In this document: piece after piece, positions 1 to 33,577 of the stretch
How the letters are laid out: each line of letters begins with the position of its first letter
Position numbering within the stretch: the first letter of the stretch is position 1
NCBI GenBank assembly: GCA_026397205.1
Contig: JAPLVH010000022.1
Span: forward strand, 25,686-59,262
Length of the DNA stretch: 33,577 nt
Direction: 5' to 3'
Origin: Candidatus Berkelbacteria bacterium
GTDB lineage: Bacteria; Patescibacteriota; UBA1384; XYA2-FULL-43-10; CAINNR01
Made by a program: the position numbers and the translations under genes
Notes under the pieces: generated by a model
What the model saw: only the letters and a program-made list of their open reading frames with translations
Told to the model about the DNA's origin: nothing
Databases searched by the model: none

Positions 1-87
1 AAATGCGTTCGACAAAATTTTTGACAAAACCTGGACGCCTTGTCCACCTTCACCGGCAAGTAAAATTTTAGTTATTTCAGCATTCAT
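1..87 (-). CDS. 2-oxoacid:ferredoxin oxidoreductase, gamma subunit (N-terminal part, cut by window edge)
   Basis: Too short for the ORF track. It starts at ATG 87 on the minus strand and is open to base 1 (29 codons seen). The peptide carries GEGGQGVQ, the glycine-rich GGQGV signature at the N-terminus of gamma subunits of pyruvate/2-oxoglutarate:ferredoxin oxidoreductases. It follows the beta and alpha subunit genes in the same direction (order alpha, beta, gamma), which supports the call. In this enzyme family gamma helps bind CoA and complete the complex that oxidises 2-oxoacids to acyl-CoA with ferredoxin as electron acceptor. Substrate specificity cannot be read from this fragment. Confidence 0.85.
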   Translation of the reverse strand, partial: MNAEITKILLAGEGGQGVQVLSKILSNAF

Positions 88-97
88 AAATTATCCA

Positions 98-208
98 AAA
101 CAAATTAAGAATTAAGATCTCAGAGTTAAGAATCTAATTTAGAATTAAGAATTGATTATCAACCGAAACTTCCATAATTCTTAATTCTGCATTCTTAATT
201 CTTAATTA
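98..208 (-). repeat. Dispersed palindromic repeat family R2, copy a
   Basis: An AT-rich element of about 110 bp built from repeats of AATTAAGAATT and its complement, so it is an imperfect inverted repeat. Reverse-complemented it aligns along its length with copies at 3411-3517 and 31033-31147, including a shared interior (GGAAGTTT, GATAA, CAATTCTTAATTCTA) and the end CTGAGATCTTAATTCT. It overlaps the last codons and TAA stop of the beta-subunit gene. Confidence 0.8.
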
Positions 209-920
209 TTTCTCCTTCCGGATAAACTTTTTCCATCTTCTCTAGAAAATCAAAACTTTTTTTGGCGTTGGTTTTCCAGTTTGTCGGACAGATTGAAAGA
301 ATTTCAACGAAGGAGAAAGAGTTGTTTTTGATTTGATTCTCAATCGCGCGAGTTAAAATTTTTTCTAGCATTATTGGATTTGAAACACTGGCCCTAGCGA
401 TATAGGCCGAACTTTTGGCGATTTGCCGAACCAATTCCGGACCGTGGAATGGATCACCGAGAGTTTTGACATCTCGACCATCGGGCGTCGTCGTTGTAAT
501 TTCACCGGCCAAAGTTGTTGGTGCCGCTTGACCGCCGGTCATTGAGTAGTCGGTGTTGTTGATTAAAATTGCGCTGATTGGATTATTTCGATAAGCGGCG
601 TGCAAAAGCGATTGAAGACCGATGGCATAACCGCCACCGTCGCCCATCATCGCCAGAACAATTCGTTTATCCCGCGCCATCTTAAAACCAACCATCATCG
701 GGATTGATCGGCCATGGTGACCCTGAACTGTGTCAAAATTGAAATAATTCCAGGACAAAAGCGAGCAGCCGATATCAATTCCGAGTGTGACTTTTTTTTG
801 GATTTTCATTTCGTCAATGACAAAACCTAAATGCCGCAAAGCAATTGATTGGCCACAACCGGGACAGAACAAACTAGGTTTCGAATTTTGGTTAATGCAA
901 TTTGGAGTGATATTTTTCAT
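195..920 (-). CDS. 2-oxoacid:ferredoxin oxidoreductase, beta subunit (TPP-binding)
   Basis: A 241-residue thiamine-diphosphate-binding subunit. Near the N-terminus CPGCGQS is the conserved cysteine motif of PorB/KorB-type subunits. GDGGGYAIGLQ at about residues 94-104 is the GDG TPP/Mg2+ motif and is followed by the conserved NN pair (INNTDYSMTGGQ). The complex decarboxylates a 2-oxoacid such as pyruvate to acyl-CoA, reducing ferredoxin. It lies 161 bp downstream of the alpha subunit, with repeat R1a between them, and upstream of gamma. The stop codon and last residues (IIKN) fall in repeat R2a. With PduL and acetate kinase nearby, pyruvate is the likely substrate, but that is inference. Pyruvate and 2-oxoglutarate enzymes are hard to tell apart by eye. 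Confidence 0.9.
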   Translation of the reverse strand: MKNITPNCINQNSKPSLFCPGCGQSIALRHLGFVIDEMKIQKKVTLGIDIGCSLLSWNYFNFDTVQGHHGRSIPMMVGFKMARDKRIVLAMMGDGGGYAIGLQSLLHAAYRNNPISAILINNTDYSMTGGQAAPTTLAGEITTTTPDGRDVKTLGDPFHGPELVRQIAKSSAYIARASVSNPIMLEKILTRAIENQIKNNSFSFVEILSICPTNWKTNAKKSFDFLEKMEKVYPEGEIIKN

Positions 921-927
921 AAAAAAC

Positions 928-1087
928 TAAATTATTCTAATTGTTCTAATTGTTCTAATTATTCTAATTATTCCCTGCCCGCCGTTGCCGGCGATGGCAG
1001 GCGGGTAAAAAAGCATCAAATACCAATTTCCCTTTTAGACATTCGGAGTTGGGATTTTCTTAGGCAATTAGAATAATTAGGTTAATT
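928..1087. repeat. Dispersed repeat family R1, copy a, between alpha and beta subunit genes
   Basis: About 160 bp bounded by inverted AATTATTCTAATT / AATTAGAATAATT arms, with tandem TTCTAATTG units on the left. A GC-rich hairpin in the middle has CCTGCC and GGCAGG arms and ends GGCAGGCGGGTAAAAAA. The same architecture recurs at 9802-9956. The right end overlaps the stop codon of the minus-strand alpha gene, as copy b does with the PEGA gene. Confidence 0.8.
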
Positions 1088-2113
1088 AGAAATTAGATTT
1101 ACGATTTCCTCCGGTGTAAATCCTTCGGCCGGTTTGAAAACCGGGATAAGTTTAGCGGCAATTTCCGGGATTTTGTAGACGACAAGTCGGGAAAATTGTT
1201 CGAATGCCGACTCAAAGATAAAAATCTTTTTTGCTGATTTGATTGATTTTCTGATTGATCCGCAATCGAGCGGTCGCAAAGTGATCGGTCGAACTAATCC
1301 GATTTTATTTTTTCTCTCTCGAAGTTGGTCAACAGCGGTTTTTGCCGCCGCAGCAACGGAGCCGTGAGCAATGAAAATTGTTTCGGCACCGACAACTTTA
1401 TAACATTCACATTCGGCAACACGCGGAATCATATTTTTATAATCATCAATGTTTTTTCGCAAAACCTTGGCGAACTCCGGCTCCGAACCGTAGCAGTTGC
1501 GGATAAATGTCGGTTTTTTGGCCTCCTCTTTCAATATTTTTGTTGCCGGATAAGGTTTAAGCGGGCGGGAAAGTTCAGAGGAAATGCGCGATTTCCCAAG
1601 ATAGCCGTCGGACAGAAGAATCGTTGGGAACCGGTAGCGCCAGGCGGTGGAGAAAATTTTTGCCGACAGCGAATAGCATTCGGCAACAGAGGAGGCAGAG
1701 TAGACGATCCGCAGGCCGTCACCGTTGCCGCCAAGCGCCGCTAAATTTACCTCCTGCTGCGAATAAATGACCGTGCCGGTTGACGGACCGCCGCGCTGGC
1801 CGATGATGGCGACAAAGGGCAATCGTTCATTTTCTGCCATCGAAATCGGATCTTGCATCAGAACATGGCCGATACCGGCGGTGGCGGTGAAGGCCTTTTT
1901 GCCAGCGAGTATCGCGCCGATAACAGCAAATCCGGCCGAAGTTTCGTCTTCGGTTTGGAGATATTTCAGATTTCGGTCTGTTTGTGCCGACTTTATCCAG
2001 CCCTCCAAAATTTCAGTTGTCGGAGTAATCGGGTAGCCAAAAAACATTTCGGCGCCGGCATCAACCGCGCCTAGAACAACAGCTTCGTTTCCGGTTAGAA
2101 ATTTTTTTGTCAT
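1082..2113 (-). CDS. 2-oxoacid:ferredoxin oxidoreductase, alpha subunit
   Basis: A 343-residue alpha subunit. The N-terminus has the FFGYPITPTTEI motif (YPITP) typical of PorA/KorA-type subunits. It is followed by TEDETSAGFAVIGA and a segment with GQRGGPSTGT, both conserved in the pyrimidine-binding/domain II region. The C-terminal part (IFIAHGSVAAAA, RPITLRPLD) is the usual transketolase C-terminal-like domain. It is the first gene of a minus-strand run alpha-beta-gamma. Reduced ferredoxin made here needs an outlet such as a hydrogenase, which is not in the window. The length is normal for alpha subunits that lack the fused gamma domain. The 3' end runs into repeat R1a. Confidence 0.9.
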   Translation of the reverse strand: MTKKFLTGNEAVVLGAVDAGAEMFFGYPITPTTEILEGWIKSAQTDRNLKYLQTEDETSAGFAVIGAILAGKKAFTATAGIGHVLMQDPISMAENERLPFVAIIGQRGGPSTGTVIYSQQEVNLAALGGNGDGLRIVYSASSVAECYSLSAKIFSTAWRYRFPTILLSDGYLGKSRISSELSRPLKPYPATKILKEEAKKPTFIRNCYGSEPEFAKVLRKNIDDYKNMIPRVAECECYKVVGAETIFIAHGSVAAAAKTAVDQLRERKNKIGLVRPITLRPLDCGSIRKSIKSAKKIFIFESAFEQFSRLVVYKIPEIAAKLIPVFKPAEGFTPEEIVNLISN

Positions 2114-2159
2114 TGACTTTATTATATCAAGAAAAGCACTAATTTCGAAACTCTATGCT

Positions 2160-2335
2160 CTAAATAAGCTCAAAAACCAAAGCTCCCCACAGGGTCAGCT
2201 AAAGCTAGAAAATATCAAATGAATGTCAAAATCAAAATGTCAAATTTAGAATTTAATCATTTGGTTTTTCATTTGAAATTTGGATTTTAGATTTTGGATT
2301 TATTTGTTTAGAATTTAGAACTTAGAATTTAGGGT
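2160..2335. repeat. Repeat-rich intergenic region, family R4 copy a
   Basis: A non-coding stretch of about 220 bp between ackA and the alpha subunit. It contains CCCCACAGGGTCAGCTAAAGC, which also occurs (inverted, two or three changes) at 13262-13285. It also has an AT-rich part with AATTTAGAATTTA and TAGAATTTAGGGTTTAG that resembles 30112-30245. No open reading frame or clear promoter was seen. Confidence 0.55.
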
Positions 2336-3403
2336 TTAGATTTGTGTCAGTTTCCTGGCAATAGCCAACTCCTCATCCGGTTTAACAACCGCAATTTTGA
2401 AATTTAGAAAATCAAGATTTTTACAAATTTTCCGCCGGATTACCGCTGAACCAAAACCAATTTCGCCGGAAAAAGCAACGGTGTCAACACCGCCAAGTGC
2501 GGCGGCGTAAGCGCCGATATATTTTGAAATTCGATAGCAAAAAATTTCAATTGCCAATTTCGCATCGTCGGGATTAGCGTTTTTCGCCGAACGATCGTTG
2601 GCAATTTTGAAATTAAGGTCCTCGATTTTTTCGTTTGCCAGAGAAAGAAGTGTCAGCATTGCACCGGAAGTTTCCGAGAGACCGGCAAGGCCGGAGTTAT
2701 TCTCAATCAAATCCCGAGTTTTTTTGCTGCCGATTTTCTCGACCAGATACAAAATGACGCCGGGATCAATGTCGCCGCTACGAGTTTGCATTGGCAGACC
2801 CTCAAGAGTTGTAAAGCCCATCGAGGTGTCAATCGGTCTGCCACAGTCAATTGCCGCCAGTGAACAACCGGCTCCTAAATGAACGGAGATCAATTTTTTA
2901 TTTCGAATCGGGTCAACTTGGTCCAGAATCCAGCCATGAGAAATTCCATGAAAGCCGAATCTTTTTATACCGAATTCGGCGGCAATTTTTTTTCCGATCG
3001 GATAAATTTTAGCACGCTCCGGCAAGTTAGAAAAAAAAGCGCTGTCGAAAAAAGCAAAGTGCTGTGCAAAAGGGATTTTGTCGAGGAGAAATCTGATAAC
3101 TTTTTCTGCTTGTGGATTGTGGTGCGGTGCTAGTTCGGCGAATTTCCTGATGATTTGAATTGTTGGTAGCGTTATTGGCATCATGTCTTTGCCCTGATCA
3201 CCACCGTGGACAACTCGATAACCAACCTTAGTAATTTCGGGAATTTTATTTTTTATTTCTGGCAGGAGAAGATTCATCGCTTGATCGTGGTTGCGGATTT
3301 TTTCACCAATACCAGAAAATCTGCCGGAAGAAATCACCTCCAGATTTTGGTCAAACAACGAATATTTTAAGGACGACGAACCGGGGTTGATGACTAAAAT
3401 CAT
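2336..3403 (-). CDS. ackA: Acetate kinase
   Basis: A 355-residue ASKHA-fold kinase that makes ATP and acetate from acetyl phosphate and ADP. The N-terminal VINPGSSSLKYSLF is the acetate kinase signature 1 with its conserved Asn. YRVVHGGD is the next substrate-site motif, FGFHGISHGW the conserved FHG.SH motif, and VHLGAGCSLAAI the phosphate loop. It continues with the TRSGDIDPG motif. The usual late GGIGEN motif appears as FSGEIGFGS. It is somewhat shorter than the roughly 400-residue family norm, with the loss spread through the C-terminal half. It lies next to the pduL-like gene, so together they would form the acetyl-CoA to acetate branch fed by the oxidoreductase. Repeat R2b separates it from pduL. 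Confidence 0.93.
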   Translation of the reverse strand: MILVINPGSSSLKYSLFDQNLEVISSGRFSGIGEKIRNHDQAMNLLLPEIKNKIPEITKVGYRVVHGGDQGKDMMPITLPTIQIIRKFAELAPHHNPQAEKVIRFLLDKIPFAQHFAFFDSAFFSNLPERAKIYPIGKKIAAEFGIKRFGFHGISHGWILDQVDPIRNKKLISVHLGAGCSLAAIDCGRPIDTSMGFTTLEGLPMQTRSGDIDPGVILYLVEKIGSKKTRDLIENNSGLAGLSETSGAMLTLLSLANEKIEDLNFKIANDRSAKNANPDDAKLAIEIFCYRISKYIGAYAAALGGVDTVAFSGEIGFGSAVIRRKICKNLDFLNFKIAVVKPDEELAIARKLTQI

Positions 3404-3410
3404 AAAACTG

Positions 3411-3517
3411 AATTATGAATTAAGAATGCAGAATTAAGAATTACAGAAGGGAATTTATTTGGGGAAATTCACAATTCTTAACCAGGTTCTAAATTCTGAG
3501 ATCTTAATTCTCAATTA
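3411..3517 (+). repeat. Dispersed palindromic repeat family R2, copy b
   Basis: It begins GAATTAAGAATGCAGAATT and ends CTGAGATCTTAATTCT, the same order of sub-blocks as R2c (31033-31147) and the reverse complement of R2a. It supplies the last residues (IIEN) and stop codon of the pduL-like gene on the minus strand. Confidence 0.8.
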
Positions 3518-4018
3518 TTTTTCCAATATCGCCTTCGTTTGCACCGGCGGCATTGCCTTCGTCGGTGTCAAGGTGAAGTCGGAGACAGAAATTCTTATCA
3601 ATTTTAACCACAGTGTCGGCAAAAATTACTTCTCCGCGCGAACTTTTAATCCTAACTTTTTCCAGCCGATCTTCGGATAAATTAAACTCTTTGGCTTCCG
3701 CCCTAGAGGCGTGAATATGACGTTTGGCGATTATCGCTGCGCAGCGACTAATTTCCCCAGAGTTGCCGACAATTTTAATTACGCTGCAACCCGATAACGA
3801 GCTAGATTCATAAGGCGCGGAAATACCAATAGTCCGGCAGTCGGTGGCTGAAAGTTCAACTTGGGTTTCCTCCCGAAAAGGGGAAAGGAATCTGGCCTCA
3901 CGCTCGGCGGTCGGCCCGAGACTTTCTTATATTCTTCACCGGCGAACAAAAAATCATAATCGGTTTTTGACAGATGAATGTGGCGAGCGGAAATTTCAAT
4001 AATAATTTTATTTCCCAT
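3504..4018 (-). pseudogene. pduL: PduL-type phosphate acyltransferase, disrupted by a small deletion and frameshift
   Basis: Frame 1 from ATG 4018 gives MGNKIIIEISARHIHLS, the N-terminal PduL signature with its HIH zinc ligands, and runs to about GEEYKKV. After that the homologous reading continues in another frame: SLGPTAEREARFLSPFREET, then QVELSATDCRTIGI, AKRHIHAS (second His motif) and LHLDTDEGNAAG, ending in IIEN and a stop at 3504-3506. The family normally has about 20 more residues (a Q-P-G-rich stretch) between these two parts, so a short out-of-frame deletion at about 3910-3930 explains both the gap and the shift. The total is 515 bp, not a multiple of three. The ORF track shows only the first half plus an out-of-frame tail. 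Intact PduL converts acyl-CoA and phosphate to acyl phosphate, the missing link between the oxidoreductase and acetate kinase. Sequencing or assembly error cannot be excluded. Confidence 0.8.
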
Positions 4019-4020
4019 AA

Positions 4021-5130
4021 TTATTTAATTAAAGATTCACCGGTCATCGCCGTCGGTTTTTCTATTTTCAAAATATCAAGAATTGTCGGCGCAATATCAG
4101 CAACCGTTCCTTTTGATTTTATCACAGACGGGACAAAGTTGGAAACTTTTTTTTGAAATTTTTCACCGGCAATTACAAACGGAATAAAGTTTTTCCGCTT
4201 GGAATTTTCAATCATTTGCTCGCCGCCGCCGATTGCCGCAGTAATAATTAGGACTCCGGAATTTTTTAGAACCGCGGTAAATATTTTTGCTAAACTTTGA
4301 TCAATTTTTTTGATTGCCTTGACTACTTGACCAAACGACTCAGTTTCCACTGCCTGTCTCAAGTCGGAAATATTGGCTCTGACAAAGACATATTTTTTTG
4401 AATTAACGGCATCAGTAATTTTCGCCTCAACATTGACCAGTGACGAATTCGAAATTAAAAATTGGTTTAGATTATTTTCAGCAATCACTTCGTTCAAAAT
4501 CGAAGTCGGATTTTCATCGGGAAAAATCGTCAGGATATTTTTTTCTATCGCCGGTGGAAATCGAAATGGCAGAAGCGAGGCAAAAACTGAGATTTTTTTA
4601 AATATCTTGCCGTCGGATAAAATTCTTAGCGCCAGATTTTGAAGACAAACGTTGCCAAAATTTAAAATCAAAACACCATCATTATTTTCAATTTCCAAAT
4701 TCAATTCGCTTGAAATGCTAATTTTTTCATCAGCAATTCCGCTTGATCCTGCCAATTTTTTGATTGCCGATATTGTGTTGTTGGATAATTTATCTTTAGT
4801 GTCGGCAAAAATCAAAAGGCGTGAGTTAAGAGTTGAAATTTTCTTAATAATTTTTTCAAGACACGGATTTTTTTCAAAACTGTTTTCAAAAAGCATAGCG
4901 GCAATTTTCTCTTTTTCCGGCAAAATAATTCGACCGGATTCGAGTGACGCTTGGTTTGATTTCGCAGTCGCGTTTTTTAGCGACTCCAAAATCTGAAAAA
5001 AGAAATTTTGACAGAGTAAATTAAAAACCTCCGGATTTGCACTGTGAATTGCATTGCCGGCAAAATTCTGGCTATAACCCCAGCTGTCAATTGTTAAAAA
5101 TACGATTGGATTTATTTCTAATTTGGTCAT
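4021..5130 (-). CDS. Degenerate paralogue of phosphoglycerate mutase (alkaline phosphatase fold, catalytic motifs lost)
   Basis: 369 residues. Start and end mirror the upstream GpmI: FLTIDSWGYSQNFAGNAIHS matches IILDGWGIGPVWGGNAISS, and DIAPTILDILKIEKPTAMTG matches NIAPTILEIMKIEKPEEMTA. The core motifs are gone. There is no NSETGH serine motif, the DMVGH metal motif is replaced by DLRQAVE, and ITADHGNAEEM has become ITAAIGGGEQM. About 170 residues are missing, chiefly from the phosphotransferase half. The start is six bases after the gpmI stop, so the two are co-transcribed. I infer a non-catalytic binding or structural role, or slow decay. The open frame with no stops over 1.1 kb argues for retained function. 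Only two bases separate it from the pduL-like gene. Confidence 0.8.
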   Translation of the reverse strand: MTKLEINPIVFLTIDSWGYSQNFAGNAIHSANPEVFNLLCQNFFFQILESLKNATAKSNQASLESGRIILPEKEKIAAMLFENSFEKNPCLEKIIKKISTLNSRLLIFADTKDKLSNNTISAIKKLAGSSGIADEKISISSELNLEIENNDGVLILNFGNVCLQNLALRILSDGKIFKKISVFASLLPFRFPPAIEKNILTIFPDENPTSILNEVIAENNLNQFLISNSSLVNVEAKITDAVNSKKYVFVRANISDLRQAVETESFGQVVKAIKKIDQSLAKIFTAVLKNSGVLIITAAIGGGEQMIENSKRKNFIPFVIAGEKFQKKVSNFVPSVIKSKGTVADIAPTILDILKIEKPTAMTGESLIK

Positions 5131-5136
5131 ATTGGG

Positions 5137-6762
5137 TTAATTATTATTTTGAATTGAAATTGACGAGTCGTTGCTGACGATTTTCCGCAGATTACTGCCG
5201 ACAATTCCCGACCGACCGGCGATTAGCGATGCGGCTGTCATTTCCTCCGGTTTTTCGATTTTCATAATTTCCAAAATCGTCGGCGCAATATTGCAAAGCG
5301 CGCCGTTAAATTTCAATTGGATCCCTAGAAAGTGAATATCTTTCGAGACGATCACAAACGGAACCGGATTTGCGGTGTGCTCGGTTTGCGGTTTGCCGGT
5401 CGCCGGGTTGATCATCTCCTCGGCATTTCCGTGGTCGGCGGTGATTATTGTCAGATAATTTTTTGCCGAAAGCGCAACAATTAATCGGCCGAGACATTGA
5501 TCAACTGACTCAACTGCCTGGACGGCGGCGGAAAAATTTCCGCAGTGTCCGACCATGTCGGCATTGGCGTAATTTATAACCAGAAAATCAAAATTATAAT
5601 TCAGAGCGGCGATCGTTTTGCTGGTCAATTCCATTGCGCTCATTTCCGGCGTCAAGTCGTAAGTCAAGACCTTCGGCGACGGCTGCAAAATTTGCTTCTC
5701 GCCGGCAAACGGTTTCAAATTTCCGCCGTCAAAAAAATAGGTGACATGGGCGAATTTTTCCGTTTCGGCGCTGTGGTATTGAGTTAAATTATTTTGGCTT
5801 AAAACTTCAGCCAGCGAATTTTTGATTATCACCGGTTCAAAGGCCTGGATGCCGAGCGGATTCGGATCACGGGTGACAAAAGTCAAAAAATATAAATTTT
5901 TCAGAATTTTTCGGTCCGGCATTTGCTTTATTGGACCGCCGACAAACGCCTGCGAGATCTGTTTTGCTCGGTCGGGACGAAAATTGAAAAAGATGACGGC
6001 ATCATTGTCATCAATAGTCACTTTCTCACCACCCTCCGGAATGATAGTTTGCGGCTCGATAAATTCGTCATTAATATTTTTAAGATAACAGCGAGAAATT
6101 GCCTCGCGAACGGTTTTTGAAACTTCCGCTTCGCCCTTGGTCAGCGAGTTGTAAGCCCGCGAAGTTCGGCCCCAATTTTTATCTCGGTCCATGGCAAAAA
6201 AGCGACCGCAGATACTGTTAATCTGGCCGATACCGATTCTTTTCGTCTCCGCCGTTATCTTTTCAAAAATTGACAAAGCCGAGGTTGGATCGGAATCGCG
6301 GCCATCGGTGAATAGATCAAGACAGACCCTAGCTATTCCGTTTTGTTTCGCCATCTGTAAAAGTTTATAGAGGTGATTCAGACATGAGTGGACGATACCG
6401 TTGCCAGCGAGACCAATGATGTGCAAACGCGAATTATTTTTCTTCACATGTTCAAAAGCGGCGAGAATTTTTTCGTTCTTGAAAAACTCGCCATTTTCAA
6501 TTTGACGATTAATATAGGGCAAGTCCTGCGGCACGACTCGACCGGCGCCGATGTTTAGGTGTCCGGTCTCGGAATTTCCACCGGTGCCAGCAGGAAGTCC
6601 GACCGCTTCGCCTGAAGCCAGAAGCTCGGTTTTGGGAAAAGTTCGCCACCAAAAATCAAAGTTCGGTTTTTTAGCGCTAGAGATCGCATTTCCACCCCAA
6701 ACCGGGCCAATTCCCCAGCCATCCAAAATAATAAGCGCAACTTTTTGTCTTGTCTCGTTCAA
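5137..6762 (-). CDS. gpmI: 2,3-bisphosphoglycerate-independent phosphoglycerate mutase
   Basis: 541 residues. It interconverts 3- and 2-phosphoglycerate in glycolysis using two Mn2+ ions and a phosphoserine. LIILDGWG has metal ligand Asp14, and GGNSETGH holds the catalytic Ser64. DGRDSDPTS and the MDRDKNWGR motif are substrate-site blocks, and ANADMVGH and TADHGNAEEM carry the late metal ligands. All are intact, unlike in the downstream paralogue. The start is TTG at 6762: GGAGGG lies three bases upstream, and no ATG exists near the conserved N-terminus. A promoter-like TTCCAT-N17-TATAAT lies at 6797-6825. It heads a minus-strand run gpmI, paralogue, pduL. A short extra tail follows the family's usual end. 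Confidence 0.95.
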   Translation of the reverse strand: MNETRQKVALIILDGWGIGPVWGGNAISSAKKPNFDFWWRTFPKTELLASGEAVGLPAGTGGNSETGHLNIGAGRVVPQDLPYINRQIENGEFFKNEKILAAFEHVKKNNSRLHIIGLAGNGIVHSCLNHLYKLLQMAKQNGIARVCLDLFTDGRDSDPTSALSIFEKITAETKRIGIGQINSICGRFFAMDRDKNWGRTSRAYNSLTKGEAEVSKTVREAISRCYLKNINDEFIEPQTIIPEGGEKVTIDDNDAVIFFNFRPDRAKQISQAFVGGPIKQMPDRKILKNLYFLTFVTRDPNPLGIQAFEPVIIKNSLAEVLSQNNLTQYHSAETEKFAHVTYFFDGGNLKPFAGEKQILQPSPKVLTYDLTPEMSAMELTSKTIAALNYNFDFLVINYANADMVGHCGNFSAAVQAVESVDQCLGRLIVALSAKNYLTIITADHGNAEEMINPATGKPQTEHTANPVPFVIVSKDIHFLGIQLKFNGALCNIAPTILEIMKIEKPEEMTAASLIAGRSGIVGSNLRKIVSNDSSISIQNNN

Positions 6763-6796
6763 AATCCCTCCGAATTAATGAGTCGCTTCACTTACT

Positions 6797-6825
6797 ATTA
6801 TATAGTATCTATCTACGATATGGAA
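6797..6825 (-). promoter_or_regulatory. Putative sigma70-type promoter of gpmI
   Basis: On the minus strand TTCCAT, a 17-base spacer and a perfect TATAAT precede gpmI by about 35 bases. The -35 end touches the 45-bp palindrome next to it. Confidence 0.5.
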
Positions 6826-6869
6826 TCCAACCTGCTCTGCCACCTCCGAGGTGGCAGAGCAGGTTGGAT
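6825..6869. repeat. 45-bp near-perfect palindrome
   Basis: Two 22-base arms (from ATCCAACCTGCTCTGCC to its reverse complement) separated by a single C. It lies between the terminator of the M23 peptidase gene and the gpmI promoter. There is no T-run on either side, so it is not itself a typical terminator. It may be a mobile palindromic repeat or a strong bidirectional hairpin. Confidence 0.85.
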
Positions 6870-6872
6870 AAT

Positions 6873-6899
6873 AAAAAAACTCCGACCCGAAGGTCAGAG
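6873..6899 (-). terminator. Rho-independent terminator of the M23 peptidase gene
   Basis: Read on the minus strand: CTCTGACC, loop TTCG, GGTCGGAG, then seven T. This is an eight-pair stem with one G-U pair and a stable UUCG tetraloop, 17 bases past the stop codon. Confidence 0.9.
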
Positions 6900-6915
6900 C
6901 TTGAATATAAAATCG

Positions 6916-8499
6916 CTACTTCGTGATCTGGTGCAGATTGCTTCCATCAAGATCACAGCTGTAGATATTTCTGGTGCCATCTTTGCGCAGAGAAACATAA
7001 ACCGACGGACTGTCGAAGTCGGGGTAATAGATTTCCAGAAATTCGTCGTCGTTGGTGTTCAAGAATCTTTGGCCGGGAACAAGATGGTAGCCGTAAAGAA
7101 TGGCATTACTGCTGTTGGGAACCAGTATTCCGTTCAGAATCTGCCAATGCTTTGTTCCCTCATTGTAGTATCCGTAAAGGATTTTGCAGTTTGCGGTCGG
7201 ATCGCCGCTGCAATTATCAATAGCTTCAATTCCGGAACATTCGCCGCGGATCGGATTGGTCAGGGGAAAGAACTTCTGTGTTTGTCCATCAACAATCCAA
7301 CAAACAAGTTGCTTCTTGCCACTTTTGAACTCGATTTTGTCGGTTAAAATCCGCCAGATTCGCGGTCCGGGATTGGAGACGACAACCGGAATAGCTGGTT
7401 TCAACCAACCAAATTTATCATTGATGTCATCTGTATTGTCAACTTTGCCATGTTGCACTGCTGGAATATCATTGAATGCATTGCTGCGATCAACAACCAC
7501 ACTATGTCGGAAATCAAACGCCCGCCAACCTGATTGATCGTCAACATAGGGCGCGTAATCCGTTTCGCTATGCCAGGGCAAAATCGTAAAGTCGTGAGGA
7601 ATGGTATACATTCTGCCCGCCTGATTCTCAGTCAAATGAAATAGTGCTGTCTCTAACTCGTTGTGCAGTTTGAAGTAGATGCTGTCGCCGGGACCGGCAA
7701 AGATCTGACTAACGATATTGCTCTTGGGAACTTTGAACACCATCTTTTGATTTTGACCATCAAGATCGGCGGCCATAATCCAAGAGTTGGCAGCTGAATC
7801 GCGAAGATAGAACAGGCGATTGTTGGTTGCGGCCGCCATGTAGTGTTCGTAGCCACAGGAATATCTGGTCGGCGAAAAGGTCCTGATCCAAGCGATCGGA
7901 TCATACCAGTTTGCATAACACTTTATGCCGTGAAATTCTGTTGCCGCCGGTAGTGGAAGCTTTTGCATCCCAAAACCGTTCGTTGGGAATTGGTCCGGAA
8001 AGTTGACATTGTAGTAAATGCCGAAATGAAGATGATTACCAACCGCCCAAAAACCGATTTTGCCGATGACCTCGCCCTTGCTGACTTTTTCACCGATTCG
8101 ATAGGAACGAACTTCATCGTCGTTCAAATCAACGCCGTCTTTCACCGGCCGACGCAAATGTCCGTAAATTGCGTGGAAACGGTAGCCACTTGTGGTGATG
8201 TGTTCGATGATTATCGCGAAATTGAGAAATTGGCCGTTATCATCCCAGCCGGTCGGCGAACAAACAACGATTTTGCCATCGGCGATTGCTCTAACTGGCG
8301 TCTCAATCGGGCACATTATGTCCTGTCCGCAATGCCAAAATTTGGCGTCCTTGAAGTAATCATCGCCGGCCAGACCGAAGCTGTATTTCGAATTTGCGAC
8401 ATACTTTTCATCTACTGGCGGACAAAATCCAGTCGAATATTCGGCAAAGGAAATCGAACAAATCGCCAGCAAAATCACAACGACTGCAATCGTTCGCAT
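6916..8499 (-). CDS. Secreted M23-family metallopeptidase with C-terminal TolB-like repeats
   Basis: 527 residues from the chosen ATG at 8499, which has GGAGGT six bases upstream. The ORF-track start 18 codons earlier lacks a ribosome site. Residues 1-19 are a signal peptide ending SFA. The LytM/M23 domain spans about residues 40-165, with HCGQD (zinc ligands His56 and Asp60), the YGHL motif (His113) and HLHF (His156/158), all intact. Such enzymes cut peptidoglycan peptide cross-links outside the membrane. The rest contains beta-propeller-like segments (MAADLDGQNQ, YSCDLDGSNLHQITK) as in TolB/DUF5050 proteins, probably a binding module. Codon choice looks less A/T-biased than the neighbours. 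The gene has its own promoter and terminator and is framed by two large palindromes, so acquisition by transfer is possible. Confidence 0.88.
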   Translation of the reverse strand: MRTIAVVVILLAICSISFAEYSTGFCPPVDEKYVANSKYSFGLAGDDYFKDAKFWHCGQDIMCPIETPVRAIADGKIVVCSPTGWDDNGQFLNFAIIIEHITTSGYRFHAIYGHLRRPVKDGVDLNDDEVRSYRIGEKVSKGEVIGKIGFWAVGNHLHFGIYYNVNFPDQFPTNGFGMQKLPLPAATEFHGIKCYANWYDPIAWIRTFSPTRYSCGYEHYMAAATNNRLFYLRDSAANSWIMAADLDGQNQKMVFKVPKSNIVSQIFAGPGDSIYFKLHNELETALFHLTENQAGRMYTIPHDFTILPWHSETDYAPYVDDQSGWRAFDFRHSVVVDRSNAFNDIPAVQHGKVDNTDDINDKFGWLKPAIPVVVSNPGPRIWRILTDKIEFKSGKKQLVCWIVDGQTQKFFPLTNPIRGECSGIEAIDNCSGDPTANCKILYGYYNEGTKHWQILNGILVPNSSNAILYGYHLVPGQRFLNTNDDEFLEIYYPDFDSPSVYVSLRKDGTRNIYSCDLDGSNLHQITK

Positions 8500-8562
8500 C
8501 GTGCCACCTCCGAGTTTGTACGAGCTTTTGTCCGGCGATATCTCACCGAACAAACTAGCTTA

Positions 8563-8591
8563 ATAGTAGCAGATATCCTTTTATTTTGCAA
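8563..8591 (-). promoter_or_regulatory. Putative promoter of the M23 peptidase gene
   Basis: On the minus strand TTGCAA, 17 bases and TACTAT, about 65 bases before the start codon. It is the same pair of hexamers and spacing as the divergent tRNA-Leu promoter. Confidence 0.55.
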
Positions 8592-8611
8592 GAGTTTTTT
8601 TATCTTAACTT

Positions 8612-8647
8612 ACTATGGAATATCGTCGATCGACGATATTCCATAGT
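8612..8647. repeat. 36-bp perfect palindrome between divergent promoters
   Basis: Two 18-base arms with no spacer: ACTATGGAATATCGTCGA followed by its exact complement. It lies midway between the M23 promoter and the tRNA-Leu promoter. It could be an operator for a dimeric regulator or a repeat element. Related text (CGATATGGAAT) occurs near 6816 on the other side of the M23 gene. Confidence 0.85.
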
Positions 8648-8677
8648 CGAGACAGAGTGAATAGGAATAATTGTTCG

Positions 8678-8706
8678 TTGCAAAATGGGCGAAGAAATGC
8701 TACTAT
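8678..8706 (+). promoter_or_regulatory. Putative promoter of tRNA-Leu
   Basis: TTGCAA, 17 bases and TACTAT. The expected start is near 8713, leaving a leader of about 105 bases before the tRNA. The leader holds a CGACC-TTT-GGTCG hairpin and no convincing reading frame. Confidence 0.5.
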
Positions 8707-8818
8707 TATATAGTGTATAAGCCGAAGTGGTAGAATTTCAACTGGGCCGATCGACCTTTGGTCGGGAAAAGTGCTATAGGAGGCAAAATTTCAAAATTGG
8801 TGCGATTGGAATAAATTT

Positions 8819-8905
8819 GCCGAGGTGGCGAAACTGGTAGACGCGCAGGTCTCAAACACCTGTGGTCGCAAGATCATGCGGGTTCGACCCCCGCCCTCGG
8901 CACCA
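8819..8905 (+). tRNA. tRNA-Leu (anticodon CAA)
   Basis: The acceptor stem GCCGAGG pairs with CCTCGGC, followed by discriminator A and an encoded CCA. The anticodon arm is CAGGT-CTCAAAC-ACCTG, giving CAA. A long variable arm (TGGTCGCAAGATCA) marks it as class II, and the T-loop GTTCGAC is standard. It reads UUG codons. Confidence 0.96.
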
Positions 8906-8921
8906 CGAGCGTAGCTCGAAC

Positions 8922-9033
8922 TAAAAACCCAAAGTGAAAAACTAAAAGCTTTAGTAGCCACTCCGTGGCTGGATTATTAGTTTTGAATTTTGAGTTATGG
9001 TTTTTCACTTTTCGCTTTAAACTTTAAATTGTT
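8922..9033 (+). repeat. Repeat family R3, copy a (same arms as the S23 gene element, no gene)
   Basis: The left arm CCCAAAGTGAAAAACTAAAA and the right part GAGTTATGGTTTTTCACTTT then CGCTTTAAACTTTAAA align with the left (28281-28330) and right (28700-28748) arms around the four-helix-bundle gene. The middle is only a short hairpin (CCACTCCGTGG). It fills the tRNA-sortase gap. No coding potential was seen. Confidence 0.7.
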
Positions 9034-9801
9034 ATGATTTCCGAGAAAGAACTCGAACAACTTTTTATCGTCTCTCGCCGAAACAAAGAGAGTAAGGTCA
9101 GAAAATTTTTTCAGTTTCTGGCTTTTTTTGTTCTGATTTTTTCGATAATATATTTCACTTTAAATTGGTCGGCGCTATCAAAAAAACTTGGTTTTTGGTA
9201 TCACGACCAATTCACCGGCGGCATCGCCGACATCCCTCCTAACTCCTGGTCGGTAGCCGATTTATCGAGAACAACTCCGAGCGAAATAAAAATTGAACTG
9301 CCGAATATCGCCAATAATTCCTTGTCAATTCCCAGTATTAATCTAGGCGCACCGATTACTTTTGGTGTCGCTGATAACGAAAAAGATATTCTCAGTAGCT
9401 TGAAGAACGGCCTGATTCAACTTCGCGGAACCGCCGTTCCCGGCGAAGTCGGAAATATTTTTATCACCGGTCATAGCTCAAATTTTCCCTGGATTAAAAG
9501 CGATTACAATTCGGTTTTTGCACTTTTGGATAATGTCGTCATCGGGGATCGAATCTTGATTAAATATCAAAACCAAAATTATCTCTATGAAATCGCCGAC
9601 AAAAAAATCGTCCCGCCCAGCGATACTTCGGTTGTCAACTCACATGGGGACGATTCAACTTTAACTCTTTCGACCTGCACGCCGGTTGGCACCAGCTTAA
9701 ATCGGCTGATCGTTTTAGCCAATCAAATTTTACCCGACCCTTTGACCAACACACCGTTTGTGGCGGAAAAAATCAACCAGATGCCGGAAGGAGTGAGGTA
9801 A
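9034..9801 (+). CDS. Sortase (LPXTG-type transpeptidase family)
   Basis: 255 residues. A short cytoplasmic N-terminus and a single membrane anchor (about residues 25-44) precede an extracytoplasmic sortase beta-barrel. The catalytic triad is visible: TGHSSN gives His147, TLSTCTPVG gives Cys215 (TLxTC motif), and SLNRLIV gives Arg224. The family cleaves a sorting signal and joins the protein to an amine acceptor on the cell surface. The substrate is not in the window, and no LPXTG tail was recognised among the neighbours. The class (D or E-like) cannot be settled by eye. No clear Shine-Dalgarno site precedes the ATG. Repeats R3a and R1b flank it closely. Confidence 0.88.
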   Translation: MISEKELEQLFIVSRRNKESKVRKFFQFLAFFVLIFSIIYFTLNWSALSKKLGFWYHDQFTGGIADIPPNSWSVADLSRTTPSEIKIELPNIANNSLSIPSINLGAPITFGVADNEKDILSSLKNGLIQLRGTAVPGEVGNIFITGHSSNFPWIKSDYNSVFALLDNVVIGDRILIKYQNQNYLYEIADKKIVPPSDTSVVNSHGDDSTLTLSTCTPVGTSLNRLIVLANQILPDPLTNTPFVAEKINQMPEGVR

Positions 9802-9956
9802 ATCAATTATTCTAATTATACTAATTGACCTAATTATTCCCTGCCCACCGATGTCGGCGATGGCAGGCGGGTAAAAAAATCCCAATTTTGAAGCATTGGT
9901 GCTTGGTGCTTCTTTAGATCAATTAGGATAATTAGCACAATTAGAATAATTTAATT
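9802..9956. repeat. Dispersed repeat family R1, copy b
   Basis: Same plan as 928-1087: CAATTATTCTAATTATACTAAT arms on the left and TTAGAATAATT on the right, a GC hairpin (CCTGCC...GGCAGGCGGGTAAAAAAA), and an extra GAAGCA...TGCTTC inverted pair. It sits between convergent genes and overlaps the stop of the PEGA gene, so it may also end transcription. Confidence 0.8.
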
Positions 9957-10679
9957 TATACTGGCTTTTTTATAGCTTGTTCCATCTTTATACAAGAGAT
10001 CAGAACCATCCCAGGAAAATAGAAAATGGGTTGGGTTTGCTGATGATAATTTGACTAGAAGCTGATCATTTGTTCCGCTTCTTTCGATGATTCGAATTTC
10101 ATCGCCCTTTTGATAGCCGATATAATTATTGCCCGGATACCAGATTACACCGGTGATCGGGGAGGAAAATCTGGTCACTAAATTTTCACCGTTCCAGATT
10201 TCGTAACTATTGGCTGACAATCCCCCCTGCGGATTAGAAATTAGTGAATCATTCGGTGAATCAATTGAGGCAATTGTTCCCGTATCACTAACATCAGAGA
10301 TTTTTGCAGATGAACGAAAGAGAGTAATACTTTTGTCGGCGAAAACCATATCGTCGGTTATTTTTGCTGATGTTGTCCATGAATTGTAGCCGAATTTGTT
10401 TACCTCGACGTCGTAAAAACCGGCATAAAAATTATCGGAGAAAGACGAGCCGTGGGCGATTAGTTTGCCGTCAAGATAAACATCGGCATCCGAAGGAGAG
10501 AAACTCAAATAAATCATACCGGTGTGACGGAAGCTAAAATTATTCCAGTTGATTTTGTAGCCAAACGCGTAATAAATCAGGTAGAGCGAAATGACAGCGA
10601 TTAATAGAGTCATCAGGGTTTGGCCGATAATTATCTCCCAAATTCTTTCGCGCCGAGTCCGGTGCTTAAAATTATTCAT
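9951..10679 (-). CDS. Membrane-anchored PEGA-domain protein
   Basis: 242 residues from ATG 10679. The 30 extra codons in the ORF track are upstream of a promoter and unlikely to be translated. A basic N-terminus (FKHRTRRERIW) is followed by one membrane helix at about residues 15-38. A PEGA-type beta domain follows (LSFSPSDADVYLDGKLIAHG, then FYAGFYDVEVNKFGY), the fold thought to bind surface components. The C-terminal half resembles propeller-like repeats (WYPGNNYIGYQKGDEIRI). The function is unknown, and a cell-surface role is inferred. It converges with the sortase gene. Confidence 0.75.
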   Translation of the reverse strand: MNNFKHRTRRERIWEIIIGQTLMTLLIAVISLYLIYYAFGYKINWNNFSFRHTGMIYLSFSPSDADVYLDGKLIAHGSSFSDNFYAGFYDVEVNKFGYNSWTTSAKITDDMVFADKSITLFRSSAKISDVSDTGTIASIDSPNDSLISNPQGGLSANSYEIWNGENLVTRFSSPITGVIWYPGNNYIGYQKGDEIRIIERSGTNDQLLVKLSSANPTHFLFSWDGSDLLYKDGTSYKKASIN

Positions 10680-10685
10680 ACAATT

Positions 10686-10714
10686 ATTGTAGCTGATATT
10701 GAAAAAAATGCCAA
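10686..10714 (-). promoter_or_regulatory. Putative promoter of the PEGA-domain gene
   Basis: TTGGCA, 17 bases and TACAAT on the minus strand, with TACAAT only three bases before the ATG. If used, the mRNA would be leaderless or start just inside the annotated codon. No Shine-Dalgarno sequence is present. Confidence 0.4.
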
Positions 10715-10756
10715 GATGCGGTATAATAACAATAGAAATTACAAAACCATAATGGC

Positions 10757-10833
10757 GAATGACGAACAAATGAATTAAATCTAAATGACTAAATTTTTGA
10801 TCATTTAAGCATTCACTAATTTATTCGTCATTC
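10757..10833. repeat. Palindromic element upstream of murA
   Basis: GAATGACGAA at 10757 pairs with TTCGTCATTC at 10824-10833, and the match extends a few bases inward with mismatches. The interior is AT-rich. It is non-coding and lies between the PEGA and murA genes. Confidence 0.6.
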
Positions 10834-10876
10834 TTAATTCGGATTTTTTGATACACATATTCTTAATTTTATAATC

Positions 10877-12163
10877 ATGGCCAAATTTATTGTCACTGGT
10901 GGACAAAAACTTGAGGGTGATTTTGTCGTAGCCGGAGCCAAAAATGCGGCGCTTAAGATGATTGCCGCATCAATTATGATTCCCGGCCGGACAACGATTT
11001 ACAATGTTCCGCGGATTATTGATGTTCTTAAAATGATTGAAATTATTGAAAGTTTGGGTGGCAAAAGCCAGTTTGTCGGAAATACTTTGACGGTTGATGC
11101 CAGCGAAATTAATTCTTCTCAACCTAACAACAACGCAATTCAGCAACTTCGTGGTTCGGTCGTTATTATCGGTCCGCTACTTTCGTTGTTTGGTAAAGCC
11201 GAATTCGCCCAGCCAGGCGGTTGCCTAATCGGTGCACGACCGATTGACACCCATCTGAATGCCTTCAAATCGATGGGGGCTGAGATAAAATACTCCGGCG
11301 AGCATTTTCAGATTGCGACTGATGATGATTTCAAAACCGGCGACAAGGTTGTCGTTTTGGAGGAAATGTCGGTGACAGCAACCGAGAATGTAATGATGGC
11401 TTCGGTTTTGCGCTCGGGAAAAACCCGGATTGAAATCTGCGCCGCTGAGCCGGAAATAGCCGACTTGGCCGAATTTTTGAACAAAGCCGGGGCAAAAATT
11501 TCCGGTGCTGGAACCAACACAATTGTGGTTGATGGTGTTGAAAAACTTCAACCAATCGAGTATGCCGTGATGCCAGATCGAATTGAGGTCGGAACAATTG
11601 CGATCGCCGCTGCAATTACTGGCGGCAAGGTTCGAATTAAAAATATTATTCCAGCACATTTACAAATCGTTTTAAATAAATTCCGCGCCTGCCATCTTGA
11701 TTTTGAAATCGAAATGATTGACGAAAAATTCGCCGATATGATCATCAACCAAAAAACAAAATTACAAGCGCCGGAGACCAAGTGGGTTGATACCCGTCCT
11801 TACCCCGGTTTTCCGACCGATTTGCAGCCGCCGTTTGTGGTTTTAATGACTCAAGCCGCCGGTCGGACAAAAGTTTTTGAAACCATTTTTGAATCGCGGT
11901 TTGATTATGTCAAATGGCTTAGTGTTATGGGGGCGAAAATCGAAATCGAAAGCCCACACATTGTTGAAATTGAAGGCAAAACAAAACTTCACGGAGAAAT
12001 GATCGAGTCAACCGACCTCCGCGGCGGAGCGGCATTGATTTTGGCAGCACTTTGTGCTGATGGCGAAACTGTGATTAATAATACTAATTATGTTGACCGC
12101 GGTTATGAAAATTTTGACGAACGACTAAAAAAACTCGGAGCGAAAATCGAAAGGGTTGAGTAA
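10877..12163 (+). CDS. murA: UDP-N-acetylglucosamine 1-carboxyvinyltransferase
   Basis: 428 residues, a normal MurA length. It transfers enolpyruvate from PEP to UDP-GlcNAc, the first committed cytoplasmic step of peptidoglycan synthesis. AGAKNAAL contains the conserved Lys22-Asn pair. QPGGCLIGARP carries catalytic Cys116, so fosfomycin sensitivity would be expected from known chemistry. Later blocks such as PGFPTDLQPPF and TDLRGGAALILAAL are standard. The ATG fits the family N-terminus exactly, though no Shine-Dalgarno is seen. Its stop overlaps the mreB start by one base (TAATG), implying translational coupling of a wall-synthesis enzyme with a wall-shape protein. Confidence 0.97.
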   Translation: MAKFIVTGGQKLEGDFVVAGAKNAALKMIAASIMIPGRTTIYNVPRIIDVLKMIEIIESLGGKSQFVGNTLTVDASEINSSQPNNNAIQQLRGSVVIIGPLLSLFGKAEFAQPGGCLIGARPIDTHLNAFKSMGAEIKYSGEHFQIATDDDFKTGDKVVVLEEMSVTATENVMMASVLRSGKTRIEICAAEPEIADLAEFLNKAGAKISGAGTNTIVVDGVEKLQPIEYAVMPDRIEVGTIAIAAAITGGKVRIKNIIPAHLQIVLNKFRACHLDFEIEMIDEKFADMIINQKTKLQAPETKWVDTRPYPGFPTDLQPPFVVLMTQAAGRTKVFETIFESRFDYVKWLSVMGAKIEIESPHIVEIEGKTKLHGEMIESTDLRGGAALILAALCADGETVINNTNYVDRGYENFDERLKKLGAKIERVE

Positions 12164-13170
12164 TGGCAAATCGAATCGCAATTGACCTCGGCACAACCAA
12201 TGTTTTAGTTTATCTGCCGAAAAAGGGGATTGTCGTTGATGAGCCGTCGGTTGTCGCTCTTCAAGCTGAAAACAATCAAATCGTTGCAATCGGTGAAGAA
12301 GCAAAAAATATGATCGGCAGAACGCCGGAATCAATTGTTGCCGCCCATCCGCTGAAAGACGGCGTCATTGCCAACTACAATATCTCCGAAGCGATGCTCC
12401 GCCATTTTATCAACCGTGTCTCCGGCAAAATCCGCTTCACTCGGCCAGAGGTGATGATCGCAACTCCGGTCGGAATTACCTCAACCGAACGCCGGGCAGT
12501 AATTGACGCTGTGATTTCCGCTGGCGCCAAACAGGCCTATTTAATTAAGGAGCCGATCGCCGCCGCACTTGGAGCCGGCGTCCCGATCGCCGCGCCTTCG
12601 GGAAATATGATAATTGACATCGGCGGCGGGACAACCGAAGTTGCGGTAATTTCATTGGGCGATGTTGTCGCCTCGACCTCTGTTCGCGTTGGCGGCGATA
12701 AAATTGATATCGCAATTTCAAATTATGTTCGAAAAAAACATAATTTAATTATCGGTGAACAAACCGCCGAAGAGACTAAGAAACGTATCGGTTCGGCGAT
12801 CGAGCCGAAAAAGGAGCAAAAGATGGAGGTTTCCGGCTCGAACGCCATCACCGGACTGCCGGAAAGTTTAGTTTTGACATCATCCGACATTGTCAAAGCA
12901 ATTAAACCGCCGCTTTTAGAGATAATCAACGCCGTCAAAAGTGTTTTGCAAAAAACCCCGCCGGAGCTGGCGAGCGATGTGATGGACAAGGGAATTATTA
13001 TTACCGGTGGCGGCGCGCTGTTGGAAAATATTGACACACTTCTAACCAAAGTCACCGGCGTACCGTGTCAAGTTGCCGAAGATCCGCGCTTTTGCGTCGT
13101 CAAAGGTGCCGGCATCGCCGTCGAACATTTGGACGCTTACAAAAAATCAATTTTATGGGCAAGGGAATGA
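12163..13170 (+). CDS. mreB: Rod shape-determining protein MreB
   Basis: 335-residue bacterial actin. IAIDLGTTNVLVY is the phosphate 1 motif, IGRTPESIVAAHPLKDGVIA is the characteristic MreB block, and MIIDIGGGTTEVAVISLG is phosphate 2. KEPIAAALGAGVPI and ITGGGALLENID are the connecting and adenosine motifs. MreB filaments guide the elongation wall-synthesis machinery under the membrane. It is coupled to murA. MreC/MreD do not follow; instead repeat-like DNA and glycosyltransferases do. Confidence 0.97.
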   Translation: MANRIAIDLGTTNVLVYLPKKGIVVDEPSVVALQAENNQIVAIGEEAKNMIGRTPESIVAAHPLKDGVIANYNISEAMLRHFINRVSGKIRFTRPEVMIATPVGITSTERRAVIDAVISAGAKQAYLIKEPIAAALGAGVPIAAPSGNMIIDIGGGTTEVAVISLGDVVASTSVRVGGDKIDIAISNYVRKKHNLIIGEQTAEETKKRIGSAIEPKKEQKMEVSGSNAITGLPESLVLTSSDIVKAIKPPLLEIINAVKSVLQKTPPELASDVMDKGIIITGGGALLENIDTLLTKVTGVPCQVAEDPRFCVVKGAGIAVEHLDAYKKSILWARE

Positions 13171-13312
13171 TGAAAATTCAAAATGCAAAAATCAAAGATC
13201 AAAATGTTGGTCGGCACTGCCGTGCCGGGGTTTTGTTCTTTATATCTTTTTTGCCTGTCATTTTTTGCGTTAGCTTACCCTGTGGGGATTTTTGATATTT
13301 AATTTTTGATTT
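13171..13312. repeat. Repeat-like intergenic DNA after mreB (family R4, copy b)
   Basis: Contains AAAATGCAAAAATCAAAG-type low-complexity text, a CGGCAC-TGCC-GTGCCG hairpin followed by GGGGTTTT (possible weak terminator for mreB), and TTAGCTTACCCTGTGGGGA, shared in inverted form with 2160-2220. A 42-codon frame crosses it but looks like repeat translation. Confidence 0.5.
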
Positions 13313-14446
13313 ATGACAATTGGAATTGACGCTTCCAGAGCGATTAAATCAAATCGAACCGGAACCGAAAATTACTGCCGTAATTTGATTTTGGCGATTT
13401 TGAAAATTGCCGGTGATCAGAGAATCAGATTATATTTTGCTGACGAACCGACAAGTGTGTTCAAAAATTTGCCGAAAAATTTTGAAACGAAAGTCATCAA
13501 GCGGAAAAAATATTGGACACAAATCGGATTGTCGCTGGAAATTTTGAAAAATCCACCGGATGTTTTGTTTGTACCGGCACATATTTTGCCGCCGATTACA
13601 GCAAAAAAATCAGTTGTCACAATCCATGATCTCGCCTGGAAATATTTTCCCGAGGCCTACTCCGCTAGTGAGCGACGATTGCAGGATTTGGCGATCCGTC
13701 GCGCGATCAAAAAGCATGCCGATATAATAGTATATAGCGAATCAACGGCGAGCGATTTAAAAAAATTTTATAAATTTGATGATAAAAAAATTCATTTTGT
13801 GCCGATGGGATTCGAGCCTCGTCATTGCGAGGAGGAACGACGAAGCAATCTGCCGACTAATAAAGATTGCCGCGCTTCGCTCGCAATGACAAACCAAAAG
13901 TATATTCTATTTGTCGGCCGATTGGAAGCTAAAAAGAATATACTAAATTTAATTGAATCGTATAAATTATTACGCCAGGAAAGAAAAATTTCAGAAAAAT
14001 TGGTTCTGGTTGGAAAGCCGGGATTTAGATACGACGAAATAAAAAAAATGATTGACTCGGCTGGGAAAATCAAAAATGATATAATCGAGACCGGTTTTGT
14101 TTCAGATGACGAATTATCAAAACTATACAAAAACGCGTCGGTTTTCGTTTTCCCCTCACTTTACGAAGGTTTTGGCTTTCCGATTCTCGAAGCTTTTGCC
14201 GCCGGCACGCCGGTTGTCACATCAAACACCTCGTCAATGCCGGAAGTTGCTGGCGATGCCGCAATTCTCGTCAATCCGAAAAAACCGTTTGAAATCGCCG
14301 CCGCCATCAGCCAAATTTTAAACAAACCTCGCTTGCGCGACGATTTAGTCAAAAAAGGATTTGCCCAATTGAAAAATTATGATTGGAATATTTGTGCCAA
14401 AGAAACCTTGAAAATCCTCACAGGAACGGACGACAAATTTTCCTAA
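13313..14446 (+). CDS. GT4-family glycosyltransferase with an in-frame palindromic insert
   Basis: 377 residues, GT-B fold. N-terminal domain: GIDASRAIKSNRTGTENYCR, a typical start of GT4 enzymes. HDLAWKYFPE and the LFVGRLEAKKNI block mark the beginning of the nucleotide-sugar domain. PSLYEGFGFPILEAFAAGTPVV is the diagnostic E-x7-E region. It probably adds a sugar to a lipid-linked glycan in the cytoplasm; donor and acceptor are unknown. Residues of about 172-196 (RHCEEERRSNLP through RASLAMT) are encoded by a palindromic repeat (13821-13890) inserted without breaking the frame between the two domains. It is followed by a second GT4 gene and a WecG-type gene. Confidence 0.9.
   Translation: MTIGIDASRAIKSNRTGTENYCRNLILAILKIAGDQRIRLYFADEPTSVFKNLPKNFETKVIKRKKYWTQIGLSLEILKNPPDVLFVPAHILPPITAKKSVVTIHDLAWKYFPEAYSASERRLQDLAIRRAIKKHADIIVYSESTASDLKKFYKFDDKKIHFVPMGFEPRHCEEERRSNLPTNKDCRASLAMTNQKYILFVGRLEAKKNILNLIESYKLLRQERKISEKLVLVGKPGFRYDEIKKMIDSAGKIKNDIIETGFVSDDELSKLYKNASVFVFPSLYEGFGFPILEAFAAGTPVVTSNTSSMPEVAGDAAILVNPKKPFEIAAAISQILNKPRLRDDLVKKGFAQLKNYDWNICAKETLKILTGTDDKFS
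13821..13890. repeat. Palindromic repeat inside the glycosyltransferase coding sequence
   Basis: GTCATTGCGAG at 13821 and CTCGCAATGAC ending at 13890 are exact 11-base complements, and GCAATCT/AGATTGC form a second inner pair. A related half-element forms the 3' end of hisS (25598-25622). It resembles Rickettsia palindromic elements in behaviour (in-frame protein insertion). Confidence 0.88.
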
Positions 14447-14528
14447 TGACCAAAAACTAATTCCGCTGGATTTTATTCATCTTTAGTTATTAGAGATATT
14501 CGCCATCCGTTCTTGAAATGGAGCATTT

Positions 14529-15650
14529 ATGCGAGTTGCTATCATCCACGATTATCTAACCAAGCTTGGTGGTGCCGAAGAAGTTTTGAAAGTTCTTCAC
14601 AAACTTTATCCGACGGCGCCGATTTTTACTTTGCTTTATGACAAAACCGGAACCAAAAACCAATTTGAAAATGGTTATGATATTCGGCCATCAAATTTAC
14701 AGAAATTGCCTCGCGCGATCAGAAATCGGCAAAAACTTTTGCTTTCGCGTTTTCCAAAAGCGATTGAAAAATTTGACCTTTCGGGATTCGATGTTGTAAT
14801 TTCGTCCAGCAATTCTTTCGCCCATGGCGTAATAACAAATCCCAAAACTTTGCACATCACCTATTGCTACTCGCCGACGCGCTATCTTTGGGATTGGGCG
14901 CCGCAATATTTGAAGGAAAATAATATCGGCTTCGGTGCCGCCGGCATTTTCATCAGAAATCTTTTATCGAAAGTCCGTCTTTGGGATTTTAATGCGTCAA
15001 AACGAACTGATGAATTTATTGCGATTTCCAAAACTGTTGCAGCGCGAATTAAAAAATATTATCGCCGCGATTCTACAGTTATCTATCCGCCGGCGGCGAC
15101 CCGAAAATATCTGGATAATGATCGCAAAGTCGAGGATTTTTATTTGATCGTTTCTCGACTTTCACCATACAAAAATATCGATCTGGCGATTCGAGCTTGC
15201 AATCAGCTAAAAAAGAGTTTATATATAGTAGGCGAGGGAGCCGACAAAAAACGGCTGGAAAATTTGGCTGGTCCGACGATAAAATTTCTCGGCTGGCAAA
15301 CCGATGAAACAAAAATTGAACTTTTCAAACATGCCCGTGCATTTATTTTCCCCGGAGAAGATGATTTCGGCTTAACACCGGTTGAATCAATGGCCGCTGG
15401 CCGGCCGGTAATCGCTCTGAATTCCGGTGGCTCAACTGAAACCGTTGTTGCTGGGAAGACCGGAGAATTTTTCGATGACGCAAAAAATCCGAAAGATTTG
15501 ATTGATGCGATAAATCGTCTAGAAAAAAATTATTCAAATTATTCTATTGAAAATTGTCAATCCCAAGCCGGTAAATTCTCAACCGAAATTTTTATCAAAA
15601 ACTTTTCCGAATTCGTCAATGAAAAATACAAAACATTCAAAAAGAAATGA
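14529..15650 (+). CDS. GT4-family glycosyltransferase
   Basis: 373 residues. The N-terminus MRVAIIHDYLTKLGGAEEVL is the classic start of GT4 mannosyl- or rhamnosyl-type transferases. YCYSPTRYLWDW and a SRLSPYKNID block follow. GEDDFGLTPVESMAAGRPVIA contains the E-x7-E nucleotide-sugar site. GGAG lies a few bases upstream of the ATG. The last codons overlap the start of the WecG-type gene by ATGA. It probably extends a surface polysaccharide or lipid-linked oligosaccharide. The sugar cannot be named from sequence. Confidence 0.92.
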   Translation: MRVAIIHDYLTKLGGAEEVLKVLHKLYPTAPIFTLLYDKTGTKNQFENGYDIRPSNLQKLPRAIRNRQKLLLSRFPKAIEKFDLSGFDVVISSSNSFAHGVITNPKTLHITYCYSPTRYLWDWAPQYLKENNIGFGAAGIFIRNLLSKVRLWDFNASKRTDEFIAISKTVAARIKKYYRRDSTVIYPPAATRKYLDNDRKVEDFYLIVSRLSPYKNIDLAIRACNQLKKSLYIVGEGADKKRLENLAGPTIKFLGWQTDETKIELFKHARAFIFPGEDDFGLTPVESMAAGRPVIALNSGGSTETVVAGKTGEFFDDAKNPKDLIDAINRLEKNYSNYSIENCQSQAGKFSTEIFIKNFSEFVNEKYKTFKKK

Positions 15651-16486
15651 CCAAGCGCAAGAAAGTTAAAATTTTAAACATTCCGATTGATACTTTTAAG
15701 AAAAGTGAAGTATTGGAATTTTTGGAAGAAAAAATCGGACAAAAATCAATCGTTAAAATCGCCACCGTCAATACTGAATTTTTAATGACGGCAACTTGGC
15801 GTGAAGATGTTAGGGCGATGTTGGACGCAACGACGCTGAATTTGGCTGACGGCGTCGGCGTTCTTTGGGCGGCGAAATTTTTATCGCTGAAATTACCAAA
15901 AGAAAAGTTCTGGCGAATCATTGTCGGGATTCTAAAATTAAAATTGTCGCTCATGGCAATCACATTTTATCCAAAATATTTGTGCCGGCCGATTCCGGCG
16001 CGTATTTCCGGCTCCGATTTTATTTATGATTTATCAAAATTCGCGGCCAAAAATAGTTTATCGCTTTTCTTTTTGGGCGGTGAGCCGACAGTTGCCGAAC
16101 AGGCAGCATTAAAACTTCAAACTGATATTTTAAATTTAAAAGTTGCTGGTACTTACGCTGGCACACCAAAAGTTGAGGACGAGGAAAAGATCGTTGAAAT
16201 TATTAAAAATAGTCAAGCCGATATTATTTTCGTCGCCTACGGTGTTCCAAATGAGGAATTGTGGATTAATCGAAATCTCAAAAAAACCGCAGCCAAAATC
16301 GGCATCGGTATTGGTGGAACTTTTGACTTTCTCGCTGGTCGCCGAAAACGAGCACCGAGATTTTTTCGGACAATTGGACTTGAATGGTTTTGGCGCCTAA
16401 TTCTCGAACCCCGACGCCTTCGCCGCCAACTCGCCCTACCAAAATTTATTTATCAGATTTTCAAATTAAAAATCTTCACCAATTAA
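15647..16486 (+). CDS. WecG/TagA/CpsF-family glycosyltransferase
   Basis: 279 residues of the GT26 family. The core blocks are ATVNTEFLMTA, LADGVGVLWAAKFL (with the family's catalytic Asp), FFLGGEPTVAEQAA, FVAYGVPNEELWI and GIGGTFDFLAGRRKRAP, with the C-terminal LEWFWRLILEPRRLRR stretch probably at the membrane. Characterised members transfer N-acetylmannosamine or ManNAcA to lipid-linked GlcNAc in teichoic-acid-linker or common-antigen synthesis; the actual sugar here is unknown. It overlaps the preceding GT4 gene by four bases, so the three transferase genes form one operon for surface glycan. Confidence 0.93.
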   Translation: MTKRKKVKILNIPIDTFKKSEVLEFLEEKIGQKSIVKIATVNTEFLMTATWREDVRAMLDATTLNLADGVGVLWAAKFLSLKLPKEKFWRIIVGILKLKLSLMAITFYPKYLCRPIPARISGSDFIYDLSKFAAKNSLSLFFLGGEPTVAEQAALKLQTDILNLKVAGTYAGTPKVEDEEKIVEIIKNSQADIIFVAYGVPNEELWINRNLKKTAAKIGIGIGGTFDFLAGRRKRAPRFFRTIGLEWFWRLILEPRRLRRQLALPKFIYQIFKLKIFTN

Positions 16487-16517
16487 TTCTCATAATTTAC
16501 ATTTTATTTGGGTTGCA

Positions 16518-16557
16518 ATATCACTAAATACAAGTGATCACTTAAATACAGTGATAT
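16518..16557. promoter_or_regulatory. 40-bp GATC-centred palindrome, left copy, overlapping the start codon of the PaaX/Cas2-like gene
   Basis: Exact plan: ATATCACT, 6 bases, AAGTGATCACTT, 6 bases, AGTGATAT, symmetric about 16537/16538. The last half-site includes the first two bases of the ATG. It could be the operator of the encoded regulator or one end of a mobile unit. Confidence 0.85.
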
Positions 16558-17092
16558 GAAAAAACAAAAAATTGCTGAGAGTGCTAAAAATATTACAATA
16601 GAGATTCTCGAAGCTCTTGACACTTTTCTTGGCGCATTTCTTCTTTCAGCTGGGAGTAGTCGTCGTTTGTACCGAGAACTTAACAAGCAACGACCGGACA
16701 TTGACCGTGACACCTTCTATCACAATCTGCACAGCATGAATCGTCGAAAATTAATTAATTACGATCATCATTCAGATTCTGTAGAATTTACAAATAAGGG
16801 TCTATTGAAAGTGGTAGAAAAAGTCTGTAAAAAATTCCCAAATGATAAAATTTTTAGATTTGTTTCTTTTGATATTCCGGAGGATTTCAGCACAAGGCGC
16901 GACAAATTTCGTTCGACGCTAAAACGAATCGGATTTAAGAATGTTCAGAAAAGTTTGTGGGTAATAAACAAGGATGCAAGTTCCGTGGTCGAAATTGCTG
17001 CTTACGAATGTCAAGTTGAGAAATATATTTCATATATCGTTTCTGCTTCCAGTGATATTGACGGTATCCTAATCAAAATGTTTAGGGAATAA
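16556..17092 (+). CDS. PaaX-like regulator / Cas2-like fold protein
   Basis: 178 residues. The N-terminal half (about 1-90) reads as a winged helix (TFLGAFLLSAGSSRRLYREL, then TFYHNLHSMNRRKLINYD and a TNKGLLKV wing). The C-terminal half (FVSFDIPEDFSTRRDKFRST, LKRIGFKNVQKSLWV) is the ferredoxin-like domain shared by the PaaX central domain and Cas2. No cas1, other cas genes or CRISPR array are present, so a regulator, or an uncharacterised nuclease, is more likely than a CRISPR role. The gene is bracketed by two nearly identical 40-bp palindromes: one overlaps its start codon, the other begins two bases after its stop. A truncated homologue with its own GATC-centred palindrome lies at 33329. 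No Shine-Dalgarno was seen. Confidence 0.75.
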   Translation: MKKQKIAESAKNITIEILEALDTFLGAFLLSAGSSRRLYRELNKQRPDIDRDTFYHNLHSMNRRKLINYDHHSDSVEFTNKGLLKVVEKVCKKFPNDKIFRFVSFDIPEDFSTRRDKFRSTLKRIGFKNVQKSLWVINKDASSVVEIAAYECQVEKYISYIVSASSDIDGILIKMFRE

Positions 17093-17093
17093 C

Positions 17094-17133
17094 ATATCAC
17101 TATATACACGCGATCACTTAAATGCAGTGATAT
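17094..17133. promoter_or_regulatory. 40-bp GATC-centred palindrome, right copy
   Basis: Same 8-6-12-6-8 plan as 16518-16557, starting two bases past the stop codon. The outer half-sites are identical, and the core has two changes (ACGCGATCACTT). It lies 29 bases before the nusA -35 box, so a protein bound here could also affect nusA. Confidence 0.85.
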
Positions 17134-17162
17134 AAATGTTGGATTTAGACCCACACAAGGGC

Positions 17163-17192
17163 TTGACAAATAAATATGAAATTTGCTACAAT
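17163..17192 (+). promoter_or_regulatory. Putative promoter of nusA
   Basis: Perfect TTGACA, 18 bases and TACAAT. The start of the nusA mRNA would be near 17199. Confidence 0.7.
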
Positions 17193-17204
17193 TAATTTGT
17201 AAAC

Positions 17205-17226
17205 ATGGTGGCCGCGCGGTCACCAT
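17205..17226 (+). promoter_or_regulatory. Hairpin in the nusA leader
   Basis: ATGGTGGCC, loop GCGC, GGTCACCAT, then TTTTC: a nine-pair stem with one G-U pair right at the expected 5' end of the transcript. The T-run is too short for a strong terminator. It could be a weak attenuator or an mRNA-stabilising element, and NusA is known to regulate its own operon in other bacteria. Confidence 0.5.
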
Positions 17227-17255
17227 TTTCTAAAAATATAATGAAAGGGAGTGAA

Positions 17256-18425
17256 ATGAAGGAAGAAAAGGGACAATTTATGCAAGCGATCGAGGATTTG
17301 TGCGACGAAAAAGGTTTGGATCGTGACACGGTGATCGGCACTGTTGAAGCGGCGCTGGCGGCAGCTTATCGAAAGGACTATGGTCGTCCGCGACAGATGA
17401 TTCGGGCAAAGCTTGATCCGAAAACCGGCGAAGCCGAGATGTTCAAAATCACAACCGTTGTTGATGATGAGGAATTTGAAAATCCTGAAGCAGAAATAAT
17501 TCTAGCCGACGCCAAAAAAATTAAAAAAACGGCAAAAATCGGCGACGAATTTGTTGACGCTCTGCCAAAAGAGGAAACTTTCGGTCGTATCGCCGCTCAA
17601 ACCGCCAAGCAAGTTATTATCCAAAGGATCCGCGAAGCCGAACGAGAGCTGATTTTTTCCGAATACAAAAATCGGGAGAACACCGTTGTCAACGGCAATG
17701 TTTCGCAAATCGAAGGTCGAAATGTCATAATCTCCCTTGGCAAAGCCAATGCTATTTTATTTCCCTCCGATCAAATCAATAGCGAAAAATATTATGTCGG
17801 AGGGCGACTGAAAATTTTAATTAAAGAGGTTGAGCAAACTTCACGTGGTCCACAAATTTTGGCTTCACGAACAGCCGAGGGTCTTATTAAGGGCTTGTTC
17901 GAACTTGAAGTTCCGGAAATTGCCAACGGAACGGTTGAAATTAAAGCTATCGCTAGGGAAGCCGGTTCGCGAACAAAAATGGCAGTGATTGCGACTGATG
18001 AAAATATTGACCCTATCGGCTCCTGCGTCGGTCAGCGCGGCTCTAGGGTTCAATCGGTTCTGTCGGAAATCGGCGAGGAAAAAATTGACATCATTTTGTG
18101 GGACGAGGATTTGGAAAAATTTATTGTCAACGCCCTTTCGCCGGCGAAATGTTCGAAAATTGTTCTTTCGTCAAAAGATAATAAAGCAACGGTTTATGTT
18201 CCGGAGGACAGTTTATCCTTGGCAATCGGCAAAAACGGCCAAAATGTTCGGCTGGCATCAAAACTTAGCGGCTGGGGAATTGACATCGAACGAGCGGAGG
18301 ATAAAAATTCCGACGACGATGAAGTTGTCAATGATGCCGAAAAAACTCCCAGGAAAAAAACAGCCAAAGTTAGTAAAAAGAAAGTATCAAAGAAATCCAA
18401 AAAGATCACCGATTCCGAGGAATAG
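17256..18425 (+). CDS. nusA: Transcription termination/antitermination factor NusA
   Basis: 389 residues from ATG 17256, chosen because AAAGGGAG lies just upstream and the family start ([19 protein letters not shown]) follows. The ORF-track start would lie in the leader hairpin. Domains in order: N-terminal RNA-polymerase-binding domain (to about 125), S1 domain ([20 protein letters not shown]), KH1 ([21 protein letters not shown]) and KH2 ([19 protein letters not shown]). A Lys-rich tail ([17 protein letters not shown]) replaces the acidic repeats of enterobacterial NusA. It controls pausing, termination and coupling with translation. It stands alone, without rimP or infB next to it. Confidence 0.96.
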
Positions 18426-18435
18426 ATTTTTATTT

Positions 18436-18515
18436 TGAGTTTTGAATTATAATTTTTCCGTCTAGGCTCGGCCTAGCCGAGACCGATCATTTTTAGTTTT
18501 AAACTTTAAATTTTC
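18436..18515 (+). repeat. Repeat family R3, copy b
   Basis: TTTTGAGTTTTGAATTATAA on the left and TTTTTAGTTTTAAACTTTAA on the right resemble the arms of R3a. The middle is a GTCTAGGCTCGG/CCTAGCCGAGAC hairpin (12-base arms, two mismatches). It fills the nusA-clpC gap and could double as a nusA terminator. Confidence 0.55.
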
Positions 18516-21023
18516 ATGGACAATATCTTTCGAAAATTTTCCGGAAATTTGCGCAAGATTCTGACATTGGCGGAGAAAATCGCCCATGATTCTGGACGAC
18601 CGCTGGAAAGCGAGGATCTGCTTTTGGCCATTGTTTTGTCAAAAGGTACTCTAGCAAATGATATTTTGACTAATTTTGATATTCTGCCGGAGAAAGTCCA
18701 GATTGTCGCCAAATTGGTTTCGAGTCAATCACAAAAGGAGTCCGATCGGGGAATATCAAAAAATGCCAAATCGGTAATCCAAAAAACCTTGAAAATCGCC
18801 AGTGATTTCGGCCACTTAAATGTTGACGCCGAACATTTGCTTTTGGCGCTAATCTCTGATCCAAAATTAAATTCCTACAGCATAATCGAACGAATCGGCG
18901 CCGATCCGAAAAAAATTAAGGAACAAATCGAAGCGATCTTTTCCGAAATTTCAAAGGCCTTCTCGCCTGAGTCGCTGGGAATTCTTGGTGCGACAGGAGG
19001 GATTCCCGGGGTTAATTTCGGCAGTTTAAATGCTGACGATGAATTTTTCGAACCCCAAGGTCGGACGACAACCAAAGAGAGCCAAAAATCTTTAATTGAA
19101 TTATATACCGTTGATTTAACCGCGGCGGCGGAGAGAAATAAACTTGATCCGGTTATCGGACGCGAGTCGGAAATCGAACGGCTGACCCAGATTTTATCGC
19201 GTCGAACGAAAAACAATCCGCTTCTGATCGGCGAACCGGGTGTCGGAAAAACGGCGATAGTCGAGGGTTTGGCGAAAAAAATATCGTCTGGCGATGTTCC
19301 GACGACTTTAATTGGCAAAAAAGTTCTATCACTTGATGTCTCTGGACTTTTGGCCGGTACAATTTACCGCGGACAATTTGAGGCCCGTCTGAAAAATTTG
19401 CTGGCGGAAATTTTAAAGATCGGCAAAGTGATTCTTTTCATTGACGAAATTCACAACACGATCGGCACCGGATCGGCTGATGGCTCACTTGACATCGCGA
19501 ATATGTTAAAGCCGACACTAACTTCTGGTGAAATCAATTTCATCGGTGCGACAACGATCGAGAGTTATCGAAAATATCTGGAAAAAGATCCAGCTTTCGA
19601 GCGACGGTTTCAAGTAATAAAAATCGAAGAACCGACGGTGGAAGATACAATAAAAATTATCCGCGGACTCAAAAGCAAGTACGAAAAACATCACGGAGTC
19701 AAAATCTCTCCGGATGCAATTGAGGCAGCAGCGGTTTTATCGCAAAGATATGTCGCCGATCGATTTCTGCCTGACAAAGCCGTTGATCTAATTGACGAAG
19801 CGGCGGCGGCAACTAATGTCGCTTCGCCCGAGGGAACAAAAATCAGTAAATTGAAGAATAAATTAATCGAAATCCAAACAAAAAAAGATGAATCCGTAGT
19901 AAATGAAAATTATGAAGCAGCAACCAATTTCCGCGAGATTGAAATTAAAATTATTGACGAAATCTCCAAGCTGGAAGCGGGAATTTCCAAAGAGAAACAG
20001 AATTTAATAAGCGCCAGAGACATCGCCAGAGTCGTCGCCAAATCAACTGGGGTAAAAATCGAAAACCTAACTTTGGACGAACGGCAAAAATATCTGGAAC
20101 TTGAATCAAAATTAAAAAAAAATGTCATCGGTCAGGAAGAGGCGATCGGAATAATCGCCAACTCGATTCGCCGAAATCGCGCCGGGGTCTCCGACCCGAA
20201 ACGACCGATCGGATCTTTTTTATTTCTTGGTCCGACCGGCGTCGGCAAGACATATTTAACAAAACAATTGGCAGGTATTTTGTTCGGCTCGGAGGAAAAT
20301 TTGATTCGAATTGATATGTCGGAGTTCGCCGAACGCCACAATGTTTCCCGGCTTGTCGGCGCGCCGGCCGGCTATGTCGGCTATGACGACGGCGGCCAAC
20401 TGACTGACGCAATTCGGCAAAAACCTTATTCAATAATTCTTTTCGACGAAATTGAAAAGGCCCACCCCGATTTCTTCAACATTTTATTGCAAATTTTGGA
20501 TGATGGAATTTTAACTGATGCCAAAGGCCGAGCGGTAAATTTTCGCAACACGATTATTGTTATGACTTCAAATCTTGGGACCAAAGAACTTTCGAGTCAG
20601 CATGACATTGGTTTTGGGGTTGAAGCAAAATCCGATGACAAAATTGCTTACGAAAAAATCAAGGAGAAAGTTCAAGATTCAGTAAAAAAAGAGCTCCGTC
20701 CGGAGTTTGTCAACCGCCTTGATTCGATCGTTGTTTTTCGCTCACTGGCTGAAAGCGCAATCAACAAAATAGTAGAGCTGAATTTGCAAACCCTAGTTAA
20801 GCGATTAAAAAAACAGAATATTGTTCTAAAAATTTCCAAAGAAGTTGTTGCACATTTGGCGAAGGCCGGTTACTCGGATGAATTTGGAGCTCGACCGATT
20901 CGCCGGATAATTTCGGACCAACTTGAAAATCAGATCTCTGAAAGTATAATCTCGGAAAGATTTGTTTCCGGCGACAAAATTTCCGCCAAGGTTCTTGGTG
21001 ATAAAATTATTTTGACCAGATGA
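18516..21023 (+). CDS. clpC: ClpC-type AAA+ ATPase (Hsp100)
   Basis: 835 residues. Two Clp N-repeats (about 10-150), AAA1 with GEPGVGKT and VILFIDEIH, a short middle segment with a UVR-like motif (NENYEAATNFREIEIK), AAA2 with GPTGVGKT and SIILFDEIEKAHPD, and a C-terminal small domain (GARPIRRIISDQLENQIS). The short middle segment argues for ClpC rather than ClpB. ClpC unfolds proteins for the ClpP peptidase in the cytoplasm; clpP is not in this window. There is no Shine-Dalgarno before the ATG. The stop overlaps the relA/spoT start as ATGA, and that junction lies inside a palindrome. Confidence 0.94.
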   Translation: MDNIFRKFSGNLRKILTLAEKIAHDSGRPLESEDLLLAIVLSKGTLANDILTNFDILPEKVQIVAKLVSSQSQKESDRGISKNAKSVIQKTLKIASDFGHLNVDAEHLLLALISDPKLNSYSIIERIGADPKKIKEQIEAIFSEISKAFSPESLGILGATGGIPGVNFGSLNADDEFFEPQGRTTTKESQKSLIELYTVDLTAAAERNKLDPVIGRESEIERLTQILSRRTKNNPLLIGEPGVGKTAIVEGLAKKISSGDVPTTLIGKKVLSLDVSGLLAGTIYRGQFEARLKNLLAEILKIGKVILFIDEIHNTIGTGSADGSLDIANMLKPTLTSGEINFIGATTIESYRKYLEKDPAFERRFQVIKIEEPTVEDTIKIIRGLKSKYEKHHGVKISPDAIEAAAVLSQRYVADRFLPDKAVDLIDEAAAATNVASPEGTKISKLKNKLIEIQTKKDESVVNENYEAATNFREIEIKIIDEISKLEAGISKEKQNLISARDIARVVAKSTGVKIENLTLDERQKYLELESKLKKNVIGQEEAIGIIANSIRRNRAGVSDPKRPIGSFLFLGPTGVGKTYLTKQLAGILFGSEENLIRIDMSEFAERHNVSRLVGAPAGYVGYDDGGQLTDAIRQKPYSIILFDEIEKAHPDFFNILLQILDDGILTDAKGRAVNFRNTIIVMTSNLGTKELSSQHDIGFGVEAKSDDKIAYEKIKEKVQDSVKKELRPEFVNRLDSIVVFRSLAESAINKIVELNLQTLVKRLKKQNIVLKISKEVVAHLAKAGYSDEFGARPIRRIISDQLENQISESIISERFVSGDKISAKVLGDKIILTR

Positions 21024-21075
21024 AAAATGATTCCAATCATTTTTCATCCCGAGCGAAGTCGAGGGATCTTTCCGA
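21019..21075. repeat. Palindromic repeat spanning the clpC/relA junction
   Basis: GATGAAAAATGATT at 21019-21032 and its exact complement at 21035-21048 form a 14-base inverted repeat with a two-base loop, followed by CCCGAGCGAAGTCGAGGGAT. The ATGA stop-start overlap is inside the left arm. It encodes about the first 20 residues of the RelA/SpoT ORF. Confidence 0.8.
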
Positions 21076-22786
21076 TAAAATGATACCGTCATTATTTGAG
21101 GAGAATATAAAACCTTTGGTCTCAAAATTTGCCGCAAACGAGAAAGAAAAAATTGCCGAAGCTTTTCGTTTTGCCAAAAACGCGCACTTGGGGCAAAAAC
21201 GGGTCAGTGGCGAAGATTTTATTATCCACCCAGTATTGGTCGCAAAATCATTCATGGAAGTTGGTGCCGACAGCGAAACCGTAATTGCCGCCCTGCTTCA
21301 TGATGCGATCGAAGACACTTCGGTAACTAAAGATGAGATCAGCAAAAAATTCGGACCAACTGTCGCCGATTTGGTTGATGGTGTAACAAAAATCTCGAGT
21401 ATAAAAGACAAGGAAAAACTTTTACTTTTGGGTTTTGAAGATAAATTTCAAACCCAAATTGACAACTACCGGAAACTTCTGACCAAAATGGCCGGCGACC
21501 CGCGAGTGATCGCAATAAAATTATACGACCGACTTCATAATGTCCAAACTTTGGAGTGGTTGCCGGAAACCAAACGGCAAATTTACGCCAGAGAAACAAT
21601 AGAAATTTACTCCGTCCTGGCCGAACGGCTTGGTTTTGGTGAGTTAAAGGGAAAATTAAACGACCTATGCTTCGAATATGCCTATCCGCAGGAGTATGAT
21701 GTTTTCATACAAAGTATTACGATTCCTCGGCAGGAGCGTGAAAGATATATTACCAAAATTATTATGGAAATCAAAAAGCATTTGTTCGAGAACAAAATCA
21801 AATTTCAAATTTACGGACGGGTGAAAAGAAATTATTCGCTTTACAGCAAATTGAAAACAAAAAATGGCTATCTCGGTTCGATTTATGATTTGGTAGCAAT
21901 TCGAATTATCGCCAGTGATGTTGCTGATTGCTACAAAATTCTTGGTTTAATCCACAAAAAATATCCGCCACTGATTCAAAAATTTCACGATTATATCGCC
22001 AGGCCGAAAGAAAACGGTTACCAATCACTTCACACCGTCGTTTTCGGACCAGAGAAAAAGTCGTTTGAAATCCAAATTCGAACCGAGGAAATGGACAAAA
22101 ATGCCGAATTCGGTGTCGCTTCGCATTGGAATTATAAGGAAAAAACAACTTCAAATTTGTCAGAAAAAATCGGTGCCGACTGGCAGGAAGAGTTATCGGA
22201 CGATGACAAAAATCAAAAATTATTTGCCAATAAAATTTTTGCTTTTACGCCGGTGGGGAAGATTTTTGAACTCCGTCGCGGTGCAACGGTGATTGATTTT
22301 GCTTTTTTAATTCACAGCGATTTGGGATTGTCGTGCGCCGGCGCAAAAATCAATGGTAAAATTGCGCCGATTTCTACCGAACTTTTAACCGGTGATGTTG
22401 TCGAGATATTAAAAAGTCCGCGACCGAATCCGTCGCGCGATTGGCTCCGGATTGCCAAAACCGGTTATGCCAAAACCAAAATTCGAAAATTTTTCGCCGC
22501 TCAAAATCGGCTTGATGATTTGGAAAAGGTTGATGTGTTAAAACCGGTGCAAATTAAAAAACGCCGTCTGACGATCAACCAACAAAATTTCAAAATCACT
22601 TTCGAAAACGGCAACTTTCCCTACCGGCTGGCCAAATGTTGCAATCCTAAAAGTTCCGATGATGTCGTCGGCTACATCACCAGCCAAAAAGAAATTTCAG
22701 TCCACAAATCTACTTGTTCTGCCTGCAAAAAATTTTTACCTGCTCGAATAGTTCAAGCAAATTGGAGCAAAACAAAAATTAGTTGA
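21020..22786 (+). CDS. Bifunctional (p)ppGpp synthetase/hydrolase RelA/SpoT
   Basis: 588 residues. The hydrolase domain has the HD site intact (His70, then LLHDAIEDT with His94/Asp95, and YDRLHNVQTL). The synthetase domain has KRNYSLYSKLKTKNG, DLVAIRI, RPKENGYQSLHT and EIQIRTEEMD with the catalytic Glu. Then follow a TGS domain (FAFTPVGKIFELRRG) and a zinc-finger-like segment (LAKCCNPKSSDD, CSACKK). The usual C-terminal ACT/RRM domain is absent, so the protein is shorter than the roughly 700-residue norm. The start at 21020 overlaps the clpC stop. Residues 2-20 (NDSNHFSSRAKSRDLSDK) are repeat-derived, and ATG 21080 (MIPSLFEEN) is a plausible older start. It controls the stringent response. 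Confidence 0.93.
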   Translation: MKNDSNHFSSRAKSRDLSDKMIPSLFEENIKPLVSKFAANEKEKIAEAFRFAKNAHLGQKRVSGEDFIIHPVLVAKSFMEVGADSETVIAALLHDAIEDTSVTKDEISKKFGPTVADLVDGVTKISSIKDKEKLLLLGFEDKFQTQIDNYRKLLTKMAGDPRVIAIKLYDRLHNVQTLEWLPETKRQIYARETIEIYSVLAERLGFGELKGKLNDLCFEYAYPQEYDVFIQSITIPRQERERYITKIIMEIKKHLFENKIKFQIYGRVKRNYSLYSKLKTKNGYLGSIYDLVAIRIIASDVADCYKILGLIHKKYPPLIQKFHDYIARPKENGYQSLHTVVFGPEKKSFEIQIRTEEMDKNAEFGVASHWNYKEKTTSNLSEKIGADWQEELSDDDKNQKLFANKIFAFTPVGKIFELRRGATVIDFAFLIHSDLGLSCAGAKINGKIAPISTELLTGDVVEILKSPRPNPSRDWLRIAKTGYAKTKIRKFFAAQNRLDDLEKVDVLKPVQIKKRRLTINQQNFKITFENGNFPYRLAKCCNPKSSDDVVGYITSQKEISVHKSTCSACKKFLPARIVQANWSKTKIS

Positions 22787-22811
22787 CAAATATTACGACT
22801 TTTGATAAGAT
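22783..22811 (+). promoter_or_regulatory. Promoter of the leader-peptide transcript
   Basis: TTGACA, 17 bases and TAAGAT. The -35 box overlaps the relA/spoT stop codon. The predicted start near 22818 leaves only about four bases before the leader ATG. Confidence 0.6.
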
Positions 22812-22821
22812 GATTTTGCAA

Positions 22822-22893
22822 ATGAAAAAATTTCAGATAACAATTAATCACCATCACAATTCTTTTCTTTTCGGGAAAGGATTGTTTTGCTGA
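22822..22893 (+). CDS. Candidate His-rich leader peptide
   Basis: Too short for the ORF track. A 23-codon frame MKKFQITINHHHNSFLFGKG plus LFC and TGA, with three consecutive His codons (CAC CAT CAC, 22849-22857). It starts just after a good promoter and ends 21 bases before a strong intrinsic terminator (22915-22954). This matches the layout of leader peptides in amino-acid attenuators such as the his operon leader. The next genes in line are a zinc-ribbon protein and a hisS 5' remnant, then hisS itself. No Shine-Dalgarno is seen, so it would be translated from a nearly leaderless mRNA. That it is translated, and that it senses His-tRNA, are inference. Confidence 0.5.
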   Translation: MKKFQITINHHHNSFLFGKGLFC

Positions 22894-22914
22894 ACGATTA
22901 TTAATCAAGTTCTC

Positions 22915-22954
22915 AAATCAGCCCCGTCCCGAAAAGGACGGGGCTGATTTTTTT
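22915..22954 (+). terminator. Strong rho-independent terminator / possible attenuator
   Basis: AAATCAGCCCCGTCC, loop CGAAAA, GGACGGGGCTGATTT, then four more T: a 15-pair stem. The loop region TCCCGAAAAG (22927-22936) is exactly complementary to CTTTTCGGGA at 22867-22876 inside the leader peptide frame, a possible competing helix. Confidence 0.92.
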
Positions 22955-22971
22955 CGGCCTACATTACATTG

Positions 22972-23178
22972 ATGGCGGTGACAATCATGGCCCGGATCGC
23001 GATGAAAGTAAAAGCAACTGGATCGAATGTCGCGACCAAAGACGGATGGATCTGCTACCAGTGGCAGTGTCCTTTGTGCAGGAAAGACCACGGCGAATCA
23101 TGCTATCCCGAAGATCTCGACCGGCAAGAACGATGTTGTGACAGATGCGGTCAACCCGTCAGTATTGTCGGTGTCTGA
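22972..23178 (+). CDS. Small zinc-ribbon protein, function unknown
   Basis: 68 residues from ATG 22972. ATG 22987 (MARIAMKVK) is an alternative with GGCGGTG seven bases upstream. Two Cys pairs, CPLC and CDRC, separated by about 20 residues suggest a zinc ribbon (WQCPLCRKDH, then ERCCDRCGQPVSIVG). No family recognised. It lies directly after the attenuator-like terminator and before the hisS remnant, so its expression could depend on read-through. Base composition is more GC-rich than nearby intergenic DNA, in line with real coding. Confidence 0.55.
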   Translation: MAVTIMARIAMKVKATGSNVATKDGWICYQWQCPLCRKDHGESCYPEDLDRQERCCDRCGQPVSIVGV

Positions 23179-23189
23179 CCGCAAACCAA

Positions 23190-23211
23190 TGGGGCGGAGA
23201 AATCCGCCCCA
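23190..23211. other. Stable GAAA-loop hairpin before the hisS remnant
   Basis: TGGGGCGGA, loop GAAA, TCCGCCCCA: nine pairs with a GNRA tetraloop. No T-run follows, so it is not an evident terminator. Confidence 0.6.
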
Positions 23212-23257
23212 ACCGCAATTTGACCAAAATCTACCGATTTGCTACCTTATATATAGT

Positions 23258-23323
23258 ATGTCAAAAGAAAAAAGATTATTCCAAAAACCACGTGGAACAC
23301 GAGATATCTTGCCGGAGGAATAA
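23258..23323 (+). pseudogene. Remnant of the 5' end of a hisS gene
   Basis: MSKEKRLFQKPRGTRDILPE is nearly the same as the N-terminus of the intact hisS at 24320. Over 58 bases from the ATG there are four differences: three at synonymous third positions, one changing Lys to Asn. After the conserved DILP the frame ends at TAA. The TATAGT just before the ATG is also shared. The pattern suggests a diverged hisS allele cut off here rather than a fresh duplication. Confidence 0.88.
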
Positions 23324-23333
23324 GCAATTGCAC

Positions 23334-23358
23334 TACGATAAAAAATCGTATATTTTTT
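23334..23358 (+). terminator. Weak intrinsic terminator after the hisS remnant
   Basis: TACGAT, five A, ATCGTA, then TATTTTTT. It is short and AT-rich. It would separate upstream transcription from the toxin-like pair. Confidence 0.45.
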
Positions 23359-23376
23359 GAGTATCAAGATAGCAAG

Positions 23377-23997
23377 ATGAAAATTACAAGAAAAATAAAT
23401 ATGTCTCCACATATTATTTCAATCGATGATTTTAAGGAAAAGATTGGGGGTTATTCTCCAGAACGAGCGTCTGAATTTCATGCGGAATCAGCAAAATTGG
23501 CGGACATAGAGTTTGGTGGGGCGGTAAAAAATACAGCAAATGGCAAAGTTATTTTTCTAGCCGGAGGAAGTGCCTCAGGAAAAACAGAATATTTACACAC
23601 TCATTTGGTTGATGAAGACGCGGTTATCTTTGATAGCACGTTGTCCAGTCAAGAAGGTGCTAGAATTAAAATTGGAAAAGCAAAAAAATACAACAAGAAT
23701 ATTGAGTTACATTTTGTAATCCCCGATGATGTCAAAAGAGCATTTACTGCTTTTTTGGGCAGAGATAGAAAATTCAACGATGCAGTATTCTATAATACTC
23801 ATAGCGATTCAAGATCTACTTTGCTCTGGGTTGCTAATAACTACAGTGAAATCACAATCAAGGTAATTGAAAGCTACTACAGAAAAGACAAATTAAAATA
23901 TAAGGAAATTGAATTAAAAAACAAGGAAGAAACACTTGAATATATTAAGTCAATTCAGTATAATACAAAAGAGATAATAAAGAAAGTGATATCATGA
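23377..23997 (+). CDS. Zeta-toxin-like P-loop kinase
   Basis: 206 residues. FLAGGSASGKTEYL at about residue 65 is a Walker A motif, followed by a DAVIFDSTLSS block in the place where zeta kinases have D(S/G)T. Zeta toxins phosphorylate UDP-N-acetylglucosamine, blocking wall synthesis, but no epsilon-like antitoxin is visible, so nucleic-acid or other kinase activity is equally possible. It overlaps the DUF2188 gene by ATGA (23994-23997), forming a two-gene unit between the hisS remnant and hisS. The codon choice is more AT-rich than hisS, in line with transfer. ATG 23401 is an alternative start. Neither has a clear ribosome site. Confidence 0.65.
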   Translation: MKITRKINMSPHIISIDDFKEKIGGYSPERASEFHAESAKLADIEFGGAVKNTANGKVIFLAGGSASGKTEYLHTHLVDEDAVIFDSTLSSQEGARIKIGKAKKYNKNIELHFVIPDDVKRAFTAFLGRDRKFNDAVFYNTHSDSRSTLLWVANNYSEITIKVIESYYRKDKLKYKEIELKNKEETLEYIKSIQYNTKEIIKKVIS

Positions 23998-24272
23998 CAA
24001 AAAAAGACCTTCATCCAAAAAATCCTAACAACCAATACCTTAAGGCTTATTCTGATGCAGTAAAACAAGGTCAAAAAATTCAGCAAGTAATTCCACACAG
24101 CAATGGTTGGGCAGTCAAAAAAGTATCTTCAGATAAAGCGTCTGGGGTTTTTAAAAATAAAGATCTCGCAATTTCAAGGGCTTGTAAAATTGCTAAAAAC
24201 CAAAGATCTGATGTTTTGATTCATAATAAATCCGGCAAAATATCAAAAAGAATTCCCTGTCGAGTTAGATAA
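23994..24272 (+). CDS. DUF2188-family small protein
   Basis: 92 residues. The core IPHSNGWAVKKVSSDKASGV, then KDLAISRACKIAKNQRSDVLIH, fits the DUF2188 pattern (a small beta-beta-alpha unit often found alone or doubled). Function unknown. Translational coupling to the zeta-like gene suggests the pair acts together, possibly as antitoxin or partner; this is inference from position and size only. The protein is basic, with a Lys-rich N-terminus. Confidence 0.65.
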   Translation: MTKKDLHPKNPNNQYLKAYSDAVKQGQKIQQVIPHSNGWAVKKVSSDKASGVFKNKDLAISRACKIAKNQRSDVLIHNKSGKISKRIPCRVR

Positions 24273-24319
24273 TTTCTGAATTTTTATTTCTGAGTTAAAT
24301 TCAATAGATCTATTATAGT

Positions 24320-25621
24320 ATGTCAAACGAAAAAAGATTATTCCAAAAACCACGAGGGACACGAGATATTTTGCCGGCGCAGCAGTCAGCTTGGCGGTTT
24401 TTCGAGTTGTCGGCGGAAAATGTTTTATTCGGACTCGGATTTTCCAAAATTGATACACCGATTTTTGAAGATCGGCAAATTTTCGAACGCTCTGCCGGTG
24501 CCGGCACAGACATTGTCGAAAAAGAATTATTTTCGATCGAGTCGCGGCGTGACGACGAAGAAAATTCTTATGTCTTGCGCCCTGAGGGAACCGCCGGAGT
24601 TGTTAGAGCTTATATTGAAAATGGAATGATGTCATGGCCACAGCCGGTTCGATTATTTTATTTCGGTCCGATGTTTCGTTATGAGCGGCCACAAGCCGGT
24701 AGGTTTCGCGAACATCGTCAACTCGGTTTAGAAATTATCGGTGATGCATCAGCTGAGTCGGACTTTTTGTCAATTTTTGCCGCAATAGAGATTCTAAAAA
24801 AGTTGTCATTTAACAATATCACACTGGCTATTAATTCCATCGGTTGCCCAAAGTGCCGACCAAAATTCATCGACGGGCTGAAAAAATATTACTCCGCAAA
24901 ACTAGAAAACCTTTGTGAGGATTGCCGCCGCCGATACGAATCAAACCCGCTTCGACTTTTGGACTGCAAAAATAGTCAGTGTCAGAGTGCTAAAAACGAA
25001 ACACCAAAATTCGTCAATTTTCTTGATGACGAATGCAAGGAACATTTCGCCGATTTGAAAATTATGCTTGATGATTTTGGAATCAAATACACCATTGACA
25101 ATTCTTTGGTCCGCGGATTCGATTATTACACCAAAACGGTTTTTGAAATTTCTGCTGGCACTGATGCCAAAAGAGTAAATACTTTTGTCGGTGGCGGGCG
25201 GTACGATGGACTGGTTGAAACTTTAGGCGGCGCAAAAACTCCGGCTGTCGGTTTTGGCATGGGCGCCGATCGCGTCGTCGCCGAAATAATTTCATCTGGA
25301 GTTAAAATTCCCAAGCCACTTGGTGTCGAAATTTATTTGATTTGTTTTGATAATTCGGCAAAAGAAATGGCAATGAAAGTTTACCGGCAAATTGATGATG
25401 CCGAAATTAATATCTTCTATTTGCCTTCTGATGATTCATTATCCAACCAGCTAAAATCTGCCGCCAAAATCGGCGCCGAATTTGCAATAATTATTGGCGA
25501 AAATGAAGTTAAGGGAAATCAAATTGTTTTGCGGGATCTAGAAAAAAGTACACAAGAAATTATAAAATTTGATGATATAATACCGTTGATAAGTAAAAGA
25601 TTGCTTCGTTCCTCGCAATGA
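24320..25621 (+). CDS. hisS: Histidyl-tRNA synthetase
   Basis: 433 residues, class II. Motif 1 region (AWRFFELSAENVLFGLGF), motif 2 (FYFGPMFRYERPQAGRFREH), the HisA motif (LVRGFDYYTKTVFEI) and motif 3 (GGRYDGLV, then VGFGMGADRV), followed by the anticodon-binding domain. It charges tRNA-His. A Cys-rich segment (CEDCRRRYESNPLRLLDC) lies in the insertion domain. The final residues KRLLRSSQ and the TGA come from a fragment of the palindromic repeat seen at 13821. The first 58 bases are duplicated at 23258. It lies 16 bases before the methyltransferase gene. Confidence 0.97.
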   Translation: MSNEKRLFQKPRGTRDILPAQQSAWRFFELSAENVLFGLGFSKIDTPIFEDRQIFERSAGAGTDIVEKELFSIESRRDDEENSYVLRPEGTAGVVRAYIENGMMSWPQPVRLFYFGPMFRYERPQAGRFREHRQLGLEIIGDASAESDFLSIFAAIEILKKLSFNNITLAINSIGCPKCRPKFIDGLKKYYSAKLENLCEDCRRRYESNPLRLLDCKNSQCQSAKNETPKFVNFLDDECKEHFADLKIMLDDFGIKYTIDNSLVRGFDYYTKTVFEISAGTDAKRVNTFVGGGRYDGLVETLGGAKTPAVGFGMGADRVVAEIISSGVKIPKPLGVEIYLICFDNSAKEMAMKVYRQIDDAEINIFYLPSDDSLSNQLKSAAKIGAEFAIIIGENEVKGNQIVLRDLEKSTQEIIKFDDIIPLISKRLLRSSQ

Positions 25622-25622
25622 C
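25598..25622. repeat. Half palindromic repeat forming the hisS 3' end
   Basis: AGATTGCTTCGTTCC then TCGCAATGAC is the complement of the left arm of the 13821-13890 element with small deletions. The hisS stop codon TGA lies within its AATGAC end. Confidence 0.7.
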
Positions 25623-25637
25623 AAAACGCCTGAAAAA

Positions 25638-26945
25638 ATGAAATTAAAAATTGAAAAACTTGTCTCTGATGGTTTTGGTCTCGCGCATGCACCCGATGGT
25701 CGGGTGATTTTTATAAAAAAAACCTCTCCCGGTGATGTTGTAAATGCTGAAATTTACAAAAAACAAAAGGATTTTGCTTTTGCCAAAGTTGAAAAAATTA
25801 TTTCGCCGTCTTGTGATCGAATCCTGCCAAAATGTCAGTATTTTGAACCCTGCGGTGGTTGCGATTATCAAATGCTGTCCTCGCAAAATCAACTAAAATA
25901 CAAAAACGAAATTGTTGCCGAAATTTTACACCGGGCAAAAGTTGATGCTAAACCAGAAAAGATCATCGCCGGATCAAATCAAGAACTTGGGTACCGAAAT
26001 TCCATTCGATTTATTTTTGAAATCGATGACAAAAATCATATTCATTTAGGTCGTCATAATTATTTGGATGAAAGAAAATTTGTCATCGTTGATAAATGTC
26101 TTCTGGCTTCGGAAAAAGTTAATGAAATCGCCCAAGCGATTCGTGACACGATAAACGAAAGTGATGGTGAAAAATCGTCGTTCTGGCAACTGAAAATTCG
26201 CCAAGGTTTTGCCACCAATGAAATTATGGTTGAAATAATTACTTCAACCGAAAATCTGCCTGTCAAAAAAGAATTGATTGATGAATTAAAAAAATTCCCG
26301 GAAATAAAATCAATTTATCAAACAATTGCCAGCGGAAAATCGCTCAAACATTTGCAACGACGACTTTTGTTTGGCTCATCGCTGATTCACGAAAAAATCG
26401 GCGGTTTTATTTTTCAAATTTCACCCGAGTCGTTTTTCCAAACAAATTCTCTCGGTGTCAAAACTTTATACGACAAAATCAAAGAGTTTGCCGACATAAA
26501 ATTTGGCGACGAAGTAGTTGATTTATTTTGTGGCACCGGTTCGATTGGAATTTATTTGTCAACTTTGGCAAAAAAAGTTGTCGGCGTCGAAATTGTGCCG
26601 GAAGCAATTCGCGACGCCCGCGACAATGCCCGACTTAATAAAATTTCAAATTGCGAATTTATCATTAGAGATTCGACAAAATGGATTAAGCAAAATATAA
26701 ATAAAAAAATCGACAAAATAATTGTTGATCCACCGCGCGCCGGCCTTTCCAAAGATTTAATTTTTGACCTTTGCCTTTTGAATTTTGACTTAATTGTCTA
26801 TGTTTCCTGCAACCCTGCAACTTTCGCCCGCGATCTAAAAATTTTCGAAAGTAGGGGAGTTGTTGCCACGAATATCCAACCAATTGATATGTTCCCACAG
26901 ACACATCATATCGAGATAGTAAGTAAGCTGACGAAAATAAAATAA
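25638..26945 (+). CDS. RlmD/TrmA-family RNA (uracil-C5)-methyltransferase
   Basis: 435 residues. An N-terminal TRAM-like domain (KIEKLVSDGFGLAH) is followed by iron-sulfur cysteines (CDRILPKC, then CGGC), as in RlmD-type enzymes. The SAM site is VVDLFCGTGSIGIYL, IIVDPPRAGLS is the catalytic-loop block, and YVSCNPATFARDL has the nucleophilic Cys. It ends with DMFPQTHHIEIV. It methylates C5 of a uridine in 23S rRNA or tRNA; which site cannot be decided by eye. The C-terminal part of a second allele lies just downstream (26991-27062). Confidence 0.92.
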   Translation: MKLKIEKLVSDGFGLAHAPDGRVIFIKKTSPGDVVNAEIYKKQKDFAFAKVEKIISPSCDRILPKCQYFEPCGGCDYQMLSSQNQLKYKNEIVAEILHRAKVDAKPEKIIAGSNQELGYRNSIRFIFEIDDKNHIHLGRHNYLDERKFVIVDKCLLASEKVNEIAQAIRDTINESDGEKSSFWQLKIRQGFATNEIMVEIITSTENLPVKKELIDELKKFPEIKSIYQTIASGKSLKHLQRRLLFGSSLIHEKIGGFIFQISPESFFQTNSLGVKTLYDKIKEFADIKFGDEVVDLFCGTGSIGIYLSTLAKKVVGVEIVPEAIRDARDNARLNKISNCEFIIRDSTKWIKQNINKKIDKIIVDPPRAGLSKDLIFDLCLLNFDLIVYVSCNPATFARDLKIFESRGVVATNIQPIDMFPQTHHIEIVSKLTKIK

Positions 26946-26990
26946 TCCACGAATATTAATACGCATATCCCGCGAAGCTTCAGCGAAGTT

Positions 26991-27062
26991 GGACAAACCC
27001 ATCATATTGAAATCGTTGGACTTTTAAAAAAACCGGCACTTGAAGTAAATGCCGGAAAATGA
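26991..27062 (+). pseudogene. Remnant of the 3' end of a second rlmD/trmA-like gene
   Basis: GQTHHIEIVGLLKKPALEVN and a TGA. QTHHIEIV repeats the C-terminal motif of the intact gene (FPQTHHIEIVSKL) with many third-position changes, so it is a diverged allele. The upstream side is a short repeat-like stretch (GCGAAGCTTCAGCGAAG). With the hisS 5' remnant it brackets the hisS-methyltransferase block. Confidence 0.75.
27027..27056 (-). terminator. Rho-independent terminator of the minus-strand orphan gene
   Basis: Read on the minus strand: CCGGCA, 11-base loop, TGCCGG, then seven T, ten bases past the stop codon. It lies inside the rlmD-like remnant. Confidence 0.75.
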
Positions 27063-27065
27063 ATT

Positions 27066-27545
27066 CTATTGTGGCGAAAAGTCCGGTATTCGTCGACGAA
27101 CTTCACCAACTAGTCGGTCGCGCCACGTATCGAGACCACCGACCTCTTCGATATGCTTTCGGTGGCGAGCAGTCACAACCGATAGTTGATTGTCTGGAAT
27201 ATTCATCACAAATTCTGCGTACAAAATCGATTGCTTGGTTATCTCACGAAGAACTCTATCACGTTCTTCGACCGAATCCTCTTCACCAGAGTAACAAAGA
27301 TCAAATATTGGGTGAAGTCCAATATACGCGGTGAACAGAAGCGGATCATCTTCATCATCTTCTGAATCATCGCAAACGCATTTAGGACAATCGGTGAATG
27401 CAACTTTGACAACAATCTCTTTCGTATAACCAACAAATGGACCAATCAAAATCAGTGGCGTCGATGGGTCATTGTTCATTCGAATAACATCATCTTCTGG
27501 GTCAAATTCGCAATCCTGCGCAGCTATGACATCCATCATGTCCAT
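27066..27545 (-). CDS. Acidic protein of unknown function
   Basis: 159 residues, not recognised. It has GAGGAGG eight bases before the ATG, a good promoter (27591-27619) and its own terminator, so it is a genuine single-gene unit. The protein is strongly acidic, with an Asp/Glu run after a cysteine pair (CPKCVCDDSEDDEDD). There is no signal peptide or membrane segment, and the C-terminus is basic and helical (ARHRKHIEEVGGLDTWRDRL). Composition and clean expression signals differ from the repeat-ridden neighbours, so it could be a recent arrival. Confidence 0.7.
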   Translation of the reverse strand: MDMMDVIAAQDCEFDPEDDVIRMNNDPSTPLILIGPFVGYTKEIVVKVAFTDCPKCVCDDSEDDEDDPLLFTAYIGLHPIFDLCYSGEEDSVEERDRVLREITKQSILYAEFVMNIPDNQLSVVTARHRKHIEEVGGLDTWRDRLVGEVRRRIPDFSPQ

Positions 27546-27590
27546 CTTTGAATCCTCCTCGACAATACGGCGGATTTACAGCATGACAAA

Positions 27591-27619
27591 ATTTTAGCAA
27601 ATATCAACGTATTTGTCAA
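27591..27619 (-). promoter_or_regulatory. Promoter of the acidic orphan gene
   Basis: TTGACA, 17 bases and TAAAAT on the minus strand, about 45 bases before the start codon. Confidence 0.75.
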
Positions 27620-27646
27620 TAGTTTCGTTTTGCCAATAAAAATGTT

Positions 27647-28255
27647 TCAACGAAACTTCCGAATTACGCCACGGACTTTGCCTTGGATTGTCACTCGTTT
27701 TTTGGCAAAGTGCATCGGTTTCATTGTGCTGTTTGCCGGTTGAAGTCGAATGCCGTTTGGCTCTAAATAATAACGCTTAAGAGTTGCGTTGTCGTTATCA
27801 ATTAAAGCAACGACGATGTCGCCGTTTCGCGGTGAATTTGATTGCTCGATGATGACATAATCGCCGTCCAAAATTCCATCATCAATCATTGATTCGCCGC
27901 GAACACGAAGAGCAAAAGTCCGCCGACCCATCATATCTTTCGGGATGTCAATGGTCTCGTTGGTTCGAATTGCCTCGATCGGTTTGCCGGCATCAATAAC
28001 ACCGGACAAAGGAATTTCAAAAGTATCAATGCCGGATGCAAAAACCGGCGTCAACTGAATTGACCGCGCCTCCATCGCTTCTTTTGTTAAATATCCCTTT
28101 TCCTCCAAAATTGAAATATATTCGGCGATTGTCGAGACCGACGATAATTCAAAATAATAGGCGATTTCCCGAAAACTCGGGGCATAACCGTTTTCTGTGA
28201 TAAATCCGCGAATAAAATCCAGGATTTCTTTCTGCCTTTTTGTTAGTGGCTCCAT
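27647..28255 (-). CDS. lexA: LexA repressor
   Basis: 202 residues from ATG 28255, chosen because GAAGGAG lies seven bases upstream; the longer ORF-track start has no such site. The winged-helix DNA-binding domain is residues 1-65 (PLTKRQKEILDFI, PSFREIAYYFELSS). The S24 domain has the cleavage site Ala89-Gly90 (VIDAGKP), Ser122 (RGESMIDDG) and Lys160 (ATLKRYYL), so RecA-stimulated self-cleavage should work. It represses SOS genes. The S23 gene and a 22-codon frame lie upstream in the same direction and may share its promoter. Confidence 0.95.
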   Translation of the reverse strand: MEPLTKRQKEILDFIRGFITENGYAPSFREIAYYFELSSVSTIAEYISILEEKGYLTKEAMEARSIQLTPVFASGIDTFEIPLSGVIDAGKPIEAIRTNETIDIPKDMMGRRTFALRVRGESMIDDGILDGDYVIIEQSNSPRNGDIVVALIDNDNATLKRYYLEPNGIRLQPANSTMKPMHFAKKRVTIQGKVRGVIRKFR

Positions 28256-28280
28256 AATTGCTCCTTCTAGTCGCAATAGC

Positions 28281-28332
28281 GTAAAACGCAAAGCGAAAAA
28301 CTAAAAACTATAACTAAAAATATAAAACTATC
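28281..28332. repeat. Left inverted arm of the S23 gene element (family R3)
   Basis: GCAAAGCGAAAAACTAAAAA onward. Its reverse complement matches the right arm (28700-28748) at roughly 38 of 46 aligned positions by hand count. It reaches the stop codon of the S23 gene. The same arm occurs at 8922 without a gene. Confidence 0.8.
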
Positions 28333-28699
28333 TTTTGCCCCGCAACGTTAAAATACTAGCGCCAAGAATTTTTGCAATTTCAACAGCTTCGGTTTGAATT
28401 TTATAAAAATCAACACTGTGAATCTGGCGAGTATCGGATAAAAGATTCAGCCAAAATAGTGTTTCATTTGCAGATTTTAATGCGTGGCCAAAAAAATTAG
28501 TAAAATCTTTCTTACTGCTACCAGCTTGTGCCTCAATAATATTTGCACCGATACTTGTTGAACACCTTATTAGTTGTTTTGCAATAATTTGATTCGTAAG
28601 ATTCCTTGTGTCGAGGTTATCTATAAATTTAATAATCAAAACTGCAAAATCATATGATCGTTTTTTAGCATTTCTTTGATTTTCATTTTTTGATTCCAT
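28328..28699 (-). CDS. Four-helix-bundle protein of the S23 (rRNA intervening-sequence) family
   Basis: 123 residues. The core pattern is typical: KRSYDFAVLIIKFID, TNQIIAKQLIRCSTSIGANI, IEAQAGSSKKDFTNFFGHAL, KSANETLFWLNLL. Such proteins were first seen encoded within intervening sequences of 23S rRNA and related bundles serve as accessory proteins of diversity-generating retroelements; no reverse transcriptase is present here. The biochemical role is unknown. The start and stop codons lie almost exactly at the inner ends of two inverted arms, and gene-less copies of those arms occur elsewhere in the window. It is inserted between a promoter with a short frame and lexA. Confidence 0.88.
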   Translation of the reverse strand: MESKNENQRNAKKRSYDFAVLIIKFIDNLDTRNLTNQIIAKQLIRCSTSIGANIIEAQAGSSKKDFTNFFGHALKSANETLFWLNLLSDTRQIHSVDFYKIQTEAVEIAKILGASILTLRGKR

Positions 28700-28748
28700 T
28701 TTTAAATTTTAAGTTATAGTTTTACGCTTTTCGTTTTAAGTTTTAAGC
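28700..28748. repeat. Right inverted arm of the S23 gene element (family R3)
   Basis: TTTTAAATTTTAAGTTATAG onward to TTTTAAGC, directly adjoining the start codon of the S23 gene. It aligns with the right half of R3a (8970-9030). Confidence 0.8.
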
Positions 28749-28816
28749 TATTCAATAAACCCGCCATTGAATGGTTCTGCTTTTGTTCCCGGTTTGTTTG
28801 ATTTTTGTTTGGTCAT
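28748..28816 (-). CDS. Possible 22-residue peptide upstream of the S23 gene
   Basis: MTKQKSNKPGTKAEPFNGGF and IE. The start is six bases after a -10 box (TAAAAT), so the mRNA would be nearly leaderless. The stop lies at the edge of the right inverted arm. It may be a leader for lexA, a truncated gene cut by the S23 element, or chance. Confidence 0.3.
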   Translation of the reverse strand: MTKQKSNKPGTKAEPFNGGFIE

Positions 28817-28822
28817 AAATTT

Positions 28823-28853
28823 ATTTTACCAAACATCGCCCGAACACTGTCAA
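28823..28853 (-). promoter_or_regulatory. Putative promoter of the lexA-direction transcript
   Basis: TTGACA, 19 bases and TAAAAT on the minus strand. The AAGTATATACTC motif (28863-28874) with the palindrome AGTATATACT lies just upstream and could be an operator, but that is speculative. Confidence 0.5.
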
Positions 28854-28910
28854 GAGTTTTTTAAGTATATACTCAAATAATCCTTTGCTGCAAAAGATAA
28901 TCTATTTGTG

Positions 28911-28941
28911 TTGACAAAAATTTTCCGATGATATGTATTAT
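28911..28941 (+). promoter_or_regulatory. Putative promoter of the orphan gene at 29006
   Basis: TTGACA, 19 bases and TATTAT, divergent from the lexA-direction promoter with about 57 bases between the two -35 boxes. Confidence 0.55.
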
Positions 28942-28946
28942 ATTTG

Positions 28947-28985
28947 TCGCCTTAACCGGCGAAGAACCCGGTGACTTTTGTCACC
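28947..28985 (+). promoter_or_regulatory. Two stem-loops in the 5' leader of the orphan gene
   Basis: TCGCC-TTAACC-GGCGA and GGTGAC-TTTT-GTCACC, placed between the promoter and the GAGGAGGA ribosome site. They could stabilise the mRNA or be a regulatory structure. No known riboswitch was recognised. Confidence 0.5.
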
Positions 28986-29005
28986 AAAACTCGAGGAGGA
29001 ATAAA

Positions 29006-29692
29006 ATGGTTCCCGAAGAGCTAAGATTCGATAGAATGATTTTAAATTCGTCACACGAATGCTATCCTGGAAACAAGGGTTTCAAACCTGTTGTATTACT
29101 CGATAATAATTTATCCGGAGAAATGATCGGTGAATTTCTTGGCTGGGCTATTGATGACGGAAGACATAAAATCATTCGCAACCCAATGTGTCATAATCGT
29201 TTTGGCTTGATTTCCGGTCCCTCACCAAAAGCTTTTGTATCCAGTCCGACCGCAATTGGACCGACTACAAGATTTCCAAAAGGAAAAGTTGGCAGTACTG
29301 ATTCTTACTCTCCGGACGATATATCTTTCGCCCCAGTTCCAATTATTCTTCAAGAAGAAGACAAAATGTTTTTAGGACCGGTCAAGCTTTACAATGCTAT
29401 TGCGAATTATCTCTGCTATTGTCTCGGTCATAATTGTAATACCGCTCCTGAAGCATTTTATTCGGATGCAAATATCGCCCCATTTGCAAATGAAGTTAAA
29501 CATGTGTTAGTTTCATTCGGAAGAGCTGAATTGAAAGGCCAAGTTATTTTCTGTATGAGTCAAGAAATCTGGGACCTGAATATCGAATTTCCAAACATTG
29601 GGTACTTCTTGTATGAATTAAATCGCGTCGCAACCACTGCGCAAGGTGAACATCAAGAAGCATCCGTTTTGTCCGCTCTTCGTGGATTGTAA
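29006..29692 (+). CDS. Protein of unknown function with own promoter and terminator
   Basis: 228 residues from ATG 29006, chosen because GAGGAGGA ends five bases upstream; the 26 earlier codons in the ORF track overlap the promoter and leader hairpins. No family recognised. There is no signal peptide or membrane helix. It has several cysteines (CYPGN, PMCHNRFG, YLCYCLGHNCN) and a Gly/Pro-rich middle (SPTAIGPTTRFPKGKVG). The C-terminus looks helical. It is cleanly bounded by a promoter and an intrinsic terminator, so it is a single-gene unit, like the acidic orphan at 27066. Confidence 0.7.
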   Translation: MVPEELRFDRMILNSSHECYPGNKGFKPVVLLDNNLSGEMIGEFLGWAIDDGRHKIIRNPMCHNRFGLISGPSPKAFVSSPTAIGPTTRFPKGKVGSTDSYSPDDISFAPVPIILQEEDKMFLGPVKLYNAIANYLCYCLGHNCNTAPEAFYSDANIAPFANEVKHVLVSFGRAELKGQVIFCMSQEIWDLNIEFPNIGYFLYELNRVATTAQGEHQEASVLSALRGL

Positions 29693-29704
29693 ATTCTCTC
29701 TAAG

Positions 29705-29727
29705 CCAACCACTCCGGTTGGTTTTTT
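29705..29727 (+). terminator. Rho-independent terminator of the orphan gene
   Basis: CCAACC, loop ACTCC, GGTTGG, then TTTTTT, 12 bases after the stop codon. Confidence 0.9.
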
Positions 29728-29736
29728 CTTAGAATT

Positions 29737-29765
29737 TTGCCTAAGTTGACGATATATACTATAAT
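29737..29765 (+). promoter_or_regulatory. Promoter of the AbrB-like gene
   Basis: TTGCCT, 17 bases and a perfect TATAAT, giving a 5' leader of about 75 bases before the start codon. Confidence 0.65.
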
Positions 29766-29847
29766 ATAGATGAAATAATAATTCGGATTTGGTCTCGGTT
29801 GATCTGTGTCAATCGGTGTATAAAATCCGTGTTCGTAAGGAGGTTCT

Positions 29848-30111
29848 ATGGGGAGTGAAAATCGAAAGTTGATCAAGTTCTCGAATTACAGCTTGTGCAT
29901 CACGCTACCAGCCAGCTTGGTCCGCCGGCTAAAATGGAAAAAAGGCGACACTGTCAAACTCGTCGCTGACGAAGAAAAAGGCGAGGTTTCAATATCCAAA
30001 TCGAAAAAAGTTTTGGCGACCAAAAAATCCAAAGCGGAATTGAAATCAGTTGAAAAATCGTTGCCGGCAAAATCCTCCAAATCAAAATCCGACAAAAAAT
30101 CACGCTGGTAA
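29848..30111 (+). CDS. AbrB/SpoVT-like DNA-binding protein with Lys/Ser-rich tail
   Basis: 87 residues. AAGGAGG lies four bases before the ATG. Residues 5-50 (KLIKFSNYSLCITLPASLVR, then KKGDTVKLVADEEKGEVSIS) fit the swapped-hairpin AbrB fold used by transition-state regulators and antitoxins. The tail is a run of Lys and Ser (KKSKAELKSVEKS, KSSKSKSDKKSRW), probably for non-specific DNA contact. No toxin gene is adjacent, so a regulator is the better guess. Confidence 0.7.
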   Translation: MGSENRKLIKFSNYSLCITLPASLVRRLKWKKGDTVKLVADEEKGEVSISKSKKVLATKKSKAELKSVEKSLPAKSSKSKSDKKSRW

Positions 30112-30245
30112 ATCGGAAAGCTCTAAATTCTAAATCCCGAGCTCTAAACAAATTCAAATATCAAAATTCCAAATTTGGTTTTTTTGTATTTATTTTTGCT
30201 GTTTATTTAGGGTTTAGTGCTTAGGGTTTTGAGCTTCCATTCTAT
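30112..30245. repeat. Repeat-like intergenic DNA (family R4, copy c)
   Basis: AAATTCTAAATCC on the left and TTTAGGGTTTAGTGCTTAGG on the right form an imperfect inverted pair, resembling 2237-2335. No coding potential seen. Confidence 0.5.
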
Positions 30246-30288
30246 TTTTGCGAACTTTTTGCTAAAATAGAATGGTAAAGGAGGGAAT

Positions 30289-31032
30289 TTGGGAATTGCC
30301 GACGACATCAGGCCAAAAAAATTTCAGCGGGTTTCTGATCGCCGAGAGAAAAAATCCAAAGCGGAGAAAGACCCGAAGGAAGAGGCGGTTCACGAGCTAT
30401 TTTCAAAAAAAGATAGTGGCGATTTTTTTGCTGATACGCCAATTGGAGAAAAAACACCGGCGAAAGCCAAAGTTGAAACTAAGACAAAAGATATTGGGCA
30501 GGAGAAAAAAGGTTTTGGTTGGTTTTACACAACGATAATTATTCTCGTGATTTTGATCTTGGCAACGATTCTGATTTGGCAAAATTTCGACACACTGAAA
30601 AGCTACTGGAACGGGAGTCATAAAAATAAAAAAGATGCTAATTTGAATCAGATTCTAAATTCCAATGGAAATTCCAGCCAAAATTACAGCGGCTCAACGA
30701 CTACCACACCGACAACGACACAACCGACCACGACCACATCACCGACAGTTGACAAATCATTTCCGATATCGGTTCTGAATGGCTCAGGAATCAAAAATTC
30801 GGCGGCGAGTGTATCGTCGGAGCTGACAACTGCTGGTTTCACCACGGTCACAAACTCCGGCAACGCCAGATCATTTAGCTACAGCTCGACGGTTGTATAT
30901 TTCAAAACCGGCAAAGATGTCGAAGCCGATTTGGTCAAAACCGCACTGCCAGACCAAACGGTGACGGCTACCGAAAGCAACTCCGTCGTTGGCGCTAACT
31001 ATGATATTGTTGTTGTGGTGGGAAAAAAGTAG
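30289..31032 (+). CDS. Single-pass membrane protein with LytR C-terminal domain
   Basis: 247 residues. The start is TTG 30289, decided by AAAGGAGGG just upstream. The cytoplasmic N-terminus is highly charged (residues 1-78), then one membrane helix (FYTTIIILVILILATILIW), then a Thr/Pro-rich linker (TTTTPTTTQPTTTTSPT) of wall-spanning type. The extracellular domain (ISVLNGSGIKNSAASVSSEL, then VVYFKTGKDVEADLV) is the LytR_C fold. That domain accompanies LytR-CpsA-Psr wall-polymer ligases, but the catalytic LCP domain itself is absent. It is probably a cell-envelope accessory protein. Confidence 0.8.
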   Translation: MGIADDIRPKKFQRVSDRREKKSKAEKDPKEEAVHELFSKKDSGDFFADTPIGEKTPAKAKVETKTKDIGQEKKGFGWFYTTIIILVILILATILIWQNFDTLKSYWNGSHKNKKDANLNQILNSNGNSSQNYSGSTTTTPTTTQPTTTTSPTVDKSFPISVLNGSGIKNSAASVSSELTTAGFTTVTNSGNARSFSYSSTVVYFKTGKDVEADLVKTALPDQTVTATESNSVVGANYDIVVVVGKK

Positions 31033-31147
31033 ATAGAATTAAGAATCCAGAATGCTGAATTAAGATTTACGGAAGTTTGCCAATTGATAAACAATTCTTA
31101 ATTCTAGATTAGATTCTTAATTCTGAGATCTTAATTCTTAATTATTC
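31033..31147 (+). repeat. Dispersed palindromic repeat family R2, copy c
   Basis: GAATTAAGAATCCAGAATGC, ACGGAAGTTTGCC and GATAAACAATTCTTAATTCT, ending CTGAGATCTTAATTCTTAAT: the same sub-block order as R2a (inverted) and R2b. It fills the gap between the LytR_C gene and the next start. Confidence 0.8.
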
Positions 31148-31149
31148 TT

Positions 31150-31401
31150 ATGAACATTTCAAATATCTTCAACTTTTACGACAAATGGATTTTGGGGATT
31201 TCGCCCGGAGTTTCCGGCTTAATTTCGCTGGCGATATTGCTACTCTTGGCATTTTCGCTTTGGCGATTTGTCAAAGGAAATTTCATCTGGATAATTTTGG
31301 TTATAATTTTTATTCCGGCAACTTGGCCGGCACTGAAAAGTATCGCCAGAATTTTGATCTTTGTTAGCGAATTTTTAATTCTGCGGGTAAAATTGCGATG
31401 A
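31150..31401 (+). CDS. Small membrane protein, function unknown
   Basis: 83 residues with two hydrophobic segments (about residues 17-40 and 45-62, e.g. SGLISLAILLLLAFSLW and FIWIILVIIFIPATW), the second followed by a third weaker one. No family recognised. The stop overlaps the PPC-domain gene start (ATGA at 31398), implying coupled expression. Confidence 0.6.
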   Translation: MNISNIFNFYDKWILGISPGVSGLISLAILLLLAFSLWRFVKGNFIWIILVIIFIPATWPALKSIARILIFVSEFLILRVKLR

Positions 31402-31799
31402 AAAGTTTTGTCATCCGACTAAAAGAAGGCGATGAACTGATTTTGAAAATAAAAGATTTCTGCGCTGAAAATAAGATTGATTCGGCTTGGTTTTCCGGAT
31501 TTGGTGCTGCCAGTTCGGTAAAACTGGCATTTTATAATTTGGCGAAAAAAGAGTATATTCGAAAAACATATACCAAACCGCTGGAAATCGCCGCACTTTC
31601 CGGAAACCTTGGGCAGATGAACGGAAAAACTATAATTCACTGCCACGGGATTTTTTCTGAAGAAAATTTCCAAACTGTTGGCGGTCATGTTGACGAACTT
31701 GTCATCGCCGCAACCTGCGAGATTGTTCTTCATCAATTAAACATAAAACTCGAACGAAAATTTGACAAGAATATTGGATTAAATCTGCTAGATATTTAA
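31398..31799 (+). CDS. PPC/DUF296-domain protein
   Basis: 133 residues. SFVIRLKEGDELILKIKDFC at the start, SGFGAASSVKLAFYN, then IHCHGIFSEENFQTVGGHV, and AATCEIVLHQL at the end: the PPC domain pattern with its conserved His residues (HCH and GGH) that can bind metal. In plants the domain is joined to AT-hooks; bacterial single-domain forms have no settled function. It overlaps the upstream membrane-protein gene by four bases and lies 11 bases before trxB. Confidence 0.85.
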   Translation: MKSFVIRLKEGDELILKIKDFCAENKIDSAWFSGFGAASSVKLAFYNLAKKEYIRKTYTKPLEIAALSGNLGQMNGKTIIHCHGIFSEENFQTVGGHVDELVIAATCEIVLHQLNIKLERKFDKNIGLNLLDI

Positions 31800-31810
31800 T
31801 TTACAAAAGT

Positions 31811-32719
31811 ATGAAAAAGTATGATGTTGTAATTGTCGGTGGCGGTCCGGCGGGAATAACGGCGGCGATTTACACCGCCAGACGAGAGCTAAAAACTCTG
31901 GTCATCACCAAGGAGCCGGGCGGACAGGTTGTAAAAACTCCGGATATTGAAAACTATCCAGGTTTTGACTTGATTGCCGGCGTTCTATTGGCGAAAAAAT
32001 TTATTGACCAAGCAAAAAAATTCGGCGCCGAAATTATTCACGATGAAGTAATTGACATTGACGAAAAAAAGGAGAAGTTGATTGTCAAAACCACCAGGGA
32101 CGAATTCTATCCGAGCGCTTTGATTCTGGCTTTTGGCAAGGTTCCGCGAAAACTTCACATCAGCGGAGAAAAGGAGTTTGCCGGCCGCGGCGTCTCATAT
32201 TGTGGAACTTGCGACGCACCCTTTTTCAAAAACAAAACCGTTGTTGTCACCGGCGGCGGCAATTCGGCGTTTGATACCGCTCTGCTTTTGGCACGAGTCG
32301 CAAAAAAAGTATATATTATTCACCGCCGCGATGAATTTCGGGCGGAAAATATTTTGGTTGACAAAGCCAAAAAGAACCCGAGAATCGAATTTATTCTAAA
32401 CGCCAAGATCAAAGAAATCAAAGGTGACACTGTTGTCAAGTCGGTCGAGATTGAAATTAAAAATAAAAAACGAGAAATCGAAACTGACGGCATATTTATC
32501 GAGATTGGTTATTTGGTTGACGGCGGCTTGATTAAAAATTTTGTTAAAATGGACTTGCAAAATCAAATCATTGTTGACAGAGACCACTCGACTTCGCGTC
32601 CAGGGGTTTTCGCCGCCGGCGATTTAACTAATTCATTTTACAAACAAATCGTCATTTCCGCCGGCGAAGGCGCGATTGCCGGCCTTTCCGCGGCGAAGTT
32701 TGTGGACGAAAAGAAATAA
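31811..32719 (+). CDS. trxB: Thioredoxin reductase
   Basis: 302 residues. The FAD-binding GGGPAGITAAIYTARR, the redox pair Cys131-Gly-Thr-Cys134 (SYCGTCDAPFF), and the second nucleotide site GGGNSAFDTALLLARV with HRRDEFRA, whose His-Arg-Arg predicts NADPH use. The C-terminal FAD block is GVFAAGDLTNSFYKQ. It reduces thioredoxin in the cytoplasm. GGQVVKTPDIENYPG is the usual active-site approach. It is followed two bases later by the Thr-tRNA editing-domain gene. Confidence 0.95.
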   Translation: MKKYDVVIVGGGPAGITAAIYTARRELKTLVITKEPGGQVVKTPDIENYPGFDLIAGVLLAKKFIDQAKKFGAEIIHDEVIDIDEKKEKLIVKTTRDEFYPSALILAFGKVPRKLHISGEKEFAGRGVSYCGTCDAPFFKNKTVVVTGGGNSAFDTALLLARVAKKVYIIHRRDEFRAENILVDKAKKNPRIEFILNAKIKEIKGDTVVKSVEIEIKNKKREIETDGIFIEIGYLVDGGLIKNFVKMDLQNQIIVDRDHSTSRPGVFAAGDLTNSFYKQIVISAGEGAIAGLSAAKFVDEKK

Positions 32720-32721
32720 AA

Positions 32722-33138
32722 ATGAGAGTTTTGCTATTGCACGCGAACAAATTCCAAGTTAATGTTGTCGAGGAATCAAACCGTCCATACGGAATTATTC
32801 CTGAGGTTAAAAAGGATTCCTGTGAACAAATGGAGTAGTATCTAGTTGTATTTTTTTGCGTCGAGAAAGATGACGATAAAAATAAACTCGGATTGTTATC
32901 AGGCGAAATAATAAAAATAGCTGAAGAAATTTCAACAAAAAATTTGATGATTGCACCATTTGTTCATTTGTCAAAGAATATTGCCGATCCTCAAACTGCC
33001 AAGGAATTTTATCAATTTTTATTTCAAAAATTTGAAAATAGTGATTTTGTCGTCAGATCATCGCACTTTGGATACCATAAAAGTTTGCTACTAGATATCA
33101 AAGGTCACCCAGGATCATTCCGTTATCGTGAATTTTAA
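32722..33138 (+). pseudogene. Stand-alone archaeal-type Thr-tRNA editing domain with in-frame amber codon
   Basis: Read from ATG 32722 the frame is MRVLLLHANKFQVNVVEESN, up to SCEQME, then TAG at 32836-32838, and continues without a shift as YLVVFFCVEKDDDKNKLGLL through MIAPFVHLSKNIADP and SSHFGYHKSLLLDIKGHPGS to TAA at 33138. The two parts together match the whole editing domain (tRNA-Thr_ED, a D-aminoacyl-tRNA deacylase fold) found at the N-terminus of archaeal ThrRS, including the AH/VHLS and GYHK motifs. It would clear Ser-tRNA-Thr. The ORF track shows only the part after the stop. A single C-to-T or G-to-T change, a sequencing error, or read-through could explain it. Confidence 0.8.
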
Positions 33139-33217
33139 TCCCTGAATTGGTCATTTTTCAGAGCATACAAATCAAATTTATTTATAATCAGATTCTGATA
33201 CCAAAAAATTAAACCGA

Positions 33218-33271
33218 AATACTTTTTCTCTAATATACTGGCGATCGCTCGTATATTAGAGAAAAAGTATT
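33218..33271. repeat. 54-bp GATC-centred palindrome before the truncated PaaX/Cas2-like gene
   Basis: Exact 21-base arms (AATACTTTTTCTCTAATATA plus C) flank a 12-base centre with GCGATCGC. Like the 40-bp palindromes at 16518 and 17094 it is centred on GATC and precedes a gene of the same family. Confidence 0.85.
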
Positions 33272-33328
33272 CACATAACTTCGCCCAAACGCCATTAAAA
33301 GTCATGATCCTTGGGAAGTAAAGACAAA

Positions 33329-33475
33329 ATGAAACACACAACAAAAAACAAAATTAAAGAAAAAGCTGCTACTATTACAATCGATCTTCTAGAAAGTTTA
33401 ATGTTTGCTAGTGAGAAATTTTTAGCGATGTCATTAAGGCGCTGTCGCCAAACCTCTAAATTGATTAATTTTTGA
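33329..33475 (+). pseudogene. Truncated homologue of the PaaX/Cas2-like protein (N-terminal part)
   Basis: 48 codons from ATG 33329. KIKEKAATITIDLLESL lines up with KIAESAKNITIEILEAL of the 16556 gene (about 9 of 17 identical plus conservative changes) and at the same distance from the start. After about residue 33 the similarity stops and the frame ends at TGA 33475. It is probably a decayed or interrupted copy. A minus-strand frame (33295-33513) covers the same DNA and cannot be ruled out. Confidence 0.5.
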
Positions 33476-33502
33476 AAAAAATGGTCTTCTAAATTAAAAA
33501 CC

Positions 33503-33577
33503 TCACTTTTCAAGTGATTTTTTTGTTGGTTTCTTGTTTTTCTTTTGGGTTTTTGTCTTTTTCTTTGACTTTTCGGG
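33503..33577 (-). CDS. Possible Lys-rich C-terminal end of a gene entering from the right edge
   Basis: The minus-strand frame open to the window edge encodes PEKSKKKTKTQKKNKKPTKK and SLEK, then TGA at 33505-33503. Lys-rich tails of this kind end many bacterial nucleic-acid-binding proteins (compare the NusA tail here). Only 24 codons are visible and A-rich DNA can mimic this. Confidence 0.3.
   Translation of the reverse strand, partial: PEKSKKKTKTQKKNKKPTKKSLEK

Follow-up and report, generated by a model that had tools for sequence, protein, structure and literature searches.

Why should a bacterium with a genome of only 0.82 Mb (29 contigs, Patescibacteria) hold, directly behind an intact gene for phosphoglycerate mutase of the iPGM type (gpmI), a second iPGM-like gene without a recognizable active site? 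The question arises from a window of 33,577 nucleotides, the whole stretch of DNA analysed here. It extends to a class of Patescibacteria in which genomes of 0.6 to 1.2 Mb have shed much of their metabolism and still hold one glycolytic enzyme in two forms, a live copy and, next to it, a dead one.

The locus and the residues lost from C369

The iPGM-like gene lies on the minus strand at 4021..5130 and has an ATG start and 369 codons, whose product is referred to here as C369. It follows the stop codon of gpmI (5137..6762, minus strand, TTG start, 541 aa) after a gap of 6 bp, and C369 is 172 residues shorter than the product of gpmI, its putative partner. The latter carries 18/18 of the checked catalytic and substrate residues, and its closest relatives are found in one Berkelbacteria MAG and in Patescibacteria MAGs. 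Coordinates, length, spacing and the absence of the catalytic motifs are all as given in a preliminary description of this DNA. Next after the C369 gene on the same strand come pduL (phosphate propanoyltransferase/phosphotransacetylase; 3507..4017, PF06130), ackA (acetate kinase; 2336..3403, PF00871) and the genes for the alpha subunit (korA-type; 1082..2113, PF01855 and PF17147) and the beta subunit (korB-type; 195..920, PF02775) of a 2-oxoacid:ferredoxin oxidoreductase, each assigned by the domains named together with synteny. The run gpmI-C-pduL-ackA-korA-korB, with C standing for the paralogue group of C369, occurs in six genomes, that of the window (G000) and G002, G003, G004, G006 and G007.

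Three further observations on the window can be recorded here. The pduL gene is split into two reading frames near position 3915, in its first third; this may be an assembly error or a genuine frameshift, and the other five genomes with the run have an unbroken frame at the equivalent place. GC3 is lower in the C369 gene (0.34) than in gpmI (0.50) and in most genes of the window. At 23377-23997 (plus strand) there is a weak match to a zeta-toxin/P-loop kinase family, 22.1 bits against a curated cut-off of 22.3, with a GGSASGKT motif present.

Against TIGR01307 (pgm_bpd_ind), C369 scores 88.3 bits and fails the cut-off of 330.65, whereas gpmI scores 606. A Pfam search matched C369 to the Metalloenzyme family (70.6 bits) and gave no iPGM_N hit. 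BLASTP aligns C369 with gpmI at E = 3e-16 over the C-terminal part and 8e-6 over the N-terminal part, and a family profile made in this analysis from live copies gives it a score of 144 bits (E = 1.7e-44) over three collinear blocks, with 50 shuffled sequences reaching at most 2 bits. The N-terminal block (residues 4-106; 4813..5121, minus strand; profile positions 7-118) covers the start of the phosphatase domain and the first hinge, and keeps D15 and the GNA motif, the phosphoserine being lost. The middle block (residues 130-229; 4444..4743, minus strand; profile 232-337) is what remains of the transferase domain's second half. The C-terminal phosphatase block (residues 232-369; 4024..4437, minus strand; profile 380-528) retains the DIAPTIL..MTG.SLI tail and has R258/E262, A299/I300 and K311 in place of metal ligands. 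Two internal deletions, of ~113 profile positions before the middle block and ~42 after it, remove the region of H123, R185 and R191 and the K336 loop (B. stearothermophilus numbering).

The residues checked are the metal ligands and substrate contacts of iPGMs, which are established for the family. Two alignments agree on the metal ligands: S64, the phosphoserine nucleophile, corresponds to A56 or a gap, D402 to R258, H406 to E262, D443 to A299, H444 to I300 and H462 to K311, leaving 1/7, namely D14 (D15 in C369). For the substrate set, which we take to be H123, R153, D154, R185, R191, R261, R264 and K336 in B. stearothermophilus numbering, the same letter is found only at D154 (D113, beside a deletion); the equivalents of R261 and R264 are G159 and C162. 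The whole protein contains a single histidine. With 6/7 metal ligands and nearly all substrate residues lost, C369 is almost certainly a dead iPGM paralogue, as the preliminary description had proposed, and the second alignment recovered none of the lost ligands that would have spoken for an intact metal site. Judged from its residues, catalysis by the iPGM mechanism should not be possible, with the two metals, the phosphoserine and phosphoglycerate all predicted to be beyond its reach. Since the substrate residues are gone, a role as a phosphoglycerate sensor is unlikely as well.

AlphaFold with an alignment of 44 sequences yields a model of all 369 residues with a pLDDT of 89 and a pTM of 0.87. 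Without homologues the pLDDT is 40 and there is no usable model, so that the confidence of the former comes largely from the family alignment. The best PDB matches to the model are iPGMs (E about 1e-20), with a TM-score by query length of up to 0.80 for the S. aureus enzyme. The model predicts a folded, shrunken iPGM, in the sense of compatibility with the fold rather than proof of folding. We also noticed that chain C of PDB 9wn4, a 27-residue peptide from the C-terminus of an iPGM, matches residues 346-368, in the tail that is the best-conserved part of the dead copy.

Three old paralogues and the gradient of loss in clade C

iPGM-like frames gathered across the class of the window (Berkelbacteria-type Patescibacteria, up to 55 genomes) fall into three old paralogues, A, B and C. 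The 18 checked residues are all present in nearly every A and B copy (E335 is replaced by A in two copies and by D in one), and C occurs in 19 genomes. In a tree with 18 outgroup sequences the branch that splits C (19 rows) from A, B and the outgroups has an SH-aLRT of 100, and the split has the same support in the tree without outgroups; B is not cleanly monophyletic in the outgroup tree. C369 groups in clade C, the adjacent gpmI is a B copy, and the A copy of this genome lies elsewhere. C369 is therefore not a recent duplicate of gpmI, and the earlier view that the adjacent gene was its parent was wrong. Two canonical mutases with essentially all catalytic residues intact, A and B, are both maintained next to each other in much of the class (L081 and other A copies; L062-L147). 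A separate observation concerns the A-type gpmI of G005 (L075:4227-5927), which is interrupted by a single in-frame TAA, the homology continuing on either side of it. A serine after the GWG motif, tried as a hallmark of C, was dropped as common to many A and B copies.

A search of the relatives for the tandem pair found C as the next gene downstream of an intact A or B copy in 19/19 C-bearing genomes, mostly of B and in family f9 of A, in keeping with the pairing first described in the window. The typical distance from the upstream iPGM is -14 to +34 bp, a range that leaves out G006 and G018, whose automatically chosen starts are unreliable. Arrays of three genes in the order A-B-C are present in G018, G019 and G031.

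The C copies form a gradient. Of the 19, 13 are not metal-dead (that of G001 is cut by the contig end). All 18 residues are kept in G006 and G033, and a single Arg to Lys change is found in G004. The equivalent of R153 (B. stearothermophilus) is replaced by L, M, I, T, Q, E or V in 10/13, and G011 has in addition lost the equivalents of H123, R261 and R264. The same arginine is kept in 129/137 iPGMs gathered more widely, and of the eight exceptions seven are C copies and the last is a tandem copy from another family. Metal ligands are lost in six C copies, those of G000, G005, G007, G008, G012 and G015 (3/7 in G015).

The long branches of the dead copies mean that a tree does not fix their exact place inside C, and trees with relatives held together were tested instead. 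Constraining the window copy to the C copies of its own family was not rejected (p-AU 0.607) and fitted slightly better, and the same outcome was obtained for the C copies of G007 and G004. Intact metal sites are found in C copies of the same families as the dead ones: G002 and G003 in that of G000, G004 in that of G007, and G029 and G037 in that of G015. Since intact and dead copies share families and the constrained trees are not rejected, the sequences point to at least four independent losses of the metal site, in families f1, f2, f3 and f9. The third copy of G012, left out of these four, has its best match in the B of its own genome (31% identity, across a gap of 232 bp), and may be a fifth loss or a separate duplicate of that B. 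All genomes with a dead C keep an intact A or B.

Retention of the dead copies and their possible roles

The six dead C copies are open frames of 369-534 codons with zero stops. Neutral simulation from live C gave a mean of 6.4 stops at 75% identity, with no run out of 200 giving zero, and 18 stops at 31% identity, the level of the window copy; indels in neutral decay would break frames beyond the simulated stops. The five most degraded copies keep 54% of the live-invariant columns outside the active site and 22% inside it, and eight columns survive in all five where chance would leave 2.4 (p = 0.0004, or 0.047 when a single one of two sister copies is counted). Such site-specific co-retention indicates selection on the protein and argues against a frame kept open solely for translation. 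Taken from these comparisons of sequences, C369 is very probably a pseudoenzyme retained by selection on its protein. The preliminary description, which had suggested as much, is borne out both by the open frame against the neutral expectation and by the pattern of retention, and no stop of the kind expected from decay appeared in the dead copy of any relative.

Constraint on the dead copies is weak. With dS saturated in every pair, the comparison relied on dN and identity alone. The single close pair available for live C (G002/G003) shows it to be conserved to the same degree as A and B: identity is 77.3% for C, 77.8% for A and 75.0% for B, with dN of 0.164, 0.154 and 0.172, respectively. In pairs that include a dead copy dN is 0.78-0.98, compared with 0.32-0.41 for B, so that dead copies evolve 2-2.5 times faster than their B neighbours. 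A close relative of the window copy was sought in the genome contigs, in the relatives set and in G009, whose contig ends inside gpmI, and none was found.

What selection might act on is suggested by the position of the gene. C369 and GpmI would be made from one transcript by coupled translation, and C369 might then act as a non-catalytic protein partner that stabilises GpmI or tunes it allosterically in the manner of a prozyme. The pairing would act at the point of entry into the pyruvate-to-acetate branch, for which the next genes code. By analogy, a folded dead paralogue encoded beside the live enzyme would most economically act by contact with it, and that C369 works through GpmI is a reading to which we give slightly short of an even chance, in view of where the gene lies and of precedents that include the trypanosome prozyme. 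Two points count against it: the characterised iPGMs are monomeric, so that no ancestral interface is known that could have been reused, and the adjacency of C and GpmI could simply be the inherited order of an A-B-C array. A broader version, doubtful though worth stating, takes clade C as a lineage-wide non-catalytic subunit of a heteromeric iPGM, in a role older than the loss of catalysis, which would have left the active site free to be discarded independently in several families.

A function unconnected with GpmI, with C a neofunctionalised non-mutase that has another protein or ligand as its target or is moonlighting, and a mere operon neighbour of gpmI, we consider unlikely, if by no means fanciful. 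In its favour, fold and sequence constraint are maintained. Moreover, the substrate arginine is replaced and the metal ligands are kept in 10/13 of the non-dead C copies, which fits a change of function before the loss of catalysis, and in an independent family (f42) one tandem copy has its substrate site altered and its metal site intact. However, no new residue signature is common to the dead copies, nearly all of whose shared columns are canonical, and the parts deleted differ from one dead copy to another.

Slow pseudogenisation, in which a redundant third mutase decays where A and B cover for it and has been caught still open, would account for the stepwise erosion from the C copies of G006 and G033 with all 18 residues, for the long branches of the dead copies, for the intact A or B in every genome that has one, and for the GC3 of the window copy (0.34 vs 0.50 in gpmI). 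It is nevertheless improbable, given zero stops in six dead copies against the ~6 to 18 per 369 codons predicted for neutral decay, losses in at least four families with not one frame break, and retention that is site-specific and avoids the active site.

It is very unlikely that the frame is open only for ribosomes to reach pduL-ackA-kor, through coupling or the avoidance of polarity, with the amino acids free to vary. The tight spacing on both sides of C and the loss of 172 codons from the window copy with the frame preserved would suit such a placeholder. Against it, the five most diverged copies still score 144-219 bits to the family profile, the same structural residues are retained across lineages, the sequence is predicted to be compatible with a full iPGM-like fold, and the operon genes are not beside C in every genome with a dead copy (G008 has just Kor, at a greater distance). 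That C369 still works as an enzyme through a rebuilt active site is scarcely credible: it retains Asp15, one of the canonical metal ligands, and Asp113, which aligns with D154, but there is one histidine in the protein, no in-register Ser nucleophile, no second metal site, and the substrate arginines and lysine are lost or deleted.

Comparison with known systems

Dead paralogues of metabolic enzymes are already known as a kind; what appears to be new is that one occurs among iPGMs, that the loss happened independently more than once, and that the copies form a graded series. We found no report of an iPGM pseudoenzyme or inactive paralogue in the open-licence library searched, and in a study of glycolytic genes across the CPR phosphoglycerate mutase comes up only on account of its patchy presence (PMC7304191). 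Because C copies within a single class range from intact to fully dead, they provide a natural series in which to follow the order of loss of substrate binding, metals and whole segments while the fold is kept.

The nearest relative in kind is GpmI/iPGM itself (TIGR01307; PF01676 and PF06415). C369 is homologous to it in three collinear blocks, has iPGMs as its closest structures and shares the predicted two-domain plan; it differs in falling below the TIGR01307 cut-off, in giving no iPGM_N hit, in lacking the metal, nucleophile and substrate residues, and in being 172 residues shorter. An independent parallel to clade C is found in family f42 (G071, G089 and G106), where a tandem iPGM with substrate-site losses (H125, R155, D156 and R187 replaced by Q/K, E, G and E, numbered as in the window gpmI) stands beside a canonical one. 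There the altered copy (L268:2414-4099, L269:2473-4260 and L270:6256-7875) is upstream, whereas C is downstream, all metal ligands are kept, and the genomes belong to another class of the phylum.

The characterised iPGMs are monomers (PMC5382265), and if C binds GpmI, an enzyme family known as monomeric could turn heteromeric. Were the subunit reading true, these reduced bacteria would gain a mutase that is regulated or scaffolded at the point where it meets acetate-forming energy metabolism. The closest functional precedents are the AdoMetDC prozyme of T. brucei (PMC5201418) and the dead subunit of trypanosomatid deoxyhypusine synthase (PMC3663545), each shown by experiment to bind and activate its active partner. 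As in these systems, a dead paralogue of an enzyme of central metabolism is kept beside the active copy; partner binding is something we infer for C369, whose family is described as monomeric. C369 also differs in being bacterial, in belonging to a conserved gene run and in coming from a clade whose active sites were lost repeatedly, and if C does bind GpmI, it would be a bacterial and repeatedly evolved addition to the few known dead-paralogue activators.
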